From positions 12,128,501 to 12,192,500 of the forward strand of contig CM067527.1 of NCBI GenBank assembly GCA_034509925.1: a DNA stretch of 64,000 nt. Direction: 5' to 3'. The DNA is from Hirudinaria manillensis. Taxonomy: Eukaryota; Annelida; Clitellata; Hirudinida; Hirudinidae. The stretch's first letter is position 1; each line of letters begins with the position of its first letter. Of this stretch, positions 1 through 64,000 are shown piece by piece. The translations under genes and the position numbers were made by a program. The notes beneath the pieces were generated by a model. That model was not told the DNA's origin, made no database searches, and saw nothing but the letters and a program-made list of their open reading frames with translations.

Positions 1-433
1 CGGAGGTCATCGGCTCGAACGAGGTCAGAGGGAAGGGGGCCGAACCCCTTCAGAAATGGAACAACGATTCGGACAGGATCCACATTCCGGACGTGACGAT
101 GCCGGGAGTAGACGAGGAAGAAGAAGACAATGATGGACTCCAGAACTTCGTGGTAAGTTATGCTAGGATTTCATTTCTAGATCTTCAATAAATAAATATT
201 AAATCATTTTTGTTGAAAATTCAACAAAAAAAATGTTTTGAAGCAATATTTTTCAATATTAATCTTCTGAAAAGAGTCCTTCCTTTGCATCGGTCAGCAA
301 GTCCTTCAAACTTCTGATATGTTTTGTATTCTCTGAACACATACAATTACTGAAGATTGTTTTGTTTATGTAGGAAAATGTCTTCTTCAGGGGCACTGCT
401 GATTCAGGCAAACTTCCTGACACCAAGATTTGA
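1..433 (+). CDS. 3' end of an unrecognised gene (two last coding exons)
   Basis: Two coding pieces are visible: bases 3-150, ending at a consensus donor (GTG|gtaagt), and 374-433, after the acceptor tttatgtag and ending in TGA. Both junctions fall at codon boundaries, so the frame runs through. The visible residues are acidic (a GVDEEEEDND stretch) and the protein ends ...GKLPDTKI. The last residues T-K-I fit a class I PDZ-ligand pattern (S/T-x-hydrophobic), which would suit a membrane or scaffold protein; that is inference. The segment IHIPDV followed by an acidic run faintly recalls IFT43, but the match is too weak to name it. The gene starts left of the window. Confidence 0.5.
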
Positions 434-1117
434 TTAATTTTTCTGTTCTCATATCTGACTATAAATTTCTAAATTAATCGATTTATTGAAGTATTTCTGA
501 AATTATATATTATATTCATATTTATTTATTTATTTAATCTGAAATTTTCAAGATTTAAGCAAATATTTGGCTTAAATACATTTAAACTAGACGTATTACT
601 TATTATTTAATACTTTCACTATTATTTATCAATTATAATATATATTAATATGTAATATATTTATTATTTCTAATATTTCAAGTCATAAACTCTGACTTAC
701 AAGAAGGTGCATGCAATTATATTTATAAATTGTCGTATCAGGTCTGTCTCGATTGTTGATTCTTGAAAATGTTGCTTAAGTCGGAATTGAAGCCTCATGT
801 TTTCTATTTAATGTTTTATTTTGTTTTTTTTCAAATCTTATTTAATGTTTTGTTTTATTTTAAAATATTATTTAATGTTTTTGTTTTCAAATCCTATTTA
901 ATGTTTTCTTTTCATATTTTATGTTCAACGGCTCCATCGACATCTTTGGTCTCCCGGTCTTTTTTGAACATTGCAAGTTCCCAAAGCAGAACGATTCAGC
1001 ATGTGAATGTTTACGTTTCATGAGTCATTTTGTAAGACTATCTTCGTGTCTTCCACGACAATTTCATATTTCACGTATGCCTCTTGTTTGAATTTCATGT
1101 AAACCTTTGGTGTCAAA
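434..1117. other. AT-rich intergenic DNA, no gene seen
   Basis: The stretch is AT-rich, with a short array of tttaatgtttt-like units around 800-910. The small frame at 763-1023 is made of this low-complexity sequence and shows no domain or splice context. Confidence 0.5.
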
Positions 1118-1814
1118 TAGGGATGGTGTACTTGAGTACTTGTGCTTAAGTACTTGTGCTTAAGTACTTGTGCTTGAGTACTTGTACTTGAGTACCTATA
1201 ATTAAGTACTGTTAATGGAGTAAGACTTTAGTAATTCTAATAATAAATTCTACATAATAAATAAAACATGGCAAATGAAATAGGATTCAAGGATCAGTCT
1301 TAATGGTGCACATGACTCAGCTAACAGAATATGAGTAAATACAATTTGAACGACATTTTGAAAAACATGAAAAGTTTAATGGATTGAAATTGTTCTTGGA
1401 TCTTCTGTGGCCATAGCACTGAATATAGAAACATTTGAAGGTAAAGCTAAAATAGACAGGTAGCGAAGTATCTGCATAAGTACTTTTTTTTCTTCTGTAC
1501 CTGTGCTTGATCCTTCGAAACCTGATCCCGTATATATTTATAAATAATATAACTATATAATTAAAAAATGGAAAATTAAATATTTATTTAACGAAATGAC
1601 CCAACATTCGTAGAGGTATCAAAACGATACTTATACCAACCTGGCGAATGAAATATAATCGTGAAGGCGCATGATATTACTTAAAATTGACTATTTGTCA
1701 AGTTTAAAAGGTGTTTATGTTAATTTAAATAACTTAAAAATCTATTTATTAACAAAGACAAATCATAATATAAATATTTAGCAATTTAAGATGACATTAA
1801 ACCCTGATACATCG

Positions 1815-1858
1815 AGACACCTTTAACAAAGACAGCTTCTAGCATGTATTATATAAAT
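1815..1858 (+). promoter_or_regulatory. PSE-like element and TATA box of tRNA-Sec copy 1
   Basis: A GACACCT...GACAG block begins about 62-64 bases upstream of the tRNA, aligned in position with AACACCTCTGA..GGAAACAG of copies 2 and 3. TATATAA sits at -30 (1850-1856). Animal tRNA-Sec genes use this external type 3 Pol III layout (PSE plus TATA), so this copy looks expressible even though its flank has diverged. Confidence 0.6.
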
Positions 1859-1879
1859 AACGCTCGCACCAGCCCTTCT

Positions 1880-1966
1880 GCCCGAACGAGCCTCGGTGGT
1901 CCGGGGTGCAGGCTTCAAACCTGTAGCCGATTTGCGTCGGAGTGGTTCAATTCCACCCTTCGGGCG
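1880..1966 (+). tRNA. tRNA-Sec: Selenocysteine tRNA, anticodon TCA (copy 1)
   Basis: 87 bases beginning GCCCGAACGAGCC and ending CTTCGGGCG. It shows the features of eukaryotic tRNA-Sec: a long acceptor stem with one mismatch (C8.C), a 6-bp D stem (CCTCGG/CCGGGG), anticodon loop CTTCAAA with TCA, a 5-bp variable arm (CCGAT/GTCGG) and a T loop TTCAATT. It decodes UGA as selenocysteine after charging with serine and conversion. The three copies in this window look identical over all 87 bases. Unlike copy 2, there is no T-run immediately downstream. Confidence 0.93.
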
Positions 1967-2846
1967 TTGGGTGTCCCTTTGGGGGTACTTCGGGGGTAGG
2001 GGTGAAGTACCTGGTGTTTGTACTCGCGGCAGGGGTGCCGACCTTTGGTACTTGTGCTCGTGCCTTGGGTACTGTGATCGTACGTGTACTTCAGGTACCT
2101 CTGCTTGCACTCGGTACTTGAGTACTTGTACTCGTGTCTCCGGTACTTGTTCCCGAGTCGTTGGGAGGCAGGTCTGTGGTTTGATAGGGAGGCAGAGGGC
2201 TCGCCCTCCACGTGGTGCTTCCAAGCAAAGCGGCCGGAAGAGCTTCGGCGCCACGCCAACTTTGATGGTGGCTTCCGTTTTAGGCTTATTTTATCTTGTT
2301 AAAATTAAGTGATCAAACGTAAAGTTACTTGACGATTGTTTTTATTACATTGGAACAATTCTGACTGCAAAGCTGCGAGCAGAAAAGTACTGAAAAATAG
2401 ATGGTACTTGACAAAGTACTTGAAAATCCAAGTACTTGTGCTTGGACTTGAATCTTGAGTACTTGTGTACTTTGTCCTCCAGTATTTGTTTCCATCTCTA
2501 CCCATAGGAGTGCTGAAGCAGATGGCTAGCCGTGGGTCGTTACGAAGGAGAGAGAAGGATTTATGGAAATTACGATGATTTTAAATTGATATTGAATGAC
2601 TGTACTAAAATTAATTTATTTTTTAATTTGTTTATTTTCAAGAACCCTTAAAGAAATGATTTGAAATTACTAACAACGTAACTAACCCTTCGCATGTCTT
2701 TCAAAGCTTCCATTCGAATGAAGTAAAAATTATTACAATGTTTTGTTAAACGTTATTATTGGTGAGAATTAAACACAAATCTATCTTAAAGTTGATGATT
2801 CAATGAATAATATCATCAATAGGATTTAATTTGTGTAAACATTATT

Positions 2847-2889
2847 GAAACACCTCTGATAGGAAACAGCGAAACTGGAGATTATAAAA
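2847..2889 (+). promoter_or_regulatory. PSE-like element and TATA box of tRNA-Sec copy 2
   Basis: GAAACACCTCTGATAGGAAACAG begins at about -66 and TATAAAA lies at exactly -30 (2883-2889). The block is almost identical to the one before copy 3, differing by a few substitutions, so it was duplicated together with the tRNA. Confidence 0.75.
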
Positions 2890-2912
2890 GGACACAGTGA
2901 CGGGCATTCAAT

Positions 2913-2999
2913 GCCCGAACGAGCCTCGGTGGTCCGGGGTGCAGGCTTCAAACCTGTAGCCGATTTGCGTCGGAGTGGTTCAATTCCACCCTTCGGGCG
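2913..2999 (+). tRNA. tRNA-Sec: Selenocysteine tRNA, anticodon TCA (copy 2)
   Basis: Same 87-base sequence and fold as copy 1. The best-equipped copy: it has an upstream PSE-like block, a TATA box at -30 and a downstream run of five T residues that could stop Pol III. Confidence 0.95.
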
Positions 3000-3019
3000 G
3001 TGATTCTGTCGCGGGACCC

Positions 3020-3024
3020 TTTTT
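3020..3024 (+). terminator. Pol III T5 terminator of tRNA-Sec copy 2
   Basis: TTTTT about 20 bases past the tRNA 3' end. Runs of four or more T on the non-template strand terminate Pol III. Confidence 0.6.
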
Positions 3025-3543
3025 CTGTTATACTAACATAACAATGCTTGAATAAATTACTTTACTATAAAGGATCAGGTGATAAATTGATATACCTTTC
3101 CCTATTGCTGCACTCCAAAAATTTTGATGATCCAATTGGAATCCAAGAATTCCAGATCCTTGTTGTACTGCCTTGCGTTTTGACATGGTTTTGTTTGTCT
3201 CCAAATAGTTTTATGATAATTATTTTTATCGGCTAATATAATGCATAAAATTTCTCTAAGCGCCTGAAATTACTGGCAATATGGAAAATTATTTGCTAAA
3301 AACGAATGTTTCTTTTTACAAACACAATTAAAAAAAGATAACTGAAGAAAAATTTGCATTTCGTGATCATTCGTGAAGAAACTGATTCAAAGCCAACGTC
3401 TGATACCGATTTGTAAAAATGCATCGAACACCTATTCAATACCACAATAATTCACTATAAATTAGCGTTGACATATCTGATTATTAATAATTGTTTAAAT
3501 TCCTTCAGAAATATAATTTAACCAGCTGTTTCCAATTTAAGTA

Positions 3544-3586
3544 GAAACACCTCTGACAGGAAACAGAAAATCTGGAGATTATAAAA
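3544..3586 (+). promoter_or_regulatory. PSE-like element and TATA box of tRNA-Sec copy 3
   Basis: The same block as copy 2: AACACCTCTGACAGGAAACAG starting near -64, and TATAAAA at -30 (3580-3586). The sequence between TATA and the tRNA (GGACACAGTGACGGGCATTC) is also shared with copy 2. Confidence 0.75.
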
Positions 3587-3609
3587 GGACACAGTGACGG
3601 GCATTCAAT

Positions 3610-3696
3610 GCCCGAACGAGCCTCGGTGGTCCGGGGTGCAGGCTTCAAACCTGTAGCCGATTTGCGTCGGAGTGGTTCAATTCCACCCTTCGGGCG
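3610..3696 (+). tRNA. tRNA-Sec: Selenocysteine tRNA, anticodon TCA (copy 3)
   Basis: Same 87-base sequence and fold as copies 1 and 2. The first T-run downstream is TTTT at 3733-3736. Together with copy 2 it forms a clear tandem duplication with a period of 697 bases, covering at least the promoter and the gene body. Confidence 0.95.
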
Positions 3697-4288
3697 GTGG
3701 TATGGGATTGAAGAGGGTTCCGTACCTAGGGATTTTGCCCGAATTTGCTCAACCTTCTCGGCGTTGGACGTCTCGACATGTGAGTCCCTGGTTACTTAGT
3801 TTTTATGATTTAGGTTAAGCAAGTTTCGGTTGTTTGGGGCGATTAATATTTTTCTATGTATCAGTTTGGACAATCATGCTTTAATGAACGATTTAATAAC
3901 TTCAAATTTTGGGGATTTTAATCATATTGGCGTATAAAATGTAGTGAAGTTTATAAACTGAAAATAATTATATAAATGTTTTCTAGAGTCTTGAGATTGC
4001 AGCAGTTTATAAATTGTTACTTTTTGATTGATTTGGTGGTTTCCAACTTGACCCAGGAATTAAGTAAATAATATAAATTAATATTAAGATATGGGTCTTA
4101 ATTATATAATTTATTGGAATAACCTAAATATAAAATATTTTATTAAAATAACTAAAATCTAAAGTACGTCTTTAGGAATTGAGATTACGCTCACATTTAG
4201 TTCGTTTTTAGTATTGACGCACTCGACGTAAACATTGTAGGTGCCTACAAAAATACTAAAAATTAGGTCTTAAAACTAAACATTGAAG
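3697..4288. other. Intergenic, no gene seen
   Basis: AT-rich spacer between the third tRNA-Sec gene and Churchill. It holds the likely T4 terminator of copy 3 (3733-3736) and presumably the Churchill promoter; no clear TATA box is visible there. Confidence 0.4.
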
Positions 4289-5022
4289 ATGTGCATTGAT
4301 TGCGTTAAAGAAGAATATCCTGAAAGGGTGTGTTTTTGACTTCTTCTGTGGCTTATTTAAAATTTGTTGATAATATTTAATCCAGGAAGTTATTTATGGT
4401 AAATATGTTTGATGAAACAATAAATATATAGCATGATATTAAGTAGAAAAGATAAAACTATGTTGTTAAAGGTAAAGATACTAATGCAAACAATGATTGA
4501 TAACACAAACAGTTGTTTTTGAACAATGTCATTTGGCAACATTTTTCACTTATTGTTTAATGTTTTGCAATTCAAGGATAGCATTTGCCTGGATGGAGGA
4601 GCCTATCTTATGAACTTTGTCTGTTGTTCTCAGTGCCAGAAGCAGGATGCTTTGGAAGTGGTGAACAAGAAGTTTGAAGATGACAGCAATGAAGAAGTCA
4701 CGACATACGACCGTGAGACTCTACCACTTTTATTTGTCGTGATATTTTAAATTGTCTTTGTTGCATGCATCCATCCATCCATTCATCCACCCACCCACCA
4801 TCCATCCATCCAATGAACCTTATGCTCACCTACAACCATCTTTAATTTCATGCAGATGTATGCGGCGAGTGTCAACACATCGTTGCCAGCCACGTTCACA
4901 GGTTCAAGGTCGACTCGAACTACCAGGAATACGAAATGAGTTGCCTCCTCTGCGGAGTCGGGGAGGATTCGAGGTCCGTCATGCCCTACGATCCCAGGAA
5001 GCTCAACCTGGCACTCTGTTAA
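4289..5022 (+). CDS. CHURC1: Churchill zinc-binding protein (3 exons, 113 aa)
   Basis: Exons 4289-4327, 4577-4712 and 4856-5022; phases agree. The protein begins MCIDCVKEEYPER, continues DSICLDGGAYLMNF and ends CLLCGVGEDSRSVMPYDP..., with the CxxC pairs (CIDC, CSQC, CGEC, CLLC) that bind zinc in this family. Length equals the vertebrate protein (112 aa) within one residue. Churchill is a small zinc protein described as a transcriptional regulator acting downstream of FGF signalling in vertebrate embryos; whether it binds DNA directly is debated. Intron 2 holds a short CATC repeat. AATAAA follows at 5072-5077. Confidence 0.93.
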
Positions 5023-6082
5023 CCCAAGCTAATGCTAATGATTGCCATCAATTGGTTACATGAATGTGAATAATAAATGAGCTCATGGAATTAATTATGA
5101 ATTAATTATGCAATAATATGCATCAAATTAGTCTATAAGACAATAAAAAAAACTTTACCTGCAGTTCTTGCATGTCTTACGTGGAGAATCCCAGGGTTCT
5201 GTTTGAATAAAACAGGGGTGGTGGTGGTAATTTGGTTTCTTGAGTGTTTGGATGGATGTGATGCTGATTGTCATGTTGATGGATGGGTGAATGAATGAAT
5301 GAGCGACTGAACGAGTGGTCAAATGGACTGAAGGAATGGAAAGAAGAATTGTTGTCGACCAGGGAGTTATTGGAGTAATAAAATATCTGACGAAACATTT
5401 CATGGCCTCTTTCTGGTGGTTCTGTGAGTGGCTACCTCTCTTGTCCATGAATGTACCAATCCATCCATCCATCCAATCCATCCATCCCATCCATCCATTT
5501 GTCCATCCATATATCCTTCCTTCCATCCACCCATTCATTGTTGTGTTGCCACTGCATCTAGGTATTACGAACTCAAATCATATTTTAATTTACTGAAAGA
5601 TTTGGATCGAGTAATATTTAAAATAATTATGATTTTCTGTTTTTATTATTATTATTTATTAACTGTTGGTTTTCCCAGACATTCTAATCTTAACCTTGTA
5701 GTTGTTGCTAGGATAATTTCCTTCTCTTTGTCAATATAGAGCATTTTTGCAGGTTTTTTTTTTTTTAAATAATTATTATTAATATTTGCATTAATCGTTT
5801 GATATTAGAATTCATCCTTTAATCAATCCATCCACCCGCCCATTGACCAACCCATCCATCCATCCATCCGTCCGTCCATCCACCCATCCATCCACCCATT
5901 GACCAATACACCCATCCATCCATCCATCCATTGACCAATCCACCCACCCATCCATCCAGGGCGCATGATGTGCGTGAGTGATGCCTTTGTGAGTCTGTCG
6001 TAAAACTTACACCGGATTTCAGTGCATTTCTTACTTCACTGCAACGCTTCGTTGCTTCCAGCCTCCTACGTTTCCTTCCGTC
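5023..6082. repeat. Satellite-rich intergenic DNA with scattered CATC repeats
   Basis: (CATC)n tracts lie at about 5458-5535 and 5823-5960. The long frames here (poly SIHP or WMDG) are translations of the repeat. One possible spliced minus-strand exon is listed separately. Confidence 0.6.
5159..5198 (-). CDS. Possible small minus-strand exon of an unknown gene
   Basis: On the minus strand a good acceptor (ttattcaaacag) and a strong donor (CTGCAG|gtaaag) bracket 40 bases that translate as (E)PWDSPRKTCKNCR. The RKTCKNCR end is reminiscent of the cysteine motif just before or in LIM/PET-type proteins such as testin (RKICKNCKC). No neighbouring exon with a matching phase was found, so it may be chance. 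A short frame [17 protein letters not shown] starting near 6083, with a donor after it, could be an upstream exon. Confidence 0.2.
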
Positions 6083-6339
6083 CATCGGCAACTACTCTCC
6101 ACTTTGATTCTCATCTCTCTTTTTTGTCATTCTTCATATCTTCCTCTTGTCGTCTGTGCTTTGCCTGAATATTACCGATATTGTTATCTGGATTTGTGTA
6201 ACTCAAGTATTTAATTGATTCAAATACGTTAAAATAAATAAGTTAATCCATATTTATTCCTTTAAAGCCAGCCAATGGGAAGAGGGGTTGCTGTTGAGAG
6301 ATAATTCGAGTCATTAACAACGCCCTCGGGTCTAGTTTG

Positions 6340-6660
6340 GGCCAATTTTCACCCCAATTGTAATTGTATGACCGGTCGGCAGGCGAGTTTCCACGCGCGC
6401 GGGAAAAATCATGCCGATTGGCGGTTAAATATAAAAGGCACCGATCCGTTGTTTCGCTGTTGTAGATTTTGTTGGAAGCTCAAGTTAGAATGATTGGAGA
6501 TGAATTGTCATGATAACAGAACGGCATTGTGCTTAGCTAACGATTTAAATTTCTCTATTTTGTGAATAAAATTGATCAGAAATGTTATGTTGAATTAAAC
6601 TGAGATTGTTGCTGTTGTGTTGCGACTTCGTTTTCTTCTCTTGTGAAATCTTGTACCGAG
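6340..6660 (+). promoter_or_regulatory. TATA/CCAAT promoter and non-coding first exon
   Basis: An inverted CCAAT box (ATTGG, 6417-6421) and TATAAAAG (6430-6437) lie in a locally GC-rich patch. Transcription would start near 6460. The following 200 bases have no useful frame and end in a donor, ACCGAG|gtaggt at 6661. The next acceptor-like site before a long frame is gtcgtaaag at about 8270, six bases before the ATG at 8277. I infer this is the 5' UTR exon of that gene, with the ATGG satellite in its first intron. Confidence 0.5.
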
Positions 6661-7441
6661 GTAGGTCCTCTGTAACTCAATTTTAATTAATTTCTACTGA
6701 AAATAGCTTTTAATTTGTCAAATTATTAATATGTCAAATGAAATTGTTGAGCAAAGAAATATAAAACGGTGAAATCAATCATTAATTCAATGATTGGAGA
6801 CATTTTTTTACTCTTTTGGTTCGTGCGTACTCATTCCATGCTATCTTGGATCGATTCAGTTTTTTTGGGAAGTTTTTTGTTTACGGTTTCAGTTCTTTGT
6901 CGTCGCCGTGCGTGACGCGACGCACTCCGATCACGTATTTCTGTGCAATCCTTGTTTTTAATTTCAATATCGCTCGTTCATTTTTCTTGTAGATATTTAG
7001 AGTAATGTGTTTTTATTATTATTATGTTTTTATATATACTATTCATGGCGCTATTAACCTTGTTTGTTTGTTATCATTTCGATACCCTTGTGATAACATT
7101 GCATGCTTTGCTGACCTCAAAATTGCACTCCATCAGTGAAATGTAATCTCATTATAATATTCATTTATTAATTAATGTTAAAAGATTATAATATTAAAAA
7201 ATGGCTATTTATCATTCTCGTGAATAAACATTAGAAATTAAAGAAGGACAGAGACGGAGTGAGGCAAAGGGACAAATAACAAGTCTGACGAGATGAGGGA
7301 TGAGTTATAAAATGTGCACTTTAACGTCGTCTCTTGCGAGTTGGAATGCACACAGTTTAATTTTATATCCTATCCATGCGGCACAGCCATGAAATACGCA
7401 CTTAGTTACGCCTGGATGAATGTACGGATGGATAGGGGGTA

Positions 7442-7806
7442 CGGATGGATGGATGGATGGATGGATGGATGGATGGATGGTTGGATGGATGGATGGATGG
7501 ATGGATGGATGGATGGATGGATGGATGGATGGATGGATGGATGGATGGATGGATGGATGGATGGATGGATGGATGGATGGATGGATGGATGGATGGATGG
7601 ATGGATGGATGGATGGATGGATGGATGGATGGATGGATGGATGGATGGATGGATGGATGGATGGATGGATGGATGGATGGATGGATGGATGGATGGATGG
7701 ATGGATGGATGGATGGATGGATGGATGGATGGATGGATGGATGGATGGATGGATGGTTGGATGGATGGATGGATGGATGGATGGATGGATGGATGGATGG
7801 ATGGAT
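7442..7806 (+). repeat. (ATGG)n microsatellite, about 365 bp
   Basis: Nearly pure ATGG units with only two GGTTGG interruptions (near 7480 and 7755). Such purity implies recent expansion. All six frames read as long repeats (WMDG, SIHP), none of which is a real protein. Confidence 0.98.
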
Positions 7807-8070
7807 AGGGGGGATGGATGGTGAGGGATGGATGGATGGATGAAGGCGGGATGCATAGATGAAAGGAAGGAAGGAAGAAAAGATGGATGAAAGTTCCCAG
7901 ACAAAAAAAAAGAACATGATACTTACGTTTGGTGCATTTTTATCGACTGCGTAGGAAAGTTGAACTGGTGCAAGCAGCGAAAAACATGGAAATTATTAAA
8001 AATTATAAAATCATTTCTTCCAACAACCACCGACTTGAACGTTTGACTCAGAATCATTCCGTAAGTCCAT

Positions 8071-8145
8071 CAATCCATCCATCCATCCATCCATCCATCC
8101 ATCCATCCATCCATCCATCCATCCATCCATCCATCCATCCATCCA
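8071..8145 (+). repeat. (CATC)n microsatellite
   Basis: About 19 CATC units, the same motif as the 7442-7806 block on the opposite strand. The two tracts are therefore inverted relative to each other and could fold together. Confidence 0.95.
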
Positions 8146-8276
8146 ACGTCACCAGCGAAACAAGTTACAGCAAATCAATTGTCCATTTTTTATTTCTTAT
8201 TTATTTTCATTAGGTTTTAAATTATTACTTAAAGTATAAAATCATATTCACTTAAGAAACTTGTCGTAAAGGTCCG

Positions 8277-9659
8277 ATGTCCCCGAGACGATTAGCTGAG
8301 GACTGCAAAGAATTGAAATCGATTTTGAGCGACAATCGAGTCAACACGTTGTCGTCTGCAAAGAACAAAAACAGAATCTACGGTTACAGCAGCTGGGGTC
8401 AGTACGTGGAAGATTCTTTCAACAGCGGCTCGAAATGCCTCAAACGAACCAAAGAATGCAGACAAAAAGGCGACAAGCCAAAGAAATTTAAATTCGATTT
8501 CACTTCCGGCGAGTTATTGAAAGGATCCAGGAAGTCGGATGACGTCGAAGTCACAAATCCAAAAACTGACGCGTATCGTCTCCATGACGACGGGCCTCGC
8601 GATTTCTATGCTTCGATCCCTGGCAGAAATGATACAGGGTTCGGTTTGGCAACTTCCGGCCAGCCGTTTTATCACAGTCCGAACGAAAACGAAACCGAGA
8701 GTCGCTGCAACAAAACGGGAGATTTCGTGGATTTTTACTTTCGAAATGACAAGAGCATGACCGATGATACGGATAGAGTTCAAGATTCCAATTATACTTC
8801 CGCAAGCGGTTTAATTCCTCGCCATCTTGTTTCGACATCTTCCTCGTCATTCACGTCATCGTCGTCGTCCTCATCATCCCTGGCTACCAATCTATACGGC
8901 GATTGTGGCTCTACCAACGACTACTACCACTACTACAGCTACTATTGTCATCAACCACAGCAACCACACTACTTTAACACGCCACCTATCGCAGGAAAAG
9001 ATGTCGGATTCGCCTGGGACTATTTTGAGCCTCAACTTAATTCCATTTCCTATTTCCATCACAAGTCCTTTCCTCCATTTGATTGGTACCAATATGGCGA
9101 CCAGTGGCAGGGATGGGCTGACCAACATTCCCAGGGGGAAAATGGCCAATACTACCCTTTCTGCTATACCAACCCGCCTTCTTGCGACACGAGCTCCATT
9201 CCGCACAAAGGCCAGGGATTTTCCAGGATCGAGAGTGAAAAATCGAAACGAAACCAGAGACACTTGTCCAACATCCAAAGACAGCCCGGCATGGATTCGA
9301 CAATGGATCGTGAACTTCAAACAACATCCCAGAGACTTCCTGAGGTCGATTCGAGTTCAAGCTATTTCAAGGAAGCAGTTTCTCCTACAGCCTCCTCTTC
9401 TTCTTCTTTCTGCTCATCTTCTTCTCCCTGTTCCAAGTCTCGCGACGTGGACTCAACGGGGTCTCCCGGCATGCCATTCAATCAGAACGGAGGGCGGAGA
9501 GCACCAGTCGACCCGAAGATTAGCCAGTCGCAGTGGGGCGAAAAGAGCTGCCCTAACAATTGGCTGGCCGTCGACAAGACCCTGGTAGAGAACCTCATAG
9601 ACAACATAATGACAGGGAGTAAGGCCAACGGCGAGGGACTGAGACTGGCCGTGTTGTAG
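8277..9659 (+). CDS. Unknown 460-aa Ser/Tyr-rich protein, single coding exon
   Basis: A continuous 460-codon frame from ATG to TAG with coding-like base use, unlike the AT-rich flanks. The N-terminal third is basic (KKFKFDF, KRTKECRQKGDK), the middle has poly-Ser runs (around residues 190-200) and a Tyr/His/Gln-rich section (about 210-300), and another Ser-rich stretch lies near residue 370-390. It has no signal peptide and no membrane segment. The short C-terminal part (VDKTLVENLIDNIMTG) looks helical and may be a docking motif. I recognise no family. The intronless reading frame behind a TATA promoter recalls inducible early-response genes, but that is only inference. Confidence 0.65.
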   Translation: MSPRRLAEDCKELKSILSDNRVNTLSSAKNKNRIYGYSSWGQYVEDSFNSGSKCLKRTKECRQKGDKPKKFKFDFTSGELLKGSRKSDDVEVTNPKTDAYRLHDDGPRDFYASIPGRNDTGFGLATSGQPFYHSPNENETESRCNKTGDFVDFYFRNDKSMTDDTDRVQDSNYTSASGLIPRHLVSTSSSSFTSSSSSSSSLATNLYGDCGSTNDYYHYYSYYCHQPQQPHYFNTPPIAGKDVGFAWDYFEPQLNSISYFHHKSFPPFDWYQYGDQWQGWADQHSQGENGQYYPFCYTNPPSCDTSSIPHKGQGFSRIESEKSKRNQRHLSNIQRQPGMDSTMDRELQTTSQRLPEVDSSSSYFKEAVSPTASSSSSFCSSSSPCSKSRDVDSTGSPGMPFNQNGGRRAPVDPKISQSQWGEKSCPNNWLAVDKTLVENLIDNIMTGSKANGEGLRLAVL

Positions 9660-10340
9660 CCCGAATCGAGAAACTTAGGGACGAGTCTTAAAGTTTCCAT
9701 TTTGCCTCCATTAGTGGAGACAGATTCGTGCGTTGCTCGAGCGCTGATGTGATTTTAGTTAATACCGATTATTTATTGAATACATTTGATATTGTAAAAT
9801 CTGAATTGACATTTTGTGACTTAATTGTAAGAGATCCATCAGAACCAGGCTTACCCATGCTCTATCATAGAATGATCTCAATGGGACCGCGTCATCATGA
9901 CTTTAAGTCGTTAATAGCAGCCGACTCAGGCATTCAGTCCGATCACAAGTAACTCAAACTCCGTCAAGCAACGTCTATCGATTAAATGTAATTAACAACA
10001 AGCACCTAGAATCAAAGTATCCAAACCACGTGGCTACGGCTACGGAGCTTTGACCGAAGTATGGGGACGGCACGCGAACAGATCGCCGACTGCGATCGAC
10101 TACGTCATGGCAGACCAAGACCAAGACGTTTCCTTGTAAACCAATTTACATACTTTCAGACCCGGCTCCATTTCAGTACAAAACGTACGACAGATGCGAT
10201 GCCGGCCAATCATCCTCCCGTGCGACCGGCCAATCGAAGTAAGTCAGAACAAATAAGGCGGAGGTTCGCGAGGGTTGTGGGGTGACAATTTCCTCGCTTC
10301 GCTCATTGGAATGACGGTCGGTGGTCTTCTCTCGTAGCGA
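9660..10340. other. 3' flank of the 460-aa gene, nothing further recognised
   Basis: Probably 3' UTR at first. Small frames at 9728-9952 and 10061-10285 have no recognisable domain and no supporting splice sites. Confidence 0.4.
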
Positions 10341-10344
10341 AACT

Positions 10345-10600
10345 TACCTGGAACCAACAAAAAAAAAACGTATCCGTCCAATCAATCGAGTCGAACAGAG
10401 GTTGAAATCAAACACGAGTAGATTAAACACCGATGCTACTGGAAGCTCTCGATCATGATGACGATGCTAGCGATAGACGACGACAACAGCGACAGCAGCT
10501 TCACAACCGGACGACACGACACGACAGACTCGCACACACAACGACCGCACGTCATGCAACGTTGACGACTGAACTGCCGCAGGACATTCGCTAACGAACG
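10345..10600 (-). other. Possible minus-strand non-coding first exon
   Basis: Read on the minus strand, a GC-rich segment ends in a strong donor (GGTTCCAG|gtaagt at about 10344) and contains a six-codon frame near its middle. It looks like a 5' UTR exon of a minus-strand transcript running towards the 460-aa gene, that is, antisense to it. No matching acceptor or protein exon was found. Confidence 0.25.
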
Positions 10601-11253
10601 TGCAGGATTTAAATTTCAAATCCCTGAATTTTCTGACAAAATTAAATTAAAATTAAATTTAAATTAAAAATAAAACCGAAAACAAAACATCAGCTGATTA
10701 CAATTAAAACCAAAATCCAACAGAAACGTTCATGCGTAAAACATCACAACAACACAACAGCACACGTCCTCCTAAAGACCTCGTGCGCGCCAAAACGAGA
10801 GAAGCGACGACTGGCGTCTGCCGCAAAAAAAGATAAAACTAATCACCGACTAACGATTGGGAATTTATCAGACTTTAAAAATAATTGACAAAAAAATAAT
10901 AAAAAGAAGAAAAAAATAATAATAAATCTTTTAATCAAGCATCAAATCACTTGAAAACATGTAAATAGAAAATAAGGACACACTTCTGATAGAGCACACA
11001 GGATTGGTCAAAATAAGTGCCATTAAGAATTACCATGGACCTCTAACGAATCGTTAGGAATTACTAATTAATATATAATTAATAAATAATTAATAAAATA
11101 TTAATTAACTAATTATTTAAATAATAGAAACCAGAGATAGAATTCAGTAATTGTAGGAAAATTTATTCGTAAAAACTAGAAATTAGAAAATCAAACTGAA
11201 ATACAAAGGCTTCGAGCCAATAGGGGTGGACTTCCAAAAATAGCATGCTGGCA
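10601..11253. other. AT-rich spacer, no gene seen
   Basis: Low-complexity AT-rich DNA between the possible minus-strand first exon and the nucleobindin stop codon. Part of it will be nucleobindin 3' UTR. Confidence 0.4.
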
Positions 11254-14200
11254 TCACAACTTGACTTTTGTACCTTCCTGTTGACCTTGCTTCTCTTGAT
11301 AAGAGTGTTGTTGTTGTTGTTGCTGCTGCTGTTGTTGCTGATTGTCATCAACCTAAGACATTCAATCGATCAAATCAATCGATGCATCGAAATGTGTTCA
11401 ATAATTATAATTTCCATAATTATATTATATAAACATTATTTTATAATTATATCCAGAACGAACGTGTATGATCGATTCTCCTGACGGAGTCACGGCCTCG
11501 TGAGGTCCCTCGTCGTGCGACGTCCGATCTTCGAGATCCTTTTGGAACTGTTGCAGTTCCTCTTCCGTGTAAATGGTCTGATTGTCCAGAGACTGGCAAT
11601 AGAAAGAAAGAAAGAAAATAAATAAAGAAAAGGTTACCAATGATTTCATTCCAATCGATTATCTCTAGTATCACGTTTTCTCTAGTGTGTATCACGTTTT
11701 CTCTAGTGTGTATCGTGCTTTCTCTAGTGTGTATCATCTTTAATCCATCGCACGCATTCCACAATCTACGCTTGGGAGCGTTGAAAATTGTCGTCATGGC
11801 GACCGCCGTAACCACCTGCCAGGGTTCGTTTTTCTTGAACTCATCCGACTTGGTGCTCCTGAGGAACTCTGCAAACGAGATGACACCGTCCTTGTCTACG
11901 TCGACCTCATTCATGACGTGCTCCCGCATGCGGTTCATCTCCTCGAAGCGTTCCATCATGTCGTCCTCTGTCGAATTTGAGTCGTACATCTTGTCCAACT
12001 GAGGGAAAGTTTTTTATTTTAGTTTATTTATTTAATTATTTTTTTTTAAAAAGGCAGTTTAAATAATTTCCTTATTCTTTTCGGACAGTTGTTGGTAAAC
12101 ATTTGTGCCATACTTTTTATGCGACCAATGAAATCGTTCGAGGTTTAACAGACGACGACGACGACGATGCTTAATAGTTACAAACCTCATTCTGAAACAA
12201 GGCCTCCAGTTCATTAATGTCCAACAATCCGTCACCATTTGTATCTGAAAGAAATCAATTCGGGACTCAGAACGGAACCATGCATCGGCCATATTTTACA
12301 AAACGGTCGACAAAAACGAAGGTTGAAGCAGCAGACGACGAGACAAACAAACGAAACAAACCGTGGAGGTGGAAGAAGGTTTTGGGATCGAAGTCTTCCC
12401 TGTCGAGTCCGTCGTCCTCCTCCCAAACTTCCTTCAGTTGTTCTTCGTTTCCCTGTCGCGATCGGAGACGAGCGAGTTTTGTCGATTAGAACGTCGAATG
12501 ACGGACGGACAGACGCGACATACTCACGGGATGGTTGATCTGCGGATGGTCCTTGTGCTTCTTCTCCATCTCGAAGTGTTCCTTCTCTGCTTTCAACCTC
12601 TCTTCCTCCGTCATCTCCTTCAGTCGTTCTCTCCTTTCCAGCTCCTTTTCCATCTCGTAGGTCTTGAATTCCTGCCTCCTCTTGGCATCCAATTCCTCGA
12701 GGTCAGAGGTCGTCTGAAAGGCGTTTGTTTGGCAAAGATTTTAGCAACTGAATTGACATCATAAACTGCAAAATATTCCTAACTTCCAGGACTTGCAACA
12801 ATCACAACAAACAACAACACAAATTGCAACAATCACAACAAACAACAACAACAACATGGTCAAGATAAATTCGTCAACCTTTTTGATGAGCATCGTGAGG
12901 TCTGAAACCTCAAAAGTGTGGGGGTTTTTGAAGTCCAAGTGACCCAGGAGTGCCTCAATTTCAGCCATTTGATTGGGCGTCAGTGTGGCGTTGTGCGACT
13001 CCTCTGAATGGTAATGATGATGATGATGATGATGATGATTTTAGTTTGTTTGCTAATAATTTAACCATCGTCTCATAACTGGAATTTAGAGATGGTATCA
13101 ATATCATCCAATATAATCCTCATCAGTGATAATCTTCCAAAACCTATGATCATCACGTACGTTTTTTACTATCTTCTTAACAAATGCAAATGCATGATAT
13201 CATGAAATAGATGATGCTTTGAGTAGTGATGATGGCCCAATTTGTTTTGCTGACTTTCAGTTCATCTGAGCATGTTTGTCCATGAAACAGTGGATGGCAA
13301 CAAACAAATAACACAGCAGAGGATCGTTAAATAAAATGTTATTTAAAAAATTAAACTGAAACTTAAAACTATTGTTTAAAGTATTGTTTTATATTATCAA
13401 TATTGTATATATCAAACTTATAGGCCTACGACAGCAACCGTATTTTTCTATTAATATTATAAATATTAATCAAATTAATTAATTAATTATTGTATTGGCA
13501 ATATTACTAGCAAAGAGCAACATCAAAGCAACAACTTGCTTTGGCTCAGTCGACCTTTTATTCTGATGAGGATCCTCAGTCTGTCAACTTCCTGTCTCTT
13601 CAGTTCATCCAACTTCGTTCTGATGGTGTGGTTCACCAGATCCAAGTGGTTTGCTATTTCACCACTCTGTAAATTGAAAAGGTTGAAATATGTGGAAATT
13701 TATCAGCAAATGCTTGGAATCAATTCAATACAATTCTTTACCACTTGTGAATATATGGGTCACTACTCTAACTAGCCTAACAAATCAATGGACACCACAA
13801 CATAAACAAACATCAGATAGGCAACTAGGCTATGCATATGTTTGCTAACAAATCTGGGTCAAGGCAAAACTATTGATAGATTGATATTGACAAATGAGAG
13901 CATATGTGAAATTAATTATCAACTGACCCTGATCTGACTTGAGTTGACCTGCTCCAATTTCTTTCTGAATTCTGTGTCTGATTCGAGGAGACCAACAACT
14001 TCCCTCATGTATCTCTCGTATTCGAGTCCCAGCTCCTGTCGGATTATAATAATTAAACTGCCATCAGCATTACTTATTTAACATTAACTTAAACATTCAT
14101 AAATAAAACTCAATTCAAAGTAAATAAATAAATAATAGTAAATAAGTAAAAGTAAATAATTTTATTAAAATAAATTTCCAGGCACAAACTTTAAAAGTTC

Positions 14201-14384
14201 GAAACATGATGTGACTCCAACTTGTGCTCCAACAAAAGCAAACACAAACCTCTTCTTGCTTTCCCTTTGCTTCATCTCCCGTGGCCTTGGTGGTTGTTGG
14301 CTTCTCAGAAACAGGAGGGCAGACGATTAGCTCTTGGCAGATGCTGACTACCAAAATGGTAGCCATTAACTTCAATAATGCCAT
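11254..14384 (-). CDS. NUCB1/2-like: Nucleobindin (10 exons, about 408 aa)
   Basis: Exons, 5' to 3': 14384-14250, 14035-13928, 13666-13555, 13003-12879, 12713-12528, 12452-12362, 12244-12186, 11998-11816, 11592-11464, 11352-11254; phases agree throughout. It starts with a signal peptide (MALLKLMATILVVSICQ), followed by the conserved LGLEYERYMREVV region, a basic helix (KLDELKRQEVDRLR), a long charged coiled coil (KRRQEFKTYEMEKELERRER) and two canonical EF-hands, DTNGDGLLDINE and DVDKDGVISFAE. The C-terminus is glutamine-rich, as in vertebrate nucleobindins. Nucleobindins are Ca-binding proteins of the Golgi and secretory route that also contact G-alpha subunits. The last intron uses a weak donor (CAC|gttcgt). 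Confidence 0.95.
11662..11733. repeat. 22-bp tandem repeat in a nucleobindin intron
   Basis: About three copies of a unit containing TCTCTAGTGTGTATC lie in the intron between exons 8 and 9. Confidence 0.8.
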
Positions 14385-15226
14385 GACTTATGTTAGCTGC
14401 AAAAATAATACCACAAATTACTACTTCATACATGTTCTGTGGTGATACATTAAAATGAAACTTTTCCAATATAGAATGTGATTCTACTAGTATTATTCTG
14501 GAATTTATAAACCCAAGTTTTAGGTTCTGTAAAACAGACTTTGCTCAAGTAGAATTGCTCACGAAGTAAAATAAAAACTGCTCGTCAAAATTTAAGAATG
14601 GAGAAGAGATAAAAAGAATTCTTGTTCGATAGTAACAATTCGTTTTGCATTATCCGGCAGTTCCGCGTTAAAGTCATGCCCCAAAATTGTCAAAACCAAT
14701 TTTAGCCCGCTCACATATTGTACGAGGTCCAACAGAGTTCAAAATGTTAAAAGATATTCTTACAATAGCAATAAAACAACTGCTTCCTAAAGTAATGTAT
14801 TAAAGCAACCTTCGACCCCAGAAATCCCAAAGACTTCGGCGATTAACTATAGCTATGCGATAACCGGACAGAGAAGCTTAATTTATCCTACAGCTCAGAA
14901 ATTAAACCGTGGAACACGCAATACGAGAAATGTGCGTGTCTTTTTAAGTGTATTATGTTTGTTTTTTGATAAAATATATCGTTAAAATTTCAATTTTTAT
15001 TAATCAATATCAAGGAATCCATCAGCCAATATTTATTTCACACCTCTAATTCACCAATAACAACGTCAGTTTCAACATCGTTATCAGCAACACTAGCAAC
15101 ACAAATTGTCCATTCCTTAATGGATCGGTTACACTTCATTCTTCATCAAATCCAGTATCACTTCTTTATCTTTTTCACCTGCGTGTACATAATTTCCAGA
15201 GTAAACTAATACGAATTTTCTACAAA
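14385..15226. other. Spacer between CDK10 3' end and nucleobindin start
   Basis: Holds the nucleobindin 5' UTR and promoter plus the CDK10 3' UTR, both on the minus strand. No other gene was seen. Confidence 0.4.
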
Positions 15227-18200
15227 TCATACCAGAATATTTACCAAAGAGTTTCCTGCGTCCGATTTTCTTTTATTACTTTCTTTGGCGGGGATGCTGA
15301 ATGAAAATAATGACGGATGTTTATGTATATTTATGTACTTAGTAGTAAATTGAAAAGCTAAATCAGATACACATGTATATGAAAGAATATATATATATAT
15401 ATATATTAGTGGCCCTAACAAATAGAAATTAAAATCTTAATATATATATATATATATATTAAGATTTTAATTTCTATTTGTTAGGGCCACTAATATATAT
15501 ATATATATATACATACCTTTCTGATGCTTCAATACCATCTGCTTTCTTCCTCATGTTTCTATATCTTGGGAATGATGGCATCAGTTCTGGTTCACATGCT
15601 GAAAGTATGATGATGACAATGATGTCGGTAGTTGCAAAAGTAATGAATAAATAATGAATATTCAGATATAATTAATTAATTAATTAGATGTGATTATAAA
15701 TTTAAGAATCATTGTTTAAAACAATAAATTTAATTAAATTAAAAATTTCAATAAACACGTATAAAATCGAGCTCACGGCAAGGATGCTGCCTGAAGTAGG
15801 ATGAGCCGAGGCACTCGGATGCAGTGGCCCTAACAAATAGAAATTAAAATCTTAAATAAACAAAATTTAAAATACAATGTTGCTGCAACAAAACACAAGA
15901 ATGTAAGATGCCTCTTTTATCCACAGATGTGGATTTAAAAGTTCAAAGGGTCACAGAATGTACTGACCTCTTGGTGGGGTCGTACATGAAAAGGTGATTG
16001 AGAAGACGTATGCCAGAGTCAGACAGCCAGGTTAGAGTGTGTTTGATGTTGTTGTAGCTGTTGGGCAGTCAATGATTGGTATGAATAATAATTAGTAACA
16101 ATTAATAAGAAAATTGGCAATAATATTTAAATGATCAAATGCTTATTGATTCATTGATTATTCTAATTCATGTATTATTAATAACTCTATATATTATTAT
16201 ATCCCACAGTAAAACTCACGGTTGTCTTTTGAGTGTGTAGTTCTCAAGAGCTGGAAGCTTGGAAAATCCCTGGAGGGGAATTTTTGGATTGATAAATACA
16301 TTTTCATTTTACAAATATATTGCCTTAAATGCGACGTCGTTTCCTCAGAAAATAATACAATAACAATCAAAATAGAATATCGCGACACTCGCCGGCCATA
16401 TTTGTTCCGTAGGTGTACCGAGCATGTCGATGATGAGTTCAATCTGATGGATTTCCGATCTCCCCGGTAGGAGGGGCTTGTGTATTAGCAGTTCACCTAA
16501 TATGCATCCGGCAGCCCTGTCAACGAATCGGATTAGCTGAGGGTTTGATTTGTAAATCGATTAGTAAACAAATTTTAATAATGATTTTAATGTTATTTAA
16601 TAATAATAATAATAATAATAAACATTCTGACAATTAATTAAGTCACTCACCACATGTCAACTGCAGTTGTGTGAATCTTTGATCCAAAAAGAAGTTCAGG
16701 TGCCCTATACCACAACGTGACGACCTTCGATGTCATCACCTGGAGAGGTACGCCATACTTTTTGGCGAGCCCAAAATCGGCTGTGAAATCAATAATGTCG
16801 TTAAAAATTCATGTAATTAAAAGTTAAAAATAATAGGTTAACATGAATAAATAATTACAAAATGCTAGCAAGTAATGACAAACACACCTATCTTTACACA
16901 TCCCGTATCTGTCATCAACAAGTTGGATACTTTCAAATCCCTTGAAATAAATTAATTAAGTAACATTAATTAATAATTCAGATCGTCATCGATGAGTTTA
17001 GTAATGTCTGAGGGAACATTAATATTAGATGTACAGATAGAACCAGACTTGTTTTTTTTTAATCCATTTAAACTATCAGAAGCATTTCCAGCCAGGGTTT
17101 GAACTCGGAACCTCTGGACAATCATCTGAAGAAACCGACCTGTGAACGATGTACTTCTGGTGGAGATACTTGAGTCCCCGAAAGACCTGCAGCATTATGC
17201 ACTTGACTTGAGATTCTGCAAACGGCTTCTGCATGTTGTCCAGGAGACTGGCAAGGTCCTGTTCACAATATTCCATTAATAGGAAGATGCTGTTGTGATG
17301 GAAAATTAAATTGAAGATAAGGATGATGATGATGATGATTAAGTAAAGTGGTATTATTGCTATGGCCTCATTCTGATGGCAATAACAATAATAAAATAAA
17401 TTGTGATAAAGACAGACTTATACTAAATACAATGGTGGTATGACTATCATAGAAACCTATGATAGAAATCAATGATTGTGCTTCAATTAGCTGTTCAATT
17501 GATGACAAATTCTTAATTGCATTTAAAATTTGCAAGCAACCTGTCTAGGTGGTTCCCAACAACAATCTCTTCCAATTGAACGATGTTTCTGTGCCTCAGG
17601 CCGAGCAACAAACTTATCTCTCTGAGGCCACTCAAAGGAAATCCTGGAAATAAATATTCAATTCAAGAATTATATTAAGTTGCAAATATAAAAAAGAATA
17701 AATTTCAACATATACATTTTATCCTTGTTATTATAAGATGTAAAAAAATATACATAAATAAAAACAATTAATAAATTAATTAATTAAAAATTAATGTTGC
17801 ACAATCAGATAAAAAAAATTAAAAAATGAATTTCACCTTCCTTTTCTTGCTCCATCCTCATCTTCTTCAGTGCAACAATTTCTCCCGTTTCAATGTTTCT
17901 CGCTCGATCTAAGAATTGATTATAATCAATAATTGAAGAGGTAGTATTAATTAATATTTTCTGTTGCATGTTTTAGAACTAATTTTTATATTCTCAAACA
18001 ATAAGAGAAATTCATTTTTGTTTTATATTCTAAAAACTCAAATAACTCTATTTAAAGATTATAACTTTTAACAATTTGCATGATAGTTTTACTAACAGAC
18101 AATCCCATAAGTTCCTTCTCCAATCCTATTCAACTTCTCAAAGCATGTAACACTTCTGCACTTGCCCATCTGAAAATTGGTGTCAAAACCCATTTACAAA

Positions 18201-18400
18201 TAATTATAACTAAGCAAGGCTTTGATGTAATTTAGATAAACTTAAACTATATTAATGAATGATTTGGAAAAATAGCCAGAAATCCAAGTTTCGTATGTAC
18301 TTGCCCTCAAATTTTCAGGAATCGTCCATGCTCTGCCATTAGTGATAGACCTTAACGTGAGCCCATCGTTTTCGGCATTCGTTCGTTCTGAACTATCCAT
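15227..18400 (-). CDS. CDK10: Cyclin-dependent kinase 10 (13 exons, 381 aa)
   Basis: Exons: 18400-18305, 18169-18097, 17908-17837, 17643-17541, 17289-17140, 16940-16888, 16780-16651, 16516-16393, 16269-16220, 16057-15968, 15829-15777, 15598-15517, 15296-15227; every phase fits. Kinase signatures are complete: [12 protein letters not shown] (P-loop), [13 protein letters not shown] (counterpart of the PISSLRE helix that named CDK10), [19 protein letters not shown] and APELL. The YNNIKH and FMYDPTKR segments are CDK10-specific. CDK10 pairs with cyclin M and phosphorylates ETS2. Introns 1 and 8 use GC rather than GT donors. A palindrome sits in the last intron (see 15387-15512). Confidence 0.96.
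15387..15512. repeat. 126-bp palindrome made of copied CDK10 splice-junction sequence
   Basis: Two perfect 35-bp arms (15406-15440 and 15459-15493) flank an AT centre, and AT runs flank both arms. The arm contains the 33 bases found at 15823-15855, where they form the end of a CDK10 intron and the first seven bases of its exon (ttgttag|GGCCACT read on the minus strand). Confidence 0.97.
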
Positions 18401-18833
18401 TATGCTATTTATTTTTTTAAAAGTGATATGTGCATGAAAGTGACTGTTAACGAAAATGAACCATGACAGACGACTACTGTTTGTAAATAAAGCAAAGAAA
18501 CTTTTATTTTATAAATTTTAATTATCTTAAATGCAACACTAATAAATTAATGCAAAATTATGCTTTTGGGATTATAAATATATGTATTTAAAAGGTCTCA
18601 AATCTATCAGATGTACTTTTACACTAGAGTTGAGTGTTAATGTTTACATCGTCGGATGCCATAGCGATAGACTTTACTTTTTTCATCTTTTCGCCAAACT
18701 CGCGATAAATTCAGGAGCTGTAAAAGGAGATTATTGGCCTTATCTGAAGACACATTTAATTTGACTTAATTTCTGACTAAATCGATTTTTGAAACAAATA
18801 TGAAAATCCTTCGCAGTCGGGCGACTAGAAAAT
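18401..18833. promoter_or_regulatory. Divergent promoter region of CDK10 and the 18.8-kb gene
   Basis: 433 bases separate two start codons on opposite strands, CDK10 (18400, -) and the 360-aa frame (18834, +). No TATA box at a convincing place; the control elements cannot be named by eye. Confidence 0.4.
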
Positions 18834-19916
18834 ATGGTCGAAGAGTCTCCGCAGAATAATGGAAGAAAGAAAGAAAATGATGGATTGGAAAATGAGATTA
18901 CCCCGTGCAATTTTGAGAAAGGCTTCGAAAACAATCAGGAATTGGTGGCGGACTTAATTCTTCAATCCGACGTCTCCACATCTGTCGCTACTGACAGCCA
19001 AACAGTCGCAAACAAAAAACCTCCTGAATCATTTGAAGAATATCTCGGTCCTTGGTCTCACAACAGCTCCAAGAACATATGGTCGATGAATCCAACGAAA
19101 AAAAGTGTAAAACTAGTGCAAGACGAGATGCTCTTGGACAACGTCAAGAAGAAAAAACGCATCCGAGATAATGACAAGCTCGACTTGGCATTGGATTATA
19201 CGTCCTGTGTCAATCTTGAGACATTCGAATATCAGTCAAATAACTGTTTCTACAGTAGATTTAAGAACTTAATACGAGGAATAGCTAATGAGAATAAAAA
19301 GGTTCGCATAAACGGCTTTTCGCAGCACATAAAGGGAAAGATGAAGACCAGGGCGGATATTGTCAGCGAGTGCCACGAGGAAAAGCAGGAGAACAGGCTC
19401 GTATTCCAGACGGATGAGAGTGAGGAAAGCATCTTTTCGAACTATGAAGCGCCTCCTCATCGCGTATTCGTGCAATCACACAGATCGACAACTGTAAGCA
19501 AAAAACCAAATCTGCCACCGAAAGAAGCCGTGACAGTTCCAGTCGCTAGCGCGCCAACGGCCAAACATCCACTCAACTGTCGGGTCCGCGATCCGAGCAT
19601 CGAACGACACAAATCGAGTTCAGCCACTTCCAGTCCGTCTTTGGGTGAGGCCAAGGAAAGGATTCTAAACAGAGAGAGAGTAAAAGAAAGTCTATTCGTC
19701 AAGACGGTTCCTTATGTTATCGTCGAGCCCACCACGAGTCTCTCATCGAAAGGTTTCAACACGAAGACCACGCCCTCGATACCATCCAAATGTACCGTAC
19801 TAGACGTTCCAAGCAATCAGATCAGCTGTTTTGGAAAATCACTCCCGATTTCAAGCGTTTTGCCACCAATTGGACAGAAATCTCACAATACTCGCGTCAA
19901 CAGTCGCAAGAAATGA
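18834..19916 (+). CDS. Unknown 360-aa basic protein, single exon
   Basis: An uninterrupted frame from ATG to TGA that continues across more than 1 kb with mixed base use, unlike its AT-rich surroundings. The protein is hydrophilic, with a KKKKRIRDNDK cluster near residue 105, aromatic/charged stretches (FEEYLGPWSHNSSKNIW, about 67-85) and a proline/serine-rich second half ending RVNSRKK. It has no signal peptide or membrane segment, so a nuclear or cytoplasmic (possibly cytoskeletal) location is likely. I recognise no family. It has a polyadenylation-like AATAAA near 20242. Confidence 0.65.
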   Translation: MVEESPQNNGRKKENDGLENEITPCNFEKGFENNQELVADLILQSDVSTSVATDSQTVANKKPPESFEEYLGPWSHNSSKNIWSMNPTKKSVKLVQDEMLLDNVKKKKRIRDNDKLDLALDYTSCVNLETFEYQSNNCFYSRFKNLIRGIANENKKVRINGFSQHIKGKMKTRADIVSECHEEKQENRLVFQTDESEESIFSNYEAPPHRVFVQSHRSTTVSKKPNLPPKEAVTVPVASAPTAKHPLNCRVRDPSIERHKSSSATSSPSLGEAKERILNRERVKESLFVKTVPYVIVEPTTSLSSKGFNTKTTPSIPSKCTVLDVPSNQISCFGKSLPISSVLPPIGQKSHNTRVNSRKK

Positions 19917-20677
19917 CTATCTTTTAACGCAATGGTACCATTGATACCGATTTTCTTTGAAGCGTAAAATCTTTTTTGCCTTCGATGTCGTACTTTTCCT
20001 TAGTTTCAGGATTTACTTCCTCTTAATCTCTTGCGCGATCGTTCCTAGGTTCCGCTGCTATACTATCATCATCGCACGTTGCACTTGAATCCTAATGAAG
20101 TATTGAATGATACTGCTGATCTGCCATAATATGACTGAGGCTGCCTTTAGATTTTTATTCGCAGTATTCGAGTATATTTTACCTCCGCCATTTTCCATTG
20201 AATTATGGCATTTGCCTCGATATTTTCAATGACAAGTAAAGCAATAAAAAACAAGAGTGATCCTTCGACCCACCTTTAAGTTTATAATTGTTAAAATAAT
20301 TAATTTATAATTAATACGTCAACAAAATAAATTTAATTGTCACTGGTAAAAGGATGCAATACTGCATGCAAAGCTTTTCGTATTTGAACGTGGCAAAATT
20401 TTCGATTTGTTGCATCATAAATTCAAGATTGAAACGAAAAATACGTACCCACCACACGTCCTTAAAGCGAAAAATGTTTCAAAATACATTATTTTTACAT
20501 CCGAAGATTTATCTAAAGGCGTTTATTTATCGAGAATTCTTCGACGAGACGGTAAAACAAAAGTAAAACGAAGATCCGTACGGTTTTGCGAGTTTCTTTC
20601 TCCGATTCGGAGAGCGGATTCGGAAGTTCGGAATGCGATTGTCATTTTTCAAAGGACGTCAAAAAGGGACGCATCCT
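19917..20677. other. Convergent 3' flanks of the 360-aa gene and IRE1
   Basis: Two genes end here from opposite sides. Small frames within 20354-20745 have no support. Confidence 0.4.
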
Positions 20678-29495
<8,818 letters not shown>

Positions 29496-32400
29496 CGAGA
29501 ATAATACAACACAATCCACCGCGAGGCTCTTTTAAAGCAAAGAACCAAACACGGGCTGACCGTAATTAATCGCAGGTAAATTTTTTAACATGAAAAGCTT
29601 ATTTAAAAATTAACTTTGAATATTTATATTTTTTCTTAGACTTAAAAAATAATTGTTTAGGTTTTTGTTTTAATTAAATATTTTGTGCCTCGTACCGATT
29701 CGGTCCACAAAATGATAAAGTTGAACTAAATACTCAAAATATTTTTTAAAGTCAACGTACAATAAATAATAAATTAAATAACTATAGAACGTTTTCTCTG
29801 GATGGCAGAGATATTGGATCCAATGAATTAAGGTTAAATCAAAAGGAATCTTTGCATGGGGTACTTTTTATATTCTTTAAAATAAATAAAGCCATAAGAA
29901 GCTTGAAGCGCTTTATTCTGGAAAAAGTATCGGTGCGAATCCTTGTCATTATTATTATTTATACGAATTAGAAAAAAATAAATTAAGTTTAAAACTTATT
30001 GATTTCATTTACTTCATCTATTTATTATTGTAGAACATAGATTAGCCATTACGAATTATACAATTCGCCAGTCGATGTTTTTTAAAGAAAAAAGTCGAAC
30101 AAGCATTTGTAAACGTACATTGCAACTCATTACATATTCAGCTATTCGTTGAGAATTTCTAATATTTTACTTTATTTATATTGAAAAAATTCTACAATTA
30201 GAATCTGTCTGTCAGAATGTCCAATAACATAATTTATTAATTTAGGGAAGTCATTATAAAAACCAATGAAATAGCCAAAGTCTTCAATGGAAGCCATTGC
30301 TGAATGTCCGACCATTAATGCTCTGTTTTGGTTTTTACTTGGAAAAGTGTAGAAAAATGGAAGATGAAAACCTGAGTTTAATTGTACTTAAAGGTCGTTA
30401 TTAATAGAACATAAAGCTCGTGAATTGGCTGAAACAGCTCAATGTCTGAATACCTGATAAAACTACAAATAACGCAACACGACAATGTTTTAGACTGAAA
30501 GGAATTTATTGACTTCATTGGTGAGAACTCAATCAAAACGTTATGAGAAATATGATCGTGTGAGATATTCGATTATCTCCTTGATGCAAAATCAAAACTA
30601 ATTGACTTCAAAAAGGGTGTAGTCAAATATCCAATAATTTATGAATGATCACATTAAAGCTCATAATTAAAGATTATGTTCAAGCCGTCTTCTCACTATT
30701 GAATCCAGACGTATCGATTGAAGTTTGTCTGACTGGAGATGGTAACCTTATGAGTGAGGGTACTTGATTGATGATTGATGATTAGGCGGAGAATGTAACC
30801 GAGTGGGGAACAAATGAAGTTAGCCGAGGCCAATCCACTACCTTTGGATCACTATTTTAGAGCATGATCAATATGTTTTGATAGAATTTTAATATGACAT
30901 CTCCAAAAATTCCCAAAAGAAATAATTTAAAATTAATTTCTGAGTTTAAGACCGTATTACACAAGTATTACAAACAATCTCATTGCACTTAAAGAATAAA
31001 AGAATAGACAGCGTTGCTAGGCCTTTACGTTTAATGACAGTGATTTAATATAGTAAAAGTTCCAGACCAATATTATTGATACCATAATAAATAGCAAGGA
31101 AATACATTCATATTTAAAAGACGAATTTTTATTAAATTGTTTTTATATTAAATTGGTTGCTCATGCCATCAAACAAATAAACAAGACCCTTGCAGATTCT
31201 TAGTCACATGTTCAAGAGAAAAAAGAATAACAGGTTATTGTTATTGTTGTTGTTTACCAACATGTGTATGTGCACTTGTATGTCCATACAATTTCGAAAA
31301 GGTGGCCAAACATCTTTATCCAAGCGGCAAACTGGAAATCAATTATCATTCCACATATGCATTCATATCGATGATGATAACATCCATCGCTCAAGTCAAT
31401 GGTGAAGAAACGCACAGTGATTTAAGAACAGCAAGTCGATCGTAAACTTCATTTGTTTACTTGTTTAAGGCGAACAAAGACATTAAAATGGAGTTACATT
31501 TAAAAACAAAACAACGCTGAATCAAAGCGGAATCAGAGGACGGTAGACGTTGAAAGTCAGGCAACTCAACTGATGGAGAGACAATTAGAAAGATGGAAGC
31601 AACGCCAACAGCGTCATCAATTTGCATTTAGTTCTTTGAATATCATGACTAAATCAGTCAAGAAGCCCCCTAAATGACATCACATTGCAATTGATATGAT
31701 TAATAGCACGTGGTTTGATAGAGAATGATAAGCAGATACTTTTAAACGTCACATTTGTTCATCAAAAACAATATTTTCTGAAATTATTCCAAATGCAGAT
31801 AGGCATCTCCTCCAATAGGAATTCGTATGAATAGGTTTTATTCCAGCCAATGAAATTTCTTGACAATAACCAGGAATCCAGAAATGCAGACGGAGCTTAG
31901 AAATGGCCGCGAGGAATGACCGCTTGACTTGACTTTAAGGGATTAAAAAATGAAATATATTCGAAATTATCATAATTATGACTTGCCAGCTTGGATTATA
32001 TTCATGTTTTATCATTGTTATTATTAATAATGTAAAAACATTGTCAGATATTGTAACAATATTATTACTGCTAATTGTAAAATATTACAAATGGATTAGA
32101 GGATTATATAAATAATATTAATACTATTAATTCATATTTAAGGACATCTGCCGTGGATATGTCCGCCCATTCATCAAAAGCCTTAAAAGGAGAATTTAAT
32201 AAACATATTTTCGATAAAATACTGCTGTAAATACCTCCTAATTAAGTGGAAAATGCCGAAAAACAGAAGCTTTCAATTAAAGTTTGGGATGAGAGAATGT
32301 GTTTGTAATGCGACACCCCATGTTGTTCATTTTATTTATTTTCCAATTCATATTTATTATTATATTTATTACAATTATTATTTCATTTATTTATTTATTT

Positions 32401-32799
32401 ATTTATTTATTCACGGCTTTGTTTTGTAGGGCGTGGTTGTGTATCATTATACGATCGTATAATTGCATTTGTAGATATGTCATAGGAAATGAATATTACT
32501 TACGTTGCAAATAGAGATTTTATTTATATAACAGATGGAATTTATAAACTCTGATTGATGTTCAATCAATGCTTAAGGTTGATGTTCAATCAATGCTTGA
32601 GATTGATGTTCAATCAATATTGATTGATGTTCAACCATTGGTTAATGTTGATATTCATCAATCAATTACTTCCACTGCTGGCATTGAAGGCTTCCCACGA
32701 CTAAGTTAATAGAAATTGTTGATTTGATTACATTTTTGTTCAATTTTGTTGCTTAATTTAACTCTTAAATTATAATTTTATTGATTTTTGGCATTCAAA
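29496..32799. other. 3.3-kb gene-poor stretch
   Basis: No frame with a recognisable domain, no tRNA and no TE protein. It must include the IRE1 promoter at its left end. A small minisatellite lies at 32550-32640. Much of it is AT-rich unique-looking DNA. Confidence 0.5.
32550..32640. repeat. 23-bp minisatellite
   Basis: About 3.5 imperfect copies of TTGATGTTCAATCAATGCTT. Each unit contains TTGAT/ATCAA inverted halves, so it can form small hairpins. Confidence 0.8.
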
Positions 32800-34826
32800 T
32801 CAACGCAAATACCAACCGGCTTTGCACGTCGGGCACCCAGATTTCTGCTGATTTGAGGAGAGAACCTCAGTAACTGAAATAAATATGAAAGTATTAAAGT
32901 TATGTTACGTCAGGTTTATTAATTTAATAATAATTAGTATAATAAATAAACATTTCATTAGTTTATGGATTGCAAGTTACGTGCTCGTACCGTTGAGAAC
33001 GTGAAAAGTGTCATTAAATTCCGGGCAATGTCCCAGCACTGGTGAACTCGAGTTCTTAACTTCACACAGATATTTGCCACTCTTCGTCACGAGGAAAGAT
33101 GCTTCGTTGTATCCGGAGACTGAGTTGGATACGTGCCACTCCACGACGACCTTGTGATTGGCCTTGACCCTGCAGGTCAAGTTTCCACCAGACTGAACCA
33201 CTTGCTGATTATGACCCAAGAATTCCACTCTTTCGGGACAATCTTTCGCCAAGAAAGACGATGTTCGCGTGTTTAATTGTTCAATTCATTGTTTAAAACG
33301 ATGCAAATGTACGAAAAGGACTCACATTAGAAATCACATTAGAAAGATAAACAAATTAAAATTTATTTTATATTTCAGGCGTAGATTATCGGCCACAGTT
33401 TACATAAATCACTCTTCGACCGTACGTGAAATTCTAAACCATTTGTGAAATCAGCAATCTCAGCCTATTATTAACTATTATAGTGTTATTACCATCGCTA
33501 TCACCATCATCATCACCACTATCATTATCATCATCACCGTCATCGTCATCATCATCAACTCACGATGTATCTTGACTTCTACGTGCTCTTCCAATCTATC
33601 ATTGAAATTCGCAACACCGACGGAGCACGTTAATCTAAAAGACTCCGTAAAGTTGGAACAGACGAATGCCACTCTGATGAGCCCTTGGCTCGCCTCAGTG
33701 GTGTTACTTTCGCAACTGCCGTTGTTGACCTCGACGTACGGCAGGGGAGCTTTTGGGTTGCTATTGAAGGTCACCCGACATTCACCCTCAAACGAATCGT
33801 TTTTTAGGATGTTTAACGTGCCATCCCTGACCTCGTAGTCACTGATTTCAATCCTAATGTCGTCTGCGATGTTTGGGTTACGATAATAACAAGGAATAAT
33901 AATTTTAATATATACACAATGTAAAAATATTATTACATATATGATATAATGATAATAATATTAATGCAATAATAAGGAATAATAATAATGATAATAATAA
34001 TAATAACATGGCTCGTAATGAAAGAAAGGAATCAGCCCGGTATAGAACTAAAATATCTTAATATATCGCTGCTTCTGGTTAGTCTTAACGTGCCCCTCAT
34101 GATTGACCCGAGATGGATTTTTCTAAATATTTTTAAATTTAAATAACTTTAAATGCAAATAAATAAATGTTGCTTAATCAATTAAAAAATTAATTTGTTA
34201 GTTTGAAAAGGACACTCTATCAACCCACCGACGATGATAAACCAATGCGTTATCTCGACTCTTGCATCAGAGTCCATGCAAGTGTAAGAACCAGCATTTG
34301 TCAGATTGGCCGATGTAATCGACAGCTCTGTAAAATTCTTTGTGGCTTGAAAGACGATTCCGTTGTAAGATTTTTCGCAAAATTCGTTTTCTTCCACTTC
34401 GCATTTGACTTTGGCCGAGGAATGTTGGTCTTTATTGTGGTACCACTTCCAAAGGTCATTGTTCAGTGATGGTAAGCTGCAGTTCACGGTGATGTCCCAG
34501 TTTGTACGTAGCAAGTAATTTATATCCTTTAATTGTTCTTTAATTGAAAAAATATTTCAACTGGTGAGGCTTACAATAATAAAGTTATAGATTCAATTGG
34601 AAGAATATATAAATGCTTGAAAAATAATTTGCTAAAATGCAAACCTCAAACGTAAACTGCGTGCATCAAATACGGTTTGTTAATAAGAATATCTATAAGA
34701 TATTCGAAGGTAATCACAAAAAAAAAACTCAATCAATTTTCGTCTCAACGGCAATTACTTACTTCCGCCACTACCTTTAGCAGACAAAAGTGCAGAGACC
34801 ACCAAAATTTGAAAAAATGTAATCAT
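32800..34826 (-). CDS. Secreted protein with three Ig-like domains
   Basis: Five exons: 34826-34763 (signal peptide MITFFQILVVSALLSAKG), about 34537-34230, about 33866-33562, about 33245-32990 and about 32877-32800. Each middle exon encodes one Ig-like domain. Domain 1 has NCSL...WKWYH...GSYTC, domain 2 has EGECRVTF...FRLTCSV, and domain 3 has GNLTCRVKA...VEWHV...GKYLCEV, all showing the Ig cysteine pair. Many N-glycosylation sequons (NLT, NFT, NNGS, NTT) fit an extracellular protein. The tail is short and ends CPTCKAGWYLR, with no membrane segment and no clear GPI signal, so it is probably secreted. Cell adhesion or immune recognition is plausible; I cannot assign a named family. Confidence 0.8.
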
Positions 34827-35665
34827 AGTTATTTCTAGTCACGTTATATTTAATAAAAATTTACTCTAAATTAAATAACTATTGAGGAAAGTGTCCTCTG
34901 ACTTCCACACCTAAAAAGGTTCTCCATGTTAGAGCATACGAGGTCTTTTATAGTTTTCATTGCACCAGTTTGCACACTCTGCATAACATCCCTAATCTTT
35001 TTTTCTAAAATGATGTTATTAATCTTTTCACTTGTGAGTTTATTGTGATCCGATGAAAATCTGTATTCTTTTCAGATATCTTATATCGGCAAAGATTTAC
35101 CTAGCGTTGATATGACCATCAATTTTAGAAATTTGTATTACGAAGTGCATTCTGTCACAGGCTATCTGAAACCTTAGGGTTGAAGAACAAATATTTTAAT
35201 TGTTTAACAAAATTCAAGCTAATATTCGAATAAAAATGTCTTTACAATATAAAGTTTACATGTCCTGTTCTTAGAAACTAATCGAGCTTTCTAGATTTCT
35301 CTATTTCGACCCAAACCAAAAAGGGTTCTGATAGTATTGACCGGATAAGTACTTAAATAGTTATTTAACAACTATTTGGTTAAATATTTAATTTCTTAAT
35401 GCTGCATTTTATATCAGAAAAATCCGGTGCGATTATTGGAAGTTGTTTACTTTAATTTTTTAACCGCATTTTAGAAATGAAACATTTTAAATCATAAATT
35501 AAAATAATATTTTATAATGCTTTTTATAATTGATAATATTTGATGGAATGGTTGGTATATATTTCTGCACGTGCAAAACTCGCCGCCCTCCTCTCCTTTA
35601 TAGCGCTAAGTTTCAGCCCGGTTGAGCGGTATTTCTCATTCTCAGCGATTCTTGTTTCAGTCAAA
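34827..35665. promoter_or_regulatory. Divergent promoter region of the Ig gene and NAP1
   Basis: 839 bases between opposite starts. Near the NAP1 side a CACGTG E-box (about 35569) precedes a GC-rich patch. The first NAP1 exon follows at 35666. Confidence 0.35.
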
Positions 35666-38600
35666 ATGTCCGAGAAGTGAGTTTCCCTGATGAATTAGTA
35701 TTTATTTTAAGCCTTTCTCGCCTGATCGCAAACGTTATATTGCAATTCCCGATGTCCTTTGCCAGTGATAAACAATATTTTAAAAAGTTCATTGTTCATT
35801 CCAGCGGTGATATTCAGGGCAAAACCATCGAAGCTAGTGAGTTTAGTTAAGAATGTTTTCAGATAGTATTACTATGGGATTTATAATTTTTATATTTATC
35901 AAGTATGAATAAAATTCGACACGCGCATATTTATTTTCAGCCGCAGAAGATCTTTCAGCCTTGACCAAGGAACTTGTGACAGATCCAGACGTTCTTGCCA
36001 AGTTTGGAAAGAAACTCATGTCTTATGTAGGAAAATCATCAGGATACATTGAGGGGTTGGTTTGAGCTGAGTTTTGTTAACAGTCATGAGTAGTCCTATC
36101 ATTTTGTAATCTGCTATGTAAGATGTTCTATGATCTGAATGTAATTTTTCATGTAAATACTGCAGTCTGCCCAAGAGTATCAAAAGAAGAGTTAGAGCAC
36201 TCAGGAAACTTCAGTTGGAAGTTTTCAAAGTTGAATCGAAATTCTATGAGGAGGTTCACAGACTTGAAGCCAAATATGCTGAACTTTGCAAGCCCCTGTT
36301 TAACAAGGTTTGATTGGAGTGGATTTCTGATGCTAAATGCATGGTCTATGAACTCGATCGCCTGCACTCGCTCACATCGTGTTTTTGTTTGCAGAGGAGC
36401 GAAATTGTCAACGCCGTGAAGGAGCCGACGGATTCTGAATGCGAATGGGAGAGCGAGAGCGAAGAGCACGAGTGCCACAAGGAGGGTGGTGATTGTTGTG
36501 ATCACGAAGCCATGGCTGGAGAGTCAGACGTGAGTGATTAGTCATTCAGTTTGCAGCTGATTGTAGATTATTGTAGATGTTTTGATTATAAATTACTTTT
36601 ATTCACTTCCAGAAACCAGACATACTCGACTCAAAGTTTGGTCAGTTTAACTTTGATAGTTGTTTTTGAACTTCATGTCTATCTAGCTATTCAAATATCA
36701 ATTTAATGATGTCCGGTCTTGTTAATTGCAGATGAGGACACTAAGGGAATTCCTATGTTTTGGTACACAGCCTTGAAAAATACACCAATTATTGACCAGA
36801 TGGTTATGGTGAGTGCTTTTTACTTACAATTTCTGGATGGGTTCAGATGAATTTTCATCCACAATCATGAATTACAGCCTCACGATGAAGAAGCTCTGAA
36901 GGCTTTGAAGGACATCAGGGTGACCTACAATTCTGAGAGCGACGAGGAAATGGTGAGATTCTTTAAGCATTTCTGTCATAGGGTCTTTTAGGGTCTAAAC
37001 ACCATGGTTTGTTTTTTGTTGTTGCCAGTACTTTGAACTGCACTTTGAGTTCGAGGAGAACCGATTCTTTGAAGACAAAGTACTCACGAAGAAGTACCAC
37101 CTCAAATTAGAGCCAAGCACGTCCTACCCCTTGAACTACGAGGGTCCTGAGATTTACAAAAGCACAGGGTTAGAGTCGACTCTGATTTTGCATATAAAGT
37201 GTCTTTCTGTATACAATGGTTGCCTGGGGAATTTTAATGAGGATGGATGGATGGATGAACAGATGGATGAATGAAAGGACCTTTGACCTTTAGGTGCACC
37301 ATCAATTGGAAGGAGGGTATGAATCTGTCATGCCTCGAAGATGTCAAGAAGATGACTCCCGAAGTCGAAGCTGAGGACTTTGCCACGTTCTTTGATCTCT
37401 TCAAGTCCTGCCAGATGGATGACGGTCAGTTCGTGATTCATTCTTCTCAAGAACGAATTTCAAGCAACATCATATTGAAACATTATACTACAACATTATA
37501 TTGCAACATTATATTGCAACATTATATTGCAACATTATATTTTGCAACATTATATTGCAACATTATATTTTGCAACATTATACTACAACATTATATTGCA
37601 ACATTATATTGCAACATTATATTGCAACATTATATTTTGCAACATTATATTGCAACATTATATTTTGCAACATTATATTTTGCAACATTATGTACAACCT
37701 GTTAATGCAATTTGTCTTGACTCATGCCATTAGACATCAACAATACTTAATCGTTTTTTCCCCTGTGCTATTTTTAGTTGCAAACAAGGACCTCAGTGAA
37801 AATGAAAGGGTGAGTAATTGTTAAGCTTTTGTGTAGAAAATATGGAAATAATTTGATTAAATTTATTTATTTTTTAATTTTTTATTAATTAAAATTTATA
37901 TAATTTAGTTTTATTAAATTTATTTGATTTAATTTTATTAAATTTATTTGTTAAATTCATTTAAGATAATTCATTTCATAAAGCTTTCATTTTGAAAACA
38001 CAGATGTCATTTGATTAAATTTATTTATTTTTTAATTTTTTATTAATTAAAATTTATATAATTTAGTTTTATTAAATTTATTTGATTTAATTTTATTAAA
38101 TTTATTTGTTAAATTCATTTAAGATAATTCATTTCATAAAGCTTTCATTTTGAAAACACAGATGTCATTTGATTAAATTTATTTATTTATTTATGTCTTA
38201 AATCCAAGGTTTAATATGTTGCAGGAAATCAAGGAGAACAACAACCTGATGGACTTTGAAGTCGGACAGTTGCTCCAGTCGAGCATCATCCCGAAGGCCG
38301 TTCTCTACTTCACGGGGGAGATGTGCGTCGATGATGACGAAGATGACGACGACGATGAAGATGTGAGTATAATGAATGAATGAATGGATGAATTGGGCTG
38401 ATAATGAATTGGCACGCTTGACTGAGTTTTGTGTGCCGGAGTTTTGACCGACGTCTGCCGTGGTTCTTTGCAGGAGGAAGGAGAAGGGGAGTATGACGAG
38501 GATGAAGATCCGGACTTCACTCCGTCAAAAGTATGATTAAATAATTTATATTTCAATAATTTATGATTAATTATTTCATAATTAAGTAATTTATGATGAA

Positions 38601-38694
38601 ATAGTTTAAGGTTAAATAATTTTCTGAACTCTTGTTTTATTCATGGTCATCGTTTATTCTGCAGGGCAAAGGTCAAGAATGCAAGCAGCAGTAA
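35666..38694 (+). CDS. NAP1L1/4-like: Nucleosome assembly protein 1 (14 exons)
   Basis: Histone H2A-H2B chaperone of the NAP/SET family. From MSE at 35666 the exons run to GKGQECKQQ and TAA at 38692-38694. The dimerisation helix (SIKRRVRALRKLQLEVFKV) lies at 36166-36308 and is followed by KFYEEVHRLEAKYAELCKPL. The earmuff domain includes GIPMFWYTALKN and YFELHFEFEENRFF. The acidic tail (VDDDEDDDDDED, GEGEYDEDEDPDF) binds histones. The last four residues CKQQ form a CaaX-like prenylation signal typical of NAP1L1. All splice sites are GT-AG. Introns hold repeats at 37483-37700 and 37852-38190. E-rich extra acidic loop (WESESEEHECHKEGGDCCDHE) between the dimerisation helix and core is Cys/His-rich. 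Confidence 0.95.
37483..37700. repeat. 13-16 bp AT-rich minisatellite in a NAP1 intron
   Basis: About 15 units of TTGCAACATTATA, some with an extra TTT. It creates open frames (CNIILQHYIATLY repeats) that are not proteins. Confidence 0.95.
37852..38190. repeat. 158-bp tandem duplication in a NAP1 intron
   Basis: The sequence starting TTTGATTAAATTTATTTATT at 37852 recurs almost unchanged at 38010 and begins a third time at 38168. Period is exactly 158 both times. The near identity points to a recent event. Confidence 0.95.
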
Positions 38695-39605
38695 TGATAT
38701 GCGAAGCTTTAACTCTTAAATGACAATTTGCTAACGAAATAAATAAATAAATAAATAAATAATAACTAGAATTTTGAGTCTATTTTTATCCCTTTGCAAT
38801 GTGGAACCTCATGATCTTATAGGAGCTCTATTTTTAGCTTTTAATTTGTGTAGGGCAGGCATCTGTGTAGCCTGGTGTGTTTGGTTGAAACTTACGATTA
38901 GTACCTATTATTGAATCCTTTGCTAGTTTTGTTGTTATTATTATTATTATAATTATTATTAGTATTGTGTGTTGTTTGTCATTATCTTGCCTTAACGTTT
39001 GGTTTGTATGAAATTTTGTCGTGCCCATGACTGCTCGTCATTGTAAAGGCCTGCTGACGACGATGGTATTCATTGCCCCAAAATAAAAGTGATTTGAAAA
39101 AATTGTTGTTATTGCTGTGGGATTACATTGCAATCACTTTCTAATTGCTGTTTGGATGTGCTGAACATTAATTACAAGTAACGTATGGACAAAGACACTG
39201 GGAGTCGTAGGGGGTTTAGATTGGATGGATGGGAAGGGTTTTGCCAGTTTAGGTATTGAATATTGGAAGCTGAGGAGAAAGGAAAACTATTGTTTAGTAA
39301 TGTGATCAGTTTAGTAATATTCCTAGTTTAGTTGCATATCCTTGGATAATTGCCTTCCTCATATATGATGCTTTGTTTGGTATTATTTTGGAATGCAAGA
39401 GAACCGATTCTGAAAATCCTAGTTCTCATCCTTTTAGGTTTTTGGTGTGTGTTGTGGTTTCAAATTCCATTCTTTGGTAGGACGATTTATGATCGACTTG
39501 AAAGTTGGTTTCTGAATGTTTTTAATCAAAAATAGGTAGCGACAATGTAAAATGGGAATAATTACACATGTTTGAGTAGTTATCTGTTAACGTTGTCAAT
39601 AGGAA
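38695..39605. other. Convergent spacer between NAP1 and GLB1
   Basis: NAP1 3' UTR with repeated AATAAATAAATAAA (38737-38760), then unique-looking DNA up to the GLB1 stop. The short plus-strand frame at 39350-39535 is hydrophobic but has no support. Confidence 0.4.
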
Positions 39606-41367
39606 TCATTTGGAATCATATTGAAAGCAGGTAGAGTCAAGTTCTGGCTTGTCCTTTGACACCACTTTGGCCATGGCTGGTCCGGTGGGTTGAACGTTCT
39701 CCGTTTCGAATACCATGATGACGTTCTTTTCGGGGTATGGTTTCAGGTACACTGCTGGTACGTACAGGGTGATTTGGGGGCCTAACTTTGGCCTGAACCT
39801 CCCGAGGTTGTGCCCGTTAACGTAGACGACTCCCCAAGTCCAGCCGCACATGTCCAAGAAGGTGTCCTTGGCGACCTCGTCTTCGGGGGTTCTGAATGTT
39901 CCCATGTATACAGAAGGGGCTTCCAAAAGAGGAACTTTGGAACTCAAAGGGCCTCTGGATCTGATGAGTCAATGACCGGATAACAACTTAGATACTTGGA
40001 GCTCCATTAAAGTGAATTTAACATGCAAAATAATTATGAAAATTATTAACCTGAACTTCAAAGAATCAATCCTGAGAGTTGAAGCAACATCCTTCTTGAA
40101 AAAGTTGTCAAGGTCGATGGGATGCATTGTCCAATCAGTGAGGTTATTATCACCAAGGCTGACTGTATCTATGATACCCTGTTGGTATGAAGAATTTTAT
40201 TAAAATACAATATCATCAAATGCCCTAATAAATAAGCAAGTTTTAAATATACCTTTGAATTGTGACTCAATGCTCCACCATAGTTGTAGCGACCCATGTT
40301 CTCGACGAGTATGTCAAGCCTTTGACCTTTCTTGGCAGAGAGTATAAGAGACGTTGTCAAGGTGTTTTGAAGGACTCCAACTGATTGCTAAATTATATTT
40401 AATATTTTAATGTTAATAGTACTGTTATATGAACCTGAAACTATATGTTTTCAAATACGATCCAATAAGATGTGACCAAAAGTGATGTTATTCACCCCAT
40501 CCAAGAGGACGTGACCACGATCCCTCAAACCAGGCACGTTGAGGAGGCTGTTGGCAGAGTCCTTCTTGATCACGTGACTGTACAGGATGAAGCCGTAATA
40601 CTGCAAATGTCGTGTAATACAATATTGAGAAACGAGTACAAGTTTAATACTATTACACTTAAAATACAAGAATTTATTAAGTTCTATTATTACTCCAACA
40701 TCTGTAATATCCAACAATGTTTAACAAAGATTTAATAATATCTTCAAAAAGTATGAAAATGCAACCGACGTGATTGATGTGTTCCATGGGGATCGGATGT
40801 TCGGTCTTGACGGATCTCGAGGATGCCACGTCGAGAAGTTCCAGAATGTTTCCGATCCTCTTCAAGGCGATGTCGCCGTAAGCTCTCTTCTCTGAATTCT
40901 TTGGCACGGGCGGAAGGTCGGGCTTGGACTGAAAGTGAATAAATATATAAACAAATAATAATTGCGATTATAATCATTAAATGAAATAATTAATTGAGTT
41001 CATTGCAGAAATAAATGATTGTTATTTCCAAAATGATGGCATAAAGGAATGATGTGAATGGATAGCTATTTTCAGCAGGCTCGATTGAATTGTCAGGTCT
41101 TACATTTTAAGAACTAACCAATAATTTATGTTGCTAACCTTGGAAATAAAGTTTCTGATGGCCACATACTTATCTGTGATATCACCAGCCTCATTCAAAG
41201 GAGCATTGTAATCATAGCTAGTTGGCTGTTGATAGCGGGGATAGTTTGCACCTTTTTATAATTGATTAATTCATTTAATAAAAATATACAATAAAATATA
41301 TATATAAATTAAAAAGGTATATTATTTATATTGTGTTATATTATATATTATATTATATATATTATAT

Positions 41368-41447
<80 letters not shown>

Positions 41448-42148
41448 CATTACCGTTCATGTATCCAAACGAGGTTCCTCCGAGGAACATGTACCTGTTA
41501 TTAAATGTTTGAGTAATTAAAGTCCATTGATGGACGGCTATAATAATAATAATTAAAAAAAAATAATAACAATAATAATAATAATAAAAAAATAATAATA
41601 ATAAATTGCATTAATGTTTCATTTGCATTAATTTATAACTATTACAATCATCGACACTAACATGCTGTAGCTGGCATTGAGGGCTTCCATTTGTTCAAGG
41701 GTGCTGATGATTCCACCTATAGATACACGATGGTGGTAGGTACCCCAACTGTCCAACCAACCGGTGTAAAATTCAGAGTTCACCTGAAGTTCATCAAGCA
41801 TTGTTGTGACAATCACTTTTCTATCTGTGATACCAATTATCATGGACACATAGGATTCAATTTCTTGTAGTAACTAATATTTATTTGTTAATATTTGTAC
41901 TTAATTGTTTAAGAAATAAGATTAAGATTAAATTGGATGTCTCATTTTATGCCATTGTTGACTTGAAATCCTTTGAAGTGTGTAATAGAAATAATACTAA
42001 TAAGAGACAAGACACCAATGGCCTTGAGACAGAGGAAGTTAATTATAACCATGATGTTATTATTTTCAATTGATTGATTAGTTACATTAATTAATATTTA
42101 TGGTGACAGATGAAACGTTAATGCAATTTATTATTATTATTATTATTA

Positions 42149-42183
<35 letters not shown>

Positions 42184-43882
42184 GTTATCATTACTTACCA
42201 GAGGTCCTTTATTATTGTTAAAGTCCCTCATTGGCTGGAAGCTACTACTGGCATCTGAAATGAAGTATCAATTCATTTGTCCATAAGTTAATACTATTAA
42301 TAAAAATATAAATATAAATATAAAAATATTGACATTTTAACTTATTAACAAGGGCTGCATTGAGACAGTTGCCGTTTCGGTGTTAAACACAAAAATTAAA
42401 CAATGATTAAATAGAAAATGTCAGTTTAAACTCACTCCTGGTTACTCCAAAATCAATTGTGGCAAATGCCCTTTTCGTGGTGCCGCATTTAAGCATGTTC
42501 ATGTTGTTTCCGTCGGTAGTGAACAGGACGGTCTCCGATCCCAGACGGTCCTCCATAAACTCCGCCAGATGATCCATGTAATCGTGGTCGCATTTGAAGC
42601 TTCCGTATTCATTTTCCACTTGGACCATCAGTATCGGACCGCCGTTAGCGTAAAGATAGGGCTTGACGCGAGAGAGCAGCTCTCCAAACCATCTCTTCAC
42701 TGCCCGGATGTATCCTGACGGACAGAATAGAGTCTGATGGATGTTGTTAAAAAATGATTTATATTCATAAATGCTCACTGTAATCCATTTGTCTGATGAC
42801 CACTGTCTCATTGGTTGAGAGGAACCAAGCTGGGAAACCTCCCTAAAAATAGGATAATTATTACGTCGATGAAATGTTTATTCATTGTAAGTAGCTTATT
42901 TGATGTGTAAACAGTGAATTGCAAATTCTTACAATGATATATTTTAACAATAAATATTCTAATTTTGAATATCGATTTAACTAAAATAACAAAACAGACT
43001 ACATAAATCTCTGAGCAAAAAATTATCACGATTATGACACATGAATCCACTCACATATTCCCATTCAGCACAGATGTATGGACCAGGTCGAAGGATGATG
43101 TAAAGATTGTGTTTTTGTGCAATTTGGATGAACTTGATGAGATCATTTTGCCCTTCAAAGTCAAAGACTCCCTCGTGGGGTTCATGGATGTTCCAAGCTA
43201 CGTAACTATTAACGAGTTTTATTCAAGATTAGTTATATTAAACAATACATTTATAATCAAATAATTAATTTAACTGCAGTTTTAAATATGCGAATGCAGC
43301 TATTGCGATAATAATAATAAAAAGATTAAGTCGTTTTTGATAAAAGGTTAAATTTATGATCAGAATTGTTTCCCAGAATGTGAAAGTGTCATAAAATTAC
43401 GTTTGAATGGCATCGAGACCAGCAGCTGCCATCTTGGCAATCCTGTCCTCCCAATACTCGTGAGGGACCCTGAAATAGTGGAAGCTTCCAGCGATATAGC
43501 GGTATGGCTTTCCATCCTTAAGGAACGTGTTGTGCTCGTAGTCCACGGTAAAAGATCTAACGTTCTCCTGTGGAAAGTGTCCCGCCCTCGTCTTGAAAGA
43601 AACGAATTTATTCGATTAAATAAATTATTTGAACGTAATACGTGTTTCAAATTGATTTTAATTTCTTCACAATAATAACATCCGCTTAATGACACATATT
43701 TACTTTTCATCGACATTCCAGGTACAAACAATCTGTTACGCCCACTTACATTCACTATTTATTTAACAATGCATATTATTTATAGGACAGCATTTAGTAT
43801 TTTTTTAAAATCTACCAAACCGCACTCAACAGACCTTTCCGAGAGCAGTGACAGCAAGAATGAAGCAGACAAACTTCAACAT
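39606..43882 (-). CDS. GLB1: Lysosomal-type beta-galactosidase (14 exons)
   Basis: Glycoside hydrolase family 35, removing terminal beta-galactose from glycans. Exon 1 (43882 to about 43839) is a signal peptide, [16 protein letters not shown]. Further exons (approximate): 43592-43402, 43195-43060, 42845-42781, 42715-42436, 42256-42203, 41784-41660, 41496-41453, 41252-41141, 40928-40770, 40600-40460, 40387-40254, 40183-40052, 39957-39606. Catalytic landmarks are present: acid/base Glu in VQVENEYGS and nucleophile Glu in [66 protein letters not shown] and [11 protein letters not shown] all follow the family order. Decayed copies of its 5' end lie upstream at 45-46.3 kb. Confidence 0.95.
41336..41446. 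repeat. (AT)n tract in a GLB1 intron
   Basis: Over 100 bases of almost pure AT dinucleotide, with potential cruciform structure, directly beside the exon encoding YMFLGG. Confidence 0.95.
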
Positions 43883-45049
43883 TTGCTAAACTTCAAATGT
43901 CCACACCGAAAGTAAAATAAAACTAACGGACCAAAGCCAACCAAAGTAATTTATAAATAAAGTAATTACTAGCAGTTAATTCGAGTGCTTACACCCATTT
44001 ATCTCTGATAATCACATGATAGACTCCTCCCATTTTCATAAATTATTGATTATAAAAAGTTTGAAGCAGAAACTTAGTCTGTCAACATTTTAACGACCTG
44101 AACATACGAATCTGTTGTTATTCTTGAATATTGCATTAATAAACTATAAATTACTTCCTAAACCATGGTCAGCTGATTATTCGACAATGACGACCCAAAG
44201 ACACACCCACTCCCGGGTCATAGAATTGCATTAATTTAGTTGAACTAAAGTCCTCATGATTGGGTTGAAAAGGGGCTGAGAATTTCATAGAGACCCCACG
44301 TAGACTATTATTATATTACGTTTGATGAGAAGCACATGAGATTATCAGGTCCGATTATCAAAATGTGCGATGGTTATCCACAGAAGTGGATTGTGCTGAT
44401 TTATAACTTTATTTCGGAAAGCCTCTAAAAACTCCTTTAGAAGAATATAAGTATGGCCGATCGGTTCACCTAAACTTTTTCTACCGAAAGAAATATAAAA
44501 TAATTATCGATAAGTCTTTCTGCTTGCAGAGGACAATTGCCGGTTATTACGCTTATAGAGTTTAATGATTTTTTTTTGAAGAAATTTGTCTTCCATACTT
44601 TGTGCTCCACTTCATTCAAATAACGACTTTTAACTTTTCCATGGTAATTGAATTCTCTTAAAATCTTTGAAATTGACAAATTTTGGTCTGGGCCTTAAAA
44701 ACGTAAGCCCTTGAAAATTCCTTTTCAGTCTCATAAATCTCTTTCTGGAACAACCTCAAATAGTTTTACAAAATGAAAATCTTCTGAAAATATCTATAGG
44801 ACTCTGAGCAGGATTCCTATTCAGGGGGGAAATTTAAAATTTCGACTACATTTAACTAAATATTTAAATTTCTGAAATTCAAAACTTAAAATTCTTGGAT
44901 TCTAAACAATTAGGATAATTTAATTAGTCAAATTTGCACGTGCAAATGCGAGAACTCATATGAATAACCAATTTGGATTACCAAGCGCTGTTGATCAGAA
45001 TATAGGCGTAAACAACTGTGATACCTTCAGCCCGAAAATATTCTGACTG
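43883..45049. other. GLB1 upstream region
   Basis: GLB1 promoter on the minus strand near 43900-44060, then DNA without recognisable genes. Confidence 0.4.
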
Positions 45050-45700
45050 AAGGTAAAATGAGCCACATTTAAATTACATTTAGATGGCATCAATAACAGC
45101 AGCTGCCATCTTGACAATCCTCTTCTCCAAATAGTCATGAAGGATCCTGAAATAGTGGAAGCTTCCAGCGATATGTCGGTAAGGCTTTCCATCCTTAAGG
45201 AAAGTGATGTGCTCCGTGGTCCGCTGTAAAAGATCTAATGTTCTTTTCTGGAAAGTGTCTCTCATTTGACTTGAATGAAGCGTATTTAACGAAATAAATA
45301 ATTTTATTAATCAATATATGTATTCGATTAATTTGATTAGTTAATTAATTTATATATTTATTTTCTTCTATTTTTTTTTAAATATCACATTCACTTTACG
45401 ATATAAATTTTTTTAATCAGCACACCAGGTGCTTGCATCCAAGCACAGATCGCTATTTATCCACAACTTATGGATTAGAAGTTAATTTAAAAAAAGATAA
45501 TAATTTAAAAAAATACGCGCCCACCAGGTCTTGTCAAAAGTGCAATCACAGCGATAAAGGTTTCGACATTTCCAGGGGTTCAGTTTAAATGAAGGTTTTG
45601 ATCTTTTTCTTTCTACTCGCAGTATCTCAGAACTAATCGTGACATGACGACCTCTCCTATGTTCAGAAATTATTGATTACCGAGTCATTCATCAGCATTG
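45050..45700 (-). pseudogene. GLB1-like fragment: Relic copy of GLB1 promoter and exon 2
   Basis: 45083-45265 on the minus strand reads [19 protein letters not shown], nearly the same as GLB1 exon 2. The copy has an inserted base in the TTTACAGCGGACCACGGAGCAC region, which shifts the frame, and an in-frame TAA where GLB1 has the CAA of DAIQT. The intron flank (GGAAAGTGTC...) and a promoter-side block near 45640-45690 (CTCCTATGTTCA...AAATTATTGATTA) also resemble GLB1 flanks at 43570 and 44020-44050, so this is a DNA-level duplication rather than a processed copy. The other GLB1 exons are absent. Confidence 0.85.
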
Positions 45701-45952
45701 TTATCTGAACCTCGTGAATGCATAGTGTCCGTGTTACAAACTCTTGATGAACGATAATATGCAGATGAATACTTTATTTATTTTATTATAACTAAAACTC
45801 AAATGCAAAATTGCTATTGTAGCAATACAAATGCTCATAATTCATAACTCATTTAATGAAACTATCAAAGAAGCTTGTACTTATAACTTGCCCGGACATT
45901 GAAAATTTAAAAATGTGAACATTTAAAAGAAAGGGAATCCATTAAAAAAATC

Positions 45953-46118
45953 CTATTCTTGTTCCAACCGATACATCATTCTAGCAACGCAAGGGGCCAT
46001 AATAACAATGATGAAGGAACATCTCTTCTCAAGGGGATTGTATAACACTGGATTACGCCACAAATTGATCTTTAATGTACCACCATCAGCTGGCCCTTTC
46101 CAACCAAACGGAACATTC
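45953..46118 (-). CDS. Possible orphan terminal exon, unknown
   Basis: On the minus strand a pyrimidine-rich acceptor (aagattcttttag) precedes 54 open codons starting NVPFGWKGPADGGTLK and ending MMYRLEQE, TAG. The second half is hydrophobic (CSFIIVIMAPCVARMM). The context, between a GLB1 relic and swiprosin, provides no matching upstream exon. It may be the tail of a lost or nested gene, or chance. Confidence 0.3.
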
Positions 46119-46261
46119 TAAAAGAATCTTGGAGAAGGCATGAAAAACCACTGAAAAATATTTAATTTGCATGATTTCTTTCGAGATAAATAAAAAAGTC
46201 TGAAAAAAAAAGCTTCATTTCCCGCATCAAAAAAATTCTAAAAATCAAAAAGTTATTCAGA

Positions 46262-46312
46262 AAGTACTCAGCATGATGGCATCGAGACCAGTCGACGTCA
46301 TTAAAATATCCT
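46262..46312 (-). pseudogene. GLB1-like fragment: Possible second, very short GLB1 exon-2 relic
   Basis: On the minus strand CTGGTCTCGATGCCAT matches the end of GLB1 exon 2 exactly, with weaker similarity upstream (AGGAT...AATG). Confidence 0.4.
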
Positions 46313-46515
46313 TCTGGAAAGAAAAAAACGAAATCCCACAGTGAGATTCGAAACAACATTTTCTCACATCTCAACAAATTGCAATTCACAATTATCCGAA
46401 TGAATTTAATTCAATAAATAAATAAATAAAAGTAATAATATAATGGACATAAATCATTAAAAAAGTGGCAAGTAAATGCATCGCATCGCCGGCCATGATC
46501 GTCTGAGAAAGTCTT

Positions 46516-47943
46516 CTACTGCTGGCTGGCAAAGAGATTTGCCTTCTCCTTGAATTGGGCCCGTCTCGTTTTCTTTTCCTCCTCCAGTTTCTTTCTCTCC
46601 AGTTGCTCCTCCTTGATTTCTTGCTCGAATTTTAGCGACTCCAGCTGCTCCGCCATCTACAATTGCACGACCGGTGAATGAAAATGAAGAGACGGAAAAG
46701 CTCGGATTGGGAGTGTAAGATCTCATAATCTCTTCCTCTCTTCATCAAGCCATCCGTCCTCTCGTTAGAAATCCATGCGACAGTAATATTAAGCATAAAT
46801 CAACTCCGCTCGAAATTGGAGCGCATTTCTCTGAGTGGCCATAGTAAATATCCTCTAACCGAGGCCATTCGCAAAGGAAAAGAAAAGAAGACAGAATAAA
46901 AACTCAATTACAACCACGGTGATGAATACGAGTCGCCACAGTGGAAACAATGCGAAACATTTTGTCACGCCACGTGTGATGCATTTTCGTCGAAAAGAAC
47001 ATTTAGGAGGGGTCTAATTAGAAATCATCGTGCCACACGATTTTAGGAGATGCATTTCACATCTTAACGGGCAGAACCCTTCCATCAGAGAGATAGCACT
47101 CGCGAGAATAGTAGACGAAGACGGCCGTCAAAGATGGACGCACGTTAAATATTCAGCAGTCAGTCTGAATCATTAATTTGAATTTGATTTATGAAAAATA
47201 TTAATTACAAAAATATTAATATTGAAATTTCCAAATCTTACTTTGCTTTCGAAAAAGTTTGAGGCGCCTTTTACTCCTTCCTTCTCGGTATCAACGACTA
47301 CCATCTGCCTATAAATCTCCATCAGACTATTATTCTGCAACTCCCCTTTCGTCGCTTTTCGGAATATCGTCAAAAACTTTGAAAGTGAGAAAGACATAAA
47401 TAGCGTAATAATTCATGATTCCAATGCATCTGTCATCCATTCTTTCAAACGAAAATGTATAATAAAATCTTTATGGCCAAAAGTCAAAGGTATTTCAATG
47501 AAAACCTCTCTGAAATTAATTTTTCCATCAAAGTCCTCGTCTATTTCTTTTATCATTTCCTTCAGGGCCAAGTGCGTCTGCGGGTGTCCCAATTTTTCCA
47601 TCATGTGTTTCAGCTCTTCAAAATCGATGAAGTTATCTCTTGATGTGTCATAGCTATATAAGAAATTTTATTTATTTGTGAATAAAATAGATGCTTTGAA
47701 GAGACGTTGTGGTTATTTCTTGTGATGTCTCTAAAAAGAAAACCTCAAAACAAAAAGCAAGGCAAAAATACACGAACGTCCTTACTGTTTGAACATCTTT
47801 TGATAATGTTTTATCTCCTTTCTTGTGAACTCCGGAAATTCCGCATAGGGATTGAAAGTTTGGCTCTTGTAAGGGTTCGTAATGCCACCTTCGACGGCTA
47901 AATTTTGTCGTTGAAGCTTTTCTGCCAGTTCACTAGTCGCCAT
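46516..47943 (-). CDS. EFHD2/EFHD1-like: Swiprosin, EF-hand domain protein (4 exons, 193 aa)
   Basis: Exons 47943-47786, 47653-47506, 47376-47242 and 46656-46516; phases agree. The FNPYAEFPEFTRKEIKHYQKMF segment is the family hallmark. Two EF-hands follow: YDTSRDNFIDFEE (a variant loop with Asn where Gly is usual) and IDEDFDGKINFRE (canonical). Next come FLTIFRKATKGELQ and GVKGASNFFESK, and the protein ends in a basic coiled coil (KEEQLERKKLEEEKKTRRAQF). Swiprosins are Ca-dependent, actin-binding cytoplasmic proteins. Length (193 aa) is a little shorter than the human proteins (about 240) because the low-complexity N-terminus is short. Confidence 0.95.
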
Positions 47944-48338
47944 ATTTGCTGGAAAATACCGCTATCTTTGATCAAATCGAGGCAATCAATCTGAACCCTA
48001 GAAAAATGTTAATGACCCGTTATGATTTTGAATTCTTTGCAAATTATTTACAAGTAAATAAATGCTTAGAGAATTCATGCCGAAACTTCTGTATGATACC
48101 CGAACGATTCAATCTGTTGGTTGTTACAACTGTTAAGCTGACAATGGGCCTCGTTAAGGCTACATTGTCGGGTCCAGTCTCCTCTCTTATTTGCATAATT
48201 TCATAAAATTTTGCGACGAAAAATATTTGCACTTATAAATTGATTTATTTGATCCTCAGGCAATTCATCATTGTTTAAAAATCAATTCGAAAATAAGGTC
48301 AATAAAAAGGTCGCGCATTCGAACGCTTTCTGTTAGCC
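47944..48338. promoter_or_regulatory. Divergent promoter region of swiprosin and the PfpI-family gene
   Basis: Only 395 bases separate the two opposite start codons. No TATA box at the expected distance on either side; shared control is an inference from spacing. Confidence 0.4.
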
Positions 48339-50385
48339 ATGAAGAGGATCGGAGTGCTCGTTGAAAACAGCTACGAAGATCTGGAGGTGAATTCTATTGC
48401 ATGTTTTCCAAATTGTTCTTAGCTTCTAAAGTAGTAGCAGGATGGCTTTCTTTCAGAATATGCATCGTCTGCATTAAGTTTTGCTTCCCAGAGGCATTCA
48501 AATTACATGGAAGCACAGAATAACCTAAGAATGAACAGGACGTCTCGTTAAAAACTATTGTCTTTTGTTCTTGTAGTTGTGGTATCCGTTGGTGCGGCTG
48601 CGAGAGGCAGGTTTCGAAGCCTTCACCATTGGGCCAGAAGAGGGAAAAATCTACAACTCCAAACATGGCTACCCATGCAAATCAGACAAAAGCATTGTGG
48701 ATGTGAAATCTGAGGTTTTCTGATGATTCCTTCAATGCATGAATTAACATTTTTTATCTGAACACTCAAACTAATTTGTGACTCTTCCTTAGCAGAAGGT
48801 TGTGAATTTCACTTTTAAGATACATATTTTTGAGAATAGATCAGTATTCTTCAAAATTCCAAAGTTTTTTTTGTGAAAAGTGAACATCGAGTCGACATTG
48901 TGCACTGCATCGGTTGATGCTAATTTCCATCAGGATCTCGACGGGCTGATTGTTCCAGGGGGTTGGTGTCCTGATTACTTGAGACGTGACAGAAGATTCG
49001 TGCAACTAGTTGCAGAATTGGCCAAGTCAGGTTTAAAGATTTCTATTGTTCTTCTGTAGCTAATGATTTCATTGATAATCAGCTTAATATCCGAGCAAAC
49101 CTTTGTTGTCCCTGGAATCACCTCGTTACGGAGACCTTCTCGTGCCTTGTTAGCGAAAATCTTGGATAAGATGTCGTGCAAAGTGCCCTCCCGATTTTCT
49201 TTGCCGATTGTCATTTTTGGTTCGATCGGCGAACGACTGAATGACGGGTGGATGGACGAACCTTAATTTTTATGAATTTGGTGAGATGGGTTGTGTGTGT
49301 GTGTGTTGATAATGAATAGATATAATTATCATTATGGTAATTAATGACTTGGATTTTGTGGGTGACGACCAGAGATTTCACGAGAAGTAAATTGCCGAAA
49401 TATTTCTTCATGATAAAAAAAAATGGTCATCAAATTGTTTAGGCAAGAGTTTTATCAAGAATAATCATATATTTATATTTATATTTAATTCCAAAAAAAG
49501 AAACTTTTCAATCAACCTCGTACTCAGAAATTGAGATTCCTCCCGTTTCAAACCCAGGCAGACTGGTTGGATCCATCTGTCACGGACCGTGGCTCCTTTG
49601 CTCGGCCCGATGCATCGCAGGTCGCAAGGTGACGTGTTTCTCGGCCATCAGGGACGACGTAGAGAATGCAGGGTTAGTGTTTTGTGAATTATTCAGCATC
49701 TTAAAGGCAAAAACTCACCTCCACTTTTGACACTCGCTTTCGTTTTTCCAACGAGTAGTAATTAATAAACAAACGAGTTATGATCGTTAATCTGTTAATA
49801 AGTTATGATCTCGTCTGTAGATGCGATGAGTATTTTCTGGTGTCGATTCTTGCTACGAATGCGATCGACTGATCGTTTAAAGCACTTTGCGTGTTCACGA
49901 AGAATGTTAAACGTTAAACTTGTTATTCGTGAGAAACGAAGCTTTAAATTAATGGCACGTGGCTGATGTGGTGATTGGCATCGACATTTCATTTTTACAA
50001 GCGTTCGTGATTTGTTGTAATTCTCAAAATTTTTGTAATCAGAGAAGCGATCACGATCTCTTATTTTAGTGGTTTTAATTAAAAGAATTCTTGTTTGTTC
50101 GGAAAACATTTTGCTCTGAGAACATGTCTTTCGAGAAAGGTATTCAATCAAAACGAAATTTTAGGATCATTACTGGGATTTATTTGAAACACGACGGCAA
50201 TTCTGATTGTAATTAAATTTATATTCAGAAAGTTTCAGAGGGGTTTTGATGTTTTTGCCATTGACAGTGCCAAGTACGAAGATTTGCCCGTCGTGGTGGA
50301 TGGCAATTTGGTAACTTCAAGAACTCCAAATGATTTAAGCCATTTCATGAAAGCTGTCCTAGAAGTCTTGTCGAAGCAATCGTGA
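48339..50385 (+). CDS. DJ-1/PfpI family protein (5 exons, 171 aa)
   Basis: Exons 48339-48386, 48577-48714, 48934-49030, 49558-49672 and 50268-50385; phases agree. MKRIGVLVENSYEDLE is the first beta strand with the conserved glutamate of the class I glutamine-amidotransferase-like fold. DGLIVPGGWCPDYLRRD and the nucleophile elbow SICHGPW (Cys-His) follow, and the C-terminus VVVDGNLVTSRTPNDLSHF is typical of PfpI/YhbO-type enzymes (glyoxalase, deglycase or chaperone-like activities) rather than of PARK7 itself. It looks closer to bacterial PfpI than to animal DJ-1, but the introns show it is a resident nuclear gene. Confidence 0.88.
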
Positions 50386-50691
50386 TTGCTTTAAAATCCT
50401 GAATTTCAAACTCTCGATTTGTCAACAATTTGTAGAATTTGGTTTGATATTCTCGTGAATAAAGTGATTATAATCATGTGATTTGGTAGTCGTTGTGTGC
50501 TCACGTTTGAATGTACATTATTTCCTCGGGTATTGTTTCAGAATTTGTCTTTAAAATTGATTCTAGTGAGTGACTGATGGGGCTCAGACGCGATTTAAAA
50601 TTTTAATTGAACATCGGGGCTCGAGAGAAAAAGTTAACGAAAATTCATTTTGGTCTGAATGCCGTTCGACGCTAGTCAATGCGAAGTAGTG
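50386..50691. other. Convergent 3' flanks
   Basis: Short spacer between the PfpI-family stop codon and the channel stop codon. AATAAA of the PfpI gene lies near 50458. Confidence 0.5.
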
Positions 50692-53600
50692 TTATATATC
50701 GGTTTCGGCTTGCTTATAAAACCTGTCGATCGGCGACTTTTTGCTGCACTGTGGTTTCTGTTTCGAGGAGTTGCAGTCGGATTTCGTTCTAGGGGAGCAG
50801 GTCTGTGGCTTGGCATTTCTCTGACAAGCTGCCAAGTTGTTAGGGTTGGGGGTTTTCATTGTGCCAAGAGACGTTGGCAGAGTTGAATAACCCTGGAGGC
50901 GATGTTGATGAGGGGAGGAAGTGGCCTGAGATGGCTTTGAAGTCCTAAACGGGTGGGTTTGAAGCTGGGTGTTATTGTTGATAGGCCGGGTGGCACTCGA
51001 GTTGGCCACGATGCCTTCGTCGTTCGCATCGTTCGGATTGAGAAGTATGTGATTGCCGAGACTACATTTTCTCGCTTCCGTGGATTCCTTTTTTTGTCCC
51101 ACGCTACATTTCCTTGCACATCGACAAGGCGATCTCAGAACTATGCTTAAAATTTGAAATATGGTTATGAGGCTGCCGCCGGTGAAAAAAGCCAGCAGTC
51201 CCCCGGCGTGAGCTGTTTACAAATAGAATTAATTCTGGATGAGAAAAGAATAATTTAAAATTAGGAATTGAATAATATCGAGGAATTGGAAAATCATAAA
51301 ATACAAATAAAAACGACAGACTGCAATTGCAAATAGGTAAGTTTAGGGTATAAATACCTGTCCTTGTTAAAAATATTCATCTGCTAAGAACCACTTCCAT
51401 TTTATGTTCAAAGCAAGAGGCTCCCTCGCGCATAAATAGTCGTCTTAATGAGAATGCGCAGAAAATAAACAAACGCGTCGGAAATTTTAGAGGGGCATCT
51501 CGGCATAGCTTCCGGAAGATAATCAGGCTACTGACTGCGATTTTACCGGGCTTAGTTTCACCTTTTGTTGTAATTCAAAGGGAAATTGCACAGTGGTCAA
51601 GTTTCGAAAAATACCAACCAACGTAAGTACTCCACGGCCTCCCTTCATCCTCAGAATGCCCTATTCTAGAATGAAGAGATGTCGGAGAGAATGAGGATGT
51701 CAAGGATGATGATGGAGAGGAGAAAAGTGGAGACGAGTAGCCGGCAGTTCTCATGTTGATGTCGACGAAGATGAAATTCTCTCTGGGGAGATTTTCGTTT
51801 AAGTTTTTTTTTGGTGAGAAAACAGGAAAATGGTACCCGGAGAAAGTTACCGCGTGTAATTGCTAGCATTTGTGTCTGTGAGAGTCGACACAATGGGGAG
51901 GAATTGAATGAGAGAATGAATTAATTAGCCTCAATAGAATTCAAAATCTTAAACGAGTAACTGGTGTAAACATCGTTTTATATATGTATATATGTCCAAA
52001 GTTATTTCGTCTAGATTGATGCAAATTTGCTGTCTCTCACTTCCCGCTAATGCTCTGCAAATCGCTCACGCGAAAATTAATAGGACTGGAAAGAGATTTT
52101 TTCCTTTCTTTTGTAATGGAGAAATAGAAAAACAGGAAGATCTATTAACGGAGGAAAGGCAAAAAAAAACTACGAGAAAATCTCTCGGATTGAAGAGAGT
52201 TGGGTTATTTATTAATGGGCCATCAACATTAATTCATCCGGGAAGGCTTACCTGAGTGATTGATCGTCCCTCTGGCACGAGGCCTGGGTGGAAGCGACGC
52301 TTTCTCTGAAGTGCCTGAAGGCTTGGAACAAGTCGGCATCGTTTCCAGCGAGGAGTTTGACGATGTCCGTGGAATCGACGAGTCTGGCAAACACTTCAGA
52401 AGATTCGGCTTTCTTGTGCTCAGGAGAAAGAGTTGGCAAGTCAGCGTTCAGGAATGCGTAGAGATCTCCGAGAAGGAGAGAGTTTTGCTGATGATAATGC
52501 CTCGTTTGCTGTTGTTGCTGCTGTTGCTGGAGTTGGAATTGGAGACGTTTAAGAACGTCCTGACCGTATATTCCTGTCAACATCTCGAATAAAATTCTTT
52601 TGAGCTGAGACTGTTGGGGTCTCGATAGCATGTCGTTGACATCGTTGTAAATGTTCGTATAAAAGTTTCTCAACAAGCTGTCATTCAGCATAGCCTGCCA
52701 AGTCTTCTCCATCAGCGAATTTAGTTCCGAACACAGGCCTGCAATTCTTTTCGAGCCCATTGATTTAGCTTCGTGGAAAATTTCCGAGAGAACAGACAAC
52801 GAGGCTCGAACGGATTTGTCGTTTTCCGTGGTAAACAGTTCAGATCGCTTCATTTCATGGTCTTTCAGATACTGCTGAGAGAGTTGGGCAAATGCTATTA
52901 GGCCGCTGTTCGATTCCGTAAATCTGGCCCTCAGAAGGTAGTTGAGATCTGCGAGAGAATTTTGCAGTTTGCCGGCTGTCGATTCCAACGAGGCATTCAA
53001 TCTGATCAAGTGATTTGAGCGGTTGACAAGTTGCTGTTGAATTTCTTCTACGATCTCCTTCTGAAATAGGGCTTCGTAGTGCTCAATTTCAGAAGATTTC
53101 AGTATGAAACCAACGCGAGCCGTTTCAAAGCCGGTCTCGTTGAAATGACTGTCCTGATATACTTCTTTCAGAGTAACTTTAAGTGCCATGACGTGTTCGA
53201 TAAGTCGGGCAGTATTTTCTGTTATGCCCTTGTAAAATCGTGACAAATCTTTTTGCTGGACTCTTGCCAAAAGAGCATATGGTACTAAGTGGATATCATA
53301 TCTTCCCTCTGGGGTATGACTTTTGAGCAGGGGAGAGGCTTTTCCTTGTGGAAGATGATAAACCCTAAAGCCTTCTAACTGCTCCAACATGGGCGCACTA
53401 TTTTGGAAAGCTTGATAAACTTTGGTGAAGTTGTCCATGACCTGAATGGCTGTTTCAAGCTTCCCAGAGAGTTGATTGTCTGCCATGTGGTAGAGGACCC
53501 TTCTAGCCACGGAGTCCGTTGGCGAAGCGAATTTCAGTTGCTTTACTGTTCTTTCCAATTGAGAAGCAATCTCGTGGATTTTCGACGTCAACGGCTTCAA

Positions 53601-56600
53601 CGATCGTCTGCTGACCGCTACAAATGGCGCGACGAAACCGCTTTCGTACGATTCTTGTAATCCTTTCAAAGCCACCTTCACGTGGAAGCTGATCCTCTTC
53701 ATCAGATTCGTCGTCAAAATGGCAGCCTCCTCTTTCGTCTTACTTATGGACACCACCGCAGTTTCAACCAGACGACGAATTTTGTCCACCAAGAAAGAAA
53801 GTCTAACGATGTTCTCGTAGTCTCGCTTCAGGACATCAGGATAGGACCTGGCTATGAGATCCAGCGCAGCACACCTGTCTTCGGCCGCCTTGGTTAGATG
53901 GGCGTCGTGGAGTTTCGCAGACGAGGAAGTTTGCTGAGCAAAAGAAGGAATTTGATGATAAATCGGAGCGTTGTACGACGACGATGCTGGCGAAGAAGAG
54001 GGGTACGTGGAAAAAGCGGATGTCAGCGGAAATGAGGGATTTCCGAGCGCGAGCGATGAAACTTCTGCTATTGAATAGTCCCAGTGGAAGCCATGATGCG
54101 ACTCGGGGCAGTGGTTACATAGCTTCTCCTGTTTGCTTTCTATTTCATCTGCAATCAATCAATCAAACTTTGATTTTTGTATTCGATTTTTTTTTTTGTT
54201 TTACACTTTGTTAAACACTCCAGTTTGGTTAGAATAGAGTGGAATGGCCATAAGAATTGACGGGACTGAAAATAAATAAAGAATAAAAGAGGAGAATGAA
54301 GCTTAAAAGCAAAAGATAACCCAAAAGGAAAGGATGTATGACCCAACTGTAATCCCCTTTACCTATTTCTATATGTCTCGGACCATGTGTTTTAGGACTT
54401 TAATGTTTTTTTTTTCTGCTGACAAATTCAAAAGTTTTAAAAGCAGACTTTCTTTTATTTCTCTTCTTTTCCCATTTTCTGAGCCCAGGGACAAAACAGT
54501 GGGTTTGTTGTAAGTCAGTTTTAAGTCCCTGCTGCTTCCGTGCCTTTGCAATTTTAGGGTTAGGGTAAAGGTTAGGGGTCCACTATTTCTTAATAATAAC
54601 TTTTAATAATAACAGCCAATCAGCCAATCGTTAACGTGATTAGCATCATTACGAAGGTTTCATAAGAAGTAAAAACTTTCAGGTATGATGCATTAAACGT
54701 CAAATCACTTAGTAGATTCGAGCCTTTTACGCGGGTTTTCTCCCCAAAGGAAATCCAGGTTGCAAATACGACATCTTTACTTTGCTTTTCATCGCCATCC
54801 AGGGCAGAAAGGTAGCCATCCGAGCCACTGTCCACCCAAGAGGCCAACCATGTATGGAACAAACATGGAACAACATGAACACGATACTTCTTGTCTGATC
54901 GGCACAAATTGGCATTGCACGTAAGAAATTGGGGTTTAAATAAGAAACGATGACTTTTTCGGTGTTCTTGCAAAAACAGGCGATAAGTTTTTAAAAGAAT
55001 GAATAAATGATGATGATGATGATGATCCAGCATAGAACAAAGTGCCAGCTTTGAATAATAAATATTTTGGTTCTTAAATATCGCCACAGTTTAAGCAATA
55101 TTTATACGGGCGCGTGATTATATTTATTGAAAGGAATTGGAAATAATTGATCGAAGAAATCATGAAATAAACATTATTATTTAAGATTAATGACTCGAAG
55201 ACAAATTCTTCAAAGAGAGTTGATGAATGAAGATAGAAAGAAGAAATGGAAAATAAATACTTTCGAAAGTAAAGATAGAGAAATTGACAAAAGACAGAAG
55301 TTCTGCAAGGCAAACAACTCACTGATCCATCAGTGGAGATTACCGGCAATGTTTAATGACGCATTTTCAGACATTAAAAGTGTAAAATAAAATGAAAATT
55401 TTTTTTTTAAAATGGACGCACATTCAACTACAGCAGAAGTATTAAATGCTCCGGAGGGAAGAATTGAAAATGGATGTTTGAGAACTCAGTTGACAGGGAG
55501 ATCGTGAAGGATGAGAGAGAATTAAATGATAATTTCAATCCAAAACATAATAATAATAACGACGACAAAACTAAATAATAAATAAAATATAAAGGAAGGC
55601 ACACCTTAGGTCCAGGTACGTATAAGAGAGGCATCGTAGACTTAAATTATTCAAAAGGCAGTCATACGCGGGTACTCAACACTGACCAACAAATGACTTT
55701 TGACGCTCCTTGTCCGACTAATGGGGGGTGGATCCCACCTCTCCCCCCGTTCGGGTGACACCTTCTCGAATCTTCTCGTTTCAGTCACGGAGTTCTTTGC
55801 AAAGTCGGAAACAACGATGGATGCCGACATCCGTGATTAACATAATTCGGGAAATAACCTTCTAAAAATAAGTCCACGACTTGGCATTTCAGTCATTTTA
55901 ATTATCTCCATTTTTCGAATGTCATTTCATGCACTGGCGAGTCCCACGGACGACATTCAAATCTCCTGTGGAGTCGTGGACGGGCCTAAATAAAAAGTGC
56001 CGAGTAATCTAATAAGGTTGCTAGGAGTCATGTAATTACAACCGTTAAAGAACGTAACTTTAGCGGACGATTCGGAGCCATTTAACTACTGAACAATCGA
56101 GTCTCTCTCGGAGCATAGATTGCAGAGTGCGACGTCGCATGCAAAGACGGGCACGTAAAAATCAAGGAAAGGTCAGAGTTCACGACCCAGGGGGTCATAT
56201 AAAGTTGGTGAAACAGGATTAAGCGATGTTTATTAGGCCCTCACAAACCTAATAAACTCTCAACCTACTCGCAATTAACTACTGACGCATGTGGCTGAGT
56301 CGACGGCATCTTCTACGAGTCGTCCATCGAACGGCCAGAGAGAATAGAAAGCGGGACTGGCTTCGGCCGAGTTCGCCTCGGGCCGTCCGTGATGGGAAAG
56401 TCGGAATAAATAATGAAACGGATTTCCGAGGGAACAGAAATGGATTCCAGAAGAAACTCTTGGAAATGGAGAGTTGTTGAACGATGGTAGGAGCTGGCGA
56501 GGATATGATCGATAGTTTTGATGTCTTATTTTTTTCTTCGGTCCTTGTTGTTATTGTTGTTGTTCTTATTGTTGTTTTTGTTGCTTTTCGCCGATCTCGG

Positions 56601-57292
56601 CAAAAAAGAAAATCATTAATTTTCAACCACTGCCTTTTGAAAAAGATGCACCACGTCTCGCTAGGAGGTTTCGTTGGAATTATTGTTTCAAAATTCAATT
56701 TGGCTGACTTACAAGCATTCGAAGCAATTTCAGGGGCAAATTCGAAAAACGTTCGCAAAACCAGAACACAAAACGAGACTCGGGCATTAGTTAGACCGGC
56801 GAAGGTGACGTCGCAGACGTATATCCGGTTGTTTCTCGAAGAAATGTTTTGGTGCCGAAATGTCAGGCATATTTACGTCTGAATGTTTATTTCTTCGCAA
56901 GTTTAAACTCACCGATGGAGGGACTGACACATGAAACGTGTTGAAACATTGAACAGTGTCCGCTGGTGGATTCTGAAAGTTAAAAGCTTTCTAGAATTTC
57001 TCTAGATTAAATTTATTTATGTCGCTTTAAATTTTTTATTTCAAATTGCGTTTAAATCAGATTAAATTATTTTTTCGACTAATTTAAAAACAATTTTTGG
57101 CTCCAGGTCGAAAGCTTTCCAGGACTTGAAGTTAACTTCGTTAAAAAAAAACTGGGAATTAAATTATTAAATTACTAATTGATTTATTTTAACGTTAATT
57201 AATATAAAATGAATTATTTTGACGCCGGGTTTTCGAATAAAAGTGCAAATATTTTCGAACGAAGCGACTTTTGATGGAAATTACACTTCACT

Positions 57293-57335
<43 letters not shown>

Positions 57336-60300
57336 AAATTAAAGTGAAATTGCGATTCGTTTGAAGTGAAAATATCGTCTGCCATTTTCATTATTTTTGG
57401 CGCTTTTTATAAAAAGTAAAAAGTCGATAAGCATCTTTGAGGGTTTAAGAATGAAATTTAATGATTCATCTTCATTCCATACGACTTTATGATTTTTGTG
57501 TACACCCCTAACCGAGTGCACATCGGGTTACAGATGAAGGTCATAGTTGACCAGCTGAATGACGGGTGGAAGAGAAATGCAGATGAGTTGGAATGACTGC
57601 TGCTTCGAATGTGCAAAGGAGGAGACGTCGTTGGATGAGTTAATGGGCGGATAAATGGAGATTCAGCGATTGGTTTGCTTGTTTGGTTGACTGAATGAAT
57701 GAATGAATTGATGGACGGACGAACGAACGAGCGAGAAACGGAGGACAAAAGTGGAGAATATTCTAAATACGTGATGTAATTAATATGACGTTCGTTCTGA
57801 CGGGCCAATATGAAAATGACAAAAAGCCGTAATTATTTTCCAGCCAAGACAACCACGATCGTGACGTCAATCAGCGCTTCAGCAAAGCTCCGTCCTTCCG
57901 AAGACATCGCAGACATCGCTGGTCTCCGGCAGAGCAATGACTTAACGAATGGGACGTTTATTCTTTTGCATTTCCTTCTTTAGACTCGGCATTTCATTGT
58001 TTCGATGATTCCAAACTCCTTCCTGATTCATCTTCTGTCACTTGCGTTATCGTTCGTCTGTAATTTTATCCGAACGATCGATTCCAAGTCGCAGATTTTC
58101 TGCTCATTGTTCTCCAAACCTTCTTGACTGCCAGTACGGTGTTACATACCTCTAAGACATCTTTCCATTTTACACCCTCTTTTGAAACTCCTTCAAAGAC
58201 CCCCACAGCCACGACCCGGTTCGAAAAATATTCTTTTCTCAATGATGTCTTGACTCGCCTCCTATAAAACTTTCACTCGGCAACATTTTCACGTTTCTTG
58301 TGCCGTCATTGGTGACGTCAAGGGTTAAAAGTAAAAGTCGTTTTAAGTTTAAATTCAGGTTCGCCTCGTGACATTTAAATAAACTTTTACTTTTTTATTC
58401 CGATCGTAATAAAATTATTATTTTAAATTATTGAATGAATTAAAAAAAGGATTATAATCAAATAATAATGTTTTAAGTTTTGAATAATGTTTTAGCATGT
58501 TTTCAATTAATGTCAAAAGACGAGCTTGCATTGAACATGTCTAAAAGTGTGATTAAAAGCGAATTGAATTTCTCGTGTAACAATATTCATTCAATGATTA
58601 CAATCAATCAGTTCTACGCTCGTAGGCTTGCAGTTCGAATCCCATCCCCTTCCACAACTTCGTGGATCACAGGGAGGTGACGTTGGAGTCACGGAGATAA
58701 GAAGTAAATATTATTGATGGAAAGTGGAACACGAGGGTCGAGCAGATGGGAAATGCCAAGTCAGGATGGACTGATTGAGTGAGTGAATGAATGAATGAAT
58801 GAATGAGGAAGGAAGGAAGGAATGATGGTCACCGTTAATTGCTGGAAATTCCCGAAGAAAAGTTAAATGGAGAAGGGCAGGACTCCATAAAACAGAAGAA
58901 AATAAAAAAACGAAACCGAAAGTAACTGCCGCTTGAGAAATTTCACGAGTGATTTGAGAGTCAGAGCGAAGAGCCACTCAAAGCCATGAAAAATAAACGG
59001 AATAACAACACAAAATAATAAAAAAATATTTATAATTAATTTAATAATAATAACAATAATAATAATAATAATAATAACATTTAAGAATAGTAGAATAATA
59101 AATAACGCACAAAAAAAATAAGCAAACGATAAAAAAGAAGCGAACTTTAGAAGGGCCAATAAAATTAGAGCAGACATAAAATTTCTTTTGGAAATCCCCA
59201 GTTACTCTCTTAAAGATGGCACGGTCGAACAGTAAAACTTGAAACTCTCCAGGGAGATGAGGAGGACAAGGGAGAGAGAAGAGGGGAAAGAAGATGTATT
59301 TATCTATCTATAAGTACAAACATTTGTGGCAATATTATTGCAATTCATGAATTATCAATTCAAAGTCGAGACCTCAAGATGTCTAAACTTTGATTTGTAA
59401 TGTGGAATTTAGAATTTGGACGATTTTGAATGTCTGTTAACCGGTTGGATCGTTGCAAGCGTGTTTATGCTGATGGCCAATAACGATATAACGTACGCTT
59501 GCATATTTTATGTCAAATTATGAACCCTAGATAAAAACAAAGCACAAACTCATGCAATTACAGGCAAACAAAAGGAGACCTGGACAAGCCATTGATGATG
59601 GGTCAGAAGAAGTCAATGCTTTAAAAGCTTTGAAGAATTACCAGAAAAGGAGACTTTTGGAAGAGCAGATGAATGTTTTGGTGCTTTCTGGAGAATTCAT
59701 GCAGTGAAATTGCGAACTCAACGCAATATGTCTTCTTCTTAGGTTTAAAGCAATTGACATTTCAAGCGCTTTTCGAAATAATTAAAAATTAATGTTTACG
59801 TTTTTTATGTAAATTATAAATTTGTGTAACTTTCAAATTGCTATGATTCATGGAATTTTATAATTTTATATTGATACTTTTTAAATTTAAGTTTTTATTA
59901 AAATAAATAATTAATGAACAAAAACAAAAAAACAAAACAGAGACAAAAAAAAGGTTGAAATAGGTGAGCGCGTGAGTTGAAGCTATAAAGTCTGGAAGTA
60001 CCAAAATGATGTTTTACTCGGGCTGATTTTTATTGCCACGAGAAACGATTTATACTTGTCAGGGTAGAAAGGAAGACAGGTAGACTGCTAATTGACGCTG
60101 AAGAACGACGAAGCGGTCCTGCCCTCACCCACGAGTGACTGCCCACGTGGGTAGAGGGATGGGTTGAAGGTCGAGAGAACGAATGAGCGGCTGAATAAAG
60201 TATCGACCGGGGTGTCAGAACGATTAGCCGCGGGCTGATTGGCAAACCAACTACGTGACAACTCATTATGGTCGTCTCGTACTTTTGGAGACTGACAGAG

Positions 60301-62826
60301 GCTTAAAACTCTGACAGCGAATCGCATCTTGATTTCGAGGTGTTCCACAGGTCAACAAGTGCTCATCGACGCCTTCTCTCTTATCAGTGAATATCAGGCG
60401 CGGCCAATAAAAGCGGATACGTACCTGATAAGGGCTCGGTCACGTGGCGGGGGTCACGTGATGGGATTAATATGCAAGATAGGTTGTGAAATAGTATTAT
60501 TTATATTTTACCAAGTCATCAATTACGGAACAATTGTAATGTTAAAGTTATGATGACAGTAACAACAACATCTGGCGGAATGTATAAAAGTGAAGGGAAA
60601 TACAAATCGATATATTATAATAAAGTATATACTATAATAAAAGAATAGATAAGTCTATAAAATAATTATTAATATTAAATATTATTTTTCCATAATTTAA
60701 TTTTATTATATTCTGTGATAGAAAAAGTGGTAATAAAAATTGTACCCTAAAGAGCTTCTTCTTTTTTCCAAATTAAACACTTCCTGATGAAAATAGTTTT
60801 ATGAAAAACGTAGGAAGTTGTTAACGTGAAGCTCGTGATGGAATGAATTAAATTGATTGATCGTTCTGTTCAATGAATGATAGAATGAATGAACGAATGA
60901 TTGAACGAATGAATGAATGATTGAATGAACGAATGAATGAGTGAATGAATGAATGATTGATTGAATGAACGAATGAATGATTGAACGAATGAATGAATGA
61001 ATGAACGGATGAATGAATGAATGATTGAACGAATGAATGAATAAATGAACGAACGAATGAATGAGTGAATGAATGAATGAGTGAATGAATGAACGAATGA
61101 ATGAGTGAATGAATGAATGAATGAAAGAATTAATGTTAGAGGAATTTCTCCAATCAGTAATTGTCCACAAGAACCGGTGAAACTGATTTTAATTTGCATT
61201 TTAAACCAACCGACCGACCAGGCAGCCAACCAACCTTCTCTGATGTTGGCCCAGTGCGGCACGCAGTGGCATCTGTTGAGAATCAATTTCTCCACGCACT
61301 CCTCCAGACACTGACTTCCACGAGACGCCTGGAAAACAAGGAACAGATGGAGTGAACGAAGAGTGAAGAGAGTGGAGGTTAGGGCCAGGGAGTGGACTCG
61401 TCAGGATCGGAATGAATTTGATTGGCAAATAAGGGGACAGGAGACGAATGAAGAGAATTCGTCGGAGTGGAAAATTGGAGAATGAGTAAAAGAACGGTCG
61501 GACGGATGAATGGAATGAGTGAGTAAAAGACTAAAGCCCGCGGACAATCACATCAATGGGCGGGCTTAATGGATAAGCCACGATGCTGATTGGTCGAAGA
61601 TTGAGAATGGAAGGATGGCTCGATAAAAGTTGTTAATACTCTCGTTCGCACCCACGGGTCGATCTGGAAAGCGACCCCGACAAAATTCCCCGTCTTAACG
61701 AGCCAATAATCTTTAGTCCACCCCTGCAACGTCAACTGATCATCCATCACGAACCACCATTTTGGCAGAGTTATCCTTAACACCTCCCTACGAGATGGAC
61801 TCGTTTTTGTTCTTTCATTCATCGATCACTTATTTTTTGTCTTACACAACACACGCCCACTCGCTCACTCACTCACTCACTCACTCACTCACTCACTCAC
61901 TCACTCACTCACTCACTCACTCACTCACTCACTCACTCACTCACTCACTCACTCACTCACTCACTCACTCACTCACTCACTCACTCACTCACTCACTCAC
62001 TCACTCACTCACTCATTCACTCACTCACTCACTCACTCACTCACTCACTCACTCACTCACTCACTCACTCACTCACTCACTCACTCACTCACTCACTCAC
62101 TCACTCACTCACTCACTCACTCACTCACTCACTCACTCACTCACTCACTCACTCACTCACTCACTCACTCACTCACTCACTCACTCACTCACTCACTCAC
62201 TCACTCACTCACTCACTCACTCACTCACTCACTCACTCACTCACTCACTCACTCACTCACTCACTCACTCACTCACTCACTCACTCACTCACTCACTCAC
62301 TCACTCACTCACTCACTCACTCACTCACTCACTCACTCACTCACTCACTCACTCACTCACTCACTCACTCACTCACTCACTCACTCACTCATTCACTCAT
62401 TCACTCACTCACTCACTCACTCACTCACTCACTCACTCACTCACTCACTCACTCACTCACTCACTCACTCACTCACTCACTCACTCACTCACTCACTCAC
62501 TCACTCACTCACTCACTCACTCACTCACTCACTCACTCACTCACTCACTCACTCTCTCGCTCGCCCAACCACCCACTCACCCTTCCACCTAGCCACCCAC
62601 TTACTCGCTCAGAAGTCAGGATCGTAAAGACTAACTTCCGGTTGTCCGTCGTACAGAGTGATTTTCACGAACTTATTCAAGGGCAGAAATATTTGACCCC
62701 TGCTGAAGGTCAGAAAGTTAGAAGCAACCCTTTGGTGATCAGGTACCAAGACGATGCCCTTGTGACCTCTTGAGTTCGGAACGTGCTCGTAAAGTTGCGA
62801 GTTGAAAAGGAAACTCAATCTTTTAG
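50692..62826 (-). CDS. DEG/ENaC channel subunit with a giant extracellular insertion (partial, N-terminus outside)
   Basis: Six exons are visible on the minus strand: 62826 to 62636 (or 62605), 61328-61235, 56972-56913, 54148-52252, 51782-51631 and 51212-50692. All internal phases agree except that the first donor is uncertain. Order of hallmarks: FLFNS and HKGIVLVPDHQ...FLPLNKFVKITL (palm), QCLEECVEKLILNRCHCVPHW (cysteine-rich region), HCSMFQHVSCVSPS, KLCNHCPESHHGFHWDYS, then about 600 extra residues, then ENFIFVDINM (pre-TM2 strand) and TM2 GGLLAFFTGGSLITIFQIL with the G-x-S filter, followed by a basic, Ser/Asn-rich 140-aa cytoplasmic tail. The insertion (about 52270-54060) is rich in helix-forming residues and has five N-glycosylation sequons, fitting an extracellular position. 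TM1 lies beyond the window or was not found. Sodium or peptide gating cannot be judged. Confidence 0.85.
54555..54579. repeat. Short TTAGGG-like stretch
   Basis: TTTTAGGGTTAGGGTAAAGG, in the intron before the giant exon. Confidence 0.5.
54580..56912. other. DEG/ENaC intron, no exon recognised
   Basis: The flanking exons join in phase, so nothing is needed here. The frames at 54620-55087, 56279-56758 (-) and 56484-56882 (+) are low-complexity or unsupported. Confidence 0.5.
59552..59707 (+). CDS. Small plus-strand frame, 51 aa, unknown
   Basis: ATG to TGA, reading MQLQANKRRPGQAID then EEVNALKALKNYQKRRLLEEQ. It is a strongly charged, helix-like protein. Alternatively, the bases caattacag at 59554-59562 are a splice acceptor and this is the last exon of a larger plus-strand gene. 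The composition differs clearly from the AT-rich surroundings. I recognise no family. Confidence 0.4.
   Translation: MQLQANKRRPGQAIDDGSEEVNALKALKNYQKRRLLEEQMNVLVLSGEFMQ
60439..60460. promoter_or_regulatory. Two GTCACGTG E-boxes
   Basis: GGTCACGTG at 60438 and GGTCACGTG at 60452 are spaced 14 bases apart in a GC-rich patch, with a CCAAT box nearby (60394-60398). GTCACGTG is the core of the CLEAR/M-box motif bound by TFEB/MITF/USF. Which transcript it controls is unclear. Confidence 0.4.
60870..61132. repeat. (GAAT)n imperfect repeat
   Basis: Degenerate GAATGAATGA/GAACGAATGA units in a channel intron, with enough variation to suggest an older tract than the CACT block. Confidence 0.95.
61864..62553. 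repeat. (CACT)n microsatellite, about 690 bp
   Basis: Almost pure ACTC/CACT units with only three CATT interruptions (about 62014, 62392 and 62399), in the intron between the channel's palm exon and its cysteine-rich exon. The long HSLT reading frame across it is an artefact. Confidence 0.98.
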
Positions 62827-63145
62827 CTGAAATAATTGTTCGAGAAATCATAATAAATATTTATTAAATATATTATTATAGTAATAAATAATATTAAATA
62901 ATAATGTTATTAAGAACAAAGCAATATTTATGGCAGATGAATTCATCGGCACTACAGTTCATTAAATAATAAAATTAGAATATTATTCAATTATTCGGTT
63001 TATATTTGGAGTGGGAATCAATAAAATTAATGTAAAATCGAAACAAAATAATGAAAATAAATCACAGGTTGAACATCAATACCTTCGTTGAATTCATTTG
63101 TTTTCAAATCGACAAAATATTATTTCTATTTTAAAAAATAATTCA

Positions 63146-63245
63146 CCATAACCTTAACCCTAACCCTAACCTTAACCTTAACCCTAACCCTAACCATAAC
63201 CATAACCTTAACCCTAACCTTAACCCTAACCCTAACCCTAACCCC
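63146..63245. repeat. Interstitial telomere-like repeat (CCCTAA)n
   Basis: About 16 units, mostly CCCTAA with CCTTAA and CCATAA variants. The variants show it is an old internal tract, not a chromosome end. Confidence 0.95.
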
Positions 63246-63902
63246 GATAATATTTAAAAAAAATATTTATTTAAATTAAAAAAATCTGAAAATTAGTTTT
63301 TAAAATAAAATGTGAGAATAACACGAGCAGTTATTTTTAGTTCATTGAATTTTAATTGATTTTATTTGCAGAATTTGTTTTAAAATTTGTTGCATAATAT
63401 TTTAATAATTGCTGCAAAATATTGGAATTTATTTTGACATATATATTCGAAAATATTTCAATATTTATTGGAAAATATTTTATTATTTATTATAAAAAAT
63501 ATTTTATTATTTATTATAAAATATAAAAAAAATATAAAATATTTTATTATTTATTAAATATCTTTTATAAATAAATATTATTATAAATTATTATTATTAT
63601 TTATTATAAAATATTTTAATAATTGTTCTTGCAAATTAGGTGGCCGTCATTCAAGATATTTTGAAATCGTATTTAATAAATTCACTTTATTTTTTCTAAA
63701 AAAAATCGAATTTAAAAAGAAAAAAATAATTTATTTATTTAATTAATTCAACTTTTTGAAAGTATTTTCAAACATTTTCTGAGAATTTGTTTTACACCAG
63801 GATTAAAAAAAAATAAAAAAAAATAAAAAATAATTAATTGAGAATATTTCGTGCAACAGAATTTAATGAGCAGAAATTATTCTTGAAGTCAACCAACCAA
63901 CG

Positions 63903-63982
63903 AAAGGTCATTGAAGGTCATTTAAAGGTCATTGAAGGTCAATTAAAAGCCATTTAAGGTCATTTAAGGTCATTGAAGGTCA
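63903..63982 (+). repeat. AGGTCA-containing minisatellite
   Basis: Eight imperfect 10-13 bp units of AAGGTCATTGA or AAGGTCATTTA. AGGTCA is the nuclear-receptor half-site, and the units with TTGA spacing form DR4 pairs. Confidence 0.85.
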
Positions 63983-64000
63983 TCTTTTTTTAAAGTAATG

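What the first reader, a model, noticed from the sequence alone, without database searches (positions are those of the whole stretch)
52252..54148. DEG/ENaC channel with a ~600-residue extracellular insertion in a single giant exon
In ASIC, ENaC and degenerin subunits the last cysteine-rich segment (C-x-C...C...Y) is followed within about 20-30 residues by the pre-TM2 strand (E-N-[IL]-x-x-L/V-x-[IV]). Here KLCNHCPESHHGFHWDYS and ENFIFVDINM are separated by about 600 residues, all in one uninterrupted 1,897-bp exon whose phases fit both neighbours. The inserted region is mostly amphipathic helix (for example VDKIRRLVETAVV, IEHVMALKVTLKEVY), has five sequons, a Ser/Pro-rich start, one poly-Gln tract and few cysteines. 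I know of no described channel of this type with such an insert; it could act as a long tether, ligand-binding or mechanical domain.
Basis: partly seen in the sequence, partly recalled or inferred. Interest (0 to 1): 0.8.

Follow-up and report, generated by a model that had tools for sequence, protein, structure and literature searches.

The report
Ion channel with giant extracellular insert
A leech genome encodes a small family of acid-sensing-type sodium channels that each carry an extra, mostly helical domain of roughly 500 to 600 amino acids on the outside of the cell, right where such channels usually receive the signals that open them.

Summary
The 1,897-bp exon (54148-52252, minus strand) is open, has good splice sites and fits the phases of its neighbours. 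I extended the gene to nine exons over 22 kb, including a 60-nt mini-exon at 56972-56913 and three exons beyond the window. The joined protein scores over the Pfam DEG/ENaC cut-off (36.3 against 23.6 bits); 607 residues separate its last Cys motif from the pre-TM2 strand. It is not a one-off: at least four other channel genes of this genome (probably the leech Hirudinaria manillensis) carry large helical inserts at the same place; the three I modelled are 503-523 residues. A phase-2 intron just before pre-TM2 marks these genes and was not seen in five other channel loci. The best-preserved relative is clearly ASIC-like (best PDB match ASIC2, E 2.5e-49); the insert lies at the knuckle helix alpha-6. 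The window gene is a fast-diverging member: its insert shows no sequence similarity to the others, so common origin rests on position, introns, the channel core and helical character. My best reading is an extracellular receptor or gating module. That function is inferred; no transcript, relative from another species or confident structure was available.

The parts
62636..62826 (-). exon: palm strands (AKRLSFLFNSQLYEHV...GIVLVPDHQ...), phase 1 in, phase 0 out
   Evidence: splice sites TTATTTCAG / GTTAGTC; aligns to L024/L029/L030 palm
61235..61328 (-). exon: first thumb Cys segment SQCLEECVEKLILNRCHCVPHW, phase 0 in, phase 1 out
   Evidence: tblastn to own-genome channels E 0.002; Pfam ASC hit below cut-off on this ORF alone
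56913..56972 (-). 60-nt mini-exon, phase 1-1, HCSMFQHVSCVSPSI; not mentioned in the finding
   Evidence: best of three candidates of a splice-constrained search; donor GTGAGT, pyrimidine-rich acceptor; adding it raises Pfam ASC to 36.3 bits and gives the ASIC5-like CVSP..D.IE match
52252..54148 (-). giant exon: last Cys segment (DEIESKQEKLCNHCPESHHGFHWDYS) followed by the whole insert, phase 1 in, phase 2 out
52254..54074 (-). the insert itself, 607 residues (S/P-rich first ~55 residues, then helical, one poly-Gln tract)
   Evidence: length, composition, sequons and amphipathicity; AlphaFold2 gives helices but pLDDT 35.5, not usable
51619..51782 (-). exon: pre-TM2 strand RENFIFVDINM plus ~25-residue Ser-rich extension, phase 2 in, phase 1 out
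   Evidence: phase-2 intron at the same place in L024, L029, L030 and, by its acceptor only, L025
50692..51212 (-). last exon: TM2 (AHAGGLLAFFTGGSLITIFQILSIVL, GGS filter-like triplet), cytosolic tail, stop TAA

Best explanation
This is a real protein-coding gene for a divergent ASIC-type DEG/ENaC subunit. It belongs to a subfamily that acquired an extracellular helical domain of about 500-600 residues between the last Cys motif and the pre-TM2 strand, where alpha-6 of the knuckle sits in ASIC and FaNaC structures. The insert is an inherited part of the subfamily: the genes share a phase-2 intron at its 3' edge, and the window core is closest to two other insert-bearing genes. In the window gene, L029 and L030 the exon that carries the last Cys motif runs straight on into the insert. 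Mechanism (inferred): each subunit carries the helical domain on the outer corner of the trimer, at the finger/knuckle interface, which in FaNaC1 forms the agonist pocket. There it works as a receptor or gating module whose binding to a ligand or partner protein moves finger and thumb and so opens or tunes the pore. Its fast divergence between paralogs suggests different partners for different subunits. Shown: the exon, frame, splice phases, family membership, position, and recurrence in paralogs. Inferred: common origin of all five inserts, helical fold, extracellular exposure in a trimer, and the gating role.
For: Nine exons join in one frame with no stop, all with GT-AG introns. Pfam ASC E 4.5e-9, 36.3 bits against a cut-off of 23.6. 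Of 15 own-genome channels compared, the window core is closest to insert-bearing L024 and L030: Smith-Waterman z 21.4 and 17.2 against 100 shuffles, next L008 8.8, L002 8.6; blastp L024 4.7e-9; phmmer L024 3.3e-7, L008 3.7e-7. PDB best for the window core is ASIC5 at 3e-5, then ASIC1 at 0.011. Paralogs with inserts: L024 523 aa, L029 503, L030 516; L025 by similarity to the L024 insert, E 4e-5. L024 is ASIC-like: ASIC2 2.5e-49 against ENaC-alpha 1.1e-24 and FaNaC 2e-23; its insert falls between ASIC2 residues ~380 and ~394. L029: ASIC1 1.6e-30. Phase-2 intron before (R/M)(E/S)N in the window gene, L024, L029, L030, and by acceptor in L025; coding runs on through that place in L017, L019, L021, L022, L026. 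Amphipathic period near 100 degrees in the four modelled inserts, z 4.1, 5.2, 3.7, 2.7. FaNaC1 paper, passages: the agonist pocket is formed by finger alpha1-3 and alpha6 of the adjacent subunit (PMC11026163).
Against: No transcript evidence. The window insert has no detectable sequence similarity to any other insert. An own-genome search with the L024 insert at E <= 1 found only itself, so the L025 link rests on the search of the fetched loci alone. Some splice sites of the models were chosen because they keep the frame; L030 needs one assumed GT donor and a GC donor. Before the mini-exon was added, phmmer ranked single-exon L008 first and L024 twelfth of 15, and even now L024 and L008 are nearly tied by phmmer; L029, also insert-bearing, ranks low (phmmer 13th of the 14 rows shown, z 6.4). 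The window subunit is degenerate where L024 is canonical: FPAVTICN reads VTGLTVCN, one Cys of the last motif is missing, and TM2 has Q where L024, L029 and L030 have E (single-exon L008 also has Q), so it may be a modulatory or silent subunit. AlphaFold2 models of the insert are not usable. Ligand or force sensing is untested.
Confidence: 0.62

Rival explanations
1. The insert is a mechanical tether or spacer that links the channel to the matrix, cuticle or a neighbouring cell, so that pull on it opens the pore.
For: Long, charged, helical, with 5 sequons; extracellular tethers have been proposed for mechanosensitive ENaC (PMC7958617, start of abstract in the search listing).
Against: No adhesion or matrix-binding domain is recognisable in Pfam; nothing tested functionally.
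Confidence: 0.25
2. The insert is a tolerated, weakly constrained expansion (a spacer or shield) without a specific role, as low-complexity loops are in this gene.
For: The window gene also has a ~55-residue Ser/Ala-rich expansion after TM1 and a Ser-rich one before TM2; no sequence conservation between the window insert and the others.
Against: Inserts of similar length (503-607) and helical periodicity in the four modelled genes; L029 and L030 align over almost the whole insert at 28% identity, so it is constrained there; the window insert is open throughout and has no simple repeat beyond the Ser/Pro-rich start and one poly-Gln.
Confidence: 0.2
3. Gene-model artefact: the giant exon belongs to another transcript, or the insert is a retained intron.
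For: No RNA data; the core is divergent and single exons of it score below the Pfam cut-off.
Against: One open frame of 631 codons in the exon, phases fit on both sides; the exon starts with the expected Cys segment at the same phase-1 split Asp codon as L024 and ends at the same phase-2 intron; codon score of the insert frame above all 200 shuffles, although the reverse strand scores as high in that test; inserts at the same place in paralogs.
Confidence: 0.05
4. The window gene is an accessory or non-conducting subunit, or a decaying gene, of the insert-bearing group.
For: Loss of FP in the FPAVTIC motif, of one motif Cys and of the TM2 Glu; very low similarity to its relatives; three simple expansions.
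Against: Exons and splice sites intact over the nine exons found, no stop or frameshift in 1,176 codons; GxS triplet kept; single-exon L008 also lacks the TM2 Glu.
Confidence: 0.3

Closest known systems
ASIC1/ASIC2/ASIC5 (acid-sensing ion channels) and spiralian ASICs such as that of the annelid Owenia (PMC9949801, passages seen)
   Same: Best PDB matches of L024, L029 and (weakly) of the window core; same order of TM1, finger, palm, thumb Cys segments, pre-TM2, TM2
   Different: ASIC2 has 13 residues where the alignment of L024 breaks off for the insert; proton gating of the leech channels is unknown
Single-exon DEG/ENaC channels of the same genome (L001-L008, L032-L035)
   Same: Same superfamily (Pfam ASC); a knuckle spacer longer than in ASIC
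   Different: About 60-70 residues in the 7 of 12 measured, not 500-600, between Cys motif and pre-TM2; no introns in the coding frame
C. elegans EGAS channels (EGF plus ASC domain; PMC10424705, passages seen)
   Same: A DEG/ENaC channel with an added extracellular domain
   Different: Added domain is EGF-type; its place in EGAS was not checked here
MEC-4 type degenerins with an extracellular regulatory domain (recalled)
   Same: Insertion in the ectodomain that tunes gating
   Different: About 20 residues and elsewhere in the ectodomain (recalled, not tested)

Membership tests
DEG/ENaC (Pfam PF00858 ASC) | Score over the family's curated cut-off | tested here: met
   36.3 bits against 23.6, E 4.5e-9; 30.9 bits without the mini-exon
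DEG/ENaC (Pfam PF00858 ASC) | TM1, large Cys-rich ectodomain, TM2 with G/S-x-S | tested here: met
   RFFWLVVLLTS..., thumb Cys segments, GGLLAFFTGGSLITIF; by sequence only
DEG/ENaC (Pfam PF00858 ASC) | FPxVTxC motif after TM1 | tested here: inconclusive
   Only VTGLTVCNLN remains in the window gene; intact in L024
DEG/ENaC (Pfam PF00858 ASC) | N-terminal HG gating motif | tested here: inconclusive
   First exon not found in the readable upstream DNA; L024 has TTLHGIKYAF
DEG/ENaC (Pfam PF00858 ASC) | Trimeric cation channel | not testable with these tools
   needs expression
ASIC | Closer to ASICs than to ENaC or FaNaC | tested here: met
   L024 and L029 clearly; window core only weakly, ASIC5 3e-5; best hits among solved structures, no tree
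ASIC | Compact knuckle between the last Cys motif and pre-TM2 | tested here: not met
   503-607 residues in the four modelled genes
ASIC | Proton gating | not testable with these tools
   needs electrophysiology
EGAS-type channel with added EGF domain | EGF-like domain in the ectodomain | tested here: not met
   No EGF family at E <= 1 in the joined protein

The most novel reading that the evidence does not exclude
A leech-expanded class of ASIC-type channels in which each subunit carries an autonomous, independently evolving helical receptor domain in place of knuckle helix alpha-6. Three such domains would form a crown on the trimer, and the class would gate on stimuli (protein partners or host-derived ligands) not known for DEG/ENaC channels.
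Probability: 0.25. Interest if true: 0.85.

Novelty: new variant of a known kind. Interest (0 to 1): 0.62.

Why it matters
DEG/ENaC channels are gated by protons, peptides, proteases or force, and the finger/knuckle corner takes part in this. A lineage that has put a 500-600-residue domain exactly there, in at least five genes, is a natural experiment on what that corner can be made to sense, and deleting or swapping the domain is a direct test. It also warns that gene models of annelid ASICs may be wrongly cut or discarded because of the size of this exon.

Tried and rejected
Sequence homology of the window insert to anything: own genome (only a chance-level second hit, E 0.88), Pfam (LARP1_HEAT E 0.03-0.08, far below cut-off), PDB (best E 0.27), profile comparison with the other inserts against reversed controls. 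In one search L029/L030 against L024 gave P 0.026 (reversed 0.4), suggestive only; L029/L030 against the window insert gave 0.22 (reversed 0.36) and L024 against it 0.54 (reversed 0.076), that is nothing. Rejected as chance.

Structure: AlphaFold2 without relatives gave pLDDT 35.5 and 40.4; all-helical, but I ran no fold search on them.

Own-profile scan for the missing N-terminal exon and a regex for HG motifs in the readable upstream DNA: nothing convincing. L026: 2 kb between Cys exon and pre-TM2, not resolved; not counted as insert-bearing. One TM2-only match (C2:9768060, E 0.3) was not examined. An insert cut up by introns, as in L025, would escape my ORF check of the other loci.

Literature: the rows listed (15 of 80 papers; 15 of 17; 10 of 353; 10 of 35; 12 of 488; 8 of 172; 8 of 36), and passages of PMC9949801, PMC9822975, PMC10424705 and PMC11026163, show no report of such an insert or of leech ASICs. 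Only open-licence PMC papers are covered and most were seen as listings.
Full report
What was checked. The finding lies on the minus strand. The frame 54158-52248 is open for 636 codons; within the exon the five other frames hold 17-36 stops and no open run over 110 codons. The exon 54148-52252 has a good acceptor and the donor CAG|GTAAGC. It begins with a split Asp codon (G|AT) and ends in phase 2, so that the codon for R of RENFIFVDINM is split AG|A.

The gene. Reading the neighbouring DNA by eye and then by script, I found more of the gene: exons at 62826-62636, 61328-61235, 51782-51619 and 51212-50692 in the window, and three exons beyond its right edge in the same contig (C2:12197832-12197920, 12200229-12200386, 12200921-12201278), which carry a finger Cys segment, the finger, and TM1 with a degenerate FPAVTIC motif. 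A search of the 7-kb intron for a small phase 1-1 exon with two Cys gave three candidates. One, 56972-56913, has a perfect GTGAGT donor and reads HCSMFQHVSCVSPSI, like exon 7 of paralog L024 (CSLAKSFLCV) and like ASIC5 (CDLQKYFSCVSPVLD). The nine exons join without a stop into 1,176 codons, and all eight introns are GT-AG. Some sites (for instance the ends of the TM1 and pre-TM2 exons) I chose because they keep the frame, so the phase fit is not independent evidence there. The Pfam score for ASC rises from 30.9 to 36.3 bits with the mini-exon; the cut-off is 23.6 (the second query ended shortly after TM2).

The insert. From the residue after HWDY to the residue before REN there are 607 residues, with 12.5% Leu, 3 Cys, 5 sequons, a Ser/Pro-rich first ~55 residues and one poly-Gln. 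The mean hydrophobic moment at 100 degrees is 4.1 standard deviations above shuffles, with the best angle at 95 degrees; the ectodomains of eight single-exon channels of the same genome give z from 0.1 to 2.4. AlphaFold2 on the single sequence makes only helices but with pLDDT 35.5, and 40.4 for the C-terminal part, so no fold can be claimed. Pfam and PDB searches give nothing significant.

The organism. The assembly has 23 contigs and 148.43 Mb, with C6 of 11,463,318 bases and four hirudin-family matches on C4, three of them over the cut-off. The Hirudinaria manillensis assembly of PMC10671345 has 22 scaffolds of 148.59 Mb, N50 11.46 Mb, 13 chromosomes, plus a mitochondrial genome (passages); another published assembly of this species is larger, 157.5 Mb (PMC10087013, passages). 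I infer that the window is from this leech or a very close relative.

Paralogs. Pfam ASC finds 66 stretches in the genome at E <= 10, 55 at 0.001. I fetched 28 loci: 12 single-exon genes (L001-L008, L032-L035) and 16 stretches with intron-containing genes (L016-L031; stretches, not genes). In 7 of the 12 single-exon genes my motif search measured 60-70 residues between the last Cys motif and pre-TM2; in the other 5 it failed, but the printed sequences are of similar length. Among the 16 stretches, four hold large helical inserts at the place in question: L024 on C9 (523 residues, most of it in one 1,491-nt exon flanked by phase-2 introns), L029 and L030 on C12 (503 and 516 residues), and L025 on C10, where open frames split by introns lie between the Cys exon and TM2 and one of them matches the L024 insert (E 4e-5; a second, collinear one E 0.11). 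L025 was not modelled, and a whole-genome search with the L024 insert at E <= 1 found only L024 itself. The L030 model needs one assumed donor and one GC donor. L026 is unresolved. In the other stretches I saw no open frame over 150 codons at that place; I did not model those genes, and an insert split by introns would be missed.

Are the inserts of one origin? L029 and L030 align over almost the whole insert (28% identity over 438 residues, E 3e-67; hhalign probability 100). L024 and L025 match in part. L029/L030 against L024 is only suggestive (P 0.026), and the window insert matches none of them. What joins them is position, gene structure and the channel core. A phase-2 intron directly before the pre-TM2 residues (R/M)(E/S)N is present in the window gene, L024, L029 and L030 (in L030 with a GC donor), and L025 has an acceptor at the same place. 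In L017, L019, L021, L022 and L026 coding runs on through that place (read from the printed sequence; L017 and L019 hold two genes each, of which one was seen). The phase-1 intron with the split Asp codon before the last Cys segment is shared by the window gene and L024; L029 has a phase-1 intron there too. With the mini-exon included, the window core is closest to L024 and L030 among 15 own-genome channels: Smith-Waterman z 21.4 and 17.2, then L008 8.8, L002 8.6, L003 8.5; L029 has only 6.4. By blastp L024 leads (4.7e-9); by phmmer L024 and L008 are nearly tied (3.3e-7 and 3.7e-7) and L029 is near the bottom. Before the mini-exon was found, phmmer put L008 first and L024 twelfth of 15. I take common origin as likely, not proven.

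Which kind of channel. The spliced L024 protein (967 aa) matches ASIC2 in the PDB at 2.5e-49 and ASIC1 at 3e-45, against ENaC-alpha 1.1e-24 and FaNaC 2e-23. L029, from the finger on, matches ASIC1 at 1.6e-30 against FaNaC at 9e-13. The window core matches ASIC5 at 3e-5 and then ASIC1 at 0.011. In the alignment of L024 with ASIC2 the insert falls between residues ~380 and ~394. By recall of the ASIC1 fold this is between strand beta-9 and helix alpha-6 of the knuckle. In the FaNaC1 structures alpha-6 of the knuckle faces the finger helices of the neighbouring subunit and helps to form the neuropeptide pocket; [quoted passage not shown]

How it most likely works. A helical domain placed at that corner can reach ligands or partner proteins and pass movement to finger and thumb. 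I therefore favour a receptor or gating module, with a mechanical tether as the main rival. A passive spacer is possible, since this gene also has simple Ser-rich expansions after TM1 and before TM2. The window subunit has lost several residues that L024 keeps (FP of FPAVTIC, one motif Cys, Glu in TM2) and may be an accessory subunit. All of this is inference.

Novelty. ASICs were found in spiralians, including the annelid Owenia, in 2023 (PMC9949801, passages); the word leech does not occur in its main text. The rows listed by seven searches of open-licence papers (only part of the hits is listed) show none that reports a knuckle insert of this kind. I rate it a new variant of a known kind.

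Noticed in passing
L022:2574-7350 (own genome C8:4566073-4570849): A DEG/ENaC gene with a C-type lectin domain (Pfam Lectin_C E 3.5e-13 on two joined ORF pieces) and a long mucin-like Ser/Thr repeat between FPSVTLCN and the finger: a lectin-channel chimera, if one gene. ASC E 2.5e-14 on its TM1 exon.
   Followed up: partly
L009:8921-9278 (own genome C2:12200921-12201278): The window gene's TM1 exon carries a ~55-residue Ser/Ala/Pro-rich expansion between TM1 and the VTxC motif; with the Ser-rich piece before TM2 it shows a tolerance for loop growth in this gene.
   Followed up: partly
window 61860-62560: About 700 bp of nearly pure GTGA tetranucleotide repeat inside an intron of the gene; similar long repeats lie in the DNA upstream.
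   Followed up: no
own genome C2:9975593-10033356: A cluster of six intronless DEG/ENaC channel genes (L001, L002, L005-L008) within 60 kb.
   Followed up: no
L012 (own genome C2:12229312-12231999, minus strand): Long open frame that looks like leucine-rich repeats (by eye) upstream of the channel gene.
   Followed up: no
L030 / L031 (own genome C12:9186000-9209000): The TM1 exon in L031 may be the 5' end of the L030 channel gene, some 17 kb upstream; L031 also holds a frame that looks like reverse transcriptase by eye.
   Followed up: no
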